Below are positions 1 through 64,000 of a stretch of DNA of 64,000 nt, piece after piece. How positions within the stretch are numbered: position 1 is the first letter of the stretch; each line of letters begins with the position of its first letter. Source of the stretch: Pisciglobus halotolerans (lineage in GTDB: Bacteria > Bacillota > Bacilli > Lactobacillales > Carnobacteriaceae); the NCBI RefSeq assembly GCF_900113675.1, contig NZ_FOQE01000005.1, positions 1 to 64,000 on the forward strand, written 5' to 3'. A program made the position numbers and the translations under genes. Under the pieces are notes generated by a model. It saw only the letters and a list, made by a program, of their open reading frames with translations, had not been told where the DNA came from and did no database searches.

Positions 1-94
1 ATGCTTGCTTTAAAAAAATAAAAAAGAATCAAAAATAGAAAACATTGTCGGCATAAGTGCGAAAACTTTTTTCCAACAATTAATTGACACTATC
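1..94 (+). mobile_element. Right end of an ISLre2-like element (body lies left of the window)
   Basis: These 94 bases are identical to 30412-30505, the right end of a more complete ISLre2-like remnant, and similar to 24141-24219. The outermost bases (TTCCAACAATTAATTGACAC then TATC) are an imperfect inverted match to the left ends at 23217 and 29512 (GTTAGTGTAAAAATTATTGTT). Only the terminal segment is visible, so I cannot say whether the missing body is intact. Confidence 0.75.
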
Positions 95-110
95 AAGAAA
101 ACCAGGCACC

Positions 111-139
111 TTGATTACCACAAAGAATGTAGTTATAAT
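111..139 (+). promoter_or_regulatory. Promoter of the Fur-family gene
   Basis: TTGATT at 111-116 and TATAAT at 134-139 are 17 bp apart, 38 bp before the start codon, which has a strong AAAAGGAGG ribosome site. It begins 16 bp after the inserted IS end, so the insertion has replaced everything upstream of the -35. Confidence 0.7.
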
Positions 140-176
140 ATAAACCGTTCAAGTCAGTTAAAAAGGAGGCTGTGTA

Positions 177-602
177 ATGATAAATGTCGACAATGCCATA
201 TCGGTCTTAAAGAAAAATGGCTATAAATATACAGATAAAAGAAAAAATATTTTAGCTGTGTTTGACCATGAGAACCGTTATTTAACTGCTAAGGACGTAC
301 AAAATCAGTTAAAAGAAGATTATCCAACCATTAGTTATGATACCATTTACCGTAACCTGTATACCTTTGTTGAATTAGATATTTTAGAGGAAACGGAGTT
401 GAATGGAGAAAAGCTGTTCCGTTTTAATTGTGCTCATCATGGCCACCACCACCACTTTATCTGTGTTGTATGCGGCAGAACCAAAACCATTGAGATGTGC
501 CCGATGGATTTTTTTAAAAATCAATTAAAAGACTGTGAAATTGAATCGCATCGATTTGAAATTTTTGGAAAATGTGAGAAGTGTCTGGCAAAACAACTGT
601 AG
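177..602 (+). CDS. Fur-family metalloregulator (Zur- or PerR-type)
   Basis: A 141-residue protein with the usual Fur-family layout. An N-terminal winged helix (about 1-80, with YTDKRKNIL and SYDTIYRNLY) is followed by a metal-binding dimerisation domain starting with CAHHGHHHHF. Two CxxC pairs (CVVC about 96-99 and CEKC near the end) are the structural zinc site. The His-rich stretch favours a zinc or peroxide sensor over an iron-sensing Fur, but Zur and PerR cannot be separated by eye. The ATG at 177 follows AAAAGGAGG. It is transcribed alone and is followed by the rpsU promoter. Confidence 0.85.
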   Translation: MINVDNAISVLKKNGYKYTDKRKNILAVFDHENRYLTAKDVQNQLKEDYPTISYDTIYRNLYTFVELDILEETELNGEKLFRFNCAHHGHHHHFICVVCGRTKTIEMCPMDFFKNQLKDCEIESHRFEIFGKCEKCLAKQL

Positions 603-694
603 ATGATCTGCTTAGTAGGTTAAAGAAGCCCTTTTTAGTGTGAAAAAGATGTAAGAAAAAAATACACTTTTTTTGAATAAACTTTAAGGTCGTA

Positions 695-723
695 TTGACT
701 AGGTAACTGACATTAGATATAAT
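695..723 (+). promoter_or_regulatory. Promoter of rpsU
   Basis: TTGACT at 695-700 and TATAAT at 718-723 are separated by 17 bp. The rpsU ATG lies about 84 bases further on, leaving a leader of roughly 75 bases that ends in an extended G-rich ribosome site (GGAGGGGGG). Confidence 0.75.
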
Positions 724-806
724 AACTTTGGACAGTTAATTATCTATGTTATGAAAAACATACGAAATAACGGTTACTTATTTAGCACGGAGGGGGGTAA
801 AGAAAT

Positions 807-980
807 ATGTCAAAAACAGTCGTTAAGAAAAATGAATCTCTTGATGATGCTCTTCGTCGCTTTAAACGTTCCGTTTCTAAAACAGGTACTTTACAAGAAG
901 CTCGCAAACGGGAATTTTATGAAAAACCCAGCGTAAAACGTAAGAAAAAATCTGAAGCAGCTAGAAAACGCAAACGTTAA
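807..980 (+). CDS. rpsU: Small-subunit ribosomal protein bS21
   Basis: A 57-residue, very basic protein starting [20 protein letters not shown] and ending in a Lys/Arg-rich tail. The [10 protein letters not shown] and REFYEKPS motifs are diagnostic of bS21, which binds the 30S platform near the 3' end of 16S rRNA and helps initiation. The ATG at 807 has a GGAGGGGGG ribosome site. yqeY follows 35 bp later, the usual rpsU-yqeY pair in Firmicutes. In many bacteria rpsU precedes dnaG-rpoD; here that pair is about 30 kb away. Confidence 0.95.
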
Positions 981-1015
981 TCAAGACGTTCGTTTAAATG
1001 AGAGGTGGAATCAAC

Positions 1016-1459
1016 ATGTCGCTATTAACAACCGTTAACGAAGACATTAAAACAGCAATGAAAGCGAGAGATAAAGAAACGCTGGCTGTTTTAAGAATGA
1101 TTAAATCTTCATTACAAAACGAAGAAATTAAAAAAGGTTCTGCATTAAACGAAGAAGAAGAATTAACCGTTCTTTCTCGTGAGATGAAACAAAGACGTGA
1201 ATCTTTGACAGAGTTTAAATCAGCTGGACGCGACGATTTAGTTGAAAAGCTTGAAAAAGAAATAGCTATTGTTGAACGTTACCTGCCAAAACAATTATCA
1301 GAAGATGAATTGAGAGCGATCGTTAAAAAGACAGCCGATCGTGTGCAAGCTTCTTCAATGAAAGATTTTGGAAAAGTAATGGGTGCCGTGATGTCTGAAA
1401 TTAAAGGACAAGCGGATGGAAACGAAGTCAACCGTTTGGTTAAAGAACAATTGAGCTGA
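1016..1459 (+). CDS. YqeY-type GatB/YqeY-domain protein
   Basis: A 147-residue protein of the YqeY family, starting MSLLTTVNEDIKTAMKARDK. The conserved LRMIKSSLQNEEI, REMKQRRES and ERYLPKQLSEDEL blocks and the GKVMGAVMSEIKGQADG end are typical. The fold resembles the C-terminal tRNA-binding domain of GatB, but no firm cellular role is known. I chose the ATG at 1016, behind GAGGTGG, over an earlier in-frame start at 998. It probably shares the rpsU transcript and is followed by a terminator. Confidence 0.9.
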   Translation: MSLLTTVNEDIKTAMKARDKETLAVLRMIKSSLQNEEIKKGSALNEEEELTVLSREMKQRRESLTEFKSAGRDDLVEKLEKEIAIVERYLPKQLSEDELRAIVKKTADRVQASSMKDFGKVMGAVMSEIKGQADGNEVNRLVKEQLS

Positions 1460-1482
1460 TTCGTTAAATCAAAACCTGCATA

Positions 1483-1516
1483 AAAGATGATCTCGTTTAC
1501 TCGAGGTCATCTTTTT
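1483..1516 (+). terminator. Rho-independent terminator after yqeY
   Basis: AAAGATGA (1483-1490) pairs with TCATCTTT (1507-1514), with an inner CTCG/CGAG stem and a short T run. Confidence 0.85.
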
Positions 1517-1519
1517 GTT

Positions 1520-1570
1520 TCTATATAAGATCAGTGCAAAAACTTTGTCCAACCCTTAATGGAAACTATC
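1520..1570 (+). repeat. Decayed ISLre2-like right end
   Basis: The segment (ATAAGATCAGTGCAAAAACT, then TTGTCCAACCCTTAATGGAA and ACTATC) aligns with the right-end repeat at 1-94 but carries many substitutions. No matching left end lies nearby, so it is probably a solo terminal remnant. Confidence 0.5.
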
Positions 1571-1577
1571 GAGAGGT

Positions 1578-1606
1578 TTGGTTCTCCTTACCTTTTGTGA
1601 TAAAAT
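1578..1606 (+). promoter_or_regulatory. Promoter of the phoH operon
   Basis: TTGGTT at 1578-1583 and TAAAAT at 1601-1606 are 17 bp apart, 48 bp before the TTG start of phoH. The -35 abuts the decayed IS end. Confidence 0.55.
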
Positions 1607-1653
1607 AGACTATGATTCGAATTGAATAAATAAGAAAAGGAAGTGTTGATTGT

Positions 1654-2664
1654 TTGGCTGAATTAGCAAATGAAACACGCGAACTGCAATTAAAAGATCC
1701 AGCTTTGGCTCAATCTCTTTACGGCGCTCAGGATAAACACCTGAAGCTGCTTGAAGACAATATGGAAGTCGTCATCAATAGCAGAGGAGATCAACTGCTC
1801 ATTGTTGGAAGCAAAGAAAAAATTGACCAAACTGCAGATATTTTGATCCAATTGCAAGAATTACTGCACAGCGGTATTCAGATCGGACAAGCGGATGTTG
1901 TTACAGCAATCAAAATGGCTAATAGAGGTACGCTTTCCCGTTTTGTGAGCATGTACGAAGAAGAACTTGGACGAGATTTTAATGGAAGAGCGATTCGCGT
2001 AAAAACGTTTGGTCAGCGACAATACGTACAAGCCATTAAAAAAAATGATGTGGTATTTGGAATTGGTCCTGCTGGAACAGGAAAGACTTATCTAGCAGTA
2101 GTGATGGCAGTAGCAGCTTTGCGTAAAGGCGAAGTAAAAAGAATCATTTTGACACGTCCTGCTGTTGAAGCTGGAGAAAATCTAGGCTTTTTGCCAGGTG
2201 ACTTAAAAGAAAAAGTAGATCCTTATCTGAGACCTATCTATGATGCATTGTATAATATTTTTGGTCTAGAACACACCACTCGTTTAATGGACCGCGGTGT
2301 GATCGAAATTGCTCCTCTAGCCTATATGAGAGGGCGCACATTGGATGATGCCTTCGTTATTTTAGACGAAGCTCAGAATACAACGATTCCACAAATGAGA
2401 ATGTTTTTGACTCGTTTAGGTTTTGGTTCAAAAATGATTATCAATGGAGATGTCACGCAGATCGACCTGCCTAGAGGAACAACTAGCGGCCTGATCAATG
2501 CTGAACGGGTTTTAAGGGAAGTCAAAAAAATCAAATTTATTTCCTTTGATGCTACAGATGTGGTTCGTCATCCAGTGGTAGCCGATATCATCTTAGCCTA
2601 CAATGAAGAAACGACGCATGCACAATTAAACCAGCAAGCAGAGAACGACTTGAAAAATGAATAG
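1654..2664 (+). CDS. phoH: PhoH-family ATPase
   Basis: A 336-residue cytoplasmic P-loop protein of the PhoH/YbeZ family. The Walker A GPAGTGKTYLA lies at about 138-148, with a Walker B-like FVILDEAQN and a QIDLPRGTTSGL block near 270. The N-terminal region resembles a small nucleic-acid-binding domain. Its neighbour YbeY is an rRNA maturation endonuclease, and PhoH proteins are thought to act with it. The TTG at 1654 follows AAGGAAG at a normal distance; no ATG fits. It is the first gene of phoH-pgpH-ybeY-dgkA-era-recO. Confidence 0.93.
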   Translation: MAELANETRELQLKDPALAQSLYGAQDKHLKLLEDNMEVVINSRGDQLLIVGSKEKIDQTADILIQLQELLHSGIQIGQADVVTAIKMANRGTLSRFVSMYEEELGRDFNGRAIRVKTFGQRQYVQAIKKNDVVFGIGPAGTGKTYLAVVMAVAALRKGEVKRIILTRPAVEAGENLGFLPGDLKEKVDPYLRPIYDALYNIFGLEHTTRLMDRGVIEIAPLAYMRGRTLDDAFVILDEAQNTTIPQMRMFLTRLGFGSKMIINGDVTQIDLPRGTTSGLINAERVLREVKKIKFISFDATDVVRHPVVADIILAYNEETTHAQLNQQAENDLKNE

Positions 2665-2682
2665 CAAAAGAGGAGTGAAGAG

Positions 2683-4848
2683 ATGCAGAAAAAATTCGTG
2701 CAATTGCAGAATAAACTGGGAAAGAGTTACCTTCCAGTCGTTTTTGTATTCTTTTCACTCCTTCTTTTGCTGATTCTTTACCCTAGTGTAAAGCCTCATG
2801 TGCTGGATGTTCAATTGTATCAAGTTGCGGAGCAGACGATTCGAGCAAACACGACTGTTGAAGACAAAGAACGTACAGAAGCCAATCAAAAAATTGCGGC
2901 AGATAGTGTAGAACCCGTTTACACGTTTAATTCTGAGCTAGAAAAAAATCAAACAACTAAAATTGAGCTGTTATTTGCTGCAGTCAATGAAGTCAAACAA
3001 ACTAAAAAAAATTCAGAAATTACAGTACCTGGCACTAAGGGTGATCCAGACCAAAAAGCAGCAGAAGAAAGAATACAGTTATTTGCTGAAAAGCTGCATC
3101 ATCTGGATGAGCCGACTCAAGACTTTATCTCTCGTCTGCCAGAATGGGCCATCAGTGATTTGCTAAGTGCCTCTTTAGATGATTTAGAGCTGCTAGAACA
3201 TTCTTTGATTGAGATTGTCTCAGAAAAAATGTCTCAGCCGATCAAAAAAGAGCAGTTAGAAACGACGATTGATGAAGCAAAAAACAATATCCAATATACT
3301 GCACTAAACGGTACATATGAACGCATTGCTAATTTGCTGCTGGATCATGCCATTGTTGAAAATCAACTGTATGATGAGCAAGAAACCGAACAGCAACGTC
3401 AAGCAGCTATAAAACGTGTTCAGCCGGTGATGATTCTGCAAGGGCAAGTAGTGGTGCAAGAAGGTCATGTGATTGATAGCGGGGATATGCATCAATTAAA
3501 GTTATTAGGTATGTTAGAAAATAAAGCATCTTATCAATTGCTGATCAGTTTACTGGTATTATTGTTCGTTCAGTCTGTTCATTTGCTTTTTGTGACCAGA
3601 TCTGAAAACGACCTTTTTTTAAAACGAAAAAGAGAGGTTACTTTTTATTATATTTTGGTGGTATTTGGTTTAATATTGATGAAAGGATTGCAGCTGATCA
3701 GCAAAGCAGACGTTCAATACGTTGAATGGCTATATCCTGCTGCATTAGCTCCTATATTGATCACGACGCTTTCTTCACGCCGATATGGATTTTTAGCAAA
3801 TAGCTACTTAGCCGCTTTGTCTATTTATCTTTTCCATGAAACAAATGGTGTAAATTCAGGTTTGACTATCCTATTATTTTATTTTTTAAGCGGCTTGTTA
3901 GGTACACTACATTCAAATAAACAAAGGCTTTCTTTTTCTAATAAAAAATTATGGAGGTTTATTTTTGCTGATGCGCTTTTGATGATCGCTTTAGTTTTTT
4001 ATATGAATCAACCTTTTGTTTCATTTGATACAGGGATCATGGTTCTTTTCGCCATGATCGGCGGTATGTTAGCGTATCTGCTGGCTTTGTTGTTCTTTCC
4101 CTATGCAGAAGTACTTCAGACAGACAGTTCAGCGCTTAAATTGCTTGAACTGTCAAACCCAAACCAGCCTCTTCTTCAGCTGCTATTGACACAAGCTCCA
4201 GGTACTTATCATCACAGTCTGATGGTAGCCAATTTGAGTTCAGCTGCTGTAGGAGCGATCGGGCTAGATCCCTTATTTGCTCGCGTAGCTTGTTATTATC
4301 ACGATGTGGGAAAATTGGCGCATCCTTTGTTTTTTGTAGAGAATGTACCAACAGGGATGAAAAATCCACATGATCTGCTTTCACCCGAAGAAAGCAGAGA
4401 CATGATCTTCAGCCATGTGACGGAAGGGGTTCGTATGTTAGAAGAAGCAGATTTTCCTACTGACTTAATAGACATTTGTGCTCAGCACCATGGAACGACT
4501 TTAATGAAATACTTTTATATTGAAGCAAAAAAAGAAAACGAAGATGTGAAAGAAGTGGATTTTCGTTACGCAGGACCAAAACCACAAACAAAAACAGCCG
4601 CTATTATTCATATTGCTGATAGTGCAGAGGCTGCTTGTCGATCGATGGCCGGCCCAACAAAAGACAAAATCAAACATTTCGTTCATCATTTGATTAATGA
4701 TAGAATAGAAGACGGACAATTTGATGAGTGTCCTTTGACGATCAAAGAATTGAAAAAAATTGAAACTTCCCTTGTTAACAATTTGATAGGAACGTTTCAT
4801 TCGCGTATTGAGTATCCAGAATTAAAAAAAGAAGATAGAGAAAAATAA
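2683..4848 (+). CDS. pgpH: Membrane HD phosphodiesterase, PgpH type (c-di-AMP hydrolase)
   Basis: A 721-residue protein with one N-terminal membrane segment (about 15-35), a large extracytoplasmic domain to about 275, about seven membrane helices (about 280-475), and a C-terminal HD domain. The metal-binding motif is visible as TYHHSLMVANL followed by CYYHDVGKL near 545. This is the layout of PgpH/YqfF, which hydrolyses the second messenger c-di-AMP. The ATG follows GAGGAG, 18 bp after phoH, and ybeY comes next as in most Firmicutes. Confidence 0.93.
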   Translation: MQKKFVQLQNKLGKSYLPVVFVFFSLLLLLILYPSVKPHVLDVQLYQVAEQTIRANTTVEDKERTEANQKIAADSVEPVYTFNSELEKNQTTKIELLFAAVNEVKQTKKNSEITVPGTKGDPDQKAAEERIQLFAEKLHHLDEPTQDFISRLPEWAISDLLSASLDDLELLEHSLIEIVSEKMSQPIKKEQLETTIDEAKNNIQYTALNGTYERIANLLLDHAIVENQLYDEQETEQQRQAAIKRVQPVMILQGQVVVQEGHVIDSGDMHQLKLLGMLENKASYQLLISLLVLLFVQSVHLLFVTRSENDLFLKRKREVTFYYILVVFGLILMKGLQLISKADVQYVEWLYPAALAPILITTLSSRRYGFLANSYLAALSIYLFHETNGVNSGLTILLFYFLSGLLGTLHSNKQRLSFSNKKLWRFIFADALLMIALVFYMNQPFVSFDTGIMVLFAMIGGMLAYLLALLFFPYAEVLQTDSSALKLLELSNPNQPLLQLLLTQAPGTYHHSLMVANLSSAAVGAIGLDPLFARVACYYHDVGKLAHPLFFVENVPTGMKNPHDLLSPEESRDMIFSHVTEGVRMLEEADFPTDLIDICAQHHGTTLMKYFYIEAKKENEDVKEVDFRYAGPKPQTKTAAIIHIADSAEAACRSMAGPTKDKIKHFVHHLINDRIEDGQFDECPLTIKELKKIETSLVNNLIGTFHSRIEYPELKKEDREK

Positions 4849-4883
4849 ATGAGTTTAGTGAATGAATAGGAGCGTATGAAAAT

Positions 4884-5363
4884 ATGGAATTAGATATTTT
4901 CGATGAAACAAAAAAGATTACAAAGGATCAAGAACAATTAGTATATTCTCTTTTGACTTTTGCAGCCGAACAGTTAGGATTGCCATCTACTGCAGAAATG
5001 TCTGTTACTTTTGTGACGAATGATCGTATCCAAGAAATCAACCGCGATTATCGTCACAAAGACCAGCCAACTGATGTTATCAGTTTTGCGTTAGAAGATG
5101 AAACTGAAGATGAAATTGAGGTTCATCTAGAAGAATTTGCAGATGCATTGCCGCTTAATATTGGTGATATTTTGATTTCTGTTGATCGAACAGAAGAACA
5201 AGCTAAAGAATATGGTCATTCTTTTGAACGCGAACTTGGTTTTTTAGCTTTACACGGATTTCTTCATTTAAATGGCTATGACCATATGGAGCCAGAAGAT
5301 GAAAAAGAGATGTTTGATTTGCAGAAGCGATTATTAAAGGAGTATGGACTTGGAAGAGAATAA
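4884..5363 (+). CDS. ybeY: Endoribonuclease YbeY
   Basis: A 159-residue protein with the YbeY zinc motif HGFLHLNGYDH near 133-143 and the upstream TDVISFAL block. YbeY is a single-strand-specific metallo-endoribonuclease needed for 16S rRNA 3'-end maturation and ribosome quality control. It sits between pgpH and dgkA and overlaps dgkA by 20 bp, which suggests coupled translation. Confidence 0.95.
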   Translation: MELDIFDETKKITKDQEQLVYSLLTFAAEQLGLPSTAEMSVTFVTNDRIQEINRDYRHKDQPTDVISFALEDETEDEIEVHLEEFADALPLNIGDILISVDRTEEQAKEYGHSFERELGFLALHGFLHLNGYDHMEPEDEKEMFDLQKRLLKEYGLGRE

Positions 5364-5739
5364 GAAAACAACAAAAAATAGAGGCTATGGAGATTCTTTT
5401 AAGTATGCTTTTTTTGGTATAAAAACTGCTTTTCAAGAAGAAAGAAATATGCGGACCCATCTGATACTTGGCCTGGTCACTGTTTTATGTTGTTTATTTT
5501 TAAACCTCTCTTTGTATGAGTGGTTTTGGATCTTATTATGTATTTTTCAGGTGCTAGTGACGGAAATTTGGAATACAGTCATTGAAAATGTGGTGGATTT
5601 AGTGACTGGACAACGATTCCATCAATTAGCAAAAAAAGCTAAAGATATGGCTGCTGCGGCTGTTCTTCTAACATCTCTGTTTTCTACTATCGTAGGAGCA
5701 GTCATTATTTTTCCTAAAGTTTTTCATCTCTTTTTTTGA
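5344..5739 (+). CDS. dgkA: Diacylglycerol/undecaprenol kinase
   Basis: A 131-residue small membrane kinase. Membrane helices lie at about 40-58, 60-78 and 105-128. The active-site block TEIWNTVIENVVDL, followed by HQLAKKAKDMAAAAVLL, matches the DgkA family. Gram-positive members mainly phosphorylate undecaprenol, feeding the lipid carrier of wall synthesis. The ATG at 5344 has AAAGGAG only one base upstream; the in-frame TTG at 5350 is better spaced and could be the real start. Confidence 0.92.
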   Translation: MDLEENKKTTKNRGYGDSFKYAFFGIKTAFQEERNMRTHLILGLVTVLCCLFLNLSLYEWFWILLCIFQVLVTEIWNTVIENVVDLVTGQRFHQLAKKAKDMAAAAVLLTSLFSTIVGAVIIFPKVFHLFF

Positions 5740-5846
5740 TAAACTTTTAACGAAGCAGCAAATCCAAAGAGTGTAAAAGTTGAAACGAACAACTTAAGAA
5801 AAAACAGAAACCTATCAAGTGAGAAAATGAATCGGGGGAAAAACGA

Positions 5847-6752
5847 ATGGTTAAAAAAGAACATAAATCTGGGTTTGTTTCTATTGTAGGGCGTCCGAAT
5901 GTAGGAAAGTCAACCTTGCTCAATCGTGTAGTAGGACAAAAAATTGCAATCATGAGCGACAAAGCTCAAACAACTAGAAACAAAATTCAAGGAATCTATA
6001 CCACAAAAGAAGCACAAATTATTTTTATTGATACTCCAGGTATTCACAAACCTAAACATCGCTTAGGAGATTTTATGGTCGACACCGCTTTGAGTTCGAT
6101 CAGCGGAGTAGAAGCTATTCTCTTTATGGTGAGCGCAATCCAAAAAAGAGGTCCTGGAGATAATTTTATTATAGAAAAATTAAAAGAAGCTAACAAACCT
6201 GTTTTTCTTGTCATCAATAAAATCGATCAAATTCATCCCGATAAATTATTGGCGATTATCGAAGACTACAAAACGGAAATGGATTTTGCAGAAATCGTAC
6301 CAATCTCTGCAACAGAAGGCAATAATGTGGAACGCCTTTTAGAAACGATTGTCCAGTATATGCCAGAAGGTCCGCAATACTATCCAGAAGAACAGGTTAC
6401 AGACCATCCGGAATACTTTATTGTCTCTGAGCTGATTCGTGAAAAAGTGCTGGAATTGACACGTGAAGAAGTGCCGCATTCTGTTGCTGTCGTTGTCGAA
6501 AGCATGCAACGAAATGAAAACAATAAAGTTCAAGTTCATGCTGCTATTATCGTGGAACGTTCAAGTCAAAAAGGAATCATTATCGGTAAAGGCGGGAAGA
6601 TGCTGAAAGAAATCGGTATCCGAGCCAGACGCGATATTGAATTGTTGTTAGGAGATAAAATCTTCTTAGATCTTTGGGTCAAAGTTCAAAAAGACTGGCG
6701 TGATCGACAAACTTATCTTCAAGACTATGGGTATCGGAAAGAAGATTACTAA
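5847..6752 (+). CDS. era: GTPase Era
   Basis: A 301-residue GTPase with G1 [12 protein letters not shown] (about 16-27), G3 DTPGIH, G4 NKID and a C-terminal KH domain containing [13 protein letters not shown]. Era binds the 3' end of 16S rRNA during 30S assembly. It follows dgkA after a 107-bp gap with no other feature and precedes recO, the standard order. The ATG follows a GGGGGA ribosome site. Confidence 0.97.
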
Positions 6753-6786
6753 CAATATGCTTTTTTAAAAGGTTGGGGGCAAGAAA

Positions 6787-7614
6787 ATGGGGAAAGTCGA
6801 AGAATTTGAAGGCATTATTTTATCGGTGCGCCATCATCATGAAAATGATCATTTGGTTAAGATTTTTACTGATCGATTTGGTAAACTGATGTTTTTTTCT
6901 CGTGGCACAGCCAAGCGAAACAGCAAAATGAAAACAGCCATTCTGCCTTTTACGAAAGCGACTTATATTGGCACTATCAATCAGACGGGCCTAAGCTTTT
7001 TGAACGATGCAAAAGATAGAGAACAGTATCAAAGTATGCAGACAGATATCTTTTTGAATGCTTATGCAACTTATTTATTGAACTTAACAGACGCAGCACT
7101 GGAAGACCGTGTGCCCAATGGAACACTTTATCACAAGCTGGCAGCAAGCCTAAGAGAAATCGACGAGGGCAGCGACCCGCAAATCATCGTAAATATTTTT
7201 GAAATTCAATTGTTGCCTTATTTTGGTGTAGCGCCCGAGTTAAGAGGTTGCAGTGTTTGCGGAAACACAGAAGGCCCCTTCGACTACTCTGACCGCTATG
7301 GCGGATTATTATGCCGCAACCATTGGCAGCTTGATAAACACCGTTATCATGCTTCCCAACGAGCCATTTATTTTTTACGGTTGTTTTCTAGAGTCTCTAT
7401 CGATCAGTTAGGAATAATCAGTGTGAAAGAAGAAACAAAAAAAGAAATCCAACACTTGATTGATATGATTTATAATGAAACAGTAGGAATCAAATTAAAA
7501 AGTAAATCTTTTATTCAGAAAATGGGTCAATGGGGAGACGTATTAAAAGAAAGCCGTAACCCAGACAACAAGCAGAAGAATGAAGTTTCCCAAACAGATG
7601 AAGACAAGCTGTAA
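6787..7614 (+). CDS. recO: DNA repair protein RecO
   Basis: A 275-residue RecO with an N-terminal OB fold (VEEFEGIILSVRHHHENDHL) and a central cluster CSVCG and CRNHW that partly preserves the zinc-finger cysteines. RecO helps load RecA on SSB-coated single strands with RecR and RecF. The gene is complete. Immediately after its stop comes an rpsI 3'-end fragment and the left end of the mobile element. In relatives recO is normally followed by glyQS, which here lies 17 kb downstream. Confidence 0.95.
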   Translation: MGKVEEFEGIILSVRHHHENDHLVKIFTDRFGKLMFFSRGTAKRNSKMKTAILPFTKATYIGTINQTGLSFLNDAKDREQYQSMQTDIFLNAYATYLLNLTDAALEDRVPNGTLYHKLAASLREIDEGSDPQIIVNIFEIQLLPYFGVAPELRGCSVCGNTEGPFDYSDRYGGLLCRNHWQLDKHRYHASQRAIYFLRLFSRVSIDQLGIISVKEETKKEIQHLIDMIYNETVGIKLKSKSFIQKMGQWGDVLKESRNPDNKQKNEVSQTDEDKL

Positions 7615-7620
7615 GTAAGC

Positions 7621-7701
7621 ATGCGTGAAAGAAAAAAACGTGAACGTAAGAAACCAGGTCTTAAAAAAGCCCGTAAAGCATCACAATTCTCAAAACGTTA
7701 A
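7621..7701 (+). pseudogene. rpsI: rpsI 3'-end fragment forming the left attachment repeat
   Basis: This 26-codon reading frame ends with KKPGLKKARKASQFSKR and a stop, which is the C-terminus of ribosomal protein uS9. The rest of rpsI is absent, and recO is directly upstream. A second, diverged copy of the last 50 bases lies at 21747-21795. Elements that integrate into a gene's 3' end carry such a copy so that the target stays functional, so I read it as the left attachment site. MRERKK is immediately followed by RERKKP, a small internal duplication. Confidence 0.8.
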
Positions 7702-7723
7702 AAACAGCTTCATATCAGTACTT

Positions 7724-9007
7724 TCAGGCGTTTCGCAATTCATTTTGCGAAGCGTCTTTTTTTGAGTTGACACCATTCCGGTCTGACTCTTTTTGAGACA
7801 ATTTGCGATAGGCTATTTCACCAATGGGCATTTGAATCACGTTCGGTGTATTCACATAGGTTCTAGTGATGTTGGTATCGCTATGTGTTAATGCCTCAGA
7901 AATTTGCTCCAGAGCTACACCAGATTGTTTTGCTAAAGTTGCTCCAGTATGCCGTAACTTGTGTGGAGTCGCATGGGTAAGGTGTTTATGTCGTCGCTCA
8001 ATGGATTTCATGCGGTAGTTCAAATAATCTGTATGAAGACGTTGATTGATATTCCCTTTATCATCAAAGAAAGTAAAGAGTAGCTGTTCTTCGGTTTGTT
8101 CGATTTCAAACTGAGCTAATTCTTCTTTTTGTTGGACTTTCCACTGTTGAAGTAATTGCTTTAGTTCATTTGGAATATGGAAAATTGTCGTTTTATTTCC
8201 TTTTGTGCTTTTTTCATTGCCAAATTTATCTAAGGCTTTACCAATTGTGATCTGGGAAGTAGTGAAATTCACGTCTTTCCATTTGATAGCATAGGTTTCT
8301 GATTTGCGATCAGATAAAAAGAAGGTAGTCAGAAATAATACATAGTCCTGTAAAGTCAGTTGCCCATTTTCGTAATCGCTTTGGACGGCGGTTAACCATT
8401 CTTGAAGTTGCTCAAAGGAGAGGTATAAATCTTCTTCTTTCTTGGCTTCTTGTAATTGGTTTTTCTTGGTAGCGTTAATCCGTTTAAGCGATTTTTCCAG
8501 TCTGTTTCGTTCAATGTATTCAAGCTCTTCCGCCCAATCAAAAATAGAATTAACGTAGCTACGCAATGTCTTAAAGTTTGCATATTCGGCAGCCTTTTGT
8601 GTCATGATTTTTAGAACAAAGGCTTTGTTTTGATTAAGGTAGTTCAACGTGTATTTCCCAAACATTGGTAAGATATGAAGTCGGAAAATATCTTTTGTAT
8701 TTGCAATCGTAACGGCTGTGGGGGACTTCGTATTTCTAGAAGTTAAACCAGCCGTATAAGCATCTAGCCAGATATCTTTGTAGAAATCTTTGAGCAGTGA
8801 TTCACCACCTAGTTCAAAAGCGTTCTTTTCTTTGTTTTCCCGTAGCTCTTTAATCTTGGCGTAAAAATCAATCTCGGCTTCCTTTGCCTCCTTTTTTGTT
8901 TTAAACGTTTTCGAGTAAAGCTTTGCTACTCCTAAAATGTTTTGTACATCTTGAGGGTAGTAGAGCCTTAATCGATAAGTGTTGTTTTCTGTCTTTGTAA
9001 TAGCCAT
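7724..9007 (-). CDS. int: Tyrosine recombinase (integrase) of the element
   Basis: A 427-residue phage/ICE-type integrase. It has an N-terminal arm-binding domain (YRLRLYYPQD), a core-binding domain (about 75-175) and a C-terminal catalytic domain. The catalytic residues are present: R234 in SDRKSETY, H349 and R352 in HKLRHTG, H375 in LTHSD and Y384 in TRTYVN. It lies next to the left attachment repeat, as expected for a 3'-end-targeting integrase. The ATG at 9007 follows GGAGG with normal spacing, but both lie in an inverted repeat (9004-9048) that could control translation. Confidence 0.95.
   Translation of the reverse strand: MAITKTENNTYRLRLYYPQDVQNILGVAKLYSKTFKTKKEAKEAEIDFYAKIKELRENKEKNAFELGGESLLKDFYKDIWLDAYTAGLTSRNTKSPTAVTIANTKDIFRLHILPMFGKYTLNYLNQNKAFVLKIMTQKAAEYANFKTLRSYVNSIFDWAEELEYIERNRLEKSLKRINATKKNQLQEAKKEEDLYLSFEQLQEWLTAVQSDYENGQLTLQDYVLFLTTFFLSDRKSETYAIKWKDVNFTTSQITIGKALDKFGNEKSTKGNKTTIFHIPNELKQLLQQWKVQQKEELAQFEIEQTEEQLLFTFFDDKGNINQRLHTDYLNYRMKSIERRHKHLTHATPHKLRHTGATLAKQSGVALEQISEALTHSDTNITRTYVNTPNVIQMPIGEIAYRKLSQKESDRNGVNSKKDASQNELRNA
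7727..7763. terminator. Terminator overlapping the 3' end of the integrase gene
   Basis: GGCGTTTCGCAA (7727-7738) pairs with TTGCGAAGCGTC (7745-7756), allowing two G-U pairs, followed by seven T on the plus strand. In an rpsI-integrated form it would terminate rpsI. The integrase stop codon (7724-7726) abuts it, so the stem encodes the last residues of the integrase. Confidence 0.8.
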
Positions 9008-9048
9008 AGTATTTACCTCCGAATGCGAGCCGAAACCAAATACTATGG
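9004..9048 (-). promoter_or_regulatory. Hairpin enclosing the ribosome site and start codon of int
   Basis: CCATAGTATTT (9004-9014) and AAATACTATGG (9038-9048) form a perfect 11-bp inverted repeat with a 23-base spacer. On the mRNA the GGAGG lies in the loop and the ATG of int lies in the 3' arm. It sits between xis and int, so it could limit integrase translation or attenuate read-through. It also contains TGCGAGCCGAAAC (9024-9036), repeated in inverse orientation at 21607-21619. Confidence 0.6.
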
Positions 9049-9058
9049 CTTCATTATA

Positions 9059-9355
9059 TTAGCTCTGGTGAATTTTTGCTAGGTTTGCCAACCATTCGTC
9101 AATAGCGAGTTTGTCAAAACGAGTGGAGCCGCTAATTACGATTTTGGGTAATCCTTGCTTAATCCAACTATCTAGAGTGTTATTGGTAATTTGAAGATAG
9201 TTGCATGTTTGTTTTTTATTCATATAGCGCTGATTTTTTTCTGTTTGATTTCGTGTTTTTGTGATTTCATTTAAGATCAGTTCGTGTAATTGGGAACGAA
9301 TCTTTTCAAGCTGCTCATCGCTGAGCACAATTTCAACAGTGGGCATTTGTATCAC
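9059..9355 (-). CDS. Excisionase-like helix-turn-helix protein
   Basis: A 98-residue protein with a C-terminal excisionase/MerR-like DNA-binding unit: MNKKQTCNYLQITNNTLDSW, then IKQGLPKIVISGSTRF and a DKLAIDEWLA helix. The N-terminal half is a charged, probably coiled-coil helix. Such proteins act as Xis directionality factors or as DNA-binding regulators of integrative elements. Its place just upstream of int on the same strand favours Xis. Confidence 0.75.
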   Translation of the reverse strand: MIQMPTVEIVLSDEQLEKIRSQLHELILNEITKTRNQTEKNQRYMNKKQTCNYLQITNNTLDSWIKQGLPKIVISGSTRFDKLAIDEWLANLAKIHQS

Positions 9356-9428
9356 CTCTTGTGTATAATGTAGATGGCAAGTTTTTGGGCTTGCTACTTA
9401 TTTTGATGGTCTGTCACTTTTTTGCTTT

Positions 9429-10745
9429 TCATGGGGCTTGGGTGACAGGCTTCTTTTTGTTCCATTGCATATTCTTGATAGTAGTTTTAATGATTTTGTC
9501 TAAGGCTTTGTTCTTTTTAAATGTTCCAATTAATTCAAATTGATGTGATGCTTGCTTTACCAGAAAGTTGAATTTATTTTTTTGCGTTTTAATCGGTTTT
9601 GAAAGTGTGAAGTTGCCATTTTCAATTCCAACTAATAAATCAACACGACGGAAGAATTGCCCCAAATCCTCATTAAAATTCCTCTTAGCTGTAGCAAAAA
9701 ACTCAGTTGGATGCTTTGTACTTGTAATGATGATGGTTTTAGCGGATCCCATCTTGTTGTGATATCGTGCGCTAATTGGACTAATGGTATAAGGGTCTAA
9801 TAATTTTAACCAATCTGAAGCGGTCAAGCTATCTCCTCTAATGTCGTCTAGCAGAAGAATATCTTGTCCATTAAATTCATCAAACGCATTCCGTGAAGCG
9901 GTTAAACAATATGTCCAATTTGAGCCGCAATACTTTAAAGCAACAGATTGGTTAATTCTAATCATTTCTTTGCTTAATACCGTTTTCCCTGATCCTGACT
10001 CACCAAAGACAAAGATAACTGTTTTCTTGAATTTTCCGTCTTCGATATCAGCGATAGCACGATAGCTTTTACTTTCACCAGCCGACTCAAAGGCATCGTT
10101 GAATTTACGTTTATGAAGGGCGTAAGTTTTGTAATATTCATCAGTCAATAAAACCTGACTTTTTGTCAATTTACCAGCTAGAATTTCTGAAATTAGGAAG
10201 TCAACGTTTAAAACAGTCGCTTGTGCTTGTTTGGTAGCACGTCCTCGGTTCCATGTCTCCATTCGGCGATTGTATACACTGACATAATCTTCTCCTATAA
10301 CTGTTACTACTTGTTTTGGATGATACTGAAACTTTTCTTGATCTTTCGCGTGGACTAAATAGGCAAGTAAATTGTCATATCCATAACGTCCTGATTTTGC
10401 TTTTTCTACATACTGTGGTTCTACACCAGCAATAACAGCTAAACTATTTAAAGTATCTCCTTTAACGAATTTAACCAAGAGATGAACGTGTTGTTCTTTT
10501 GGTTCAATAACATTTTTCATTTGCTCTTGGCTCCATACAGAACGCTCATCTTTATCATGAATAATTCCGTATAGTTCGCTAACTTCATAACCTTTTTGAT
10601 CAAATCGTTCTTTTAGTTCTTCCAATAAGGGTTTGATATTACCATTTTCAGCTTCCGTAATAATTGAGTCTTCCCATTGAATCCAGAATTTCTTTTTTAA
10701 TTGCTGTACAATCATCACGCAAGTCAAAGTTGCTTGCTTTTTCAT
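9429..10745 (-). CDS. HUH-endonuclease/SF3-helicase replication initiator
   Basis: A 438-residue Rep. The N-terminal HUH nuclease domain shows HVHLLVKF (His86 and His88) and a candidate nicking tyrosine in AYLVHAKD (Tyr129). A superfamily 3 helicase domain follows: Walker A GESGSGKT (248-255), Walker B ILLLDDI (296-302) and motif C IIITSTKHP (about 338-346). This two-domain layout is the one shared by some rolling-circle bacterial plasmids and the Reps of CRESS-DNA viruses. In this element it probably replicates the excised circle and may also act as relaxase. The ATG has AAGGAAG about 13 bases upstream. The two hairpins upstream are its likely origin. Confidence 0.88.
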   Translation of the reverse strand: MKKQATLTCVMIVQQLKKKFWIQWEDSIITEAENGNIKPLLEELKERFDQKGYEVSELYGIIHDKDERSVWSQEQMKNVIEPKEQHVHLLVKFVKGDTLNSLAVIAGVEPQYVEKAKSGRYGYDNLLAYLVHAKDQEKFQYHPKQVVTVIGEDYVSVYNRRMETWNRGRATKQAQATVLNVDFLISEILAGKLTKSQVLLTDEYYKTYALHKRKFNDAFESAGESKSYRAIADIEDGKFKKTVIFVFGESGSGKTVLSKEMIRINQSVALKYCGSNWTYCLTASRNAFDEFNGQDILLLDDIRGDSLTASDWLKLLDPYTISPISARYHNKMGSAKTIIITSTKHPTEFFATAKRNFNEDLGQFFRRVDLLVGIENGNFTLSKPIKTQKNKFNFLVKQASHQFELIGTFKKNKALDKIIKTTIKNMQWNKKKPVTQAP

Positions 10746-10847
10746 ACGAATTGTTTCACTTCCTTATTATTCAGTTAATTATTCCATCACAAATTTGTTG
10801 AATTGTAACTGTACTTTTCACGGTTTTTCCTTGTCATTTCAAGTTTT

Positions 10848-10938
10848 ACGGCACATCGACAAGCCCTGTGCCGTACAGGCGTTTAATAGTTAAAAGTTAT
10901 AAACTGATAGGACTTTGCGATGCAAGCATCGCAAAGTC
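10848..10938. other. Candidate replication or transfer origin: two perfect hairpins
   Basis: In the 212-bp gap between rep and the translocase gene, ACGGCACA (10848-10855) pairs with TGTGCCGT (10867-10874) around an 11-base loop. GACTTTGCGATG (10911-10922) pairs perfectly with CATCGCAAAGTC (10927-10938) around CAAG. Neither is followed by a T run on either strand, so they are not ordinary terminators. HUH initiators nick at hairpin loops, so a double-strand origin or oriT is the best reading. Confidence 0.5.
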
Positions 10939-10957
10939 AAAAAGAAAGACGATAGTA

Positions 10958-12301
10958 TTAATCGAACCAAGGTGTTTCATAAAAATGAGGAGAATTTTCC
11001 CATTTGCGCCCACTACCGACGATACGTGCGATTCCTTGGCCTTTGCCATATGACCGTTTTGGAAAATCAGCAAAACCAGGCATCAAATAGCGACGTTCAT
11101 CACCACTATCAGCTGCACCGCCTAACATAACGACTGCATCAGAGCAATTAACACGAGCAAGTGAAGGAAGAAACCCTTCTTTTGTTGCAAATTGGCTGAC
11201 TGCGATTACATGAATTCCTGAACTACCACCAGTGGCAGTGAGTTTGTTAATAGCAGATTCCCAACGCTTCTTAAGATCCTTATTTAGCTCAAGTTCCGCG
11301 TTCAAGTTACCTAATTCATCAAATACAATTGCAATGTCCGGCATATCATCCATATCAAGATACTTGTCTTTTCCAACTTCATTGATTTTAGCGAGACGCT
11401 CTTTCATGACTGAAACCCAATATTCTGAACGCTTCACAATTTCTACTGCTTCAGATTGTCCGTTGAACTCTTTAACATAACGGTCTAACTTAGCAGAGTT
11501 GTATTCTACTATCCATCCTTGCTTTTTCATTAAAGGAATCATATATGAACCGACAAATACACTTTTTCCGCTTCTGGTTCGAGCGATACAGCTTAAATGA
11601 GGGGAAATGTCTGTATGCCATACTAAGTCCCTTGATAAACAGATGGCATGAACATCTGCGCAAACAAATTCATCCAGTCGATTAGAACCGTTAATATAAA
11701 TTCGCTGGGAAGTCAATGTATCTTCAATGTAAAAAAGCATATACACATCACCAGCGCTTAATTCAGAAGAACCTACAGCAAAACGTTTATACTTACCACT
11801 TAAAATCCCTGAAAGACGTTGTTCATATTTTTCACGATCCATTCGTTCAAAATTGCCGATATTTTCAATAGCAATGTAACCGTTGAAGCAATCATCATCA
11901 AGCCATACATATATCAAAGGCATTTCATCACCAAAACGTGTTGGATTGCTTAACTTTAAAACGTCGGTTACCTGTTTATCATTAAATAATCGCAGAATCT
12001 TCTTGGATAACTTCTTAGCTGAAGCTGACATTTTGGGGATTTCAAATGTAGATACCTGTTCACGCTGACTGTTAAAAATAATGGACAAAGCCAGCGACAC
12101 AAAACTAGTACATACAAACAACTTAATAAGTAAGTGGAAGAAACTAACTGTGGAAGTAAACAATTCAGTTGATGATATAAGATAACTGATAACAATAGCT
12201 AGCAGCAAAAAAACTAAAGAAATTCCACAAGCCATCAGAGCTATCTGATAGGCTTGCAGAATACTTGTTGAGCTACGGTTGATTCGGCGATACCTACGCA
12301 T
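10958..12301 (-). CDS. FtsK/SpoIIIE-like DNA translocase (coupling-protein-like)
   Basis: A 447-residue protein with two or three N-terminal membrane segments (about 14-75) and a C-terminal motor domain. Walker A is in ARTRSGKSVFV, Walker B in DIAIVFDELGNL, and a sensor block GIHVIAVSQFA follows. It resembles the FtsK-like coupling proteins of Tn916-type elements, which pump DNA at the membrane. I prefer the ATG at 12301, which overlaps the upstream gene's stop by 8 bp, over a GTG at 12364 with no ribosome site. Next to a HUH Rep and without secretion genes, it suggests a mobilizable element. Confidence 0.82.
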   Translation of the reverse strand: MRRYRRINRSSTSILQAYQIALMACGISLVFLLLAIVISYLISSTELFTSTVSFFHLLIKLFVCTSFVSLALSIIFNSQREQVSTFEIPKMSASAKKLSKKILRLFNDKQVTDVLKLSNPTRFGDEMPLIYVWLDDDCFNGYIAIENIGNFERMDREKYEQRLSGILSGKYKRFAVGSSELSAGDVYMLFYIEDTLTSQRIYINGSNRLDEFVCADVHAICLSRDLVWHTDISPHLSCIARTRSGKSVFVGSYMIPLMKKQGWIVEYNSAKLDRYVKEFNGQSEAVEIVKRSEYWVSVMKERLAKINEVGKDKYLDMDDMPDIAIVFDELGNLNAELELNKDLKKRWESAINKLTATGGSSGIHVIAVSQFATKEGFLPSLARVNCSDAVVMLGGAADSGDERRYLMPGFADFPKRSYGKGQGIARIVGSGRKWENSPHFYETPWFD

Positions 12302-12632
12302 TGCGTGGCACCACTTGAACACTATCAGCTGAATACCAACCACCACGAGCAGTTGCACCACCACGTACGTTTTTAAAAACTAAAACCATACCAAATTTGA
12401 CATCTACTTTGGTTTCAACTTTGATTGCATACTCAAGACTTTTTGTCGTATCTACAATAGAGTAACGATACTTACCGTCGACCTCTTCGATAGAACCTGT
12501 AGAAATAACTTTAAGTTCAGGAATAATTTCTGCGCGATATTCGTTTCCTGTTCTGGGACTAATCATTGGGACTTCCTTTGTGTCATGACCTAACACATCT
12601 TTCAGGCGAGGGTTCCAATTCGGTTGAGCCAT
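12294..12632 (-). CDS. Conserved small protein of the element backbone
   Basis: A 112-residue soluble protein, MAQPNWNPRLKDVLGHDTKE at its start, ending with a KFGMVLVFKNVRGGATARGG block and then WYSADSVQVV. I do not recognise a characterised function. Its size and place just upstream of an FtsK-like gene parallel the DUF961 proteins (Orf22/Orf23) of Tn916, but homology is not established. The ATG at 12632 follows GAGGTGAAGAAA; an earlier GTG at 12641 lies inside that ribosome site. It is translationally coupled to the translocase gene. Confidence 0.7.
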   Translation of the reverse strand: MAQPNWNPRLKDVLGHDTKEVPMISPRTGNEYRAEIIPELKVISTGSIEEVDGKYRYSIVDTTKSLEYAIKVETKVDVKFGMVLVFKNVRGGATARGGWYSADSVQVVPRNA

Positions 12633-12722
12633 TTTCTTCACCTCAATTCTTTTTAAAGACTTTAGTAATAATCATTTAAGCTGGTATAGTTTAGCGACAT
12701 CACCGGCATCGGTCATACAGAG

Positions 12723-12929
12723 TTACTTCATTGTTTTGAGTTGCGACCGATACGATTTGTCAATTAACTGTTCAATCTTGGATTTTAATTCTTTATTATT
12801 AGAATTAATGAGATTTAAAATTTGTAGATAGGTATCTAGATGAAGTACCATTGAATTTTTTAAAGATGGTTTTTCCCAAATTACCTCTAACTTCTCATTG
12901 ATAATCTTTTCGATTTGAGCATTTTTCAC
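12723..12929 (-). CDS. Small hypothetical protein
   Basis: A 68-residue charged, mostly helical protein with no recognisable domain. The GTG at 12929 has AGAAGGGAG eight bases upstream; an alternative GTG at 12938 overlaps that site. It is the first gene of the minus-strand backbone, divergent from the defence cargo, so an accessory or regulatory role in element maintenance is plausible but unproven. Confidence 0.5.
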   Translation of the reverse strand: MKNAQIEKIINEKLEVIWEKPSLKNSMVLHLDTYLQILNLINSNNKELKSKIEQLIDKSYRSQLKTMK

Positions 12930-13076
12930 CGTAATCACTCCCTTCTATTTTTCTGGCAGTTGATACATATCTTTTTGGTACAATACAAGTATATAGCATT
13001 TAAATGGAATTGTTCCGGAGTGAATTGTATAATAAAAAATGAAATAATCCGTTTTTTTAGGAAGGGTAGTTTGAAT

Positions 13077-14189
13077 ATGTATGAAAGCATCAAAAAATTT
13101 TTTTTTACGTCTGCGCAACGAAGAATTAAAAATCGGGTGGAACAGATAAATGAAAAAAGAAGAATACTAAGGCAATCAGGTAAAATGCAATATAAGAATC
13201 TTAAACTACTAAAGCCAACACATATTTATCCTAATAAGCCAAAACTGATAAAAGATATTTTAAATGGTGGGGGAGAGAATATAGGTCATTTTCTTTCGCC
13301 GTCTATCGCAACGGCAATTCTAGAAAATATAAAGCTGATACCAGAACGTCATACAAATTCAGCAGATAGTGAACTTCAGAAAAAAATGCGAATGGAAAAC
13401 CTTGAGTTTGTCAATATGTCAGAATTATATTGGGGGAATGATGAGTATCTTTTAAGCCAGGAAGGGCAGTTTTCTTTTTTCTTTTATCTCTTTAATGATT
13501 TACTTCAATCTCCTGATTATGGAGAAAAAATTGAACAATATTTAATTGATTACATTCCATTTGCTACACATAGCGCTTATGAAACAGGATTGAAAAAAAA
13601 TAAAGATTTAATCTACTATACAAATTATTCGTTTGATGAAAATGTGGATGTATTCGCAGAAGCTGTTTATTATTTTTGTAAAATTGGTTACTTAGAAGAG
13701 TTGATGGAAAAGTTCGTTGAATTAATTCATACCAAATTTGAATATGAGTCAAAAGATTCCGATGGGCGGTATATAAAAAAAGAAACAGACACTGGTTTCT
13801 CGGTGTTTGAAAAAATTTTTGATCAATTCGTTAAGGAGAATGTATTACCTTTAATAGAAGAGACAGACCAATCATCTTCTTTAGGGAAAAGAGTGCATGA
13901 TATTCTTGTCGCTGATTTACTTCATATGAATTCACGCTTGTTGTATTTGGATATGAGTATTAGTCCAGAAGCACATGATTATCATTTAACAATCGGAGAA
14001 GAGCACGAGATGGATGTAATGCAGAATTTAGTTGATGCAAGTGGCAAATATGTTGATGAGCTACACAATGTTCAAATTCAAATGTATGGTGATATTGAAT
14101 TTGAATATTTCAACAGCGAGGTCTTTTTATTGCGTCAGAGAGAAAAATATTTTTCAATGAAGCGGTTTAAGAGTTTAATGAGTGAGTAG
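13077..14189 (+). CDS. Unknown protein of the defence cargo
   Basis: A 370-residue soluble protein I cannot assign. It starts MYESIKKFFFTSAQRRIKNR, has a basic coiled-coil-like N-terminus (about 10-45), then a mostly helical acidic body rich in Phe, Tyr and Glu. I see no P-loop, HEPN, TIR or nuclease motif and no membrane segment. The ATG at 13077 has GGAAGGG ten bases upstream; a longer frame reaching back to 12915 lacks a ribosome site. It is 180 bp upstream of the type III methylase on the same strand. Confidence 0.75.
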   Translation: MYESIKKFFFTSAQRRIKNRVEQINEKRRILRQSGKMQYKNLKLLKPTHIYPNKPKLIKDILNGGGENIGHFLSPSIATAILENIKLIPERHTNSADSELQKKMRMENLEFVNMSELYWGNDEYLLSQEGQFSFFFYLFNDLLQSPDYGEKIEQYLIDYIPFATHSAYETGLKKNKDLIYYTNYSFDENVDVFAEAVYYFCKIGYLEELMEKFVELIHTKFEYESKDSDGRYIKKETDTGFSVFEKIFDQFVKENVLPLIEETDQSSSLGKRVHDILVADLLHMNSRLLYLDMSISPEAHDYHLTIGEEHEMDVMQNLVDASGKYVDELHNVQIQMYGDIEFEYFNSEVFLLRQREKYFSMKRFKSLMSE

Positions 14190-14369
14190 GAATAGAACAA
14201 GCTAATATAGAAGAATAGGATGAACAAGAATCCGTTGTAATGCGAGAGAAACTACAATAAGAGATTGCTGAAGAAAAAGGACATTCCCAAAATTAGGATT
14301 GCCATTCTCTTTGACCATTTTTACGGTATAATTCTTCTGAGTAGTAAATACAAGGTTCTGGAGGTAGTT

Positions 14370-16313
14370 ATGGAAACAAAGCTGAATCAAGAGATACGAA
14401 CTGTATTGGAAAAGTTCGACGATAAATATTTTATTGAGGGTATTGTTAACAAAAACAAAGTGATTCGTGACTTAGATAGTTACGATACTGATTTAGTAAA
14501 AGCACTATTACTAAACGATGAATTGAAAGAACGGTTCACGATGGAAATTGCTGATGCAACAGTTATAAAAGTGAATGATCTAATTGACGTATTTGAGCAG
14601 GATGAATACTGGCAAGATTCCTATACAAAATATTCTAAGAAAATCGGACTGACTATAAATGGAAAATTTTTGGATGAAACAAGTGAAGTTGTGTTGGATT
14701 TTCCGTACAAAGATACCGTTTTGAAAGCGAGTATGTCAAAGGAAGATACTGATCAAGATGATCTGAGACCAAATGAACCATTTTTGAATGAAGTTATCGC
14801 ACGAGAGGAAATTGATACTTTGTTATCAGAAAAAATTTTAGTGAGTGCGAAGAAATATACCAGTGAAGGTTCTAGCGAAGTAAGAGTGATTTCGGATGAA
14901 GACAACTTGATTTTGAAAGGAAATAATCTTCTTGGGCTATATTCAATTCGTGAACGTTTTACAAATAAGGTAAAGATGATTTACTTGGATGTTCCTTATT
15001 TCTTTAAAAAGAAAATAGCAGAAGATTCATTTAAGTATAATTCCAACTTTAGAATGTCCACATGGCTTGTATTTCTCAAAAATCGTATAGAGATTGCAAG
15101 AGAATTACTTTCTGAAGATGGTTCAATATGGATAAATATCAGCGATGATGGGATGCACTACTTAAAGGTGCTAGTTGATTCTGTTTTTGGTAGTGAATCG
15201 TTTGTAGGAACGATTCCTAGAAAAACAAGGGATGGAAAATCAGATGTTCCCTTTAATTTTTCTCAGGATTTTGACTGGTTGCTCGTCTATACAAAAGGGG
15301 TGGAATCTGACGCAATTGTTGGGAGAAAAATTGAACGAAAATATATCGTGACCGAAGATTTCCCAGATAGACCATGGCGTAGTGCTGATTTAACAAAACA
15401 GACTACTGCAAAAGAAAGGGAAAATTCAAATTTTACTATGGTTAATCCTAAAACCGGTAAAGAATATCCAGCTAATCCTAAACGCTCATGGGCCGTTACT
15501 AAAGATACTTTTCAAAGTTGGTATGACAAAGGTGGAATCGGATTCCCAGATGATTATGATTTTATGCGTGGTGAGAAACCGTTTAGGCGAGTCTTTAAAG
15601 ATGAAGATGATGCGAAAGACAAACCAACGGCTGTATATAGTGATTTATTATTGAAAGAATTTGTTACTACAGTTTTAACAAAAGCCAAAAATAAGAGTGG
15701 CAATGATGAAATTGATGCTTTATTTGGTAGAGATGAATTTGATTATGCTAAGCCTGAGGGCTTATTAAAAGCAATCATTGAAGTAGCAACTAAAGAAAAT
15801 GATTTCGTTCTAGACTTTTTTATGGGTTCAGCAACAACCCAAGCCGCCGCCATGAAGATGAATCGTCGTTTTATTGGTATTGAACAAATGGATTACATCA
15901 ATACTGTCTCAGTACCACGACTTCAAAAAGTTATTGAAGGTGAGCAAGGAGGAATTTCAAAAGAAGTAAATTGGCAAGGTGGAGGTTCATTTGTTTATGC
16001 TGAACTAATGGAGAAAAATACTGGATTCATCAAAGAGATAGTTAATGCAAAAAGCATGACAGAATTACAAGCTATCTTCAAACGAATGTTGGAAACTGCT
16101 GATTTTGATTTTCGTGTAGATTTGGAAGAAATTCAAAAGGATGAATTGTGGCAGCAAGCTATTGACGACCAAAAACGTCTTTTAATTAAGGTGATTGACA
16201 AGAACCAACTTTACTATAATTATTCAGAAATTGATGATAAAAACGTCCTAGATTTGATTTCTAGTAATGACTATAAGTTTAATAAAAACTTTTACAGGGA
16301 TCGAGGTGAATAA
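14370..16313 (+). CDS. mod: Type III restriction-modification methyltransferase subunit (Mod)
   Basis: A 647-residue beta-class adenine-N6 DNA methyltransferase. The catalytic motif IV region reads MIYLDVPYFFKK near 206-217, where DPPY is normal, so the first proline is valine. The AdoMet-binding motif I follows at the C-terminal side (LDFFMGSATT, about 488-497), with IGIEQMDYINT. Target recognition should lie between them. Mod alone gives protective hemimethylation; with Res it forms the restriction complex. The ATG follows GGAGG. res starts 3 bp after its stop. Confidence 0.92.
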   Translation: METKLNQEIRTVLEKFDDKYFIEGIVNKNKVIRDLDSYDTDLVKALLLNDELKERFTMEIADATVIKVNDLIDVFEQDEYWQDSYTKYSKKIGLTINGKFLDETSEVVLDFPYKDTVLKASMSKEDTDQDDLRPNEPFLNEVIAREEIDTLLSEKILVSAKKYTSEGSSEVRVISDEDNLILKGNNLLGLYSIRERFTNKVKMIYLDVPYFFKKKIAEDSFKYNSNFRMSTWLVFLKNRIEIARELLSEDGSIWINISDDGMHYLKVLVDSVFGSESFVGTIPRKTRDGKSDVPFNFSQDFDWLLVYTKGVESDAIVGRKIERKYIVTEDFPDRPWRSADLTKQTTAKERENSNFTMVNPKTGKEYPANPKRSWAVTKDTFQSWYDKGGIGFPDDYDFMRGEKPFRRVFKDEDDAKDKPTAVYSDLLLKEFVTTVLTKAKNKSGNDEIDALFGRDEFDYAKPEGLLKAIIEVATKENDFVLDFFMGSATTQAAAMKMNRRFIGIEQMDYINTVSVPRLQKVIEGEQGGISKEVNWQGGGSFVYAELMEKNTGFIKEIVNAKSMTELQAIFKRMLETADFDFRVDLEEIQKDELWQQAIDDQKRLLIKVIDKNQLYYNYSEIDDKNVLDLISSNDYKFNKNFYRDRGE

Positions 16314-16315
16314 AA

Positions 16316-19045
16316 ATGGCAAAGAAAAAAGCCGTTAAGAATAAATTATCCCTTCCGTTATTAGAGGAATTAAAAACATTAGATAAAAGTTTTATGAATA
16401 GTGAATCAGGGTGGGAAACACCTGTTTACCTAGAACAAAACATGGTTCATAAATTTCGTAGTTATCAATCCGATGCTTTGCGATATTTTCATTATTCGCA
16501 AGCATCGGAAACGTTTCAATATAGAAATATAAAACACGTACTGTTTAACATGGCAACGGGTAGCGGGAAAACCGATGTCATGGCTGGGCTAATTTTGTAT
16601 ATGTATCAAGAATTAGGCTATCAAAACTTTTTGTTTATCGTAAATACCAATAGTGTTTTAAACAAGACCATTGATAATTTAACCAACCCGCAGTCACCTA
16701 AATATCTTTATCAACCCACAATTGAAATTGATGGTGAACGTATTAGAATCGAACGGGTAAAAATTTTTCCAAGAGTACAAAGCAAGAACACGATTTATAT
16801 CAAATTGTCTTCTGTTCAAATGGTCACGACAGATATTTTCACACAAAGCGAAAATTCAATGGGTAAAGATGATTATGCAAGACATAGAATAGCGATTTTA
16901 GGAGATGAAGCGCATCACTATTCTGCTTCAACTAAACTATCTGATAAGCAAAAAGAATACGAGCAATCATGGGAAAAAGCGATTGATATTATTTTGAATG
17001 CCCGAGATGATAATCGGTTGTTGGAATTTACCGCTACGATTGACCTTGAAAACAAAAATATCTATGAAAAGTATAAAGATAAAGTGTTGTACCGTTACGC
17101 ATTAGATCAATTTATCTTGGATCGGTACTCAAAGAACGTCAAACGAATCCAATCTGGAAACTCTGATGAAGAAAATATGCTAAGTGTTGTCTTGTTGAGT
17201 GAATTTCGTCGTCGTTATGCACTGGAATTGTATCACACACAAATCAAACCGGTTATTATGTTTAAATCTCAAAAAATCAATGCCTCAAATGAAGCCAATC
17301 AAAAATTCAATGAACTGATTGAAACTTTAACACCTGAAACTGTACGAGGATTTCTAGAAAGACAAAAAGCCTTGAAGTCAGAAGATGAAAGTGAAACACT
17401 GTCTATTGCCTTTGACTATTATCGGAAAAATGAAGAAGAGCTTCCACAAATTGTCCGAGAGATAAAACGAGAATTTTCGTCTAATCGTATTATTAATGCC
17501 AATGATAGTGATCGTGGCGCTGGAATGCTGGAAAAAGGGCAATACGAGGCACTGAATACGTTGGAAAGCCCAGCTAATTTGTATCGTGTGGTGTTTGCAG
17601 TGGCGAAATTAACAGAAGGCTGGGATGTGTTAAACTTGTATGACATTGTTCGCATTAGTAACTTCAAAGATACGAAAGGTGATAAGAAAACGACAATGGC
17701 AGAGGCTCAGTTGATTGGGCGAGGAGCAAGGTATAATCCGTTTAAATTAGATGGTGAAAGAAGCTATCAGCGTCGCTTTGACGAAAATTCAAATGCCACA
17801 CCTAGTTTAGTGTTAGAAACGCTTCATTATCACACAATCAACGAACCGCAATATTTGAAGAATTTAGTTGAAGCATTGGATGAAATGAATTTGCCATCTG
17901 GTGAAGATACAAAAAATCCGCTACTTGATGTTTTAGTGAAGCCATCGTTTAAGCGGACGAACGTATGGAAGAATGGGAAAATTTATTACAATCAAACGAT
18001 TGTCGTGAGTGATTCTTACTATGACGGGCTAGATAAATATGGCGTAGATAATCAAAGCGATATTGTCATCAAATGGCGATTTGCTTCACAAGAAGTTGAG
18101 TATAAGGATAATATCGTGCAAGAAGATTATACAGATACGCATCAAATACCTGTTCAACTAGATGAACGATTTTTGAATAAAGCAATGAATCGATTAAGTT
18201 TTTTCCATTTTAATCACTTGAAACAGTTCCTTCCTAACCTGACATCAAGAGAAGAGTTTTATGGTGAAAATTGGTTGAACGTGAGTGGAAGAGCATTGTA
18301 TGCGACCGTACCAATGACTTTTATGCGAAAAGATTTAACAGCAGATGAAAAACTGGAAATATTGGAATTGTATTTACAAGAAGTTGCACTGAAAATCAAA
18401 AGTGGGTATAACAAAGCGAAGGGTACAAACAACTTTATTGGTTATCCGATTAAGGAATATATTTCTGATTATCGTAAGCGAAAACCCAATTACGATACTG
18501 GTAAAATGATGTTAGATGGCAAACCGCAGACTGTTGACCGTTATGTAATTGATGATGCTTCTTTTGTCTATGATTCGGCAATTATCAACATGACAGAAAA
18601 GCAATTAGTTGATCGAATTCTTGAACGTATTGGAGAATTACGGGAACAATATGATGATGTCTATCTGATTCGAATGGATGAGAATATGCACCGTGAATCC
18701 GCTAAAAATGAAGTGTTAAAACTACATCAATTTGAAGCACATCCACAAGTTGTTCGTTTAGAAGGATTCCAACCTGATTTTATCTTATATCTGAAAAATG
18801 CGGAATATTTCATGCAAGTCTTCATTGAGCCAAAAGGTGGTAACTTATTGGAACGTGAACAATGGAAAGAAGATCTGTTGCAATATATCAACGAAAATGA
18901 GGGTGAGCTTGTTTTTGAAGATGAAGTGGCTGACGTGAAAATAAAAGGATTGAAATTCTACACCATGAATGATGGTAGAGGTACGATGAAACAATTGGCA
19001 CAGGTAGCATTGGATAAAGAATTTGAAGGGTTGTCAGTAATTTAA
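16316..19045 (+). CDS. res: Type III restriction endonuclease subunit (Res)
   Basis: A 909-residue SF2 helicase/nuclease. Walker A is NMATGSGKTDVMAG (about 76-89), the DEAD-box motif is LGDEAHHY, and motif VI-like AQLIGRGARYNPF follows. The C-terminal nuclease has the PD-(D/E)xK signature QPDFILYL...IEPKGG near 820-845. Res translocates or slides from two inversely oriented unmodified sites and cleaves. All key residues are visible, so the subunit looks active. Confidence 0.94.
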   Translation: MAKKKAVKNKLSLPLLEELKTLDKSFMNSESGWETPVYLEQNMVHKFRSYQSDALRYFHYSQASETFQYRNIKHVLFNMATGSGKTDVMAGLILYMYQELGYQNFLFIVNTNSVLNKTIDNLTNPQSPKYLYQPTIEIDGERIRIERVKIFPRVQSKNTIYIKLSSVQMVTTDIFTQSENSMGKDDYARHRIAILGDEAHHYSASTKLSDKQKEYEQSWEKAIDIILNARDDNRLLEFTATIDLENKNIYEKYKDKVLYRYALDQFILDRYSKNVKRIQSGNSDEENMLSVVLLSEFRRRYALELYHTQIKPVIMFKSQKINASNEANQKFNELIETLTPETVRGFLERQKALKSEDESETLSIAFDYYRKNEEELPQIVREIKREFSSNRIINANDSDRGAGMLEKGQYEALNTLESPANLYRVVFAVAKLTEGWDVLNLYDIVRISNFKDTKGDKKTTMAEAQLIGRGARYNPFKLDGERSYQRRFDENSNATPSLVLETLHYHTINEPQYLKNLVEALDEMNLPSGEDTKNPLLDVLVKPSFKRTNVWKNGKIYYNQTIVVSDSYYDGLDKYGVDNQSDIVIKWRFASQEVEYKDNIVQEDYTDTHQIPVQLDERFLNKAMNRLSFFHFNHLKQFLPNLTSREEFYGENWLNVSGRALYATVPMTFMRKDLTADEKLEILELYLQEVALKIKSGYNKAKGTNNFIGYPIKEYISDYRKRKPNYDTGKMMLDGKPQTVDRYVIDDASFVYDSAIINMTEKQLVDRILERIGELREQYDDVYLIRMDENMHRESAKNEVLKLHQFEAHPQVVRLEGFQPDFILYLKNAEYFMQVFIEPKGGNLLEREQWKEDLLQYINENEGELVFEDEVADVKIKGLKFYTMNDGRGTMKQLAQVALDKEFEGLSVI

Positions 19046-19067
19046 AGTAACGTATAGGAGTTGTAAA

Positions 19068-21116
19068 ATGGTTAAGAAGATTGATTTTCATATTCATACT
19101 ATTGCTACAGAAAAAGACTATCCGTTTTCATATTCATCTAATTGGATAAAAGAATATGTTGAAAAGGCGGAATTAGACGCAATTGCAATTACAAATCATG
19201 ATTTGTTTGATTTGGAAAATTTTTACAGAGTTAAAGAAGATTTGCCAGATACTCAAGTTTTCCCTGGAATGGAGTTAAGCTTAGAAGAAGGACACGTTAA
19301 TATTATTTTTTCAGAAGATGAAATTTCTCACCTTGTTAATTTTTCAGAATGGATTCAGAAGCAGAATTTAGGAACAAATGGAAAAATATCTATCAATGAT
19401 TATTGTGATAATATGATAAATTGGGAAAATGGAATTTATATTTTTGAATTAGGTAAGAGCAATTCGTTAAAAGTACCGGAAAAACTTAACGAGGTCTGTT
19501 ACGTTGGAGGCGTTTCTAATCAGCTTAAATTTCAAATTTATCATGGAATGGATGATGGTTTGTTCCCTGTACTATTTAGCGATGCTCACGCAGATGAAAA
19601 TGACAGTGAAGAGCGAAGAAGAGACATTGATTCTTTGAAAAATAAAAATACCTATTTGCAAATCGACAATTGTTCGTTTCGAGAAATAAAAAATAGTTTA
19701 TCAGATAAGACAAAAATTGGTGTTAATAGAAGCTATCTTCAAGATGTGATTGATATTCAAAATCATAGGGTTTCAACAGGATTAAATTTAATAGTTGGGA
19801 AAAGAGGAACAGGAAAAACTAATTTTTTAAAGACTATAAAGAAGCAATATGAGTCCGATGATATTTATGAAATTGCGCAATTTGAAACGGCGAAAGCTGA
19901 TGACTTTATTGAAAAGCAACGGAGAAATCAAGGACAAGTTGCAGTAAGGCTTTGGAATGAAAAATATCAAACTCAGTTTTTAGCTATTCAAGAATACTTG
20001 AGCTATGCAGACGAAGATTATGGAAAAGATATTGATTTGTATTTGGAAAGTGTAAAAAAATTTGCAAAAGATATTACAGAAAGTAAATCCACTTCAAAAT
20101 ATAAGATGGTAAAAGAATCTAACTTTGAAAATATAACAACAAGAAACATCGAACAATATTTAACGAATTTGAAAGAACTCATTAACAGTCGAGATTTATG
20201 GAGTTTAGTAAATGATCCTGAAATAAAGAAACGTGTATTTGTTGAAACTTATAGTGAGTTGCGTGAAATATACATTGAAAAACAAACAAAGAATATCATG
20301 CAAGAAAAAGCTAATGATATTATAAATTCTGTAAAACAGTTTGTTCAGTCAAAAACTGGAATTACACCGGTAGTTGGGTGTGAATTTTCAAAAATAATTC
20401 AAAAATATCAGATTGAAAATGAAATTCAAGGATTTATGAAGAAAATAATCTGTGAAACGGAATTGAAAAGGGAAAATATACATGGTTATCAAATTATTGT
20501 TAAACTCAGTCCGTTTAAAAGCGCAGATGAGTTTAGAAGTGATATTGTAACAAAAGAAGGAGTCCTTCACGATCTGATTAGTCCTTATAAAGATGAAAAG
20601 TATATCGATTTTTTAAAAAATTTAAAGAAAAAAAGATTCTTTAAAATTGGGCAGCTATCCTATTATTTTCTTCATATAGAAGTTGAACTACTTGATTCAG
20701 ATGGAACGCCTGCTTCTGGGGGACAAGCTGTTGGGTTTGCTTTAATGATGAGATTAGAAGAGGCAAAGAACAAACCCATAGTTTTAGTAGATGAACCAGA
20801 AGCGTCATTAGATAATGCTTATATACGTGGAGAATTGATTAAAGCAATTAAAGGACTAAGCAAAGAAAGTACAGTATTTGTAGTTACTCATAATTCTACT
20901 TTGGGAACTTTGTTAGAACCTGATTACCTAGTAGTGACAACCAAAAATGATGCAAAGGAATACTCTGTTTTAACAGGTGAATTTTCATCACAGACTATTT
21001 CGGTTAATTCAGAGATGGCTGAGAATAGCTATGAAAAATTTGTTGAAGCAATGGAAGCTGGCATAACAACTTATATTAAAAAGGGAGAAATATATGAAAG
21101 TCTTAGAACTAAATAA
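19068..21116 (+). CDS. PHP-domain/SMC-like ATPase defence protein (Ppl/TrlF-like)
   Basis: A 682-residue two-domain protein. The N-terminal PHP phosphoesterase domain has metal ligands in FHIHT (His8, His10), TNHD (His44), GMEL (Glu69) and SDAHADE (Asp172, His174). An ABC/SMC-type ATPase follows: Walker A GKRGTGKT (244-251), signature ASGGQ near 549 and Walker B VLVDEPEAS near 573. Between them is a long helical, probably coiled-coil region. PHP-ATPase fusions include the reported antiphage protein Ppl and TrlF-type proteins. It directly follows res and overlaps the next gene by 23 bp. Confidence 0.87.
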   Translation: MVKKIDFHIHTIATEKDYPFSYSSNWIKEYVEKAELDAIAITNHDLFDLENFYRVKEDLPDTQVFPGMELSLEEGHVNIIFSEDEISHLVNFSEWIQKQNLGTNGKISINDYCDNMINWENGIYIFELGKSNSLKVPEKLNEVCYVGGVSNQLKFQIYHGMDDGLFPVLFSDAHADENDSEERRRDIDSLKNKNTYLQIDNCSFREIKNSLSDKTKIGVNRSYLQDVIDIQNHRVSTGLNLIVGKRGTGKTNFLKTIKKQYESDDIYEIAQFETAKADDFIEKQRRNQGQVAVRLWNEKYQTQFLAIQEYLSYADEDYGKDIDLYLESVKKFAKDITESKSTSKYKMVKESNFENITTRNIEQYLTNLKELINSRDLWSLVNDPEIKKRVFVETYSELREIYIEKQTKNIMQEKANDIINSVKQFVQSKTGITPVVGCEFSKIIQKYQIENEIQGFMKKIICETELKRENIHGYQIIVKLSPFKSADEFRSDIVTKEGVLHDLISPYKDEKYIDFLKNLKKKRFFKIGQLSYYFLHIEVELLDSDGTPASGGQAVGFALMMRLEEAKNKPIVLVDEPEASLDNAYIRGELIKAIKGLSKESTVFVVTHNSTLGTLLEPDYLVVTTKNDAKEYSVLTGEFSSQTISVNSEMAENSYEKFVEAMEAGITTYIKKGEIYESLRTK

Positions 21117-21381
21117 TGGAAAATCAAGTTTTTTGATTGATGAGAAACATATCGCACCAGAAGCTTTGTCTAGAGAGGATTTATTATACATTTTAAATAA
21201 AATATATGAAGATGAAACTGACAGTATTGAAATTCCTCAATTGGAAGAACTTGAAGAGATTAAGAATCCAATTGAAAAAGAAATCGTTCAACAAATAATT
21301 CAAAAGATGGTTGAGTTTAAAAATAATGTAGAGAATATTCGCCAAGAGGTTCAATCTCAATTCCCACCAATAAAAAATTAG
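21094..21381 (+). CDS. Small acidic coiled-coil partner of the PHP-ATPase
   Basis: A 95-residue acidic protein starting MKVLELNNGKSSFLIDEKHI. Residues about 35-90 are a long charged helix (NPIEKEIVQQIIQKMVEF) suited to coiled-coil contact. The start overlaps the PHP-ATPase gene by 23 bp and has AAAAAGGGAG upstream, so the two are translationally coupled. I do not recognise a family; a regulator, inhibitor or structural partner of the ATPase is inference from position only. Confidence 0.7.
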   Translation: MKVLELNNGKSSFLIDEKHIAPEALSREDLLYILNKIYEDETDSIEIPQLEELEEIKNPIEKEIVQQIIQKMVEFKNNVENIRQEVQSQFPPIKN

Positions 21382-21746
21382 AAAAAAACAGTGCTTTTCT
21401 AGTTTTACAAACGAGGAAAATCCCTTGATACAATTACCATTAAGCAACACTAGAAATCATTAAACCATAAGGTCTTAAGAATAATTAACGACCGAAAAAC
21501 ATGTTACGAAAACATCTTAAATGCGATAGCAGGTTTCTTGAGTAAGAAAACAAGAATACTTTCATAAATTGTGCATTATTCTTAAACTAACAAAATTCAA
21601 AGTATAGTTTCGGCTCGCAGTATTTTATAAAAGTTGACACCATTGCCTTCAAATATTTTGAAAGTCAATAAAATTTTTTATTCTAAATCGCATTAAAAAT
21701 GTTGATAATAAAATGTTTTGAAGCTTATTCGAATTCTGACAAACCT
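21382..21746. other. Gene-free right end of the mobile element
   Basis: This AT-rich 365 bp holds no convincing gene. It contains two short sequences shared with the integrase end: GTTTCGGCTCGCA (21607-21619), inverted relative to 9024-9036, and AGTTGACACCATT (21632-21644), a direct repeat of 7765-7777. These could be integrase or Xis arm-binding sites. Confidence 0.55.
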
Positions 21747-21795
21747 AACCAGGTTTTAAAAAGCTCGCAATATTAGTCAGTTTTCAAAGCGTTAA
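21747..21795 (+). pseudogene. rpsI: Diverged rpsI 3'-end fragment forming the right attachment repeat
   Basis: These 49 bases align with the left fragment (36 of 50 columns identical, one gap). Read back from the stop they encode ARNISQFSKR, against ARKASQFSKR on the left. Several differences are synonymous (CAA/CAG, TTC/TTT, AAA/AAG), so both copies look derived from real rpsI genes of different lineages. A terminator follows at once, as after a genuine rpsI. A one-base gap upstream breaks the frame. Confidence 0.75.
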
Positions 21796-21814
21796 GACTA
21801 TTATATATATCCTC

Positions 21815-21848
21815 AAAAGAGAATTGCTAACATGCAGTTCTCTTTTTT
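21815..21848 (+). terminator. Terminator after the right rpsI fragment
   Basis: AAAAGAGAATTGC (21815-21827) pairs with GCAGTTCTCTTTT (21834-21846) with one T-G wobble, followed by T residues. It sits where the rpsI terminator would be expected. Confidence 0.85.
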
Positions 21849-21984
21849 CATACACAAAAACAGGCGGTCTCAATACGCTGCAGCTGTAAGAACGCAAAGA
21901 TTTGCGGATACGATTTAAAAAATAAAAAGGGATAAGAATATTTTGCGTATATTATAGACACTAACTATGAAAGAAGGTCTATAG

Positions 21985-23085
21985 ATGATGAGAGAAAGAG
22001 AAATAATGAAAGACTTTAACGGACTGGGGGATAGGTTGGCTTTGAAAAAGAGCCCCGTTTACTCATTGAGAGAGTGTTTAGGAAGCTATGACGAAAGAAT
22101 GTGGCAACAACTTGAACGTACTTTTGGAATCGAGAGATCAAAACTAGAAGGAAAGCAAGAACGAATGAGACAATTAGAAGCTGCTATCCAACAAGATATG
22201 AAGCGGCAACTTTTGTATTTGACGAGGAGACAAGCTTATTTCTTACTAGAATGTACACAAAAACCGTACATCAACCATCTCTCAGAAGCTTTTGGATTTG
22301 AAACGATTTTCTCTTTGATCGATGTAGGATGGATTTATTGGTTCGAGATAGGGGAAGAAATGTGTTTTGTTTTACCGGATGAGTTAAAGCGGATTGTAGC
22401 AGACACCTTTTTTGAAGATGACACTTTCTCAGAGCAACAAAAGTTCTACGAATTGTCAGAATACATTGAAGCTTTTGTTCATTTATATGGTGTTTTTGAA
22501 AAAGATTATTTGCTTGATATTTGGAATCAACATCATCCAAAAGATTTGTTTACGATAGAAAAACTAGAAAATTATGTTAGAGGAGCGAATAAGCGCCAAC
22601 CGGTTTTTGTAAGCGAAGGGAGACTCATTTATGCCGCAGATGAGTTTAATTCAGAATCTGCACTGGGATTATCGAATGAGGTATCTGAGCTGCCTTATTA
22701 TAGGCCAAAACCGGAAGAAATCTGGCCACTAGCGTATAAGAAAACGCAAGATACTGTAATATATCATCAGCTGGAAAAGTATGTCAGAAGATGGATACCT
22801 GCTAACCAATCAAAAGAAATCTTGTCAGACGTATTGAATTTTGTCCGTGTTGGTTTCCTTGATAAAGAAGTGACGACAGAATTGGTGCTAGATGGATTAC
22901 TGGACCCAACAAATAATACTTTTATGAATAAATTTAGTTTTTATTACAAAAAGCTGTCGAACGATACCCGGTGCTGGTTTTGTAAAGGGCATAAGCCTTG
23001 CGAACTCAAAAGAGTAATGGATTTGCAGCAAAACAAGATTCCAGAAGAAAACATTGTTCCATTTCCCGTTAGCCATGAAAGATAG
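21985..23085 (+). CDS. Hypothetical protein with C-terminal cysteine motif
   Basis: A 366-residue soluble protein I do not recognise. It is mostly helical, with a C-terminal cluster CWFCKGHKPCELKR (about 330-343) that could bind zinc, and a winged-helix-like stretch around 120-190. The ATG at 21985 has AGAAGG seven bases upstream. It lies just outside the right attachment repeat, so it may be chromosomal or the remnant of an older insertion. Confidence 0.75.
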   Translation: MMREREIMKDFNGLGDRLALKKSPVYSLRECLGSYDERMWQQLERTFGIERSKLEGKQERMRQLEAAIQQDMKRQLLYLTRRQAYFLLECTQKPYINHLSEAFGFETIFSLIDVGWIYWFEIGEEMCFVLPDELKRIVADTFFEDDTFSEQQKFYELSEYIEAFVHLYGVFEKDYLLDIWNQHHPKDLFTIEKLENYVRGANKRQPVFVSEGRLIYAADEFNSESALGLSNEVSELPYYRPKPEEIWPLAYKKTQDTVIYHQLEKYVRRWIPANQSKEILSDVLNFVRVGFLDKEVTTELVLDGLLDPTNNTFMNKFSFYYKKLSNDTRCWFCKGHKPCELKRVMDLQQNKIPEENIVPFPVSHER

Positions 23086-23104
23086 AAAATAAGTGAAGCT
23101 TTTT

Positions 23105-23221
23105 ATGATGAAAGAAAAATTAGCAAAACAGAAATTTTTGCTGAATATTTACAAGAAAGAAGAGCCGCAATTCTTTAAGAAAGCCCAGAAATTCTTAACA
23201 TTAACGGTTGCTGAAAGTTAG
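23105..23221 (+). CDS. Possible small ORF cut by an ISLre2-like insertion
   Basis: A 38-codon frame (MMKEKLAKQKFLLNIYKKEE onward) whose last codons and stop come from the inserted element at 23217. Without the insertion it would read on for a few residues after the target duplication and stop inside the glyQS -35 region. There is no good ribosome site, so it may not be real. Confidence 0.2.
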   Translation: MMKEKLAKQKFLLNIYKKEEPQFFKKAQKFLTLTVAES

Positions 23222-23253
23222 TGTAAAAATTATTGTTGGAAAACACAAAAAAA

Positions 23254-23310
23254 GGACAGCTCCTTGTATTATGATGATGTTACTACAAACATATCAATAA
23301 GGCGCTGTCC
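23254..23310 (+). promoter_or_regulatory. Leader hairpin before the transposase start
   Basis: GGACAGCTCCTT (23254-23265) pairs with AAGGCGCTGTCC (23299-23310), two bases before the ATG at 23313. The same structure occurs at 29692-29749 with compensating changes. Such stems can hide the ribosome site when transcription enters from outside. Confidence 0.65.
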
Positions 23311-23479
23311 TGATGTCTATTATACAAGAAGTGATGGAAACAATTCCTAAAGAAATGAAACTTATTTTTGTTTCATCATTGCTAAAGATCGGTAGTTGTT
23401 ATATCATAAAATTAATCAGTTGAAAGCGCTTCGCCAAACAAGCTCTGTATTTACTATTCATTGCATCAAGGAGGGGATG

Positions 23480-23791
23480 ATGAAGAAAATATGCTTTGTA
23501 TTAACTGTCAGCACTGGGATAAATTATGGATCCATATTTTCTGCACCAATTATCAGGAATCATGATGATTTGAAAGAGTATTTTTCTAAGTATTATGACG
23601 TTTCAATTAATTATTTTAAGGACAAAAACTCAATTGATTATTTGGTAGTCCCTAAACCATTTATGGCTTTTGATAATGAAAATAATCTTCCCATCATCGA
23701 AGTGCCAGCAATTTTATTTATGGAAAAGGATTTTGAAAAAATAAAGACCTATATAGATAATTATTTTTCCGACCATCCTCAAAGAACATAA
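23480..23791 (+). CDS. Small hypothetical protein carried inside the ISLre2-like element
   Basis: A 103-residue protein beginning MKKICFVLTVSTGINYGSIF, with no recognised domain. The N-terminus is hydrophobic but short and not a clear signal peptide; the C-terminal half is rich in Asp, Phe and Tyr. An AAGGAGG five bases before the ATG at 23480 is a very strong ribosome site, so it is probably expressed. It lies where the transposase should be, making it a passenger of the element. Confidence 0.65.
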   Translation: MKKICFVLTVSTGINYGSIFSAPIIRNHDDLKEYFSKYYDVSINYFKDKNSIDYLVVPKPFMAFDNENNLPIIEVPAILFMEKDFEKIKTYIDNYFSDHPQRT

Positions 23792-24235
23792 AAAATAGTT
23801 CCTCTTATACTTTTTTGCAGTTGTTAAGTTTTGTGAAACAATAAATACGATAAGAAGAAGTGCAACTATTCTTTATATGGCGTGAATCAAGACACTGATT
23901 TTTCATGACATTCATTAAAATAGTTTATCTAACCAAGCAGGTATCAGACAAGCAGACTCCTGCGGGAACAGTGGACCAAGTGAGATTGCTGAAGCTTATT
24001 AAGGAAATGTAGTTTTGTATAAAATAAAAAAATTCCGTCGCAAAGTCTCGCGCTGCTTGCTTTGTACCATTTTGTTAAGGATTTATGGTATCAATCAAGG
24101 TTAATGGCAAAAGCGTAATGTATACCCAGCGAATAGTATGGCTTTTTAAAAAAGTAAAAATAGCAAACATCGTCGGCATAAGTGCAAAAACTTTTTTCCA
24201 ACCATTCATTGGCACTATCTTGCTGAAAGAAAAGA

Positions 24236-24265
24236 TTGACAGCTGATACTGTTAAAGGCTATGAT
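24236..24265 (+). promoter_or_regulatory. Promoter of glyQS
   Basis: TTGACA at 24236-24241 and TATGAT at 24260-24265 are 18 bp apart, directly upstream of the T-box. The -35 is only about 16 bp from the inserted IS end. Confidence 0.8.
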
Positions 24266-24287
24266 AATAACGAATCAAACAATGGCG

Positions 24288-24483
24288 ATGAAAGAAGGAG
24301 TAGGTACTTTAGTTGCTGTCTAGCGAGTTTGGGATAGTGAAAGCCAAATGCAGAACGGGTATCGAAGGCGTCTGGAGCTCAATTTAATAAAAGATGCTGG
24401 TCAAATGTGATCAGAATTAGGGTGGAACCGCGGTAATTTATCGTCCCTATGCTGGCTTTTTAGTCTGCATAGGGGCTTTTTTT
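24288..24483 (+). ncRNA. Glycine T-box riboswitch
   Basis: A T-box leader for glyQS. The conserved antiterminator sequence AGGGTGGAACCGCG is at 24419-24432. The terminator pairs CGTCCCTATGC with GCATAGGGG and ends in eight T (about 24442-24483). The upstream part is stem I; a GGC at 24367-24369 is the likely glycine specifier, and stem II seems short, as in other glyQS leaders. Uncharged tRNA-Gly binding should stabilise the antiterminator and turn on glyQS. Confidence 0.93.
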
Positions 24484-24600
24484 TGTTTGTTTTCGTAAGC
24501 AGTCAAAGTGACAACCTTACATGACAGACCAGCGTCTTTTTTGATCCATTGATCTATTCGCAACGTTTTTCATAGCCCATTGAAATAAGGAGTGACATTT

Positions 24601-25512
24601 ATGGAAAAGAAACAGTTAACGTTTCAAGAAATTATCCAAACTTTACAGCATTACTGGTCTGAACAAGGATGCATGCTGATGCAATCTTATGATACTGAAA
24701 AAGGTGCTGGAACGATGAGTCCGTATACCTTTTTAAGAGCTATCGGTCCTGAACCTTGGAATGCAGCTTATGTAGAACCATCGAGAAGACCTGCAGATGG
24801 ACGTTTTGGTGAAAATCCAAACCGTTTATATCAACATCATCAATTTCAAGTCGTTATGAAACCTTCTCCTGAGAACATTCAAGAACTTTATTTAGATAGC
24901 TTAAAAGCTTTAGGTATCAATGCTTTGGAACATGACATTCGTTTTGTTGAGGATAACTGGGAAAATCCTTCTATGGGTTGTGCTGGTTTAGGATGGGAAG
25001 TATGGCTTGATGGAATGGAAGTCACACAATTTACGTATTTCCAACAAGTGGGCGGTTTAGAATGCAAACCAGTAACAAGTGAGCTGACTTATGGTTTAGA
25101 ACGCTTAGCTTCCTATATTCAAGAAGTAGATAATGTATTTGATATTGAATGGACGAACGGTGTCAAATATGGCGATATTTTCAAACAACCTGAATATGAA
25201 CATTCAGAGTATTCCTTCAATCAAAGCAATCAAGATATGCTATTGATGTTGTTTGATGCCTATGAAAAAGAAGCTAAAGCTCAAATTGCAGCTGGTCTAG
25301 TTCATCCAGCCTACGATTATGTTTTAAAATGTAGTCATACGTTTAATTTACTAGATGCTCGCGGAGCTGTTTCTGTTACGGAACGAGCAGGTTTCCTAGC
25401 ACGTATTCGAAATATGGCTCGTGCACTTGCAAAAACGTTTGTAGCAGAACGTGAAAAACTTGGTTTCCCTCTTTTAAAAGATAAGGAAACTACAGCTGAG
25501 GAGGGAAAATAA
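24601..25512 (+). CDS. glyQ: Glycyl-tRNA synthetase alpha subunit
   Basis: A 303-residue class II synthetase alpha chain starting [20 protein letters not shown]. Family hallmarks include [20 protein letters not shown] and [20 protein letters not shown]. It forms an alpha2-beta2 enzyme with GlyS and activates glycine. The ATG at 24601 follows AAGGAG by eight bases; a GTG at 24592 overlaps that site. glyS follows after one base. Confidence 0.97.
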
Positions 25513-25513
25513 G

Positions 25514-27601
25514 GTGACCCATCATATTTTATTAGAAATTGGACTAGAAGAAATGCCAGCTCATATCGTGTCGCCAAGCCAACAGCAATTGGCAGAAAGG
25601 ACAAAGGACTTTTTGCAAAAAAATCACTTGTCTTTTGGAGAAGTACAAGCTTTTTCAACGCCTAGAAGATTGGCTGTTTTGATAAGAGAAGTTGCTGATA
25701 AGCAAGAAGATGAAAAAGTGATCGCTAAAGGACCGGCTAAACGGATTGCAATGAATGAGAATGGCGAATGGACAAAAGCTGCACAAGGATTTGTCAGGGG
25801 ACAAGGAATGACGACAGAGGATATCTTTTTCAAAGATATTAAAGGCGCGGAGTATGTGCACGTTGAAAAATTTGTTCCAGGAAAAACAGCTATGGAAGTA
25901 TTGAAAGGGCTAAATGAAGTCATTACAGCAATGACTTTCCCAGTCAGCATGCATTGGGCTGATTATACATTTAAATATATCCGTCCGATTCATTGGATCG
26001 TAGCTTTGATGGATAACCAAATTATTCCGTTTAGTGTGCTGGATATTCAAACTGGAAACCAAAGCAGAGGACACCGCTTCCTTGGACATGAAGTAACGAT
26101 CGATCACGCTTTAAATTATGAAGAAGCGCTTAAAGGCGAATATGTTATTGCTGATGAAACAGAGCGAAAAAAAATGATCGTGTCACAAATTCATGCTATT
26201 GCTTCTGAAAATAACTGGGTCGTTGATATTGATGCAGATCTTTTAGAAGAAGTAGCCAACTTAATCGAATACCCAACTGCTTTTTACGGAAATTTTGATG
26301 CACAATACCTAACGATTCCAAAAGAAGTGCTCATCACTTCGATGCGTGACCATCAACGTTATTTCTATGTGAAAGATCAACAAGATCAACTGCTTCCTTA
26401 TTTTATTTCAGTTCGAAATGGGAATAGTCAGTTTATTGAAAATGTGGCTAAAGGGAACGAAAAAGTGTTGGTTGCAAGACTGGACGACGCAATGTTCTTT
26501 TACAATGAAGACAAAAATCTAACCATCAATAGTTGTGTTGAGCGATTGAAACAAGTCACATTCCATGAAAAAATCGGAAGCATGTATGAAAAGATGCAAC
26601 GAGTGCAAAGAGCCAGTCAAGTGATTGGAGAAAAAGTTGGTCTTTCAGCAGAAGAAATGGCTGATCTAGACCGTGCTGCTCAAATTTATAAGTTTGACCT
26701 TGTTACCAACATGGTTGATGAGTTTCCGGAACTCCAAGGGATCATGGGCGAAAAATATGCTCTTTTACAAGGAGAAAAACCAGCAGTTGCACAAGCTATT
26801 CGTGAGCATTATATGCCGACATCAAGTGACGGAGAATTGCCAGAATCTTCTGTAGGGACAGTGCTAGCAATTGCTGACAAGTTAGACAGCATTTTTAGTT
26901 TGTTTGCAGCTGGCTTGATTCCTACTGGTTCAAATGATCCTTTTGCTTTGCGTCGCCAAGCATTTGGTGTGATTCGGATGATCGTCGATAAAAACTGGTC
27001 GTTCCAGTTAAGAACAATCTTTTCAGAGATTATTTCTTCGCTTCCAAGCACAGATACAAATCTTTTGGAAAAATATCAAGAGCGCCAAGAAGATATTTTA
27101 GGATTTATGAAAGGTCGTATTCGTCAACTCTTGAGCAACAAACAATTACGTTACGATACAATGGATGCTGCCTTAGGTTCTACCCAACAAGATGTCTTAA
27201 CCATTATCGATACGGCTCAAACGTTAGAAAAGCATCTCAGTGACAGTGTGTTCAAGTCAACGATAGAATCCGTTTCTCGAATTCTAAATCTTGCTATTAA
27301 GGCAAATGAAGAGGATGCAAATGTAGGAGAAAAACCAATTCATACAGATTTGTTTGAAAAACCATCTGAATGGGCACTATATGAAAAATTTAAAGAATTG
27401 GAAGAAGCATTCCCTACTTTATCTACAGAAGAAAAATTCCATGCTTTGACAGCGTTGCGGCCAACGATCGATACTTTCTTTGATGAAAATATGGTAATGG
27501 CTGACGATGCAGCTATTCGCTCTAATCGTTTAGCAATGTTAGCAGCTATCTCGCAACTAGTCTTATCTTTTGCAAACGTAAAAGACTTAGTGGTAAAATA
27601 A
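25514..27601 (+). CDS. glyS: Glycyl-tRNA synthetase beta subunit
   Basis: A 695-residue beta chain starting MTHHILLEIGLEEMPAHIVS. It contains the HD-like and anticodon-binding regions of the family (ITSMRDHQRYF, GTVLAIADKLDSIFSLFAAG). GlyS supplies tRNA binding and anticodon recognition to the heterotetramer. The GTG start at 25514 lies directly after glyQ and has GAGGAGGG within the end of glyQ. A terminator follows. Confidence 0.97.
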   Translation: MTHHILLEIGLEEMPAHIVSPSQQQLAERTKDFLQKNHLSFGEVQAFSTPRRLAVLIREVADKQEDEKVIAKGPAKRIAMNENGEWTKAAQGFVRGQGMTTEDIFFKDIKGAEYVHVEKFVPGKTAMEVLKGLNEVITAMTFPVSMHWADYTFKYIRPIHWIVALMDNQIIPFSVLDIQTGNQSRGHRFLGHEVTIDHALNYEEALKGEYVIADETERKKMIVSQIHAIASENNWVVDIDADLLEEVANLIEYPTAFYGNFDAQYLTIPKEVLITSMRDHQRYFYVKDQQDQLLPYFISVRNGNSQFIENVAKGNEKVLVARLDDAMFFYNEDKNLTINSCVERLKQVTFHEKIGSMYEKMQRVQRASQVIGEKVGLSAEEMADLDRAAQIYKFDLVTNMVDEFPELQGIMGEKYALLQGEKPAVAQAIREHYMPTSSDGELPESSVGTVLAIADKLDSIFSLFAAGLIPTGSNDPFALRRQAFGVIRMIVDKNWSFQLRTIFSEIISSLPSTDTNLLEKYQERQEDILGFMKGRIRQLLSNKQLRYDTMDAALGSTQQDVLTIIDTAQTLEKHLSDSVFKSTIESVSRILNLAIKANEEDANVGEKPIHTDLFEKPSEWALYEKFKELEEAFPTLSTEEKFHALTALRPTIDTFFDENMVMADDAAIRSNRLAMLAAISQLVLSFANVKDLVVK

Positions 27602-27668
27602 CATTTACCCAAGATACATTACTTTATCCCCCCTGAATACTGTATCTTTATCATGATGTATCTTGATT

Positions 27669-27708
27669 AGAACTCCGTTAGAGCTTTTTCCTCTAATGGG
27701 GTTCTTTC
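27669..27708 (+). terminator. Terminator after glyS
   Basis: AGAACTCCGTTAGAG (27669-27683) pairs with CTCTAATGGGGTTCT (27691-27705), including two G-U pairs, followed by TTC-rich sequence. Confidence 0.75.
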
Positions 27709-27818
27709 AATATTCTAATAGATTTTCTTTTAAAGCATTCACTTGAAGCATCGCGATCAAATAGAGTCGCAAATAAATCAACTTTTGAAATTACGATCAG
27801 GAGTGGAGGAGAAACACG

Positions 27819-28190
27819 ATGAAGAAAGAGTTAAAGATGAAGAGAGTTTATGAAGAAGCGGAAAAAGACGACGGCTATCGAATTTTAGTAGATCGTATCT
27901 GGCCTAGAGGAGTGGCTAAAGAAAAGGCAGCAATTGATGAATGGTATAAAGAAATCACACCTTCTACTAAGATACGAAAAGCTTTTGATCATAAACCTGA
28001 AAGATTTGATACATTTAAACGGGAATATATTGATGAACTGGATCAAAACGAGGAAACAGATGCTTTTATAAAAAAGGTTTCACAGCAATTGAGTAAAGAG
28101 ACGGTTACGTTTGTTTATGCAGCTAAAGATAAAGAGTACAATCATGTCGTCATTTTGATTGATTATGTAAAAGAGAAAATGAAGGGTTGA
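27819..28190 (+). CDS. DUF488 family protein
   Basis: A 123-residue protein of the DUF488/YeaO type, with DGYRILVDRIWPRGV near 18-32, ITPSTKIRKAF and a C-terminal VTFVYAAKDKEYNHVVIL. The family has no agreed biochemical function. The ATG at 27819 follows GGAGGAG; an internal ATG six codons on is possible. It stands between glyS and niaR without an evident operon partner. Confidence 0.9.
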   Translation: MKKELKMKRVYEEAEKDDGYRILVDRIWPRGVAKEKAAIDEWYKEITPSTKIRKAFDHKPERFDTFKREYIDELDQNEETDAFIKKVSQQLSKETVTFVYAAKDKEYNHVVILIDYVKEKMKG

Positions 28191-28252
28191 TCGTCAAATC
28201 TCTCTATCAATTTGGAATGACAGCTTAGAATGAGAAACAAGGAGGAACGGAT

Positions 28253-28771
28253 ATGCAAGCCGCTGAAAGAAGAGAAAAAGTCTTGGAACAACTAGGTAAG
28301 GAAAACCATCCCATTAGTGCCTCGACACTGGCTAATCAGTTTGGGGTTAGTCGACAAGTAATCGTGGGGGATATTGCATTGATTCGAGCGGCAGGTATTG
28401 ATATCTTATCAACCCCGAAAGGCTACATGAAACAACTGAATCTGTCAGGGAATCATTATATTGGAAAAGTCGTTTGCCAACACACTTTAGATCAAACAAA
28501 AGAAGAAATTTATACGATTCTTGAAAATGGAGGAGAACTAATGGATGTTATTATAGACCATCCATTTTATGGAGAATTGACTGGCAGATTAAATATTTCA
28601 AATAAAGCAGAAGCGGATGTTTTCTTGAAAAAAACATCCGAAACAAAAGCTGGATTATTATCTGAATTAACAAAAGGAATCCACTTGCATACCATAGCGT
28701 GTGAGGACCAGTTGTCTTTTGAACGAATCAAATCGGCTTTAAAACAAAGAAACATTTTATATCAAGAGTAA
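28253..28771 (+). CDS. niaR: Niacin-responsive transcriptional repressor NiaR
   Basis: A 172-residue repressor with an N-terminal helix-turn-helix (ISASTLANQFGVSRQVIVGD) and a C-terminal 3H domain with the histidines NHYIGK, DHPFYGEL and GIHLHTIAC. NiaR binds nicotinic acid and represses NAD-salvage or niacin-transport genes. The adjacent niaX, and a large palindrome covering the niaX promoter, fit this role. The ATG follows AAGGAGG. Confidence 0.94.
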   Translation: MQAAERREKVLEQLGKENHPISASTLANQFGVSRQVIVGDIALIRAAGIDILSTPKGYMKQLNLSGNHYIGKVVCQHTLDQTKEEIYTILENGGELMDVIIDHPFYGELTGRLNISNKAEADVFLKKTSETKAGLLSELTKGIHLHTIACEDQLSFERIKSALKQRNILYQE

Positions 28772-28778
28772 AAGTTTC

Positions 28779-28846
28779 TTGACTTATTTTTTCATTCTCT
28801 TTAAACTATTATTTACAGGTGTCAAGACACCTGTAAATAATAGTTT
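28779..28846 (+). promoter_or_regulatory. niaX promoter with NiaR operator palindrome
   Basis: TTGACT (28779-28784) and TAAACT (28802-28807) form a promoter with 17-bp spacing. A perfect 44-bp palindrome (21-bp arms, 28803-28823 and 28826-28846, centre AA) begins inside the -10 and contains ACAGGTGTCAAGACACCTGT. Its core resembles known NiaR boxes, so NiaR bound here would block RNA polymerase. Confidence 0.85.
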
Positions 28847-28860
28847 ATGAGGTGTGCAAT

Positions 28861-29430
28861 ATGAAAGTAAGACGATCTACCCAACAAGTGACTTTATCGG
28901 CTGTTTTAATTGCTATTGGCCTGTTGATTCCAGTTCTTTCTCCGTTGAAAATTATTTTAGAACCGGCTTCCTTTACACTAGCTAGTCATGTCCCAATATT
29001 TATTGGTATGTTTATTTCTCCTACTGTAGGATTGGCTGTCGCGTTAGGAACAACTGCCGGTTTTTTTATCGGCGGTTTTCCGCTTATTATTGTGCTACGA
29101 GCTTTCACACATGCGGCATTCGCTTTTCTTGGCGGATGGATGCTCGAAAAAAAGCCGCAATGGATAGAAAATAAAAAAACTTCTTTTCTTTTCGCGCTGT
29201 TGATCGGAGTGGTTCATGCAATTGGAGAAGTAGCTGTAGTCTCTCTGTTTTACTTTGGCGGCGAGATGACATCTGCTTATTATGCAAAAGGCTTCCTTAC
29301 GACTGTTTTCATTCTAGTGGGAGTGGGAACAATCATTCACAGCATGGTTGATTTTTTTATCTCTCAAGTGCTTTGGGAATCCTTAAAGAAAAATGTAAAA
29401 GAAAAAAGAGATCGTATTCTCTTTGATTAG
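28861..29430 (+). CDS. niaX: Niacin ECF transporter S component NiaX
   Basis: A 189-residue membrane protein with about six hydrophobic segments, starting MKVRRSTQQVTLSAVLIAIG. It matches the NiaX substrate-binding subunit that pairs with the shared EcfAAT energy module to import niacin. It is directly downstream of niaR. The ATG at 28861 follows GAGGTG; an in-frame ATG upstream lacks a ribosome site. A terminator follows. Confidence 0.9.
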   Translation: MKVRRSTQQVTLSAVLIAIGLLIPVLSPLKIILEPASFTLASHVPIFIGMFISPTVGLAVALGTTAGFFIGGFPLIIVLRAFTHAAFAFLGGWMLEKKPQWIENKKTSFLFALLIGVVHAIGEVAVVSLFYFGGEMTSAYYAKGFLTTVFILVGVGTIIHSMVDFFISQVLWESLKKNVKEKRDRILFD

Positions 29431-29467
29431 CTTTTAACGCACCCTATTTTTTGCGAAAATACGATTT

Positions 29468-29499
29468 AGAACCTTTTTCTTTGAAACGGGTTCTTTTTT
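29468..29499 (+). terminator. Terminator after niaX
   Basis: AGAACC (29468-29473) pairs with GGTTCT (29489-29494), followed by T6. The stem is short but followed by a proper T tract. Confidence 0.65.
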
Positions 29500-29547
29500 G
29501 TCAGTTTGATGGTTAGTGTAAAATTATTGTTGGAAAGTACAAAAAAA

Positions 29548-29684
29548 GGTTCTTTCTCTTTTAACGTTGGTAAAGAAATTTCCTCCGATCGATGGGCTAC
29601 TGAAATTTCTAGAAATAGGATTCTAACGAGCTTAGCATTAAAAAAATTGATTTTTTACAGACCAACGTTAAATATTGTAGAACC
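29548..29684. repeat. 137-bp MITE-like repeat, copy A (nested in the IS leader)
   Basis: It runs from GGTTCTTTCTCTTTTAACGT to TTAAATATTGTAGAACC. The ends are an imperfect inverted repeat sharing GGTTCT and TTTAACGTTGGT. The flanks CAAAAAA on both sides look like a target duplication, and the uninterrupted site is visible in the sister IS at 23246-23256. Copy B at 50979-51115 has the same length. There is no coding capacity, so it would depend on an enzyme in trans. Confidence 0.8.
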
Positions 29685-29751
29685 CAAAAAAGGGACAGCT
29701 CCTTATGTTATGATGATGTTAACCCAAACCCATCAAGAAGGAGCTGCCCTT

Positions 29752-30236
29752 ATGTCTATTATACAAGAAATGATGGAAACAATCACGAAAGAAATGAAAC
29801 TTATTTTGATCAAGCGGTGTCAGGAGAATCAGCTTTTAATGATGTTATTTTCGATATCCAAGAGTTGATAAGAAAATCAGGTGTAGAACTGGCAGAAGAC
29901 TTGTTTTCTCTTTTAGATGAGACGATCAATGAAAGTACACAGCGCAAGAATGATTGGCATGTACAAAGGAAAGCAGATGAAAAAGTAATTTCTACAACTT
30001 TAGGCGATATCCGTTTGGCCCGCCATTATTATCATAAAGAAAATCGAACCTTCGCCTATCTGCTGGATGGTGTTTTGAAACTGGCGCCTCATACTCGTAT
30101 GGATCTGGGGTTCAAGGCAGCTCTTCTGGAAAAAGCGAAAGATGTATCGTATCAAAAAACGATCGACAGCTTCCTGCATAGCGGGACTTCTAGCAGGTCA
30201 ACCGTTATGAATGTGGCGCATAAAGAACTGGATTAG
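29752..30236 (+). pseudogene. ISLre2-family transposase (UPF0236), frameshifted and truncated
   Basis: The ATG at 29752 starts MSIIQEMMETITKEMKLI, then the frame breaks near 29803-29810. The sister copy at 23313 has five T where this one has four. In the next frame it continues FDQAVSGESAFNDVIFDIQE through LGDIRLARHYYH and DMLGFKAALLEK-like sequence to a stop at 30236. About the N-terminal 160 residues remain and the catalytic DDE core is missing. It cannot encode an active transposase. Confidence 0.85.
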
Positions 30237-30279
30237 AGGTGATTTTTCGTGGCACTCATTAAAATAGCCTCTCTAAATA

Positions 30280-30411
30280 AGCAGGTGCACGACATGTAGA
30301 CTACTGCGGGAACAGCGGACCAAGTGAGACCCCACAGAACGAAACGCAGTGCCGTTCGAGGAGGCTCGCGGTTCGCCCGCGGAAAGCGAAGTGTCTGCCC
30401 TGCATGTATCA
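30280..30411. repeat. GC-rich structured segment inside ISLre2-like elements
   Basis: This segment is far richer in GC than its surroundings and contains ACTGCGGGAACAGCGGACCA, GTGAGACCCC, CGAGGAGGCTCG and CGCCCGCGGAAAGCGAAGTG. Several stems can form: GAACG with CGTTC, CGAG with CTCG, GCAGG with CCTGC. A truncated copy (from CAGACTCCTGCGGGAACAGT) lies at about 23955-23990. From memory, similar sequences are common between genes in Bacillales; I could not check. Confidence 0.6.
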
Positions 30412-30521
30412 ATGCTTGCTTTAAAAAAATAAAAAAGAATCAAAAATAGAAAACATTGTCGGCATAAGTGCGAAAACTTTTTTCCAACAATTAATTGACA
30501 CTATCAGTTTGGCGCTAAAGT

Positions 30522-30550
30522 TTGTCTTTATCATAGTCTCATGCTATAAT
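30522..30550 (+). promoter_or_regulatory. Promoter of dnaG-rpoD
   Basis: TTGTCT (30522-30527) and TATAAT (30545-30550) are 17 bp apart, starting 17 bp after the inserted IS end. The transcript would begin near 30557. Confidence 0.75.
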
Positions 30551-30591
30551 ACACTATGTACTTTTGTGTAGATAAATAGTAAATGAAAACC

Positions 30592-30620
30592 GAGTCGCAC
30601 TTTATTTTTGAGTGCGACTC
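30592..30620 (+). promoter_or_regulatory. Leader hairpin upstream of dnaG
   Basis: GAGTCGCACT (30592-30601) and AGTGCGACTC (30611-30620) form a perfect 10-bp stem with a 9-base loop. The following bases (TTAGATACTTTTGG) are not a proper T tract, so it is not an ordinary terminator. It may be a weak attenuator, an mRNA stabiliser or a processing site in the leader. Confidence 0.55.
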
Positions 30621-30661
30621 TTAGATACTTTTGGTCTGAATGATGTAGTGAGGTGACCAAT

Positions 30662-32539
30662 TTGGCCGTTAGAATTCCGGAAGAAACCGTTAATGAGATC
30701 CGCGAACGTACCAATATTGCAGATGTTGTCAGTCAATATGTGCAGCTGAAAAAAAGCGGTAAAAACCTATTTGGTTTCTGTCCTTTTCATGATGAGCGAA
30801 CGCCTTCATTTTCCGTCACGGAAGAAAAACAAATCTTCCATTGTTTTAGTTGCGGACGTGGTGGAAATGTCTATTCTTTTCTAATGGAGATAGAAGGTTT
30901 ATCTTTTCCAGAAGCAGTTATTAAAACAGCTGAATTAAGTGATATACCAATCGACAGTCGTTTTACTCAGCTTCAACAAGGGGCCGGTACAGAAAAAGAC
31001 ACAAAAAAAGCAACATTGTTGAAACTCCATGAAGAAAGTGCTGAACTATTCCAACACATCTTAATGAACACACAGACAGGTGAAGCAGCTTTAAGCTATT
31101 TGCAAAATAGAGGCTTATCAAAAGAAACGATTGAAGCCTTCAGCATTGGCTTTGCGCCTAAAGAGAGAACAGTTTTGGTTCAGTATCTTCAGGGGAAAGG
31201 CTATACAGATGAACAACTGGAAGAATCTGGATTATTCATTAAAAGAGAGAGCGGTGAACTGCAAGATCGTTTTCATGGCCGGATCTTGTTCCCGATAGAA
31301 GATCATCAAGGAAAAATCATTGCTTTTTCAGGAAGATTGTTTGAAGAACAACCAGAGCTTTCTACTGGACGACATGAACCTAAATATTTGAATAGCCCTG
31401 AAACTTATTTATTCAATAAAAGGAGAGTATTGTTTAATTTTCATCGCGCTCGTCCAACGATTCGAAAAGAATCTGAGGTCATTTTATTTGAAGGTTTTAT
31501 GGATGTGATCGCAGCTTACCAAGCAGGTGTTCAACATGGCGTCGCTTCGATGGGAACAAGTTTGACAAACGAGCATATTCATTTGTTAGACAAGGTGGTA
31601 GATAAAGTCGTCATCGCTTATGATGGAGACCAAGCTGGTATAGAAGCGACAAAACGTGCAGCAGATACTTTTGCCGAAGAGACCCATTTTGATATTGAAA
31701 TTGTTCAATTTGCCGACGGAATGGATCCAGATGAGTTCATTAAGAAAAAGGGTGAAGCATCTTTTAATGAACTGATTCGTCATGGCAGAGCAACACACTT
31801 TAATTTTATCATGCAATATTATCGTCGAAACATTCATTTAAATAATGAAAACGAGCGGCTCAATTATATTGATAAGATTTTGACAGAAATGCTGAATGTC
31901 CCTTCTGCCATTGAAAGAGAACACTATTTTAAACAACTTTCTGAGGAGTTTGATCTTTCTTTGGCCGCTCTGGAAGAACAGTTCCAGCAAATCTTTCATT
32001 CCCGAAAAAGTCAGTCAGATAGAAGACATCAAGAGAAAAAGGTTGAGCCTCGTAAAGAAATATTTTTTCCGCAAGTTCAACAACAACGCAGAAAGCTTTC
32101 GTCTGTTGAAAGAACAGAACGGCAATTATTAAATCGTGTGTTTCATTTTGATGAAGCCCGACTTGAAGTGAAAAACTTTTCGGACATCTTTCATTTTGTT
32201 CATGACGAGTATCAAATGCTGTATCTATTATACGAAAGCTTTTTAGAGCAAACGGATCATCAAGGTACGATGGATGCATTTATTGACTTTGTTAAAGAAC
32301 CGGACTTGAAGAACATCTTAGTGGAAATCGAATTGATGACCATGAGTGAAGATTTTTCTATTCGAGAAATTCAAGATTGTATGGATGTTATTTCTCGCAA
32401 GTCTGTGTTAGAAGAAAAAATTAAAGAGAAACAACAGGCGATAAAAGAAGCATCCCATCATGGCGATCAAGAGCAGCTTCGTTCATTGATGGCTGAAATC
32501 GTAGAGCTCTCGCGCGAGTTGAAAACAAAACCAGTGTAA
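30662..32539 (+). CDS. dnaG: DNA primase
   Basis: A 625-residue primase. The N-terminal zinc-binding domain has CPFHDE and CFSCG (about 40-65), followed by the TOPRIM catalytic domain (EGFMDVIAAYQAG, VIAYDGDQAG) and a C-terminal helicase-interacting region. I chose the TTG at 30662 (LAVRIPEE), six bases after GAGGTG; a GTG at 30653 overlaps that site. It makes primers for the replicative helicase-polymerase complex. rpoD follows 48 bp later in the macromolecular synthesis operon. Confidence 0.95.
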   Translation: MAVRIPEETVNEIRERTNIADVVSQYVQLKKSGKNLFGFCPFHDERTPSFSVTEEKQIFHCFSCGRGGNVYSFLMEIEGLSFPEAVIKTAELSDIPIDSRFTQLQQGAGTEKDTKKATLLKLHEESAELFQHILMNTQTGEAALSYLQNRGLSKETIEAFSIGFAPKERTVLVQYLQGKGYTDEQLEESGLFIKRESGELQDRFHGRILFPIEDHQGKIIAFSGRLFEEQPELSTGRHEPKYLNSPETYLFNKRRVLFNFHRARPTIRKESEVILFEGFMDVIAAYQAGVQHGVASMGTSLTNEHIHLLDKVVDKVVIAYDGDQAGIEATKRAADTFAEETHFDIEIVQFADGMDPDEFIKKKGEASFNELIRHGRATHFNFIMQYYRRNIHLNNENERLNYIDKILTEMLNVPSAIEREHYFKQLSEEFDLSLAALEEQFQQIFHSRKSQSDRRHQEKKVEPRKEIFFPQVQQQRRKLSSVERTERQLLNRVFHFDEARLEVKNFSDIFHFVHDEYQMLYLLYESFLEQTDHQGTMDAFIDFVKEPDLKNILVEIELMTMSEDFSIREIQDCMDVISRKSVLEEKIKEKQQAIKEASHHGDQEQLRSLMAEIVELSRELKTKPV

Positions 32540-32587
32540 GAATGATAAAAAGGTTTAAGTAGTTGAAAGAAAAGGGGAGGCATTTTT

Positions 32588-33703
32588 ATGGCTAACAAAC
32601 AAACACAAGAAGCATCATCATATGAAACAGCCGTTAAACAGCTAATTCAAGATTATAAACAAAAGGGTACCGTCAATTATGATGAATTAACAAAACAAAT
32701 TGCAACGCCCTATGCGTTAGATGCTGATCAAATGGATAGTCTGATCCAAGAAGTAGAAGATGCAGGTATTGGTGTTGTTGGAGACGATGGCGACCCAACT
32801 GCTAAACAGATGGAAAGAGAAGAAAAAGAAGAAAAAGTTGAAAAGCCAGAAGATTTGACAGCTCCTCCAGGTGTTAAAATCAATGACCCTGTTCGCATGT
32901 ATCTTAAAGAAATCGGAAGAGTCGATTTATTAACTGCAGAAGAAGAAGTTCAACTTGCACATCAAATCGAAGAAGGCAGCCAAGAGGCTAAACAACGCTT
33001 AGCTGAGGCTAATTTACGTTTGGTGGTTAGTATCGCTAAACGTTATGTCGGTCGAGGCATGCAGTTCTTGGATCTTATCCAAGAAGGGAATATGGGCTTA
33101 ATGAAAGCTGTTGAAAAATTCGATTATAAAAAAGGTTTTAAGTTTTCAACTTATGCTACTTGGTGGATTCGTCAAGCCATCACTCGTGCCATTGCTGACC
33201 AAGCAAGAACGATTCGTATACCGGTTCACATGGTAGAAACCATTAATAAACTCGTCCGGATTCAACGTCAGTTGCTGCAAGACTTAGGTAGAGAACCGAC
33301 ACCAGAAGAAATTGGAGCAGAAATGGACTTGCCGACAGAAAAAGTACGTGAAATTTTAAAAATTTCTCAAGAGCCGGTTTCTTTAGAAACACCGATCGGC
33401 GAAGAAGATGATTCTCATCTTGGGGACTTTATTGAAGATCATGAAGCAACGAGTCCAGCTGATAATGCTGCCTATGAATTGCTGAAAGAACAATTGGAAG
33501 ATGTGTTGGATACATTGACAGACCGTGAAGAAAACGTTCTGCGTTTGCGTTTCGGTCTTGATGATGGACGGACACGCACTTTAGAAGAAGTTGGAAAAGT
33601 GTTTGGCGTTACACGCGAACGGATTCGTCAAATCGAAGCAAAAGCTTTGCGGAAATTACGTCATCCAAGCAGATCAAAACAATTAAAAGACTTTTTAGAA
33701 TAA
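32588..33703 (+). CDS. rpoD: Primary sigma factor (sigma A)
   Basis: A 371-residue group 1 sigma factor with region 1.1 at the N-terminus, region 1.2/2 ([33 protein letters not shown]), region 3 and region 4 ([20 protein letters not shown]). It directs RNA polymerase to housekeeping promoters such as the TTGACA/TATAAT ones seen here. The ATG follows GGGGAGG. A strong terminator ends the operon. Confidence 0.97.
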
Positions 33704-33746
33704 ATAGTCAAAGCTTTCCCATTAAAATAATGTTGAGATAAAGATC

Positions 33747-33782
33747 AAAAAGCCGAAACAATTCCCCTTGTTTCGGCTTTTT
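33747..33782 (+). terminator. Terminator after rpoD
   Basis: AAAAAGCCGAAACAA (33747-33761) pairs perfectly over 15 bp with TTGTTTCGGCTTTTT (33768-33782). Confidence 0.95.
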
Positions 33783-33796
33783 GTTATTGAATATGA

Positions 33797-34079
33797 GTTC
33801 TTCATCTTCTAACGTTGGTAATGAAATTTAATCTGAGCGGTGTTGCTACTGATGGAAACTCATGAGAACGCCTTGAGCCAAAGCCGTATCTCAAGGTTTG
33901 TAAGTTTCAAACTTAGTGTAACGGCTAAAGCCTAACACTAAGTTCATTCACATTACATCTTTTTTCATGGCTATCAGTAGCCCTATACGCCTCATGAAAT
34001 TTCTAGACAGCTGTTTCTAAAGACCTTAGCATGAAAAAGAATTGATTGTTTGCTAGCCAACTTTAAATCTTGTAGAACC
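33797..34079. repeat. Long (283 bp) member of the MITE-like family, copy C
   Basis: The outer parts match copies A and B (left GTTCTTCATCTTCTAACGTT, right CTTTAAATCTTGTAGAACC). The centre is about 180 bp instead of about 20 and is full of nested inverted repeats: CCTTGAG/CTCAAGG, ACTTAGTGT/ACACTAAGT around GGCTAAAGCC, and GCTACTGAT/ATCAGTAGC. No reading frame is present. This fills the gap between rpoD and the next gene. Confidence 0.7.
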
Positions 34080-34201
34080 GAAGATGAAAAGTTATAAATG
34101 AGCAGGAAAAAAATATAGAAATCAGCTTTTTAGTCTGAGAAAGATTTCAAGCAAGCCAAAAACTGTTATAATAAAATAGAACGTTTTGAAAGGAGAGAAT
34201 A

Positions 34202-34669
34202 ATGTTAACATTTGAAGAAAAGAAAGCTGTATTTGATGGATTCTCTGAATTAAGAGCTGTGCCCGTATCGTTACAACGTATCAATTATCATTTCGATGAA
34301 AGTGCTGTTGAAAAAACAATCGTCGTTCGGTACTTACACCCAAATGGAAATGCTTTTGTTTATGCTGGTTACTTGCCGAAAGAAGAAACGAAAGACGGTT
34401 ATGTATCAGTGAGGGAAGCTTCAGCAGAAGAAATCAAACAGTTAGTTGATAAAGCAATTGCTCATTTAAGAAAAACAAAAGATGGATATGAAGAGGGTTA
34501 TCAAGAGCTTTGGATCAGTGAAAAAGGAGAAAAACTTTTTTTGCGATATGATAATCCAATGTGGCTGATTGTTTTAGAAAACAATCAAATCGAAACTGTT
34601 TTTAAAACAAAAGAGGCAGCAGAAGGTTACTTAATGGATGAAGGTTTTTTTGAAGCTGCAATCAAATAA
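34202..34669 (+). CDS. Conserved hypothetical protein upstream of trmK
   Basis: A 155-residue soluble protein starting MLTFEEKKAVFDGFSELRAV. It reads as alternating strands and helices, with VVRYLHPNGNAFVYAGYLP and LWISEKGEKLFLRYDNP. I do not know its function. The ATG follows AAAGGAGAG. It is 23 bp upstream of trmK and probably shares its transcript. Confidence 0.8.
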   Translation: MLTFEEKKAVFDGFSELRAVPVSLQRINYHFDESAVEKTIVVRYLHPNGNAFVYAGYLPKEETKDGYVSVREASAEEIKQLVDKAIAHLRKTKDGYEEGYQELWISEKGEKLFLRYDNPMWLIVLENNQIETVFKTKEAAEGYLMDEGFFEAAIK

Positions 34670-34692
34670 AACGGTGAGAAGGAGAAAAAAAG

Positions 34693-35400
34693 ATGGATGA
34701 AAAACACCTTTCAAAGCGTTTGGCTCGTGCAGCTGCTTATGTTCGGCCAGGAGATCGTTTAGCTGATATTGGTTCAGATCACGCCTATTTGCCCTGCGCT
34801 TTAGTCCTAGACCATGTTATTTCTTTTGCTGTAGCAGGTGAAGTGGTTCCCGGTCCGTTTCAATCGGCTAAAAAACAAGTAGAAAGCTTAAACTTGAAAG
34901 AAAACATTCAAGTAAGATTGGGTGATGGATTAGATGTCGTTTCTGAAGAGGACCAACTAACAGTGATCACGATTTGCGGAATGGGCGGCCATTTGATCGC
35001 ATCGATCTTAGAAAGAGCTACACAGCAAAAGAAACTTAATGGGCAAGAACGTTTGATCTTGCAGCCGAACGTCGATGAATACATTTTGCGAAAATGGCTG
35101 GTTGAAAATCAATATGCTGTAACAGCGGAAGAAATTCTTGAAGAAAAAGGAAAATTTTACGAGATCATTGTAGCAGAAAAAGAAGAAGCGTTGCCTATCG
35201 CGGTGACAGAAAAAGATTTAACGTATGGCTTTTTTTTAAAAGAACAACAAGATCCTATTTTTAGGAAAAAATGGGAGAAAGAACTCAAAAAAAGGGAACA
35301 AGTCGTTGAAAATCTAAAAAAAGCGGCTATTCCTCAATCAGAAAAAATTGTTTCATTTAATATCCAAATTTCTGAAATCAAGGAGTTGTTGAAGAAATGA
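34693..35400 (+). CDS. trmK: tRNA (adenine(22)-N1)-methyltransferase TrmK
   Basis: A 235-residue methyltransferase with the AdoMet motif GDRLADIGSDHAYLP (about 20-34) and ITICGMGGHLIASIL near 96, typical of TrmK/YqfN. It makes m1A22 in tRNA. Downstream of rpoD is its usual location in Firmicutes. Its stop overlaps the start of the next gene (ATGA), indicating coupling. Confidence 0.95.
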   Translation: MDEKHLSKRLARAAAYVRPGDRLADIGSDHAYLPCALVLDHVISFAVAGEVVPGPFQSAKKQVESLNLKENIQVRLGDGLDVVSEEDQLTVITICGMGGHLIASILERATQQKKLNGQERLILQPNVDEYILRKWLVENQYAVTAEEILEEKGKFYEIIVAEKEEALPIAVTEKDLTYGFFLKEQQDPIFRKKWEKELKKREQVVENLKKAAIPQSEKIVSFNIQISEIKELLKK

Positions 35401-36518
35401 ATGTGACTGGTTATGATTTGATTGAACGTTTTGAACAATTTGCACCTCCAACATTAGCAGAAACAGGAGACCCGATCGGTTTAGCGATCGGTACGTTAAA
35501 TAAACCGATCCAACGGGTCATGGTTACGTTAGACGTTAGACCAGAAGTCGTTCAAGAAGCCATTGAAAAGCAGATTGATTTTATTTTTGCTCATCATCCG
35601 CCAATGTTTAAACCAGCAAAAAACTTAATCAGTGATGATCCTCAGAATGAAATGTATTTTGAGCTTATTAAGCATGACATCGCTGTTTATGCAGCGCATA
35701 CGAACCTAGACGTTGCTCCTGGAGGTATGAATGATTGGCTAGCAGATCTTATCGATTTGCACCATGCAGAAACGATGACAGTGACGAAAAGCCGTCCTTA
35801 TAAAAAACTAGCTGTGATGGTTCCTAAAGAAAATGAAACAGAAGTACGAGAAGCTTTGACTCAGGCAGGCGCAGGAAATATGGGATCAACATACAAAGAT
35901 TGCAGCTATACGCTGGAAGGAATAGGAAGATTCAAACCTGTAGAAGGAGCTCACCCAACGATCGGTGACATCGGAAAAAGTGAAGAAACACATGAAGTTA
36001 AAATAGAATTCGCCGTTTCTGAGCAAGATTTGCCAAAAGTCGTTCATGCTTTGCTTGAAGCTCATCCATACGAAGTGCCCGTTTATGACGTATATACAAT
36101 TGAAAACTTGTCTGAAGAGTTCGGACTAGGAAGAGTTGGGGACTTAGCGGAACCAATAAAACTGCAAGATTTTGTGACACAACTAAAGGAAACGTTTGGC
36201 GTATCGGGTTTGCGTTACATCACAACAAATCCAGATAAACTGATTCAACGTGTTGCTGTTTGCGGAGGCGACGGTGGAAAGTTTTATCAAGATGCCTTAA
36301 AGAAAGGTGCAGATGTCTATATTACAGGGGATGTTTATTATCATACCGGACATGATATGCTGGCGGATGGGTTGTCAGTAATCGACCCAGGACATCATAT
36401 TGAACAGATTTGTAAGCCAAAACTGAAAGAGTTATTTGAACAATGGTGTACGGAAAACAATTGGCATCTGGATATCGTTTCATCTGAACTAAATACAGAT
36501 CCTTTCCGGTTTTCATAA
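35397..36518 (+). CDS. Nif3-like dinuclear metal-centre protein (YqfO type)
   Basis: A 373-residue member of the Nif3 family in the long form with a central inserted domain. Metal-binding motifs are FAHHPPMF and AAHTNLDVAPGGMND at the N-terminal side, and GHHIEQICKP near the C-terminus. These proteins form hexamers with a dinuclear metal site; some have been linked to GTP cyclohydrolase-type chemistry, but the role is unsettled. The start overlaps trmK by 4 bp. Confidence 0.93.
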   Translation: MNVTGYDLIERFEQFAPPTLAETGDPIGLAIGTLNKPIQRVMVTLDVRPEVVQEAIEKQIDFIFAHHPPMFKPAKNLISDDPQNEMYFELIKHDIAVYAAHTNLDVAPGGMNDWLADLIDLHHAETMTVTKSRPYKKLAVMVPKENETEVREALTQAGAGNMGSTYKDCSYTLEGIGRFKPVEGAHPTIGDIGKSEETHEVKIEFAVSEQDLPKVVHALLEAHPYEVPVYDVYTIENLSEEFGLGRVGDLAEPIKLQDFVTQLKETFGVSGLRYITTNPDKLIQRVAVCGGDGGKFYQDALKKGADVYITGDVYYHTGHDMLADGLSVIDPGHHIEQICKPKLKELFEQWCTENNWHLDIVSSELNTDPFRFS

Positions 36519-36652
36519 CCAATTTTTCATTAGATGATGACCGTTTCAAAAAAAATAAATTCATTTAATATTTATTCGCTTAGTAAAATGATTGGAAAAA
36601 AATGATAGAAAAACTATGCATTTATTCAAGATAATGGAAGGAAGAGTAGAAA

Positions 36653-37900
36653 ATGTCAGAAAGTAAATACCAAAATTTAGTCCCTCGTTTTGTCCGTTAT
36701 GTCAAAACAGAAACACGTTCAGATGAGACAAGCACCACCGTTCCATCAACACAAAGTCAAGTAGACTTTGCTAAATCGCTGATGAAAGAACTGGAAGAAA
36801 TTGGTTTAAAAGATATTCATTATAATACAACGAATGGATATGTGACCGCAACGCTTCCTAGCAATACCGATAAAAAAGTGCCTACAATCGGTTTTATTTC
36901 TCATATGGATACAGCTGATTTCAATGCTGAAAATGTTCAGCCGCAATTTCATGAAAATTATGACGGCTCTGATATTTCTTTGAATAAAGATGGTTCGGTC
37001 ATTTTATCTCCAACTGATTTTCCCAATTTGAAGCAATATATCGGTCAAACATTGATTACAACTGATGGAACAACTTTGTTGGGAGCCGATGATAAAGCAG
37101 GTATTGCAGAAATCATGACAGCGATGGAAATCCTTTTAAAAGACCAAACTATTCCTCATGGTGACATTCGAGTTGGTTTCGGACCAGATGAAGAAATCGG
37201 GATCGGTGCTGATCTTTTTGATGTAAAAGAATTTGCCGCAGACTATGCATATACAATGGACGGAGGACCTGTAGGAGAGCTTGAATATGAAAGTTTTAAT
37301 GCAGCTTCAGCAAATATTTTCATTCAAGGGAAAAATGTTCATCCTGGAACGGCCAAAAATACTATGGTAAATGCTTTGTCCTTAGCCATGCAATTCGATG
37401 GACAATTACCTGAAGGCGAAGTTCCGGAAAAAACGGAAGGCAGAGAAGGTTTCTATCATTTGCTAGGCTTAAGCGGAGAAGTAGAGGAAGCTAAAATGTC
37501 CTATATTATTCGCGATCATGACCGTGATACATTTGAAGCACGCAAGGAAAAAATGTTATCGATCGCTGAAAAAATGAATAAGGAACTTGGAGAAGAACGC
37601 GTTAAAGTGATATTGAAAGATCAATATTATAATATGGGCGAAATCATTGAAAAAGATATGCGTCCAATAAACATAGCCAAAGAGGCAATGGAAAACTTGG
37701 CGATCAAGCCAATCATTGAACCTATCCGCGGCGGTACAGATGGATCAAAAATTTCATTTATGGGTCTGCCTACGCCGAATATTTTTGCCGGCGGAGAAAA
37801 CTTCCATGGACGGTACGAGTTTGTAGCTGTTGAAAGTATGGAAAAAGCAACAGCGGTTATTGTCGAAATTGCACGTTTAAATGCTGAAAAAGAAGGATAA
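36653..37900 (+). CDS. pepT: Peptidase T (tripeptidase)
   Basis: A 415-residue M20B metallopeptidase. Zinc ligands lie in [27 protein letters not shown] and the C-terminal block [17 protein letters not shown]. PepT removes the N-terminal residue of tripeptides in the cytoplasm, useful for an amino-acid auxotroph. The ATG follows GGAAGGA. DUF1294 begins 5 bp after its stop. Confidence 0.95.
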
Positions 37901-37905
37901 TTCTG

Positions 37906-38160
37906 ATGCTGCAAGTAAGTTATGCACTTTTTATCAATGTATTGCTTTTTTGTTTAATGGGCAGTGATAAAAAAAGAGCTAGAAAAGGAGCATGGCGGAT
38001 TCCTGAAAAGTATCTTTTGGGAGCAGGAATAGCTGGCGGCGGCTTCGGTGGGCTATTGGCCATGAAGTTGTTTCACCATAAAACACGAAAGAAAATATTT
38101 CACTTTTCTTTTTGGATAGGCTGTTTCTTGCTTGTCATTCTTTTGATAACGAATAAATAA
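37906..38160 (+). CDS. DUF1294 small membrane protein
   Basis: An 84-residue protein with two hydrophobic segments (about 3-18 and 60-81) around a basic, Gly-rich middle (KKRARKGAWRIPEKYLL, AGGGFGGLLAMKLFHHKT). This matches DUF1294; the function is unknown. It sits 5 bp after pepT and is followed by a terminator. Confidence 0.88.
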   Translation: MLQVSYALFINVLLFCLMGSDKKRARKGAWRIPEKYLLGAGIAGGGFGGLLAMKLFHHKTRKKIFHFSFWIGCFLLVILLITNK

Positions 38161-38185
38161 AAAAGTTAACCTCTTTCTTATAAGG

Positions 38186-38229
38186 AAGTCTTAGCCTGAT
38201 CAAGTTTCTTTTCAGGCCAAGGCTTTTTT
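38186..38229 (+). terminator. Terminator after the pepT-DUF1294 pair
   Basis: AAGTCTTAGCCTG (38186-38198) pairs with CAGGCCAAGGCTT (38213-38225) with one mismatch, followed by T residues. Confidence 0.75.
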
Positions 38230-38310
38230 GCTCATTCAGCTCTTCTTTTAGAAGGAGTATGATAAAATAGACGTAGCATGTTTAAACCATGAAAAGTAGG
38301 TGGGAGCATT

Positions 38311-41300
38311 ATGGGATTACAGTTTGTACTAGGAAGAGCAAACACAAATAAACGACAAACGATGTTAGATGAAATTGCAGATGAATTAAAAAATGATACA
38401 ACAGCAGAAATCTTTTACTTAGTTCCTGAACATATCAAATTCCAAGCAGAAATGAATGTGATCGAAAAAGTTGGTGGGCAAGAAAACCAGCAACAACAAT
38501 CGATCATTGGAATGATGCGGTTGCAAGTATTCAGCTTCAGCCGGCTGGCTTGGTATTTGTTAAAAGATAGTGATCTGTATGCGAAGCCTCAGCTGACAAA
38601 TACAGGATTAGCCATGCTTGTCCGAAAATTGTTGATCGATTATGAAGAAGAATTAACGATTTTTAGAGGAGAAGCACAAAAAAATGGTTTTATTCAGAAA
38701 CTGACAGACCTCTTTTTGGAGCTGCGCAGCGGACGAGTACAAGAAGACGACTTATACCAAACTATCCAAATGTTGGGAGAGAGTCCTCAAGAAACAGACT
38801 TTAAATTGAAGCTAAAAGATATTGCTTTGATTTATCATGCGTTTGAAGAAGCTTTAACAGGTAAGTTTATTGAGACAGAAGATATTTTGGAAGCTTTGAC
38901 AGAAAAAATTTACACATTAGATTTGTCACATACAACCGTTTATATTGACAACTTTGTCCAATTTACTGCTCAAGAACAAGATTTGATCCTTGCATTAATG
39001 AATCAGACGAAAAAAGTAACCATTTCGCTGACGTTAGATAAAGGTTATGTTCATGAAAGACCTGAAATGTATGAATTATTTCAAATGACAGGGGAAACTT
39101 ACTACAAACTCTATCACTTAGCACGTCAGCATCAAATCAAGGTGCACACAGATCGGGTCATCCAAGCAATAGACACCGATTACTGTTTAGAATTGAATTT
39201 ATTGGAAGAATATTGGGTAAAGAGCAACGCCTTGTCACCTGTTTCAGCTTTTGACAAAGAACAAGCGGATCAGATGAATGGATGTATTCATGTTTGGGCT
39301 GCCGAAAACAAACAGGCCGAAGTTACCCATGTTGCAAATGAAATCCATCGATTGGTTACAAGCGGAACTTATCGATATAAAGACATTTTAGTTTTGACTC
39401 GTGATCCTCAAGAGTACCTGACTCTTTTACAGCCCACTTTTAGTCAAAATCAAATCCCGACCTTTATTGACAGTGCAGATGTGATGTCGAATCATCCTTT
39501 TAGTGAACTGCTTGAAGCGTTATTTTTGATCAAAAAAAACAATTGGCGCTATGGCGATGTACTGCGCCTGTTAAGAACAGAATTGCTGATCCCTCAAGCT
39601 TCTGCTGATTTGCCGATCGAGCGTGGGGAACGCATTCGTCTTCAGCAGCAACAGGCAGCCAATTTTCGTGAAAAAATCGATCAAACTGAGAATGTCGTAT
39701 TGGCTTACGGCTATGAGGGATATCATTGGACGAAAAAAGAACCTTGGCATTACACGCGTTTTCATTATGATGAAGATGATTTTCAATCAGACGCTGATCT
39801 TGTGATTCAAGAAACAGCTAATCAAGTAAAGGATTTTCTCAATCATTTATTGACGCCTTTTTTTAATAAGCTAGATAAAGCAAAAAATGGATTAGAAGCA
39901 GCAAAAGTACTGTATCAATTTTTAGAAAAAAATGGTGTTCCAGATCAGCTTTTGTTTTGGCGCGATGAGTCGATTGAACAAGATGACTTAGAGACAGCAA
40001 GGAGACACGAACAGATTTGGCAAGTTTTTATTCAGCTTGTAGATGAATTTGTAGAGGTTTTAGGTGATCAATCTTTTGAAATAACGAGTTTTCAAGATAT
40101 TATCCAAGCCGGATTTGAAAATGCTTCCTATAGCATCGTTCCGCCAAGCATCGATCAAGTGATTTATTCAAGTTTTACGGGTACACGTGTGGGAACGGCC
40201 AAAGTAACCTTTTTACTAGGCGTAACCAATACAAAAATGCCCGCTCAAATTGAAAACACGAGTATTTTAACAGAAGAAGACCGTATGTTGTTAGATCGTC
40301 AGCTGGAAGATGATAAGTACTTAAGGCCTTCTGCTGAATCTCAGATGGCTTCAGAGCCGTTTATTGCATATCAGGCATTATTAGATTCTTCAGATCAGCT
40401 CTATCTCACTTATCCAACCAGCGATGATGCAAAAGAAGGACCAAAAATCTCTCCTTATATTGAACGTATTGTTCGTTACTTTGGATTGCCTATCGAAACG
40501 AAAGCTGCTGATATCGTCTCATTACCTGCACCTAATAAAAAGGATATTTTTTCTTTTATTGGTTCAAAAGACAGTACTATGGGACAGTTATTAATGGTGA
40601 TGAGGAAAGAACAAGATGAAAAAGGGCAGTTGCATCCTGTCTGGGTATCCTTATACCAATATTTTAAACGAAATAAAGAGACTTCAAAAAAATTCTATCG
40701 TTTGTTGGATAGCTTAACTAGAAAGAACATCCCCAAGCCGCTTAAGACAGAGATTGCTGAAAAGCTATACGGAAAAGACTTGTATTTGTCTGTATCTCAA
40801 CTGGAATCATTCTATCAAGATCCTTATGCACATTTTCTTCGTTACGGATTAAAACTGCAGGAAAGAGATCAGTTTGAATTAACTTCTGCAGGAACAGGAG
40901 AGTTTTTCCATGATGCATTGGATTTGCTGTTTAAGTCGTTGATCAATCAAGATCTTTCTTTGGAACAGCTTGATCAGCGAACATTAGACCAGCTCACGGA
41001 TAACCTCTTTGAAACGTTAAAAGGAAAAGACAAGTACCTTATCTTAACAGCTTCTCATCGGATGGCCTACATCCGCGAACAACTTGAAGAAACGGTGAAA
41101 CAAATGGCTTGGGCGCTATCCAATCAAAGTCGACGTTCTAACATGCAAAATGTCCAAACAGAAGTCTTGTTTGGTCGTATCGGCATGCAGAAGGGGGTGC
41201 CGGGATTAGACTATGCTCTAAACAATGGCAACCACTTATATGTAAGAGGAAAAATCGATCGGGTCGATCAAATGACTGTAAAAGATCAGCATTATCTAAA

Positions 41301-41928
41301 CATCATCGACTACAAATCTAGTAAACACACCTTCAATTATCAGGAAGCATACTATGGATTAGCCATGCAGATGCTGACATATCTCGATATTGCGCTAAGA
41401 CACGCAAAAGATCTGACAGGTTACGAATCTTTACCGGCAGGAGCTTTTTATCTGCATGTCAAAAATCCTTTCCTCAAGGCAGCTGATGTGGAAAATGAAG
41501 AGGCTTATCGGGAAGCATTGCTGAAGTTGTATAAAATGGAAGGATTGCTGTTGGATGATCCAGATGTCTTGCTGGCGCTGGATAAGTCAATTGAACCAAG
41601 TCAATCTTCATTGCTCTTTCCTTTTAGACAAAATAAAAATGGCGATGTCAAATCAGCACATTTTGTTACTTTAGACGAAATGCAGACTTTGCGTCGGCAT
41701 AATGAAAAACTCATTGTAGATGCAGGAAATCGCATTTTGAATGGGGAAACAACGCTGCGTCCTGTTTATGAAAAACGACAATTTATTGCCTCTGTTAATG
41801 GACCTTTACGAGCTGTTTCGTTATTTGATGCCATGTTGCCGGAAAATAATTACTATCGTTTAGAAAAATTACCGAATAAACAGTTTCTTGAAAAAATGAA
41901 AGAAGACGAAAATGAGGTGGAAGAATGA
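38311..41928 (+). CDS. rexB: ATP-dependent exonuclease subunit RexB (AddB type)
   Basis: A 1205-residue AddB/RexB subunit. The N-terminus has a degenerate P-loop region (LGRANTNKRQ). The C-terminal nuclease has GKIDRVD, IIDYKSS and QMLTYLD near 985-1030. The cysteines that hold the iron-sulfur cluster of Bacillus AddB are absent (SQLESFYQDPYAHFLRYG), typical of Lactobacillales RexB. With RexA it resects double-strand ends for recombination. The ATG follows GTGGGAG. Confidence 0.94.
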   Translation: MGLQFVLGRANTNKRQTMLDEIADELKNDTTAEIFYLVPEHIKFQAEMNVIEKVGGQENQQQQSIIGMMRLQVFSFSRLAWYLLKDSDLYAKPQLTNTGLAMLVRKLLIDYEEELTIFRGEAQKNGFIQKLTDLFLELRSGRVQEDDLYQTIQMLGESPQETDFKLKLKDIALIYHAFEEALTGKFIETEDILEALTEKIYTLDLSHTTVYIDNFVQFTAQEQDLILALMNQTKKVTISLTLDKGYVHERPEMYELFQMTGETYYKLYHLARQHQIKVHTDRVIQAIDTDYCLELNLLEEYWVKSNALSPVSAFDKEQADQMNGCIHVWAAENKQAEVTHVANEIHRLVTSGTYRYKDILVLTRDPQEYLTLLQPTFSQNQIPTFIDSADVMSNHPFSELLEALFLIKKNNWRYGDVLRLLRTELLIPQASADLPIERGERIRLQQQQAANFREKIDQTENVVLAYGYEGYHWTKKEPWHYTRFHYDEDDFQSDADLVIQETANQVKDFLNHLLTPFFNKLDKAKNGLEAAKVLYQFLEKNGVPDQLLFWRDESIEQDDLETARRHEQIWQVFIQLVDEFVEVLGDQSFEITSFQDIIQAGFENASYSIVPPSIDQVIYSSFTGTRVGTAKVTFLLGVTNTKMPAQIENTSILTEEDRMLLDRQLEDDKYLRPSAESQMASEPFIAYQALLDSSDQLYLTYPTSDDAKEGPKISPYIERIVRYFGLPIETKAADIVSLPAPNKKDIFSFIGSKDSTMGQLLMVMRKEQDEKGQLHPVWVSLYQYFKRNKETSKKFYRLLDSLTRKNIPKPLKTEIAEKLYGKDLYLSVSQLESFYQDPYAHFLRYGLKLQERDQFELTSAGTGEFFHDALDLLFKSLINQDLSLEQLDQRTLDQLTDNLFETLKGKDKYLILTASHRMAYIREQLEETVKQMAWALSNQSRRSNMQNVQTEVLFGRIGMQKGVPGLDYALNNGNHLYVRGKIDRVDQMTVKDQHYLNIIDYKSSKHTFNYQEAYYGLAMQMLTYLDIALRHAKDLTGYESLPAGAFYLHVKNPFLKAADVENEEAYREALLKLYKMEGLLLDDPDVLLALDKSIEPSQSSLLFPFRQNKNGDVKSAHFVTLDEMQTLRRHNEKLIVDAGNRILNGETTLRPVYEKRQFIASVNGPLRAVSLFDAMLPENNYYRLEKLPNKQFLEKMKEDENEVEE

Positions 41929-44900
41929 AGATTCCTTTAAAACCAGAAAATAGCCGCTTCACAGATGACCAGTGGTTAGCAGTGTATGAGTCAGGTCATA
42001 ATTTGCTTGTTTCTGCCTCTGCCGGTTCTGGGAAAACAACGGTCTTAGTCGAGCGGGTCATTGAAAAAATCAAACGAGGAACAAATGTTGATGAATTACT
42101 GATCGTGACATATACCGATGCAGCTGCTCGAGAAATGAAAGAACGCATCCAGTCTGCTCTTCAGCAGGCCATTACACAGGAAAATAATCTCGAACAAAAA
42201 CGACACTTGATCAGACAAATCGCTTTGCTGCCACAGGCGTCGATCAGCACGATTCATTCTTTCTGTCTGCAAGTGATTCGTCGGTATTACTATCTCATTG
42301 ATCTTGATCCAGTTTTTCGACTTTTGACAGATGATACTGAGATTGCATTACTTCAAGAAGATGTTTGGAATGAAGTGAGAGAAGAGCTTTATGGAGAAGA
42401 AAACAGTCTGTTTAAAGAATTGACCGCTTCTTATTCAAATGATCGTTCTGATGCAGGTTTAACAGACTTGATCTTTTCGTTATATGATTTTGCACGTGCT
42501 AATCCACATCCTGACACATGGTTGAACCAGTTGGGCGATTTGTATATGGTGGAAGATGATCAACTGACACATGGAACATTATATCAGCACTTACTGAAGC
42601 CTCAGCTGATAGATATTTTAGAAAATTTAGCAGAGTTAGCACTTGCGGCAGTAAAGATCGGTGAAAGCAGTGACGAACTTGATAAGCAACGAGAAATCGC
42701 TACTCAGGAAGCAAGCTTATTTAATCAGTTACTGGAAGGAATACGAGCCGATCAATATGAACAAGTTTTTGAACAGTGCCGCTCTTTTGTTTTTGACAGA
42801 TGGAAGGCAGCAAAGCGATCTGCAGATGAAGATATAAAAGAAGCAGCAGGCGAAATGAAAGTTTTTCGTGATCAATACAAAAATCGTTTCCAAGAAATGA
42901 AAGAACATTATTTTTCAGCTTCTGCCGCTGATCAAGTTGAACGAATGAAAAAGACCTTGCCGCTTATTCAAGAGATGGCTCGGGTAACAAGACTTTTCAC
43001 CCAAGCTTATACAGAAAGAAAAAGAGAACGCCATGTATTAGATTTTAACGATTTAGAGCATTTGACATTAAATATTCTGGCGCAATTCCAAGATGAAAAA
43101 TGGCAAGGGACAGAAGCTAGTCTTCATTACCGCGAAAAATTTAAAGAAGTGATGGTAGATGAATACCAAGATATCAATCAATTGCAGGAAAATATTTTGT
43201 TTTGGTTGACTCACCCTAATGAGGAAGATGGCAACTTATTTATGGTTGGAGATGTGAAGCAATCTATTTATTCTTTTCGTTTAGCTGATCCTGGTTTGTT
43301 TTTGCAAAAGTATGAACAGTATCGTGATCATCACAAAGGTGAACGTATCATTTTAGCAGACAATTTTCGTTCCAGAGGAGAAGTCTTAGATTTCATTAAT
43401 TTGCTCTTTATTCAATTGATGGATCGTTCGGTGGGACAAATGGCTTATGACGATGCAGCTCAACTCGTTCAAGGCTTTACTGCTTTCCCTAAAACGGATG
43501 ACCACCAACCAGAAATCCTTATCTATGAAAAAGAAGTGGAAGATATAGATGAGGAAGATCCGATAGATTTTTCGATCGATACAAAAACAGAAGGCGAATT
43601 AACAATGGTTGGACAGAAAATCAATGAGCTGATACAGTCCGGCTTTCAAGTTTATGATAAGCAGCTAAAACGGAATCGAGCGATTCGTTATGCCGATATT
43701 GTTTTATTGACGCCGACGAAAAAAAATAATGCAGATATTCAAAGCCTATTTAAACAACTTGACATTCCGTTATTGGTAAACGATACGCAAAACTATTTCC
43801 AGACAACTGAAATCACGATCATGATGTCATTGCTCAAAGTGATTGACAACCCGTATCAAGATATTCCATTGGCCAGCGTACTGCGTTCACCACTCGTAGG
43901 CTTGGATGAAAATGAATTGGCCGCTATTCGCATCACTAAAAAAACGGGCGATTATTTTGATGCTGTGAAAGCTTTTTATGATGAATATCGAAATGAGCAG
44001 CGGGGAGGTCGTTTCAATCAGCAGCTTTATCTTAAGATTGAACAGTTTTTGAGTCAATTGACAAAATGGCGTGAAGAAGCCCGTCGAGAATCAATCGTCG
44101 AGCTGATCTGGACAATCTACGAAGACACTGGATTTTTGGATTATGTCGGAGGGATGAGTTCTGGTCGCCAACGAAAAGCCAATTTGCATGCGCTATATGA
44201 ACGGGCATCTAGCTATGAAAAAACCAGTTTTAAAGGTTTGTTTCAGTTTGTTCGTTTTATTGAGCGTATGCAAAAGAAAGACAAGGATTTGGCAGAGCCT
44301 ACTGCGATCTCTGAAGATGAGAATGCTGTAAGAGTGATGACGATCCATGCCAGCAAAGGATTGGAATTTCCTGTCGTTTTTGTTTTAGATCTTTCAAAAC
44401 GTTTTAATTTGCAAGATACCCAGCAAGCTTATGTTTTTAATGAACGCTATGGCGTGGGAACAGATTTTAAAGATTTGCGTTATCGATTACGTTATACCAC
44501 TTTACCAGAGATTGCATTAAAGGCAGAAAAGAAGAAGCTGTTACTGGCAGAAGAGATGCGTAAGCTTTATGTTGCGTTGACTCGTGCAGAAGAAAAACTC
44601 TTCTTAGTAGGCTCCTATAAAAATGAAGCAGCTGCTTGGAAAGAATGGGGGCTTGTCTCTAGTCATCAGCCAACCGTTCTTCCCGCTGATATGCGTTTGA
44701 CGGCTAATAGTTTGATGCAGTGGATCGGACAAGCAATGGTTAGACATCCGCAAGCAAAAAATGATTACCTGCCAGCAACTGCTGTCAACGGTGAGATCCG
44801 TCATCATCAAGCAACGTTCTCGATCACGTTTGTTAATGAAGAAGAACTCAAAGCAAATATGAAAGAAGAATCAACGGTAGACGATGAGCAATGGTTAGAA

Positions 44901-45704
44901 AGATTAGATCAAACGGAGACGGTCAAATTAACAGATGACGCTCATATTCGTTCCTTAAACGAAGCGATGCACCTCATCGAAGCAACATACGATTATGAAG
45001 CAGCAACACGTACGACAAGTTATCAATCGGTTTCTGAAGTCAAACGTCTATTTGAAGAACCGGATGATTCTGGTCGAATGGCAAAAATCGACATCAATGC
45101 GCCACGGCTTTCAAATCGGTATACACAAGATCGATTGGAACGACCTGCTTTCATGACTCAGATCACTGCACCAACCAGTGCAGAGGTCGGAACAGCTACT
45201 CACTTGGTTATGCAATCCATTGACCTATCTCAAGAGCAGACAGAAGAACAAATTGAAAAAACTATACAGACACTGGTCCAAAAAGGACTCTTAACAAAAG
45301 ATGTGGCAAAAAGAATCAGGAGAGAGACGATTCAGCGCTTCTTTGATACAACTTTTGGTCAACAAATTTTGCGCGACCATGAATTGGTTTATCGAGAACG
45401 TCCTTTTTCTTTGTTAATGGATGCTGGTTTGATTTTCACAGATATGGAAGAGAAGGCTGGAGATAAAATTTTGATCCATGGGATAATGGATGGATTTATT
45501 GAATATAAAGAGGATGCTATTTTGTTTGATTACAAAACGGATCGTGTTCAACACCTCGGAGAACAGGCAAGAGAGAAGATGCTTGAAAAGTATCGAGGAC
45601 AAATGGGCCTTTATCGAACAGCTTTAGAAAGAATTTTAAATAAGCCCGTTACACATACTTATCTATGTTTATTAGATAATGGAGAAATCGTTACTGTAGA
45701 ATAA
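41925..45704 (+). CDS. rexA: ATP-dependent helicase/nuclease subunit RexA (AddA type)
   Basis: A 1259-residue UvrD-family helicase with C-terminal nuclease. Walker A is SASAGSGKTTVLVE (about 31-44), motif II MVDEYQDIN, later VMTIHASKGLEFPVVFV and YVALTRAEEK. The nuclease has HGIMDGFIE and LFDYKTDR near the end. It unwinds and cuts DNA ends with RexB until it reads a Chi-type site. It starts inside the last codons of rexB (ATGA overlap), so the subunits are coupled. Confidence 0.96.
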   Translation: MKIPLKPENSRFTDDQWLAVYESGHNLLVSASAGSGKTTVLVERVIEKIKRGTNVDELLIVTYTDAAAREMKERIQSALQQAITQENNLEQKRHLIRQIALLPQASISTIHSFCLQVIRRYYYLIDLDPVFRLLTDDTEIALLQEDVWNEVREELYGEENSLFKELTASYSNDRSDAGLTDLIFSLYDFARANPHPDTWLNQLGDLYMVEDDQLTHGTLYQHLLKPQLIDILENLAELALAAVKIGESSDELDKQREIATQEASLFNQLLEGIRADQYEQVFEQCRSFVFDRWKAAKRSADEDIKEAAGEMKVFRDQYKNRFQEMKEHYFSASAADQVERMKKTLPLIQEMARVTRLFTQAYTERKRERHVLDFNDLEHLTLNILAQFQDEKWQGTEASLHYREKFKEVMVDEYQDINQLQENILFWLTHPNEEDGNLFMVGDVKQSIYSFRLADPGLFLQKYEQYRDHHKGERIILADNFRSRGEVLDFINLLFIQLMDRSVGQMAYDDAAQLVQGFTAFPKTDDHQPEILIYEKEVEDIDEEDPIDFSIDTKTEGELTMVGQKINELIQSGFQVYDKQLKRNRAIRYADIVLLTPTKKNNADIQSLFKQLDIPLLVNDTQNYFQTTEITIMMSLLKVIDNPYQDIPLASVLRSPLVGLDENELAAIRITKKTGDYFDAVKAFYDEYRNEQRGGRFNQQLYLKIEQFLSQLTKWREEARRESIVELIWTIYEDTGFLDYVGGMSSGRQRKANLHALYERASSYEKTSFKGLFQFVRFIERMQKKDKDLAEPTAISEDENAVRVMTIHASKGLEFPVVFVLDLSKRFNLQDTQQAYVFNERYGVGTDFKDLRYRLRYTTLPEIALKAEKKKLLLAEEMRKLYVALTRAEEKLFLVGSYKNEAAAWKEWGLVSSHQPTVLPADMRLTANSLMQWIGQAMVRHPQAKNDYLPATAVNGEIRHHQATFSITFVNEEELKANMKEESTVDDEQWLERLDQTETVKLTDDAHIRSLNEAMHLIEATYDYEAATRTTSYQSVSEVKRLFEEPDDSGRMAKIDINAPRLSNRYTQDRLERPAFMTQITAPTSAEVGTATHLVMQSIDLSQEQTEEQIEKTIQTLVQKGLLTKDVAKRIRRETIQRFFDTTFGQQILRDHELVYRERPFSLLMDAGLIFTDMEEKAGDKILIHGIMDGFIEYKEDAILFDYKTDRVQHLGEQAREKMLEKYRGQMGLYRTALERILNKPVTHTYLCLLDNGEIVTVE

Positions 45705-45734
45705 GATAAATAGATGCTTTTTATCTTGATGTTG

Positions 45735-45866
45735 GACTAAAAGAAATGATTAGAAACTGTTGGAAGGTTAGATAAGCTTTTTTCACCGCTGGCAACATAT
45801 TTGACTTTCCATTTGAAACCCTATTGGTTAGAAATGTTTTTTACCAACGTTAAAAGATGAAGAATC
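45735..45866. repeat. Possible decayed, inverted copy of the MITE-like family
   Basis: The right edge ACCAACGTTAAAAGATGAAG then AATC (45843-45866) is the reverse complement of the left end of copy C with few changes. The other end, CTGTTGGAAGGTTAG, is only weakly similar. Size, about 130 bp, fits the family, but the interior does not align convincingly. Confidence 0.35.
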
Positions 45867-45887
45867 TTATGAACAATATAAAAGAGT

Positions 45888-45970
45888 TGAGATGACAAAA
45901 CAACGCTTGCTTATTAGATAAACGAATCTAACGAGCAAGCGTTGCAAAATGCTATCATCTCAGCTTTTTT
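45888..45970. terminator. Strong bidirectional terminator between rexA and the envelope cluster
   Basis: CAACGCTTGCT (45901-45911) pairs with AGCAAGCGTTG (45934-45944), enclosed by TGAGATGA (45888-45895) with TCATCTCA (45955-45962). T6 follows on the plus strand. It separates convergent genes. Confidence 0.8.
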
Positions 45971-45973
45971 GTT

Positions 45974-47179
45974 TTATTTTATATCATAGTTTACGCCAGT
46001 TGAATAGGTATTCGCTGCGTCCCATAACAAGAATTCATTGACACCTGCTTCAGACAGTGCTTTGATTTGTGCTTCAACTTGCGGAGCACCATATTGTTGG
46101 TAATTTCCAGCACCTAGATAAGAAGCGGTAAAGTCTTGCAACCATGGACGTGATTGAGGTGGTGTTTTCAAGCCGTCTAATACTTTATTTTCAGCTTTCA
46201 TATACTCTGTGACTAATTTGTATGGTTCTAAATCTGGTTTAGCAATGCCAAAGTAAGAACCCCAGTGACTTGGATAGATCATAGAAGAAATAACATCTAC
46301 ATTGTCAGAGATTTTAGAAAAGTTTTGGCCGATTCCTGGAGCTTCAGGTACCGTTGCTGAGTAGCCAAAAATATCAACGCCGACATCAACGCCGTAAGGT
46401 TTTAATTCTTTGCGTGCATATTTGACAAAGTCCGTAACAGCTTCTACTCGTTTTTGAACGTCATCTAAATCCATATCTTTATATTTTCCTTGTGTGTATT
46501 GCAGATTATCTGAACGTGTTTCAAAACCTTCAGGGAAGCGGACATAGTCAAATTGGATCTCTTTGAACCCTAATTTAGCAGCTTGTTTCGCTACTTCGAC
46601 ATTGTACGTCCATACTTCTTCGGAGAAGGGGTTGACAAAAGCTTCGCCGCGTCCATTTTTCCAGATAGACCCATCACTGTTTGTGTAAGTGAGCTCAGGT
46701 TTTGCTTCCGCTAAACGTGTATCTTTGAATACAACGATTCGAGCAATAGGATAGATTTGATTGTCTTCGAATGATTTCATCATTTTTTTCGGGTCTTTTA
46801 CATAATCTTTGGTATTTTTTTGAACCAATGGATCATCAGACTGAAGATCAAATGTTAAATCACCAAAATCATCTTTGATATCGACGACCATTGCATTTAG
46901 AGAAGTTTTATTAACAAAATCTGTTAATTGGTTCATTTTTGCGCCACCAGCTGAATGCCCAGTGACATAAATTCCTTTTACTCCGTCTTTAGGGTATTCA
47001 ATATTGATTCCACTATCATAAGTAAATTGTGAAGGGAATTTTTCTGGTGTTTCTAGTAAATCGCCTTGATGAAGTTGCAGCAAGGTTCCTTTTTCATTTT
47101 CTTCAGCATTCGCATGAAGTGGCAGCATAAAAAAGGCAGCAGCTGCAAAGAAAGAAAGTTGTTTGAAAGTTTTATTCAT
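45974..47179 (-). CDS. Secreted putative glycoside hydrolase (DUF4015 type)
   Basis: A 401-residue protein with a signal peptide (MNKTFKQLSFFAAAAFFMLP, cleavage near HANA). The body is a TIM-barrel-like domain: GVKGIYVTGHSAGG, NAMVVDIKDDFGD, EIQFDYVRFPEGF, VDVFGYSA-like VDIFGYSATV and ISSMIYPSHWG. It belongs to a family annotated as putative glycosyl hydrolase (DUF4015). The ATG at 47179 overlaps the stop of the deacetylase gene by 8 bp. The set suggests wall or polysaccharide remodelling. Confidence 0.88.
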   Translation of the reverse strand: MNKTFKQLSFFAAAAFFMLPLHANAEENEKGTLLQLHQGDLLETPEKFPSQFTYDSGINIEYPKDGVKGIYVTGHSAGGAKMNQLTDFVNKTSLNAMVVDIKDDFGDLTFDLQSDDPLVQKNTKDYVKDPKKMMKSFEDNQIYPIARIVVFKDTRLAEAKPELTYTNSDGSIWKNGRGEAFVNPFSEEVWTYNVEVAKQAAKLGFKEIQFDYVRFPEGFETRSDNLQYTQGKYKDMDLDDVQKRVEAVTDFVKYARKELKPYGVDVGVDIFGYSATVPEAPGIGQNFSKISDNVDVISSMIYPSHWGSYFGIAKPDLEPYKLVTEYMKAENKVLDGLKTPPQSRPWLQDFTASYLGAGNYQQYGAPQVEAQIKALSEAGVNEFLLWDAANTYSTGVNYDIK

Positions 47180-47967
47180 TTTGGCCGTCCTCGCTTCCTT
47201 CAGAAATGATCGTTGCTGGATCGACAAGGGTATAACCTTTGTCACGAAGTCCTTCAGCAATGTCTACGATAGCATCGTTTGTCCAATCCCGGTCATGCAT
47301 CAAAAGATTGGCACCATCACGCAAGTATTCGGTGTTTAGCATGATGTCTTTCAGTGCTGCGCTATCTTGATATTTTTTCTCCCAGTCATAGCCATAAGTC
47401 CAATTCATCAATGTCATTTTTTCTTGTTTGGCTAGAGAGCGAGAAAAGTCTGTGTTACTTCCAAAAGGTGCGCGGAAAAAGCGAGGTTTTTCATCCGTCA
47501 CTTCTTCAATCAATTCACTCGTTCTTAAGATTTCTTCTTTTTGCTTTTCTTCAGAAATTTCTTTTAAATTCGCATGGGTTTGCGTATGGTTTCCGATTTC
47601 GAATCCCATGTCATAAATTTTCTTTAAATCTTCTTTTCCTTCATCAGACTCTATGTACATTCCGTTGATAAAGAAAACAGCTGGTGCATTGATATCTTTT
47701 AATTTTTGTGCCATTTCAACTGCATGTTTATCTGGTGCATCATCAATGGTTATTGTCAGGGTTTACTTCATAAAGAAAAGTTTGTTCTTTTGCTTCTTCC
47801 GAAGAGCTATCTGCTTGATTTTCAGAAGAGGCGTCTGACGCACTGGTTTCCATGGCTGTTTCGCTTTTCGTTGAAGCTGATTGTTCTGCAGCATCTTGAT
47901 CAGAAGTTTGGCAGCCAGCTAATAAAACCGTGCTAAATAAAGCCATGCCATAAATCATTTTTCTCAT
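47172..47967 (-). pseudogene. Lipoprotein polysaccharide deacetylase split by a frameshift
   Basis: The 5' part (47743-47967) encodes a lipoprotein signal (TVLLAGCQTS), a Ser/Glu-rich linker and ends at EVNPDNNH. Downstream, in another frame, TITIDDAPDKHAVE continues into a full NodB deacetylase domain (GNHTQTHANL, RFFRAPFG, NLLMHDRDW) to 47172. The break is near 47755-47763, in a run of three G (plus strand). No start codon precedes the TIDDAP motif; the first ATG (47714) lies after it. Together they make one about 264-residue membrane-anchored deacetylase, so this is a frameshift or a sequencing error. Confidence 0.85.
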
Positions 47968-47979
47968 TACTGTTCACTC

Positions 47980-48615
47980 CTATTTTTTGTTTTCCTGTTC
48001 TTGGACTTTCTCTGCAACAGTAGAACGTGCAGTTGTTAATTCAGATAACTGCTTGTCGAGTTGTGTTAACGTTTCGTTTGATTTTTGGTGTTGTCCATTC
48101 AGTGTATCAATACCATTTGTGAATGTTTCGTAAGTAGCATCCTCTTTAGATAAGGACTTGAAATATTTTTCTTCTTGATCCAAGTCTTTTTTATAGGTTT
48201 TCAACCATTCATCTAATGTGCCAGAAGCAGAATCTAATTTCTCTTCTAAATTGGTCATGTCTTGTTTAGGAAGTTCTTCGCCTTTGATGTCTTTAAGCTT
48301 ATCTGATTGATCCGACAGCTCAGAAGCATCTTCTTCTATTGTGTCAAGAGCATCTTTACGATTTTGGATATTCTCAAAGACTTTTGAACTATCATCTTTA
48401 AAAGTTTTCAGTTCTTTATCATTTTTCAATGTTTCTGAAAACTGTTTTTGCAGCTGACTTTCTTGAGCAGTGACAGCATTGATTTGTTCAACGATGCCTT
48501 TTTCTTTCTCCTCTAATGTATCGGTTACAGCTAAAGTATCTTTTGCGCTTGTGTCACATCCAGCCAACAGGAAGGAAACACCAAGCAAACTTAGAGGAAC
48601 GCTTATTTTTTTCAT
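47980..48615 (-). CDS. YkyA-like cell-wall-binding lipoprotein
   Basis: A 211-residue lipoprotein with signal MKKISVPLSLLGVSFLLAGC (lipobox LAGC, Cys20) and a long, Lys/Glu-rich coiled coil to the end. This matches the YkyA-type putative cell-wall-binding lipoproteins. The ATG at 48615 follows AAAGGAG by seven bases; an earlier in-frame ATG at 48639 does not. It heads the minus-strand cluster with the deacetylase and hydrolase-like genes. Confidence 0.85.
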   Translation of the reverse strand: MKKISVPLSLLGVSFLLAGCDTSAKDTLAVTDTLEEKEKGIVEQINAVTAQESQLQKQFSETLKNDKELKTFKDDSSKVFENIQNRKDALDTIEEDASELSDQSDKLKDIKGEELPKQDMTNLEEKLDSASGTLDEWLKTYKKDLDQEEKYFKSLSKEDATYETFTNGIDTLNGQHQKSNETLTQLDKQLSELTTARSTVAEKVQEQENKK

Positions 48616-48882
48616 AAACAAACTCCTTTTTTTGTTCATATTTTTGATTGTTTAATGAATAACAATAATTCATAAACTGCTATCAGTATAACAAAGATGT
48701 ATAAACAGGCTCAAATACAACACTCTTTTCACATAGAAATTTTACTTTTTAGTTGTTTTAAATCAATTTCGTTTTGAATAGCAAAATCAAGGATAAAACA
48801 GGAAATGAACTTTCCCTGTTTATTGAGGAACGAATCGTGTAAAATAAATAGAGAACGAAACGGAAAGAGAGAGAGGAAAAAA

Positions 48883-49353
48883 ATGTTTGTTTATTACTTG
48901 ATAGCAGCAGTCATCGTGGGAATCGACCAGATCACAAAGTATTTGACTGTTCAGCATATCCCTTTATATGAAACGATCGAATTTATTCCTGGTGTTGTTT
49001 CATGGACCTATATTCAAAATGATGGCGCAGCTTGGAGTATCTTAGAAGGGAAGATGGTCTTCTTTTATATCATTACCGCTATCGTTACAGGAGTCGTCAT
49101 TTATTACTTGCATCAATATGCAAAAGGAGAACCTCTATTTGCCATTTCATTGGCTTTTATACTAGGGGGTACTTTAGGAAATTTTATTGATCGATTGCAC
49201 TTGCAATATGTAGTAGATATGATCCGGTTAGATTTTGTTCATTTTCCTATTTTTAATGTCGCGGATTCTGCTTTAACGATTGGCGTTCTATTATTGCTTC
49301 TGTATGTATTTTTAGATGAAAAAGAAGAAAAAAAGTCAAAAAAGAAAAATTGA
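48883..49353 (+). CDS. lspA: Lipoprotein signal peptidase (signal peptidase II)
   Basis: A 156-residue membrane protein with four helices. The catalytic aspartates lie in GGTLGNFIDRL and FNVADSALTIGV. LspA cleaves lipoprotein signal peptides such as those of the YkyA-like and deacetylase lipoproteins next door. I chose the ATG at 48883, behind GAGAGGA; the longer frame adds 26 residues with no ribosome site. The rluD-type gene follows, as usual in Firmicutes. Confidence 0.95.
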   Translation: MFVYYLIAAVIVGIDQITKYLTVQHIPLYETIEFIPGVVSWTYIQNDGAAWSILEGKMVFFYIITAIVTGVVIYYLHQYAKGEPLFAISLAFILGGTLGNFIDRLHLQYVVDMIRLDFVHFPIFNVADSALTIGVLLLLLYVFLDEKEEKKSKKKN

Positions 49354-49383
49354 TTAACAGGTTAAGAAAAAAGGAGCACAAAA

Positions 49384-50292
49384 ATGGCTAAAGAATATCA
49401 TTTCACAATCGAACAGCAAAAGGGACGAATCGATAAGGTAATGACTGAGTTGATGCCTGAGAAGTCACGTTCAGCTGTTCAGCAATGGATCAAAGAAAGA
49501 AATCTTCTTGTCAATGAACAAACTGTAAAAAGCAACTATATGGTTCAAAAAGGGGACAAAATTTATCTAGCAGAACCTGAAGCTGTTCCGTTAGATGTCC
49601 AAGCAGAAGAGATTCCGCTTGAAATCGTCTATGAAGATAAAGATGTAGCTGTTATTAACAAGCCACAAGGGATGGTTGTTCATCCATCTGCAGGACATCC
49701 TGATGGAACATTAGTGAATGCACTACTTTTTCATATCGATGATTTGTCAGGGATCAATGGGGTGATTCGTCCAGGCATTGTTCACCGGATCGATAAAGAT
49801 ACTTCAGGATTATTGATGATTGCTAAAAATGATCATGCTCATGAAAAATTAGCAGCTCAACTGAAAGATAAATCTTCTTTTCGAGAATATACTGCACTTG
49901 TCCACGGCGTCATTCCACATGAAAAAGGAACAGTTGATGCACCGATTGGGCGGTCAAAAACGAACCGCAAAATGATGGCAATCGTGGAAGAAGGAAGACA
50001 GGCCGTGACTCATTTTCAAGTGTTGGAACGTTTTCCGAAATTTACATTGCTTTCTTTACAGTTGGAAACAGGGCGGACACATCAAATACGAACACATATG
50101 AAATATATCGGTTATCCAATTGCAGGTGATCCTGTCTACGGGCCAAGAAAAACATTAAAAGGCAAAGGGCAATTTCTGCATGCAGGTAAATTAGGATTTG
50201 TTCATCCAACAACGAATGAATGGATGATGTTTGAAGCGCCATTACCAGAGATCTTTGAACAAACAATCGAAAAACTAAAACATCAGCATTAA
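49384..50292 (+). CDS. RluD-family pseudouridine synthase
   Basis: A 302-residue protein with an N-terminal S4 RNA-binding domain (RSAVQQWIKERNLLVN) and the catalytic motif HRIDKDTSGLLMIAKND near 136 (Asp139). It is the YlyB-type member found next to lspA. It probably modifies 23S rRNA, although the exact uridine cannot be read from sequence. The ATG follows AAAGGAG. Confidence 0.92.
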   Translation: MAKEYHFTIEQQKGRIDKVMTELMPEKSRSAVQQWIKERNLLVNEQTVKSNYMVQKGDKIYLAEPEAVPLDVQAEEIPLEIVYEDKDVAVINKPQGMVVHPSAGHPDGTLVNALLFHIDDLSGINGVIRPGIVHRIDKDTSGLLMIAKNDHAHEKLAAQLKDKSSFREYTALVHGVIPHEKGTVDAPIGRSKTNRKMMAIVEEGRQAVTHFQVLERFPKFTLLSLQLETGRTHQIRTHMKYIGYPIAGDPVYGPRKTLKGKGQFLHAGKLGFVHPTTNEWMMFEAPLPEIFEQTIEKLKHQH

Positions 50293-50367
50293 AATAATAA
50301 ATGGAAAAAAATTCCTAATGAAATCAGTTGATCAGCCAATCTGTTTAGGACATTCATTTTTTGTTAG

Positions 50368-50946
<579 letters not shown>

Positions 50947-50978
50947 TGACTTCAGAAACAATCTTTGCACAAAAAAAA

Positions 50979-51115
50979 GGTTCTTCCTCTTTTAACGTTG
51001 GTAAAGAAATTTCAGTAGCCCATCAACCGTAGGAAATTTCTAGAAATAGGATTCTAAAGAGTTTAGCATTAAAAAAATTGATTTTTTACAGACCAACGTT
51101 AAATATTGTAGAACC
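50979..51115. repeat. 137-bp MITE-like repeat, copy B
   Basis: Same length and ends as copy A (GGTTCTTCCTCTTTTAACGT to TTAAATATTGTAGAACC). It lies in an A tract, with eight A on the left and GAAAAAAAG on the right. The arms differ from copy A at only a few positions. The central 19-21 bp is in the opposite orientation: AGTAGCCCATC here, GATGGGCTACT in copy A. Confidence 0.8.
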
Positions 51116-51120
51116 GAAAA

Positions 51121-51154
51121 AAAGACTTCAGCATACTTTCTGAAGTCTTTTTTG
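51121..51154. terminator. Terminator between convergent pyrR and rqcH
   Basis: AAAGACTTCAG (51121-51131) pairs with CTGAAGTCTTT (51140-51150), followed by T on the plus strand and A-rich on the other side, so it can act both ways. GACTTCAG also occurs at 50948-50955, left of the repeat insertion. Confidence 0.85.
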
Positions 51155-51164
51155 TTTGATCAGC

Positions 51165-52871
51165 TTAATCGGAATGTTTTAATCTTTCCACAAGTGCTTG
51201 GTCTGGAGTGACGTATACGGTTTGCTGTCCTTCATAAATCACAAACCCTGGCTTTGCTCCGTTTGGTTTTTTTACTTTTTTCACTTCGACATAGTCGACC
51301 GGTACTTGAGCAGAAAGACGTGATTTTGAATAGTAAGCTGCAATATTTGCCGCTTCTAAGAGAGTCTCATCTGAAGGATCTGGACTTTCGATGATGACAT
51401 GCGAACCGGGAATATTTTTTGTATGGAGCCAAATATCTGATTTACGAGCTGTTTTCATGGTTAATTGGTCATTTTGGATATTATTTTTTCCCACTAAGAT
51501 CGATGTGCCGTCAGAAGCAGTATAACGATCCGGACTGGCAGTTTTTCTTTTTTTGCTTTTTTTCGTTGTCTTTTTCTTTTTAATATAACCTTCCTGGATC
51601 AGCTCTTCTTTAATGTCTTCAACATCTTTTGGTTTAGCTAGCGATAATTGAGTTGACACAGAATCTAAATAGGTCAGTTCATCTTTTGTAATAGCTATTT
51701 GTTCGTTGACATAAGCTACAGCATTTTTAAGTTTTTGATATTTTGAAAAGAAACTTTGAGCATTTTGAGAAGGTGTTTTTCTTGGGTCTAAGGTGATAGA
51801 TAAAGATTTATTATCATCATAGAAATTAGGTAAGGTTACAGCATGTTGACCTTTTTGCACTTCATGCAAATAAGCTGTTAAAATTTCACCTTGAATGCGA
51901 TAATCATCAGCTTGCTCGGTTTCTTCTAAAGTACGTTGCAATTTTTTCAGCTTTTTTTTGTTCCGCTGCTGTTCTGTCTGAATCAGGTGGATCAAAGAGG
52001 CTGCTTGCTGTTTGACGCGGTCTTTCTCAGCTTTGTTGATGTAAAAGGCATCTAAAAGCTGACTCAAGGTATTATAATGGGTCAATTCTCCATCCAAACT
52101 TTGATAAGGAACAGGAGTAAATAGTTCTTTTTTACCTGTTTTCGTCAAGGTAGGGCGTACGCGTAAAGAAACTTGATCTGTGAAAGCAACCATGACTTCT
52201 GCTAGCCGCTCTGATTGATTGTCAGCTTGAAACTGCAGTTCTTTAGCTGTATCGCTCCCAATACCTTGAAAAACAGTTTGGATTCTTTTTTGAAGCGATT
52301 TATCTGTTAAATCAATCATGGCTTCAAAAAGCTTGTTTTTTGGAAAATCAAATGGATTCCATTTATTTTGATGCGGCGGTACGATATATTGCGCACCTGG
52401 CATAATCGAACGATAGGAGTTCTGACTGGTCGGTACATGTTTGATAGCGTCCAGAATTCGAAGCGAATCTTGTTCTACTAAGAAAATATTGCTATGGCGT
52501 CCCATTAACTCAACGATCAATATGACATTTTGAACGTCGCCAAGTTCATCTCTGCTTTTGAATAGGAAATGAACAATGCGGTCATTCCCAGTTTGCTGGA
52601 TATCTTCTAAAATGGCGCCTTCTAATTGTTTTCGCATTACCATACAAAAATTTGGAGGAGTTGAAGGATTCTCATATGGAATTTCCGTCAACTGAATGCG
52701 TGCGTAACTAGGGTGAGCCGATAACAGCAGTCGATGATTTTTTCCATTTGCTCTCATGACGATCACGATTTCATTTTGATAAGGCTGATGGATTTTGGAC
52801 ACGCGTCCGTTATTGAGCAATGTGGCCAGTTCATTGACCATAGCATGAGTAAAAATACCATCAAAAGACAT
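51165..52871 (-). CDS. rqcH: Ribosome quality-control factor RqcH (NFACT/FbpA family)
   Basis: A 568-residue NFACT protein: NFACT-N (MSFDGIFTHAMVNEL onward), a central coiled coil (about 280-430) and NFACT-R near the C-terminus (DIWLHTKNIPGSHVII). RqcH recruits tRNA-Ala to stalled 50S subunits to add alanine tails. It is often annotated as fibronectin-binding protein. I chose ATG at 52871 six bases after AAGGG, over a TTG just before it. Confidence 0.94.
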   Translation of the reverse strand: MSFDGIFTHAMVNELATLLNNGRVSKIHQPYQNEIVIVMRANGKNHRLLLSAHPSYARIQLTEIPYENPSTPPNFCMVMRKQLEGAILEDIQQTGNDRIVHFLFKSRDELGDVQNVILIVELMGRHSNIFLVEQDSLRILDAIKHVPTSQNSYRSIMPGAQYIVPPHQNKWNPFDFPKNKLFEAMIDLTDKSLQKRIQTVFQGIGSDTAKELQFQADNQSERLAEVMVAFTDQVSLRVRPTLTKTGKKELFTPVPYQSLDGELTHYNTLSQLLDAFYINKAEKDRVKQQAASLIHLIQTEQQRNKKKLKKLQRTLEETEQADDYRIQGEILTAYLHEVQKGQHAVTLPNFYDDNKSLSITLDPRKTPSQNAQSFFSKYQKLKNAVAYVNEQIAITKDELTYLDSVSTQLSLAKPKDVEDIKEELIQEGYIKKKKTTKKSKKRKTASPDRYTASDGTSILVGKNNIQNDQLTMKTARKSDIWLHTKNIPGSHVIIESPDPSDETLLEAANIAAYYSKSRLSAQVPVDYVEVKKVKKPNGAKPGFVIYEGQQTVYVTPDQALVERLKHSD

Positions 52872-53106
52872 CAATATCCCTTCTTTCCTTTAAAGCATTT
52901 ACTGATTTCTTTCTCTTTCTGCGCTTTACATTGTATCATACTTTTCTCTTTAAAAAAGGGAAAGTCAATTTCTTCATAGTTGAGTTGACCAAGAAAAAGC
53001 GCTAAAATAAAAAAGCAAAAAAATAAGAGAGAGGCAATAAGTGGGTCAGATGACTTATCAATAGTTGGAATCTTTTTATGGGCCTCAAATAAAAAGGAGT
53101 TTTTTT

Positions 53107-53790
53107 ATGGATTGGGATTACGATGGAGAAAGAGGACCTGAACACTGGAAACAGTTGTGTCCTGCATTTTTTGAGGCAGAAGAAGGTTCTTTGCAGTCTC
53201 CTATTATGCTAAGTGAAAAGACAGCAACTAAAGCGGACCAGCAAAAAAAGGCACGATTTTTTTATGAGACTACACGTTTTTCAACTTCTTTTTATAATCA
53301 TACGGTTCACTTGGCACCATTAGAAAAAGAGAAACAAAATAAGATTTTATTTGATGATACACCTTTCTTTTTAGATGATATTCATGTGCATTTACCGAGT
53401 GAACATCAAATTGATGAACATACCTTTGCAATGGAGATTCATTTCGTTCATCGCTCAGCGCAGCAAGAGATTCTAGTAGTAGCTGTTATGGCAGAAAAAT
53501 CAATGCAGGAGAAATCAAATCAGACTTTTTCTCTTGATCACATCAAAGACCAAACGCAGTGTACATTGGTTTTACCTGATTGGACGCCTCAAAGTAGTTC
53601 CTTTTTTTATTATAGCGGCTCATTAACGACACCGCCCACCAAGGGACCCGTTAACTGGTTGGTTTTTAAAGAGCCTATTTCTTTAGATGCATCCTTGTTA
53701 AACGACATGCAACAACAGCTTGGCAAAACCAATCGCCCTTTGCAGCCGATTCAAGATCGCTCGGTGCATCTTTACTCGGACACTGAATAA
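53107..53790 (+). CDS. Alpha-class carbonic anhydrase
   Basis: A 227-residue alpha-type carbonic anhydrase starting MDWDYDGERGPEHWKQLCPA. Zinc ligands lie in DIHVHLPSEH and MEIHFVH, and the substrate-pocket block is SLTTPPTKGPVNW. It interconverts CO2 and bicarbonate. Most bacterial alpha enzymes are exported; this one has no signal peptide from the ATG at 53107, which has AAAAGGAG seven bases upstream. An upstream extension from 53065 adds no signal either. It is monocistronic. Confidence 0.9.
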   Translation: MDWDYDGERGPEHWKQLCPAFFEAEEGSLQSPIMLSEKTATKADQQKKARFFYETTRFSTSFYNHTVHLAPLEKEKQNKILFDDTPFFLDDIHVHLPSEHQIDEHTFAMEIHFVHRSAQQEILVVAVMAEKSMQEKSNQTFSLDHIKDQTQCTLVLPDWTPQSSSFFYYSGSLTTPPTKGPVNWLVFKEPISLDASLLNDMQQQLGKTNRPLQPIQDRSVHLYSDTE

Positions 53791-53795
53791 AAAGC

Positions 53796-53824
53796 TTGAC
53801 AGATATTTATGCAACAGGTATGAT
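53796..53824 (+). promoter_or_regulatory. Promoter of the Trp-type ABC transporter operon
   Basis: Consensus TTGACA (53796-53801) and TATGAT (53819-53824) with 17-bp spacing. Transcription would start near 53831, about 320 bp before the first transporter gene, leaving a long regulated leader. Confidence 0.88.
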
Positions 53825-53861
53825 AAAAATCAATATTTGACGTAAGAAGGAGCGAAGACAC

Positions 53862-53936
53862 ATGATACAACTTTTCTATTCCATTCAAGTAAAAATGAAT
53901 CATCGTTGGCAAAGCCGACATAGAAGGGTTGTTTGA
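53862..53936 (+). CDS. 24-residue leader peptide with one Trp codon
   Basis: The frame reads MIQLFYSIQVKM then NHRWQSRHRRVV and stop. AGAAGGAG lies nine bases before the ATG. The single Trp codon is at 53907-53909, just upstream of the first regulatory stem, and the stop codon overlaps it. Ribosome position, at Trp or at stop, would decide which hairpins form. The peptide is also rich in Arg and His, so another sensing residue is possible. Confidence 0.72.
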   Translation: MIQLFYSIQVKMNHRWQSRHRRVV

Positions 53937-54067
53937 TGAGTCCAGCTCATAGAAACGACCCTCAGTGTGTTTACTGAGAACGTTTCTATGTTGGCTTTAT
54001 TATCCTATAAACATGTTGCAGCCGCATAGAATAAAAGGGGACATCCCTTGTTCTGTGCGGCTTTTTT
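53914..54067 (+). promoter_or_regulatory. Transcription attenuator of the Trp-type transporter operon
   Basis: Five mutually exclusive segments are visible. AGGGTTGTTT (53925-53934) pairs with AAACGACCCT (53953-53962), with ATGAG/CTCAT inside. CATAGAAACG (53948-53957) pairs with CGTTTCTATG (53981-53990). TTCTATGTTGGC (53984-53995) can pair with GCCGCATAGAA (54021-54031) as antiterminator, or with GCCGACATAGAA (53914-53925). GCCGCATAGAA pairs with TTCTGTGCGGC (54051-54061) followed by T6 as terminator. No T-box core motif is present. Confidence 0.8.
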
Positions 54068-54150
54068 GTATTCCAAAAAAAAAGTCGCTGGTGTTGATCA
54101 GGCGGCTCTTTTTATTTTCATAACGCATTTACATAAGGGAGGAGAAAATA

Positions 54151-55140
54151 ATGAAAAAGATGTATGGTTTCATTGCCCTGTTAACAGTCTTGTTGATCAT
54201 TGCATTTGTTTCTGCAAAAAAAGAAACAAATGAAGAAAGAAACCATGATGTACCTGTCATCGGCATATTGCAGATCACCAGTCATCCTGCTTTGGACGCC
54301 ATTCATAAAGGCATCATAGATGGGCTGAGCGAGGAAGGGTATCAGAATGGAGAGACGATCAAAGTTGAAGATCAGAATCCACAAGGGGATCAAAGCAATT
54401 TGAATACGATGAGTCAGCGTCTTGTCAGCAAAGATGTCGATATTCTAGCAGCCATTGCTACACCATCAGCTCAAGCTTTAGCAAATGCAACGGAGGATAT
54501 TCCTATCATTTTGGCAGGCGTTACAGATCCTGAAAGCTCAAATCTAGTGAAGTCCAATAAGGAACCTGGGGGAAATATCACAGGAGTAGCGGATCAGCTG
54601 CCAATAAAAGAACAAATTTCACTAATGAAAGAACTGATGCCCGCTGCAAAAAATATCGGCATTCTATATTCATCGAGTGAAGACAATTCCATCATAAACG
54701 CAAAAGAAGCTGAAAAAATCGCGGAACAGTCAGGGTTTAAAGTCAAAACAATGACGGTGTCTTCTACAAACGATGTTGCACAGGCTGGATCAGCTCTTGC
54801 TGATCAAGTAGATGCGATTTGGGTACCATCAGACAATACGATTGCCAGTGCATTGAATACGTTATTGCAAGTAACGGACGAGAAGGGAATACCTGTTTTT
54901 CCGCCTGTTGATACCATGGTCAAGCAAGGTGGTCTTGCAACAGTAGGGGTCAACCAATATGAAATGGGTAAGCAAGCTGGAAAGATGGCAGCTGCCATTC
55001 TTGATGGAGAAGAAATTCCAGCAAATACACCTATTCAATCACCGATACACACAAACATTTATATGAATCAGCAAAAAGCAAAACAGCTGGGTATCCATAT
55101 ACCCAGTGAGCTAAAAGAACAAGCTGTACTTTTTCATTAA
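54151..55140 (+). CDS. trpX: ABC transporter substrate-binding protein, tryptophan type
   Basis: A 329-residue protein with an N-terminal hydrophobic anchor (about 5-21, MYGFIALLTVLLIIAFVSA) but no lipobox cysteine. The rest is a periplasmic-binding fold: GILQITSHPALDAIHKGI, AIATPSAQALA, GVADQLPIKEQI, LYSSSEDNSI and VGVNQYEMGKQAGKMAA. It resembles the streptococcal TrpX family. The permease and ATPase follow immediately. The Trp codon in the upstream leader independently supports tryptophan as substrate. The ATG follows GGGAGGAG. Confidence 0.85.
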   Translation: MKKMYGFIALLTVLLIIAFVSAKKETNEERNHDVPVIGILQITSHPALDAIHKGIIDGLSEEGYQNGETIKVEDQNPQGDQSNLNTMSQRLVSKDVDILAAIATPSAQALANATEDIPIILAGVTDPESSNLVKSNKEPGGNITGVADQLPIKEQISLMKELMPAAKNIGILYSSSEDNSIINAKEAEKIAEQSGFKVKTMTVSSTNDVAQAGSALADQVDAIWVPSDNTIASALNTLLQVTDEKGIPVFPPVDTMVKQGGLATVGVNQYEMGKQAGKMAAAILDGEEIPANTPIQSPIHTNIYMNQQKAKQLGIHIPSELKEQAVLFH

Positions 55141-55157
55141 ATAAAGGAGGACATGAG

Positions 55158-56054
55158 ATGGATTTGATTGTAACGGCTACCTCGCAAGGTTTTTTATGGG
55201 GGATCATGGCTTTAGGAATCTTTATGACGTATCGTATTTTGAACTTACCAGATATGACAGCTGAAGGTGCTTTTCCATTAGGGGGAGCTGTGGCTGCTCA
55301 GCTGATTTTACATGGGGTTTCCCCCGTCTTGGCGACAGCTATCAGTTTTGTTATAGGGATGTTAGCAGGTGCAATAACCGCATGGCTGATCACTAAAGGA
55401 AACGTTCCAGACTTGCTGGCAGGTATATTGACCATGACAGGACTCTATTCAATCAATCTTCGCATCTTGACAAGGGCAAACCTTAGTCTATTAGGAGAAG
55501 AGAGGCTGACTGATTTTCTCAGTGGTCTTCATCTTCCCAGCTCATTTGATACTTTGTTTACAGGGTTCATGATTTGCACGGTACTTATTTTTCTGCTAGT
55601 CTCATTTTTTAAAACTGAGATTGGACAAGCCGTTATTGCTACAGGAGATAATGAAAGAATGGCGCGATCAATGGGGATCTCCACAAGCAGAATGAAAGCA
55701 GTAGGACTAATGCTTTCCAATGGTTTAGTAGCAATGGCTGGGGCTATGATTGCCCAAGATAATGGCTATGCTGATATCAGTATGGGGATCGGTACAATTG
55801 TGATCGGTCTGGCAGCAGTGATTATCGGTGAAGTAGTTTTTGGAAACTTAAGTTTTACTCATCGTCTGATCTGTGTCATTTTAGGCGCGATCATTTATCG
55901 CTTGATTATTTTATTTGTCCTTCTCATTGGATTGGAGCCAAATGATTTAAAATTGATTTCAGCCGTTATTTTAGCTTTTTGTTTAGCTTTACCATCTTTG
56001 CGCAAATCAATGCACCTCCATTTTTTTGACAGAAAGGAGCAAAATGAGCGATGA
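55158..56054 (+). CDS. trpY: ABC transporter permease, tryptophan type
   Basis: A 298-residue membrane protein with about eight helices. Family motifs are LPDMTAEGAFPLGGAVAA and GNVPDLLAGILTMTGLYSIN near the N-terminus and GDNERMARSMGISTSRMK in the cytoplasmic loop. It forms the channel with the next gene's ATPase. AAAGGAGG precedes the ATG. It overlaps the ATPase gene by 4 bp. Confidence 0.88.
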   Translation: MDLIVTATSQGFLWGIMALGIFMTYRILNLPDMTAEGAFPLGGAVAAQLILHGVSPVLATAISFVIGMLAGAITAWLITKGNVPDLLAGILTMTGLYSINLRILTRANLSLLGEERLTDFLSGLHLPSSFDTLFTGFMICTVLIFLLVSFFKTEIGQAVIATGDNERMARSMGISTSRMKAVGLMLSNGLVAMAGAMIAQDNGYADISMGIGTIVIGLAAVIIGEVVFGNLSFTHRLICVILGAIIYRLIILFVLLIGLEPNDLKLISAVILAFCLALPSLRKSMHLHFFDRKEQNER

Positions 56055-56845
56055 GTGTAAATACGATTTTAGATATCCAAGGGTTATCGAAAACTTATCA
56101 ACAGAAAACATTAAATGAACATCAAGTATTAAAAGAACTATCTTTTCAAGTAAACAAAGGAGACTTCATTACTGTCATTGGCGGTAATGGTTCGGGAAAG
56201 TCATCTTTATTGAACGCAATAGCCGGCAGCAGCATACCCGATAAAGGCAAAATCCTACTTTCTGGAAAAGACATCACGCGCTTAAAAGAAGAACAGCGAG
56301 CAGATCAAATTGGAAGAGTCTTTCAGGATCCCTTAATGGGCACAGCGCCAAGAATGACCGTAGCAGAAAATTTGGCTATTGCATTTCGCAGAGGAAAGAA
56401 AAGGAGATTTAGACGAGGCATAACAGCGAATGAAAAGGAACTTTATATGGATTTATTGGCGAAGCTGGGGTTAGGTCTTGAGAGACGCTTAGATTCAGAA
56501 ATGGGTTTACTGTCGGGCGGCCAAAGACAAGCTATCACCTTACTAATGGCGACAATGAAAAAGCCTGCTATTCTTTTATTGGATGAACATACAGCTGCTC
56601 TAGATCCCAAAACTGCTCAAACGATCTTAAGTTTGACAAGCCAGCGTATCAAAGAGGAAAAACTGACCGCCTTAATGATCACTCACAATATGCAAGATGC
56701 TTTGACATACGGCAATCGATTATTGATGTTGGACAGCGGAAAAATAGTAATGGATCTCTCTCAGGAGGAAAAAGAAAGCTTGACCGCTGAATCGTTGATT
56801 CTTTTGTTTCAACAACATTCTTTAGGTTTTGATCTTTCATCTTAA
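56051..56845 (+). CDS. trpZ: ABC transporter ATP-binding protein, tryptophan type
   Basis: A 264-residue ABC ATPase with Walker A GGNGSGKSSL (about 43-52), Q-loop FQDPLMG, signature LLSGGQRQA and Walker B ILLLDEHTAALD (the usual DEP is DEH). It powers import by the preceding binding protein and permease. It starts inside the end of trpY (ATGA overlap). Confidence 0.92.
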   Translation: MSVNTILDIQGLSKTYQQKTLNEHQVLKELSFQVNKGDFITVIGGNGSGKSSLLNAIAGSSIPDKGKILLSGKDITRLKEEQRADQIGRVFQDPLMGTAPRMTVAENLAIAFRRGKKRRFRRGITANEKELYMDLLAKLGLGLERRLDSEMGLLSGGQRQAITLLMATMKKPAILLLDEHTAALDPKTAQTILSLTSQRIKEEKLTALMITHNMQDALTYGNRLLMLDSGKIVMDLSQEEKESLTAESLILLFQQHSLGFDLSS

Positions 56846-56935
56846 AGAGGGATCGCATAGAGTCCCTTCTAACTCAAGGTTCTTTTAATAAATGAAAAAG
56901 AGGGTGCTTGTTGCAGAAACATTCGTTTTTCGTTA

Positions 56936-56954
56936 TAGTTGTTTTACACAACTA
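56936..56954 (+). promoter_or_regulatory. Palindromic operator upstream of the MarR gene
   Basis: TAGTTGT (56936-56942) and ACAACTA (56948-56954) with a 5-bp spacer match the form of MarR-family operators. It lies 48 bp before the marR-like start, suggesting autoregulation. Confidence 0.6.
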
Positions 56955-57002
56955 ATTATATAGCTATTAAGCTTTAGATTAAAAGGAGAGAATGAATCAA
57001 AG

Positions 57003-57467
57003 ATGGGGAACTATGTTTCAAGTCATGATTTGGTTGAGAGAATGGAAGAGTTTCAAAAATTATATCAGGGCTTGCAAAATAACGTATTAAAAAAACATCA
57101 TGTCAATCGATCAGCTTTTTTCATTATGAAAATCATTTTAGATTCTAAAATGACGCTAAAAGAATTGACAGCTTTATCTTCATTGGATAAGTCGACATTG
57201 AGTCGACAAGTTAATGCGCTTGAAAAGAAAAAGCAAATTATTAAAGAACCTGGAAAAGATAAGCGGTATTACAATTTGAGTCTCTCGAAAGAAACGCTGG
57301 CTTTGACCAATCAAATCTTGGAAGAATTAGAAGAAACAATTGAGTTTATTCTAAGAGGATGGCCTGATGAAGAAAAACAACTACTGCTTGTTTTATTGGG
57401 CAGAGTGGGTAGAAGTATGCGCACTTACGAAGAGCAAAAGAAAGGAGAGGAACAAAAAAATGGATGA
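57003..57467 (+). CDS. MarR-family transcriptional regulator
   Basis: A 154-residue winged-helix regulator: NRSAFFIMKIILDSKMTLKE, then LSSLDKSTLSRQVNALEKKK as recognition helix and wing (KDKRYYNLSLS). Cysteine is absent, so thiol-based redox sensing is unlikely. The ligand and targets are unknown. The gene overlaps the next one by 8 bp. Confidence 0.9.
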   Translation: MGNYVSSHDLVERMEEFQKLYQGLQNNVLKKHHVNRSAFFIMKIILDSKMTLKELTALSSLDKSTLSRQVNALEKKKQIIKEPGKDKRYYNLSLSKETLALTNQILEELEETIEFILRGWPDEEKQLLLVLLGRVGRSMRTYEEQKKGEEQKNG

Positions 57468-57774
57468 GAACAGTTTGGCTCATTTATCAAAAGAGGATCT
57501 CATTCGGCTTTTATTGTCTCAATCTCAAGAAATCAAAAAATTAGAAAATCAGGTTGATGCTGAGCTTGAAGAAAATCGGTTTTTAAAAAGCTTAGGTTTT
57601 GTGGAAGGTTATCAGGATTACTCTGCCTATTTTATTCGATATTTTGAAGATGAAAGCCAAGGAACAGCTAAAAAAGGTAGTATTTTTTTAGGACTATTCA
57701 ATGATTTTGTTCAAGATTATGGCCGAGAAGCAGTTATTTCATTATTAGATGCCTACATGGATGACCATATTTAA
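57460..57774 (+). CDS. Small protein coupled to the MarR regulator
   Basis: A 104-residue soluble protein with an N-terminal coiled coil (DLIRLLLSQSQEIKKLENQV) and a C-terminal helical part (GYQDYSAYFIRYFEDES). I do not recognise it. The ATG at 57460 follows AAAGGAGAGG and overlaps the marR-like stop, so the pair is co-translated; a partner or target of the regulator is possible. Confidence 0.75.
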   Translation: MDENSLAHLSKEDLIRLLLSQSQEIKKLENQVDAELEENRFLKSLGFVEGYQDYSAYFIRYFEDESQGTAKKGSIFLGLFNDFVQDYGREAVISLLDAYMDDHI

Positions 57775-57979
57775 ATAAAAAGGAACGACATAGCTGGAAA
57801 AAACAACAAGATCGTTTATGTTTATTTAAACTTCTAAAACGGATCACAAAAAACAGGATTTGTTTTTACCGTTAGAAAAAGAATGCTGCCATCTAAAAGT
57901 CATTGAGTTTTACGCAAAATTAAGGTAAAGTTTAAAAAATAGTAAACGTTTCTGTTCATGATGAAAGAAGGTCATAATA

Positions 57980-58564
57980 ATGAAAAAAGATAACCGAAAA
58001 GCTTATCGCATAGCAATTATGGGTATTTTTACCGCTATTATTTTTATTCAAAGTTTTGTTCCCTTTTTAGGCAATATCCCGATACCGCCACTTAACCCGA
58101 CCATTATCCATATTACTGTAATTGTTGCTGCTTATACACTTGGAACAAAAGAAGGAATGGTCATCGGTGGAATATGGGGAGTGATTCGCCTGATAAGAGC
58201 TTTTACAGCACCTGCATCTCCACTTGATCCTTTGATTTTTACAAACCCTCTCATTTCCGTCGTTCCACGGATTTTGGTTGGTTTAGTAGCGGGAGTGTTG
58301 TTTACTGCCTTTAGAAAAAGACGTACTTTGGGTATGGTCTTAGGTGCTGTCTTTGCTTCCTTGACGAATACTGTGCTTGTTTTGAGCTTTATTTATTTAT
58401 TTTATGGAGAAGCATATGCGGCTGCGATCGATGTTGATATTTCTAATTTACTGTTAGTGTTAGGCGGAGTAGTATTGACGAACGGTATAGCTGAAGCTGT
58501 TGCAGCTGGAATTCTAGCACCTCTGATTTCTCGTCCATTGTTAAAAATGACTAAGCGACAATAA
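57980..58564 (+). CDS. ECF transporter S component (vitamin uptake)
   Basis: A 194-residue membrane protein with about six helices, starting MKKDNRKAYRIAIMGIFTAI. The AYTLGTKEGMVIGGIWGVIR and VPRILVGLVAGV blocks match ECF substrate-binding subunits, perhaps a pantothenate type; the substrate is not secure. It must pair with an EcfAAT module encoded elsewhere. No riboswitch was recognised in the 200 bp upstream. Confidence 0.82.
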   Translation: MKKDNRKAYRIAIMGIFTAIIFIQSFVPFLGNIPIPPLNPTIIHITVIVAAYTLGTKEGMVIGGIWGVIRLIRAFTAPASPLDPLIFTNPLISVVPRILVGLVAGVLFTAFRKRRTLGMVLGAVFASLTNTVLVLSFIYLFYGEAYAAAIDVDISNLLLVLGGVVLTNGIAEAVAAGILAPLISRPLLKMTKRQ

Positions 58565-58727
58565 AAAATCTATTAAGATCAAATGTTCTTTAATCGAAAC
58601 TTAACGTCCGACATTTAAAAGTAAAAACATCGTTAATTGTGACAAATAAAAAAGTGCTATAATAAACCTTGTTCATGAAAAAAGTTCCTTCTTCATGAAG
58701 AAAGAAAAGAATGGAGAGATAAAGGTA

Positions 58728-59378
58728 ATGAAGAACCCGAATCAACATCCTACGAGATCGGATAAAAATAAAGAAAAGAATATGACAAAAAATATCACAC
58801 TTGTTTTAGTAGTGATTTTGATTTTATCACTTCTTTTTCTAGCTTATACCCTATTTGGAGGCAACGGAGGCAATAATGATGAGGAACAGTTTTTAGGTCA
58901 ATCCCAAACTAGTTCAATGTCATCTAGCCAAAGCAGCAACACGAATGACAGTAGTTCGAATGATGAAGAATCATCTTCTTCAAAAGAAGCATCAAGTGAG
59001 AGTTCTTCTGAAGAATCAAGCGAAAGTTCGTCATCTGCAGAAAAAGAACCAGCCGAAACAAATGATGAAAATGTTGAAGAAGCCTATACAGGTGACTGGG
59101 AACCTTCTGGAACGGATCAAGAAGGTAAGCACACAACAGATTACTCTGATGGCTCAAAAGACAGAAAAGAAATCAAAAAAGCCGTTTCGACAGCTACTGG
59201 TTTGAGCGAAAGCGACATGATCGAATGGTGGGTCGGTAATGATGGAAAACAACAAGTACAAGCTACTGTTTCCAATAAAGAACAAACAAAAACCTACCGT
59301 GTTTCTCTAAAATGGGTAGACGGCAAAGGCTGGCAGCCAGTTTTAGTTGAGACATTATCCAACAATCCTTATAATTAA
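58728..59378 (+). CDS. YrrS-like membrane-anchored protein (DUF1510)
   Basis: A 216-residue protein with a short cytoplasmic N-terminus, one membrane helix (about 20-42, NITLVLVVILILSLLFLAYT), a long Ser/Glu-rich low-complexity linker (about 60-120) and a C-terminal DUF1510 domain (YTGDWEPSGTDQEGKHTTDY). Bacillus YrrS is thought to act at the division or wall machinery. The ATG at 58728 has GGAGAG upstream; an earlier frame start at 58695 does not. Confidence 0.85.
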   Translation: MKNPNQHPTRSDKNKEKNMTKNITLVLVVILILSLLFLAYTLFGGNGGNNDEEQFLGQSQTSSMSSSQSSNTNDSSSNDEESSSSKEASSESSSEESSESSSSAEKEPAETNDENVEEAYTGDWEPSGTDQEGKHTTDYSDGSKDRKEIKKAVSTATGLSESDMIEWWVGNDGKQQVQATVSNKEQTKTYRVSLKWVDGKGWQPVLVETLSNNPYN

Positions 59379-59394
59379 ATTAGTTAACGAGAGA

Positions 59395-59429
59395 CATGCA
59401 GGTTGCAAAAAAACTTGCATGTTTTTTTT
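59395..59429 (+). terminator. Terminator after the YrrS-like gene
   Basis: CATGCAGGTT (59395-59404) pairs with AACTTGCATG (59412-59421), followed by T8. Confidence 0.9.
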
Positions 59430-59575
59430 GTGATTTATTTCAGTTAACGTTCCTTTTTGAAAACCAAGAGGAACATTAGCTATTAATCGATTTCTTTTGG
59501 CTTGGCCGGTAGACGTGATAAAATAAAGCTGAATGATGATTGAAAAAAGCCTATCATTTTTGATCGGAGGATATA

Positions 59576-60793
59576 ATGAAAAAAACAACAGACCATTTGA
59601 ATATCGTTGAGGAAGTTTTAAATAAAACAAAAGAAGAAATTGCCAACATTCACCCTGTTAATATATTAGTTGCAGGTAAAACAGGTGTAGGTAAGAGTAC
59701 ATTGATCAACAACCTCTTTAGAGAAAATCTGGCAGCTACAGGGATTGGAAAACCCATCACTGAGCATTTGCGTAAAATATCAAAAGAAAGCATCCCTTTG
59801 GTATTGTATGATACAAAGGGGTTAGAGCTTGAGTCTGCTACTCAAACAGCTGTTAAAAAAGAAATTTTTGATACATTACAAAAACAAGCAAGTTTAGGAG
59901 AAGAAGAGGCGATTCATATTGCCTATTACTGTATCAATGCGAATTCTTCTCGCATTGAACAAATGGAAATAGAGATGATCAAAGCTTTAAGCGAAAAGCT
60001 TCCGGTGATTATTGTCTTAACTCAATCTATTGGCGAACCTGCACTTGCCTTAAAAGCATATATTGAAGACCTTAACTTATCCGTTCAAGGAATAATCAAT
60101 GTGATGGCAGCACCGTTTGTGATTACTGCTGATTATACGATTCCAGCTTATGGATTAAAGGAACTCATCGAGCTGACTTTCGCTGTTCTTCCAGAAGCAA
60201 CCCATCAAGCTTTTAACAATGCCCAGCAGGCAGATATCCAACGAAAAGTACAATCAGCTCGCAGCTGGGCGACAAAGTATATTGCAACATCGTTTGGCGT
60301 TGGCTTCGCGCCCATCCCCTTTTCTGATGCTTCGGTATTGGTTCCGATGCAGATAGGGTTATTAGCACATATTACAGCCATTTTTGGCATATCGATCGAT
60401 AAAGCTACAGTTGCTAGTATTGTAGCAGCAGTGGGCGGCACTGGAGGAGCGACTTATCTTGGACGTTACATTGTCTCTAATATGATCAAACTGATTCCGG
60501 GAGCAGGGACCATAGCAGGAGGAGTCATTAGCGGGGCAACTGCTTCCGTTATGACAAGTGCGCTTGCTATGAGTTATATAGAAGTGTTATCGATCATTGC
60601 AAAAGGTGAGAAAGAAGGAAAATATCCTGATTTAAAAAATATTGAATTCTTGATGAGAGAAAAGCTTGAAGAACGTTTAAAAAAAGGCAAGATATCTAAA
60701 TCTAATGAAGAACTTATGGAAGAAAGTAAAACAGAAAAAACTTCTGAGAATAAAAGAAAATGGTGGCAACGAAAGAGGCAGGACAAGGAGTGA
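59576..60793 (+). CDS. GTPase with C-terminal DUF697 membrane-like domain
   Basis: A 405-residue protein with a dynamin/Era-like GTPase domain: G1 AGKTGVGKSTLINNL (about 33-47), G3 DTKG, and TQS in place of the usual NKxD at G4. The C-terminal half contains Gly/Ala-rich hydrophobic helices (GTGGATYLGRYIVSNMIKLI) as in DUF697/YcjF proteins, then a basic tail. The role is unknown. The absent NKxD may lower guanine specificity. The ATG follows GGAGG. Confidence 0.85.
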   Translation: MKKTTDHLNIVEEVLNKTKEEIANIHPVNILVAGKTGVGKSTLINNLFRENLAATGIGKPITEHLRKISKESIPLVLYDTKGLELESATQTAVKKEIFDTLQKQASLGEEEAIHIAYYCINANSSRIEQMEIEMIKALSEKLPVIIVLTQSIGEPALALKAYIEDLNLSVQGIINVMAAPFVITADYTIPAYGLKELIELTFAVLPEATHQAFNNAQQADIQRKVQSARSWATKYIATSFGVGFAPIPFSDASVLVPMQIGLLAHITAIFGISIDKATVASIVAAVGGTGGATYLGRYIVSNMIKLIPGAGTIAGGVISGATASVMTSALAMSYIEVLSIIAKGEKEGKYPDLKNIEFLMREKLEERLKKGKISKSNEELMEESKTEKTSENKRKWWQRKRQDKE

Positions 60794-60798
60794 GAACC

Positions 60799-61350
60799 AT
60801 GCGTGTCTTTGTTGGGATCGCGCTAAAAGAAAAAGAGAAAGAAAAACTGTTTCAATTGCAAAACCAATTGAAACAAAAAACAGAAAAGGGACGCTTTACA
60901 GATTTAAATAATTTTCATTTGACCCTTCAATTTATCGGCGAGGTAAGTTCAGAAGAAGTGCGACAGCTGAAAGAAAATATTACGATGGTTTCAAAAAAAA
61001 TAGACCCATTTGATCTTCAATTCGATCAAATGGGACAGTTTGATAAAAAAGGGAAAAAGGTCATGTGGATTGGCTTAAAGATGCAACCTGCTTTGTTTCA
61101 ACTCCATGATTTGGTAATCAAAGAAATAGCAAAGCAAACAAATAGACTCATAGAAAATAAATCTTATATTCCTCATATAACATTAGGAAGAGGGATCGTT
61201 TTAAAAGAAGAAGCACAACATACTAAAATATTGGAGCAATCCGCTCATCATTTTACAGCAGAAAATATCACTTTGTTCGAATCGACTAGAGTAAACGGAA
61301 GGCTAGCTTACCTTCCTGTTTTACAAAAAGATTTGCAAAATCAATTGTAA
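60799..61350 (+). CDS. thpR: RNA 2',3'-cyclic phosphodiesterase (2'-5' RNA ligase family)
   Basis: A 183-residue 2H phosphoesterase with both HxT motifs: NFHLTLQFIG (near 43) and IPHITLGRG (near 130). ThpR hydrolyses 2',3'-cyclic phosphate ends. The ATG at 60799 follows AAGGAG and lies 5 bp after the GTPase gene stop. The NUDIX gene comes 19 bp later, so the three may be one transcript. Confidence 0.92.
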   Translation: MRVFVGIALKEKEKEKLFQLQNQLKQKTEKGRFTDLNNFHLTLQFIGEVSSEEVRQLKENITMVSKKIDPFDLQFDQMGQFDKKGKKVMWIGLKMQPALFQLHDLVIKEIAKQTNRLIENKSYIPHITLGRGIVLKEEAQHTKILEQSAHHFTAENITLFESTRVNGRLAYLPVLQKDLQNQL

Positions 61351-61369
61351 AAAAAGGAGACGGAATACT

Positions 61370-61984
61370 GTGTTTGAATCGATTGAACATGCACTTTCAA
61401 GTTATGTACCTCAGCTTATTGGACAACAACGCCACTTTTCAGTATTGATCCCGATCATTCTAATTGATCAAGAACCTCATTTGCTATATGAGGTAAGAAG
61501 TCAAAATATCTCGCAACCTGGTGACACATCTTTTCCTGGTGGTGCAGTAGAAAAAGGAGAGACTTTTCGGCAAGCAGCAGTTCGAGAAACGATGGAAGAA
61601 CTGAATCTTTCGCGTCAATCGATAAAAGTTTTAGGAGAATTGGATTATATTGCAACTGAGCAAGTTTTGATCCGTTCCTTCGTTGCTTATTTGCCACATG
61701 TCGCTATAGAAGATATTGATGTTAACGAAGAGGTGGATCAATTATTTACAATCCCTCTTCGTTACATCTTACAACACGAGCCCGTCTATCATTCGCTTGA
61801 TCTATCCATACGCCATCCACAAGATTTTCCTTTTGACCAAATCCCAAATGGGAAACAATACCCTTGGAGAAAAGCTCAGCATCTCATTCCATTTTATGAG
61901 CTCAAAGATCACTTTCTTTGGGGGTATACAGCTTCTTTTACCTCTCAATTGAGCTTATTTTTGAAAGAAAATCAGTTGTTCTGA
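61370..61984 (+). CDS. NUDIX hydrolase, CoA pyrophosphatase type
   Basis: A 204-residue NUDIX protein. The Nudix box GGAVEKGETFRQAAVRETME, followed by ELNL, is at about 53-75. The preceding QPGDTSFP fits the CoA-diphosphatase (NudL/YeaB) subfamily, which cleaves coenzyme A and derivatives. The GTG start at 61370 follows AAGGAG. The next gene is on the opposite strand. Confidence 0.88.
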   Translation: MFESIEHALSSYVPQLIGQQRHFSVLIPIILIDQEPHLLYEVRSQNISQPGDTSFPGGAVEKGETFRQAAVRETMEELNLSRQSIKVLGELDYIATEQVLIRSFVAYLPHVAIEDIDVNEEVDQLFTIPLRYILQHEPVYHSLDLSIRHPQDFPFDQIPNGKQYPWRKAQHLIPFYELKDHFLWGYTASFTSQLSLFLKENQLF

Positions 61985-62013
61985 ATTAGAAACAAATAGG
62001 AAGATGATAAAGC

Positions 62014-62925
62014 CTAAATGGTGTTAAATTTTCTTTTTTTAGCTTTTGTTTTGTAATGAGTGCTTAAATTTTCTTTAAAGTCAGATGCTGGTTGTTCCAA
62101 TGAAGCATTTGTTTGGTAAATAATAGAAACGCTTTGAGGCGGCAGAATGTCGAGCTTAGTCATTTGTAATCCATCAAAAGGTTGTTGTTCAACAAAAGAT
62201 TTAGGCAGAACCGAAACGCCTAGTCCTTGTTTTACTAGAAAAATACACTGCTCTAAAGAAGCTACTTCAATAAAGGGTGAAAAAATCTTTTTATGCTCGC
62301 GAAACATTTTTTCTAGCTGTTCCCGAATCGAGTCTTCTTTTTTACTTACAATGAGCTTTTGTTGGTGCAAAGAATCGAAAGTAACTTGTTTTTTATTCCC
62401 AAGCTCATTTGATTCCTGGCTGACCAAGACCCATTCATCGTGAAATAAAAAGTGTTCATCGATTCCTTTCCCAAAATGATCACCATGCACGATGCCCATG
62501 TCTATCTCTTCTGAACGAATCATATCCGCAATTTTACAAGGCGCAGAAGCTTCAATAGAAAAGTTTAAGGATGGGTGTTCATGAACGGTCTCTTCTAAAG
62601 CTGTTGAGACCAAATAAAGTCCGGAAGTACCGATTCGCAGATTTTTTTTCTCATCTTCGTTAATATACTGGATTTTAGTTTTTGCTTCCTCTAATTGATG
62701 CATAATGTGGTAACAGTATTCTAAAAAGAATTCCCCTTGTTTCGTTAAGTGGATACGTTGCTTAATAGTGGTAAACAACTTGACATTTAATTCTTTCTCT
62801 AAGGAATGGATATTATAGCTTAAAGAAGGTTGACTGATACCTAAACGATCAGCAGCTAAATTATAGTTCATTTCTTCACAAAGAGCAATAAAATATCTCA
62901 TCATGCGGCTATTCAAATGAAACAT
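62014..62925 (-). CDS. LysR-family transcriptional regulator
   Basis: A 303-residue LysR regulator (start at MFHLNSRMMRYFIALCEEMN). The helix-turn-helix is LAADRLGISQPSLSYNIHSL, followed by the ligand-binding domain (IGTSGLYLVSTALE, VKQGLGVSVLPKSFV). The start is uncertain: GAAAGG abuts the ATG at 62925, and the frame extends to a GTG at 62988. The ligand is unknown. LysR factors usually control a divergent neighbour; here the neighbour is the broken ohrR. Confidence 0.88.
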   Translation of the reverse strand: MFHLNSRMMRYFIALCEEMNYNLAADRLGISQPSLSYNIHSLEKELNVKLFTTIKQRIHLTKQGEFFLEYCYHIMHQLEEAKTKIQYINEDEKKNLRIGTSGLYLVSTALEETVHEHPSLNFSIEASAPCKIADMIRSEEIDMGIVHGDHFGKGIDEHFLFHDEWVLVSQESNELGNKKQVTFDSLHQQKLIVSKKEDSIREQLEKMFREHKKIFSPFIEVASLEQCIFLVKQGLGVSVLPKSFVEQQPFDGLQMTKLDILPPQSVSIIYQTNASLEQPASDFKENLSTHYKTKAKKRKFNTI

Positions 62926-63136
62926 CCTTTCTATTCTTTCTTGCGTCAATTTAAGATGAAAGTATCTAGTTTTACTTATTTCTGACACCTATAGCATACC
63001 AGAAAATGGATCGTTAATCTATTCACATTTTCACTTTTTTTATAGGGTATATAAAAAAGGGGAATAAAAAAGAGCTTTTTTAGGCTTGTTATCGCATTAG
63101 TAAGCGAGTTAACTAAATTATCCGCAATGTGTCACA

Positions 63137-63484
63137 TTGCTAGTCCTGTGGGAAAACGCTCATATGAATGTTCAAGAATTGGGGAAACAATTGAATTTAG
63201 ACAGTGGTACTTTAACGCCTATGCTGAAACGCATGGAAGCGGCGGGATATGTTACTCGTGTTCGCAATCCGGATGACGAACGAAAAGTAATGATCCAAGT
63301 AACTGATAAAGCAAACGGAATCAAGCAAGAGCTGCTGGAAAAAGTTTCTGGATGTCTGGACCTTCTCGATATCGAAGAAAAAGAGTACTTTGATTTACTT
63401 GCAAGGATCGATCATTTAACAAAAAGCTTAGGAGGAATGAATGATGGCAGAATCAAAAGTAATGTATCAAACAAAAGCTGTTAA
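63137..63484 (+). pseudogene. ohrR: ohrR, 5'-truncated peroxide-sensing MarR repressor
   Basis: From about 63119 the frame reads YPQCVTLLVLWENAHMNVQE then LDSGTLTPMLKRMEAAGYVT and DDERKVMIQVT, matching residues from about 45 of OhrR to its end. The N-terminal helices with the sensing cysteine are missing, and a stop lies at 63110-63112. Another frame upstream (63072-63118, FFRLVIALVSELTK) may be the rest of the N-terminus, so a small deletion and frameshift are likely. The C-terminus runs into ohr by 41 bp. Confidence 0.75.
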
Positions 63485-63875
63485 CACAGGTGGACGCGAT
63501 GGAGAAAGCAAATTAGCAGATGGTTCGTTTTCAGTCAGAGTCTCTACACCAAAAAGTATGGGTGGAGTGGGACAAGGGAGCAATCCTGAACAACTATTTG
63601 CTCTTGGGTATAGCGCATGTTTCAATTCAGCTCTAGAAATTAAAATGCAACAAGCAAAAATTGAAGCGAAATCTCAAGTATCAGCAGAAGTTACTTTAAA
63701 TACAGACCCAACAGACGACGGGTTTAAAATCTCAGTTGTCATGGAAGTTGCTATTGAAGGAAAAGACTTAGAAGAAACACAAAAGTTGGCAGATGAAGCT
63801 CATGCATTTTGTCCTTACTCAAAAGCTACTCGAAACAATATTGACGTTGCAGTCAAAGCAGTGGCATATCAATAA
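63444..63875 (+). CDS. ohr: Organic hydroperoxide resistance protein Ohr
   Basis: A 143-residue OsmC/Ohr thiol peroxidase. The two reactive cysteines are present in GYSACFNSAL and AFCPYSKATR; NPEQLFALGYSACF is the family signature. It reduces organic peroxides with lipoyl or dithiol donors. The ATG at 63444 is eight bases after GGAGG. It lies behind the broken ohrR, so its normal OhrR repression is probably lost. A terminator follows. Confidence 0.95.
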   Translation: MAESKVMYQTKAVNTGGRDGESKLADGSFSVRVSTPKSMGGVGQGSNPEQLFALGYSACFNSALEIKMQQAKIEAKSQVSAEVTLNTDPTDDGFKISVVMEVAIEGKDLEETQKLADEAHAFCPYSKATRNNIDVAVKAVAYQ

Positions 63876-63889
63876 AAATCTAAAAACAA

Positions 63890-63920
63890 AAAACCATGTT
63901 GATAAGAACATGGTTTTTTT
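63890..63920 (+). terminator. Terminator after ohr
   Basis: AAAACCATGTT (63890-63900) pairs with AACATGGTTTT (63907-63917), followed by T. Confidence 0.9.
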
Positions 63921-64000
63921 ATAAAGAAAGAATCACTTTTGTTATTTAAATATAAACTTATATTAAGCGATACGAGCGGGATGATTTATTGTACTTATCA

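What the first reader, a model, noticed from the sequence alone, without database searches (positions are those of the whole stretch)
53796..54150. Leader-peptide transcription attenuator in front of a Trp-type ABC transporter operon
Seen: consensus promoter, a 24-codon leader ORF with a good ribosome site and one Trp codon (53907-53909), and five segments that form alternative stems. If a ribosome stalls at Trp, the 53925-53962 hairpin can form. This frees 53984-53995 to pair with 54021-54031 and so break the terminator (54021-54067). If it reaches the stop codon (53934-53936), it covers the 5' arm, so 53948-53957 pairs with 53981-53990 and the terminator forms. This is the logic of trp attenuation, applied to a transporter. 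Known relatives, as I recall, use a Trp T-box instead; no T-box motif is here. Only one Trp codon makes a stalling or arrest peptide (TnaC-like) a rival model.
Basis: partly seen in the sequence, partly recalled or inferred. Interest (0 to 1): 0.85.

Follow-up and report, generated by a model that had tools for sequence, protein, structure and literature searches.

The report
Trp leader-peptide attenuator, misfiled as riboswitch
A ribosome stalling on a tryptophan codon in a tiny leader gene most likely decides whether this bacterium transcribes its tryptophan-uptake operon, and the same switch, re-coded for phenylalanine/tyrosine, recurs across Lactobacillales, where databases list it as a 'riboswitch candidate' and a 'small RNA'.

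Summary
In detail: promoter, Shine-Dalgarno site, 24-codon leader ORF with one Trp codon, alternative stems and terminator lie where stated. The element's 3' half is Rfam RF04312 'trpB motif' (66.3 bits), an orphan 'strong riboswitch candidate'; Rfam's model starts after the leader ORF. A Trp leader ORF precedes 106 of 113 motif loci (1.7% in shuffles). The leader's 3' end (A1) covaries with the P1 3' shoulder. Modelled antiterminator probability is 0.02 without a ribosome, 0.80 with the A site on the Trp codon, 0.03 at the stop (medians, 92 leaders); in this window 0.95 on Trp, 0.07 at the stop. Paralogous leaders carry Phe/Tyr codons (YYFSYFR*) at the same place and precede aro/pheA/tyrA operons or paralogous transporters. 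The transporter's substrate-specificity residue follows the leader codons without exception (98/98 Gln for Trp, 40/40 Tyr for Phe/Tyr). The Phe/Tyr class adds a second relay and terminator and matches Rfam RF02863, 'Enterococcus sRNA 2410'. Earlier papers called both elements riboswitches or sRNAs; I found no report of the leader peptide. Attenuation is a known kind; this family's identification and codon-swapped specificity appear new. No wet-lab test was possible.

The parts
53796..53824 (+). sigma-70 type promoter TTGACA-17-TATGAT
   Evidence: 11/12 matches
53847..53852 (+). Shine-Dalgarno AAGGAG of the leader ORF
   Evidence: sequence
53862..53936 (+). leader ORF, MIQLFYSIQVKMNHRWQSRHRRVV*
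   Evidence: conserved in relatives
53907..53909 (+). Trp codon (codon 16), the sensing codon
   Evidence: codon scan peaks at codons 15-19
53910..53926 (+). segment A1 (leader codons after Trp); pairs with C when not covered by a ribosome
   Evidence: duplex -26.6; family covariation
53926..53941 (+). segment A2; pairs with B when a ribosome stalls at Trp
53945..53962 (+). segment B; 5' arm of Rfam P1 (53948-53957)
53981..54003 (+). segment C; 3' arm of P1 plus the conserved GGCUUUAUUAU shoulder; partner of A1, B or D
54013..54033 (+). segment D; pairs with C (antiterminator, 54013-54031) or with E (terminator, 54020-54033)
54020..54068 (+). intrinsic terminator D:E (54020-54033:54049-54062) and U tract
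   Evidence: -27.7 kcal/mol
53946..54072 (+). match to Rfam RF04312 trpB motif
   Evidence: 66.3 bits, cut-off 59
54151..55140 (+). trpX, tryptophan ABC transporter substrate-binding protein
   Evidence: NF041285 436 bits; PF04392; closest solved structure 3lft, Trp-bound SP1069
55158..56054 (+). trpY-type permease
   Evidence: PF02653
56051..56845 (+). trpZ-type ATPase
   Evidence: PF00005

Best explanation
This is a ribosome-mediated transcription attenuator controlling trpXYZ by the supply of charged tRNA-Trp. When Trp-tRNA is short, the ribosome stalls with codon 16 (UGG) in its A site and covers A1. A2 then pairs with B, which leaves C free to pair with D before E is made, so no terminator forms and trpXYZ is transcribed. 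When Trp is plentiful the ribosome reaches the UGA and removes A, so B:C (Rfam P1) forms, D:E forms and transcription stops at about 54068. Across the family, when the leader is not translated, C is mostly kept from D and the default is termination; for this window the untranslated state is uncertain. Specificity is carried by the leader codons, not by an RNA pocket: the same scaffold with Phe/Tyr codons controls aro, pheA/tyrA and tyrosine-type transporter operons. Shown in silico: ORF, codon conservation, alternative pairings, covariation, match of codon to target gene. Inferred: response to Trp-tRNA and the kinetic outcome.
For: Leader ORF with W near its end in 106/113 motif loci, 110/113 counting FY; shuffles 1.7%, shifted windows 2.4%. 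Of the other three, two carry W or FY leaders by eye and L054 has a Phe-containing leader. A1:C duplex native -15.9 (W) and -17.3 (FY) against cross-class swaps -11.1 and -8.4 and shuffles -7.5 kcal/mol; 7 to 9 A1:C pairs show changes on both sides. Ribosome-position scan, 92 W leaders: C:D median 0.02 free, 0.80 at Trp, 0.03 at stop; 32 FY leaders 0.05, 0.96, 0.02; the plateau lies on codons 0 to +3, where W1 and W2 or YFSYF sit. Window: 0.95 at Trp, 0.07 at stop. Shuffling segment A drops the stalled mean from 0.70 to 0.12. Codon-to-gene match: W before trpX or trpB; FY before aroE-DAHPS-aroB-aroC, tyrA, pheA or paralogous transporters. SBP specificity residue: 98/98 Gln with W leaders, 40/40 Tyr with FY leaders (meaning of the residue from PMC6816091). 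Premature termination at both elements was seen by RNA-seq in S. agalactiae (PMC4448216). The host genome has no trpB above cut-off.
Against: Only one Trp codon here (33 of 92 W leaders have one). No expression data with and without Trp. In this window the untranslated leader is not clearly terminated: about 0.6 C:D when folded from the likely start site. Folding is equilibrium folding of a truncated transcript, with the ribosome edge assumed at +10 to +14. The SBP association rests on two clades, so the counts are not independent events.
Confidence: 0.91

Rival explanations
1. A riboswitch: the P1 hairpin region binds tryptophan (or another aromatic ligand) directly and controls the terminator, without need for translation.
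For: Proposed in print: trpB motif as strong riboswitch candidate (PMC11109978); gbs1262/gbs2033 elements as aromatic amino-acid riboswitches (PMC4448216). Rfam consensus has conserved unpaired nucleotides beside P1.
Against: A leader ORF with aromatic codons at a fixed place in nearly all members. Conserved shoulder nucleotides are explained by pairing with A1. The codon class, in step with A1:C, follows the target gene. P1 loop and length vary widely.
Confidence: 0.04
2. A TnaC-like arrest peptide: the nascent leader peptide senses free tryptophan and arrests the ribosome at a set position near the stop.
For: Single Trp codon in this leader; conserved WQ(S/N) and often a terminal R(R).
Against: Distance from W to stop varies from 2 to 10 codons; N-terminal half is not conserved; W is exchanged for Y/F runs in the sister class. 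Arrest with high Trp would switch an uptake operon on when Trp is plentiful, the wrong direction. C-terminal codons are explained by the A1:C pairing.
Confidence: 0.04
3. A constitutive terminator or small RNA: the short transcript is itself the product (as 'Enterococcus sRNA 2410' was catalogued for the FY class).
For: RF02863 matches the FY leader; the sRNA was seen by Northern blot as two bands (PMC5593968).
Against: The element is consistently placed before aromatic amino-acid genes with alternative pairings; tandem hairpins in the FY class could explain two bands.
Confidence: 0.01

Closest known systems
Rfam RF04312 trpB motif (PMC11109978)
   Same: Same RNA: P1 hairpin plus terminator before an amino-acid ABC transporter or trpB; window scores above the curated cut-off.
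   Different: Catalogued as a strong riboswitch candidate (attenuation 'not ruled out'); the model leaves out the leader ORF and segments A1/A2 on which the mechanism rests.
Rfam RF02863 Enterococcus sRNA 2410; gbs1262/gbs2033 elements (PMC4448216, PMC5593968)
   Same: gbs2033-type elements and sRNA_2410 correspond to the Phe/Tyr sister class; gbs1262 to the Trp class; premature termination seen by RNA-seq.
   Different: Described as an sRNA or as aromatic amino-acid riboswitches; the section of PMC4448216 that I read names no leader peptide.
Ribosome-mediated trp / pheA / his attenuators of Proteobacteria
   Same: Leader peptide with cognate codons, overlapping antiterminator and terminator, coupled translation.
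   Different: No sequence relation claimed; fewer Trp codons, an extra A1:C pairing, and a second relay and terminator in the Phe/Tyr class.
Trp T-box of trpXYZ (S. suis, PMC9382623)
   Same: Controls the orthologous transporter by tRNA-Trp charging.
   Different: tRNA binds the T-box RNA directly; no T-box in this leader.
His leader-peptide attenuators in Firmicutes (PMC2965389, PMC9413887)
   Same: Leader-peptide attenuation outside Proteobacteria.
   Different: Runs of His codons, other genes, other lineages.

Membership tests
Rfam RF04312 trpB motif | covariance-model score above the gathering cut-off | tested here: met
   66.3 vs 59 bits, full length
Rfam RF04312 trpB motif | in the 5' UTR of an amino-acid ABC transporter or trpB | tested here: met
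   trpX starts 78 nt after the match
Ribosome-mediated (leader-peptide) transcription attenuator | short leader ORF with ribosome-binding site upstream of the stems | tested here: met
   106/113 relatives
Ribosome-mediated (leader-peptide) transcription attenuator | codons for the amino acid that the operon makes or imports | tested here: met
   one Trp codon here, two in 58/92 W leaders; FY codons before aro/Tyr genes
Ribosome-mediated (leader-peptide) transcription attenuator | mutually exclusive antiterminator and terminator switched by ribosome position | tested here: met
   in silico:
Ribosome-mediated (leader-peptide) transcription attenuator | read-through rises on starvation for the cognate amino acid | not testable with these tools
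   needs RNA measurements
T-box riboswitch | T-box covariance-model match (specifier stem, T-box bulge) | tested here: not met
   no match in 53780-54200 up to E = 1, although the genome has 17 T-box matches
TnaC-like arrest peptide | sensing residue at a fixed distance from the arrest codon | tested here: not met
   W-to-stop distance 2-10 codons
Metabolite riboswitch | direct ligand binding by the RNA | not testable with these tools
   indirect evidence against:
Rfam RF02863 (sister class, not the window) | covariance-model match above gathering score | tested here: met
   FY leaders of L118 (84.2 bits) and L177 (61.3) above the cut-off of 61; no match in L131, L164, L142, L301; the window itself has none

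The most novel reading that the evidence does not exclude
RF04312 (orphan riboswitch candidate) and RF02863 (sRNA) are two specificity classes of one large leader-peptide attenuator family in Lactobacillales. It has changed amino-acid specificity by exchanging leader codons with compensating changes in the A1:C helix, defaults to termination when the leader is untranslated, and in the Phe/Tyr class is lengthened by an E:F relay to a second terminator.
Probability: 0.8. Interest if true: 0.78.

Novelty: new variant of a known kind. Interest (0 to 1): 0.72.

Why it matters
It would remove one orphan from the list of strong riboswitch candidates (over 900 representatives according to PMC11109978) and one sRNA family, and replace both by one testable mechanism. 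It would show aromatic amino-acid leader-peptide attenuation as a widespread control of Trp uptake and of shikimate genes in Lactobacillales, where T-boxes and TRAP are the usual explanation for Gram-positive bacteria. The leader codons predict the substrate of the downstream transporter, a practical annotation aid, and the codon-swapped pair is a natural experiment on how attenuators change specificity.

Tried and rejected
T-box: no match in the leader. TnaC-like arrest: rejected as main model. Third amino-acid class: a mixed covariance model (R1) over 248 Lactobacillales and 399 phylum-wide genomes, with 40 further loci read, gave only W or Phe/Tyr leaders. Four weak RF04312 hits (L055, L056, L087, L106) had no matching leader ORF and look like false positives; the weak phylum-wide R1 hits that I read likewise had none. 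First terminator finder picked downstream hairpins and was replaced; the C:D measure counted a helix common to both states and was narrowed to the C core; 22 FY leaders without a clean D:E call were left out of that scan. A Phe/Tyr copy in the window's own genome: none found by exact pattern and R1 finds only the one copy.

Full report
WHAT IS THERE. The stretch 53796-54150 holds a near-consensus promoter, a Shine-Dalgarno site, a 24-codon ORF (53862-53936) with one Trp codon at 53907-53909, and alternative stems ending in a strong terminator (54020-54062 plus U tract). It precedes trpX (NCBIfam TrpX equivalog, 436 bits against 390), a permease gene and an ATPase gene. The host genome has no tryptophan synthase beta gene above cut-off, so Trp uptake is probably essential for it.

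KNOWN NAME. Bases 53946-54072 match Rfam RF04312 'trpB ncRNA motif'. Its describers call it a strong riboswitch candidate and say that classic attenuation cannot be ruled out (PMC11109978). An earlier RNA-seq paper on Streptococcus agalactiae described two related elements, before gbs1262 and gbs2033, both with a short terminated form, as new riboswitches for aromatic amino acids; the second was also found before the E. faecium aroFBC-tyrA operon and a relative of the first before F. nucleatum trpB (PMC4448216). Neither passage that I read mentions a leader peptide. The Rfam model begins at the P1 5' arm and so cannot show the ORF.

LEADER ORF. RF04312 occurs in 162 of 298 Lactobacillales genomes but in only 5 of 399 drawn phylum-wide. 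In 113 motif loci (after removing four apparent false positives and one cut contig), 106 have a Shine-Dalgarno-preceded ORF ending within 35 nt before P1 with a Trp codon in its last 12 codons, and 110 if Phe/Tyr leaders are counted; shuffled upstream regions give 1.7% and shifted windows 2.4%. Of the three left, two carry W or FY leaders by eye and L054 has a Phe-containing leader. In 92 distinct W leaders the residue after W is Gln in 80, a second W stands three codons on in 58, the N-terminal half is variable, and the distance to the stop varies.

SISTER CLASS. Some copies have Phe/Tyr codons at the same place, typically QLNNYYFSYFR*. They precede aroE-DAHP synthase-aroB-aroC operons, aroC-tyrA-aroA-aroK, DAHP synthase-pheA-tyrA, or a transporter paralogous to TrpXYZ (the names aroC, aroA, tyrA, pheA and aroK were read from sequence and not checked by a family search). 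Trp leaders precede trpX or trpB. This class matches RF02863 'Enterococcus sRNA 2410' in two of six loci tested, an RNA that was seen by Northern blot as two bands (PMC5593968).

CODON PREDICTS SUBSTRATE. Structures of three homologues bind Trp (SP1069), Phe (VC_1101) or Tyr (CD0873); the position that is Gln-284 in SP1069 admits the indole and is Tyr in the other two (PMC6816091). At that position 98 of 98 binding proteins behind Trp leaders have Gln and 40 of 40 behind Phe/Tyr leaders have Tyr; the first group clusters with SP1069 and the second with CD0873. Because these are two clades, the count is not 138 independent events; the trpB and aro associations are separate support.

PAIRINGS. 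C (the P1 3' arm and its shoulder) can pair with A1, B or D. The A1:C duplex averages -15.9 (W) and -17.3 (FY) kcal/mol, against -11.1 and -8.4 for cross-class swaps and -7.5 for shuffles. Seven A1:C pairs within the W class, and nine over both classes, show changes on both sides; shuffling the partner column lowers pairing at several of the variable pairs. This accounts for conserved nucleotides after P1 in the Rfam consensus.

RIBOSOME-POSITION TEST. I folded the transcript as it stands when D but not E has been made, starting just beyond the ribosome edge, and asked how often the C core pairs with D. For 92 W leaders the median is 0.02 without a ribosome, 0.80 with the A site on the Trp codon and 0.03 at the stop; for 32 FY leaders 0.05, 0.96 and 0.02. 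The mean profile has its plateau at codons 0 to +3 and the result holds for edges +10, +12 and +14, though weaker for W at +10 (0.63). Shuffling segment A lowers the stalled mean from 0.70 to 0.12. In this window C:D is 0.95 at Trp and 0.01-0.07 at the stop, where B:C takes over; a codon scan with a broader measure peaks at codons 15-19 with Trp at 16, though that measure is not reliable at the stop because it counts a helix common to both states. Without a ribosome the window's leader is ambiguous (about 0.6), because the start region 53857-53879 pairs with 53920-53942.

SECOND RELAY. In Phe/Tyr leaders the terminator arm E can pair with F, the 5' arm of a second U-tailed hairpin F:G (E:F -11.2 against -4.4 shuffled, z -3.6; W-class control z -0.7). 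Modelled E:F probability is 0.72 stalled and 0.45 at the stop, a modest difference. The likely chain is A2:B, C:D, E:F (on) against B:C, D:E, F:G (off). This could explain 270 nt against 195 nt for the two S. agalactiae elements.

JUDGEMENT. Leader-peptide attenuation is the best explanation at about 0.91. What is new, as far as the held library shows, is the leader ORF, the A1:C helix, the unity of two Rfam families, and specificity set by leader codons. Subscription papers were not searchable. Not shown: any response to tryptophan.

Noticed in passing
L118, L131 and other Phe/Tyr leaders: An extra relay (E:F) and a second U-tailed terminator follow the first hairpin in most Phe/Tyr leaders; in several transporter leaders the first hairpin has no U tract.
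   Followed up: partly
L132, L177 (Faecalimicrobium dakarense, Romboutsia lituseburensis): A Phe/Tyr leader (FYFSYFS*, YYFSYFS*) precedes a different transporter, by sequence resembling the BrnQ family, not confirmed by a family search.
   Followed up: no
L054/L245: A Phe-containing leader (..QIFFNNHFR*) with the same stems precedes a sodium-dependent transporter (NF037979) in a distant genome.
   Followed up: partly
L282, L291, L287: Variants with only Phe (SFFFGFFR*) or mostly Tyr codons (FHYYYGYYR*, AYYYGYFG*), which may mark finer specificity; their downstream genes are paralogous binding proteins.
   Followed up: no
L123, L154, L187: The Phe/Tyr leader can stand directly before a chorismate-synthase-like gene instead of aroE, so the element moves between aromatic genes.
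   Followed up: no
24279-24451: A T-box match (87.8 bits, under the cut-off of 93) lies in the same window; the genome has 17 T-box matches in all.
   Followed up: no
53857-53879 and 53920-53942: In the untranslated leader the start region is predicted to pair with the 3' end of the leader ORF (20 bp), which may hide the leader's own ribosome site.
   Followed up: partly
L031 1501-1613: A strong RF04312 match (86.6 bits) is followed by a gene for a group II intron-type reverse transcriptase instead of trpX, judged from sequence only.
   Followed up: no
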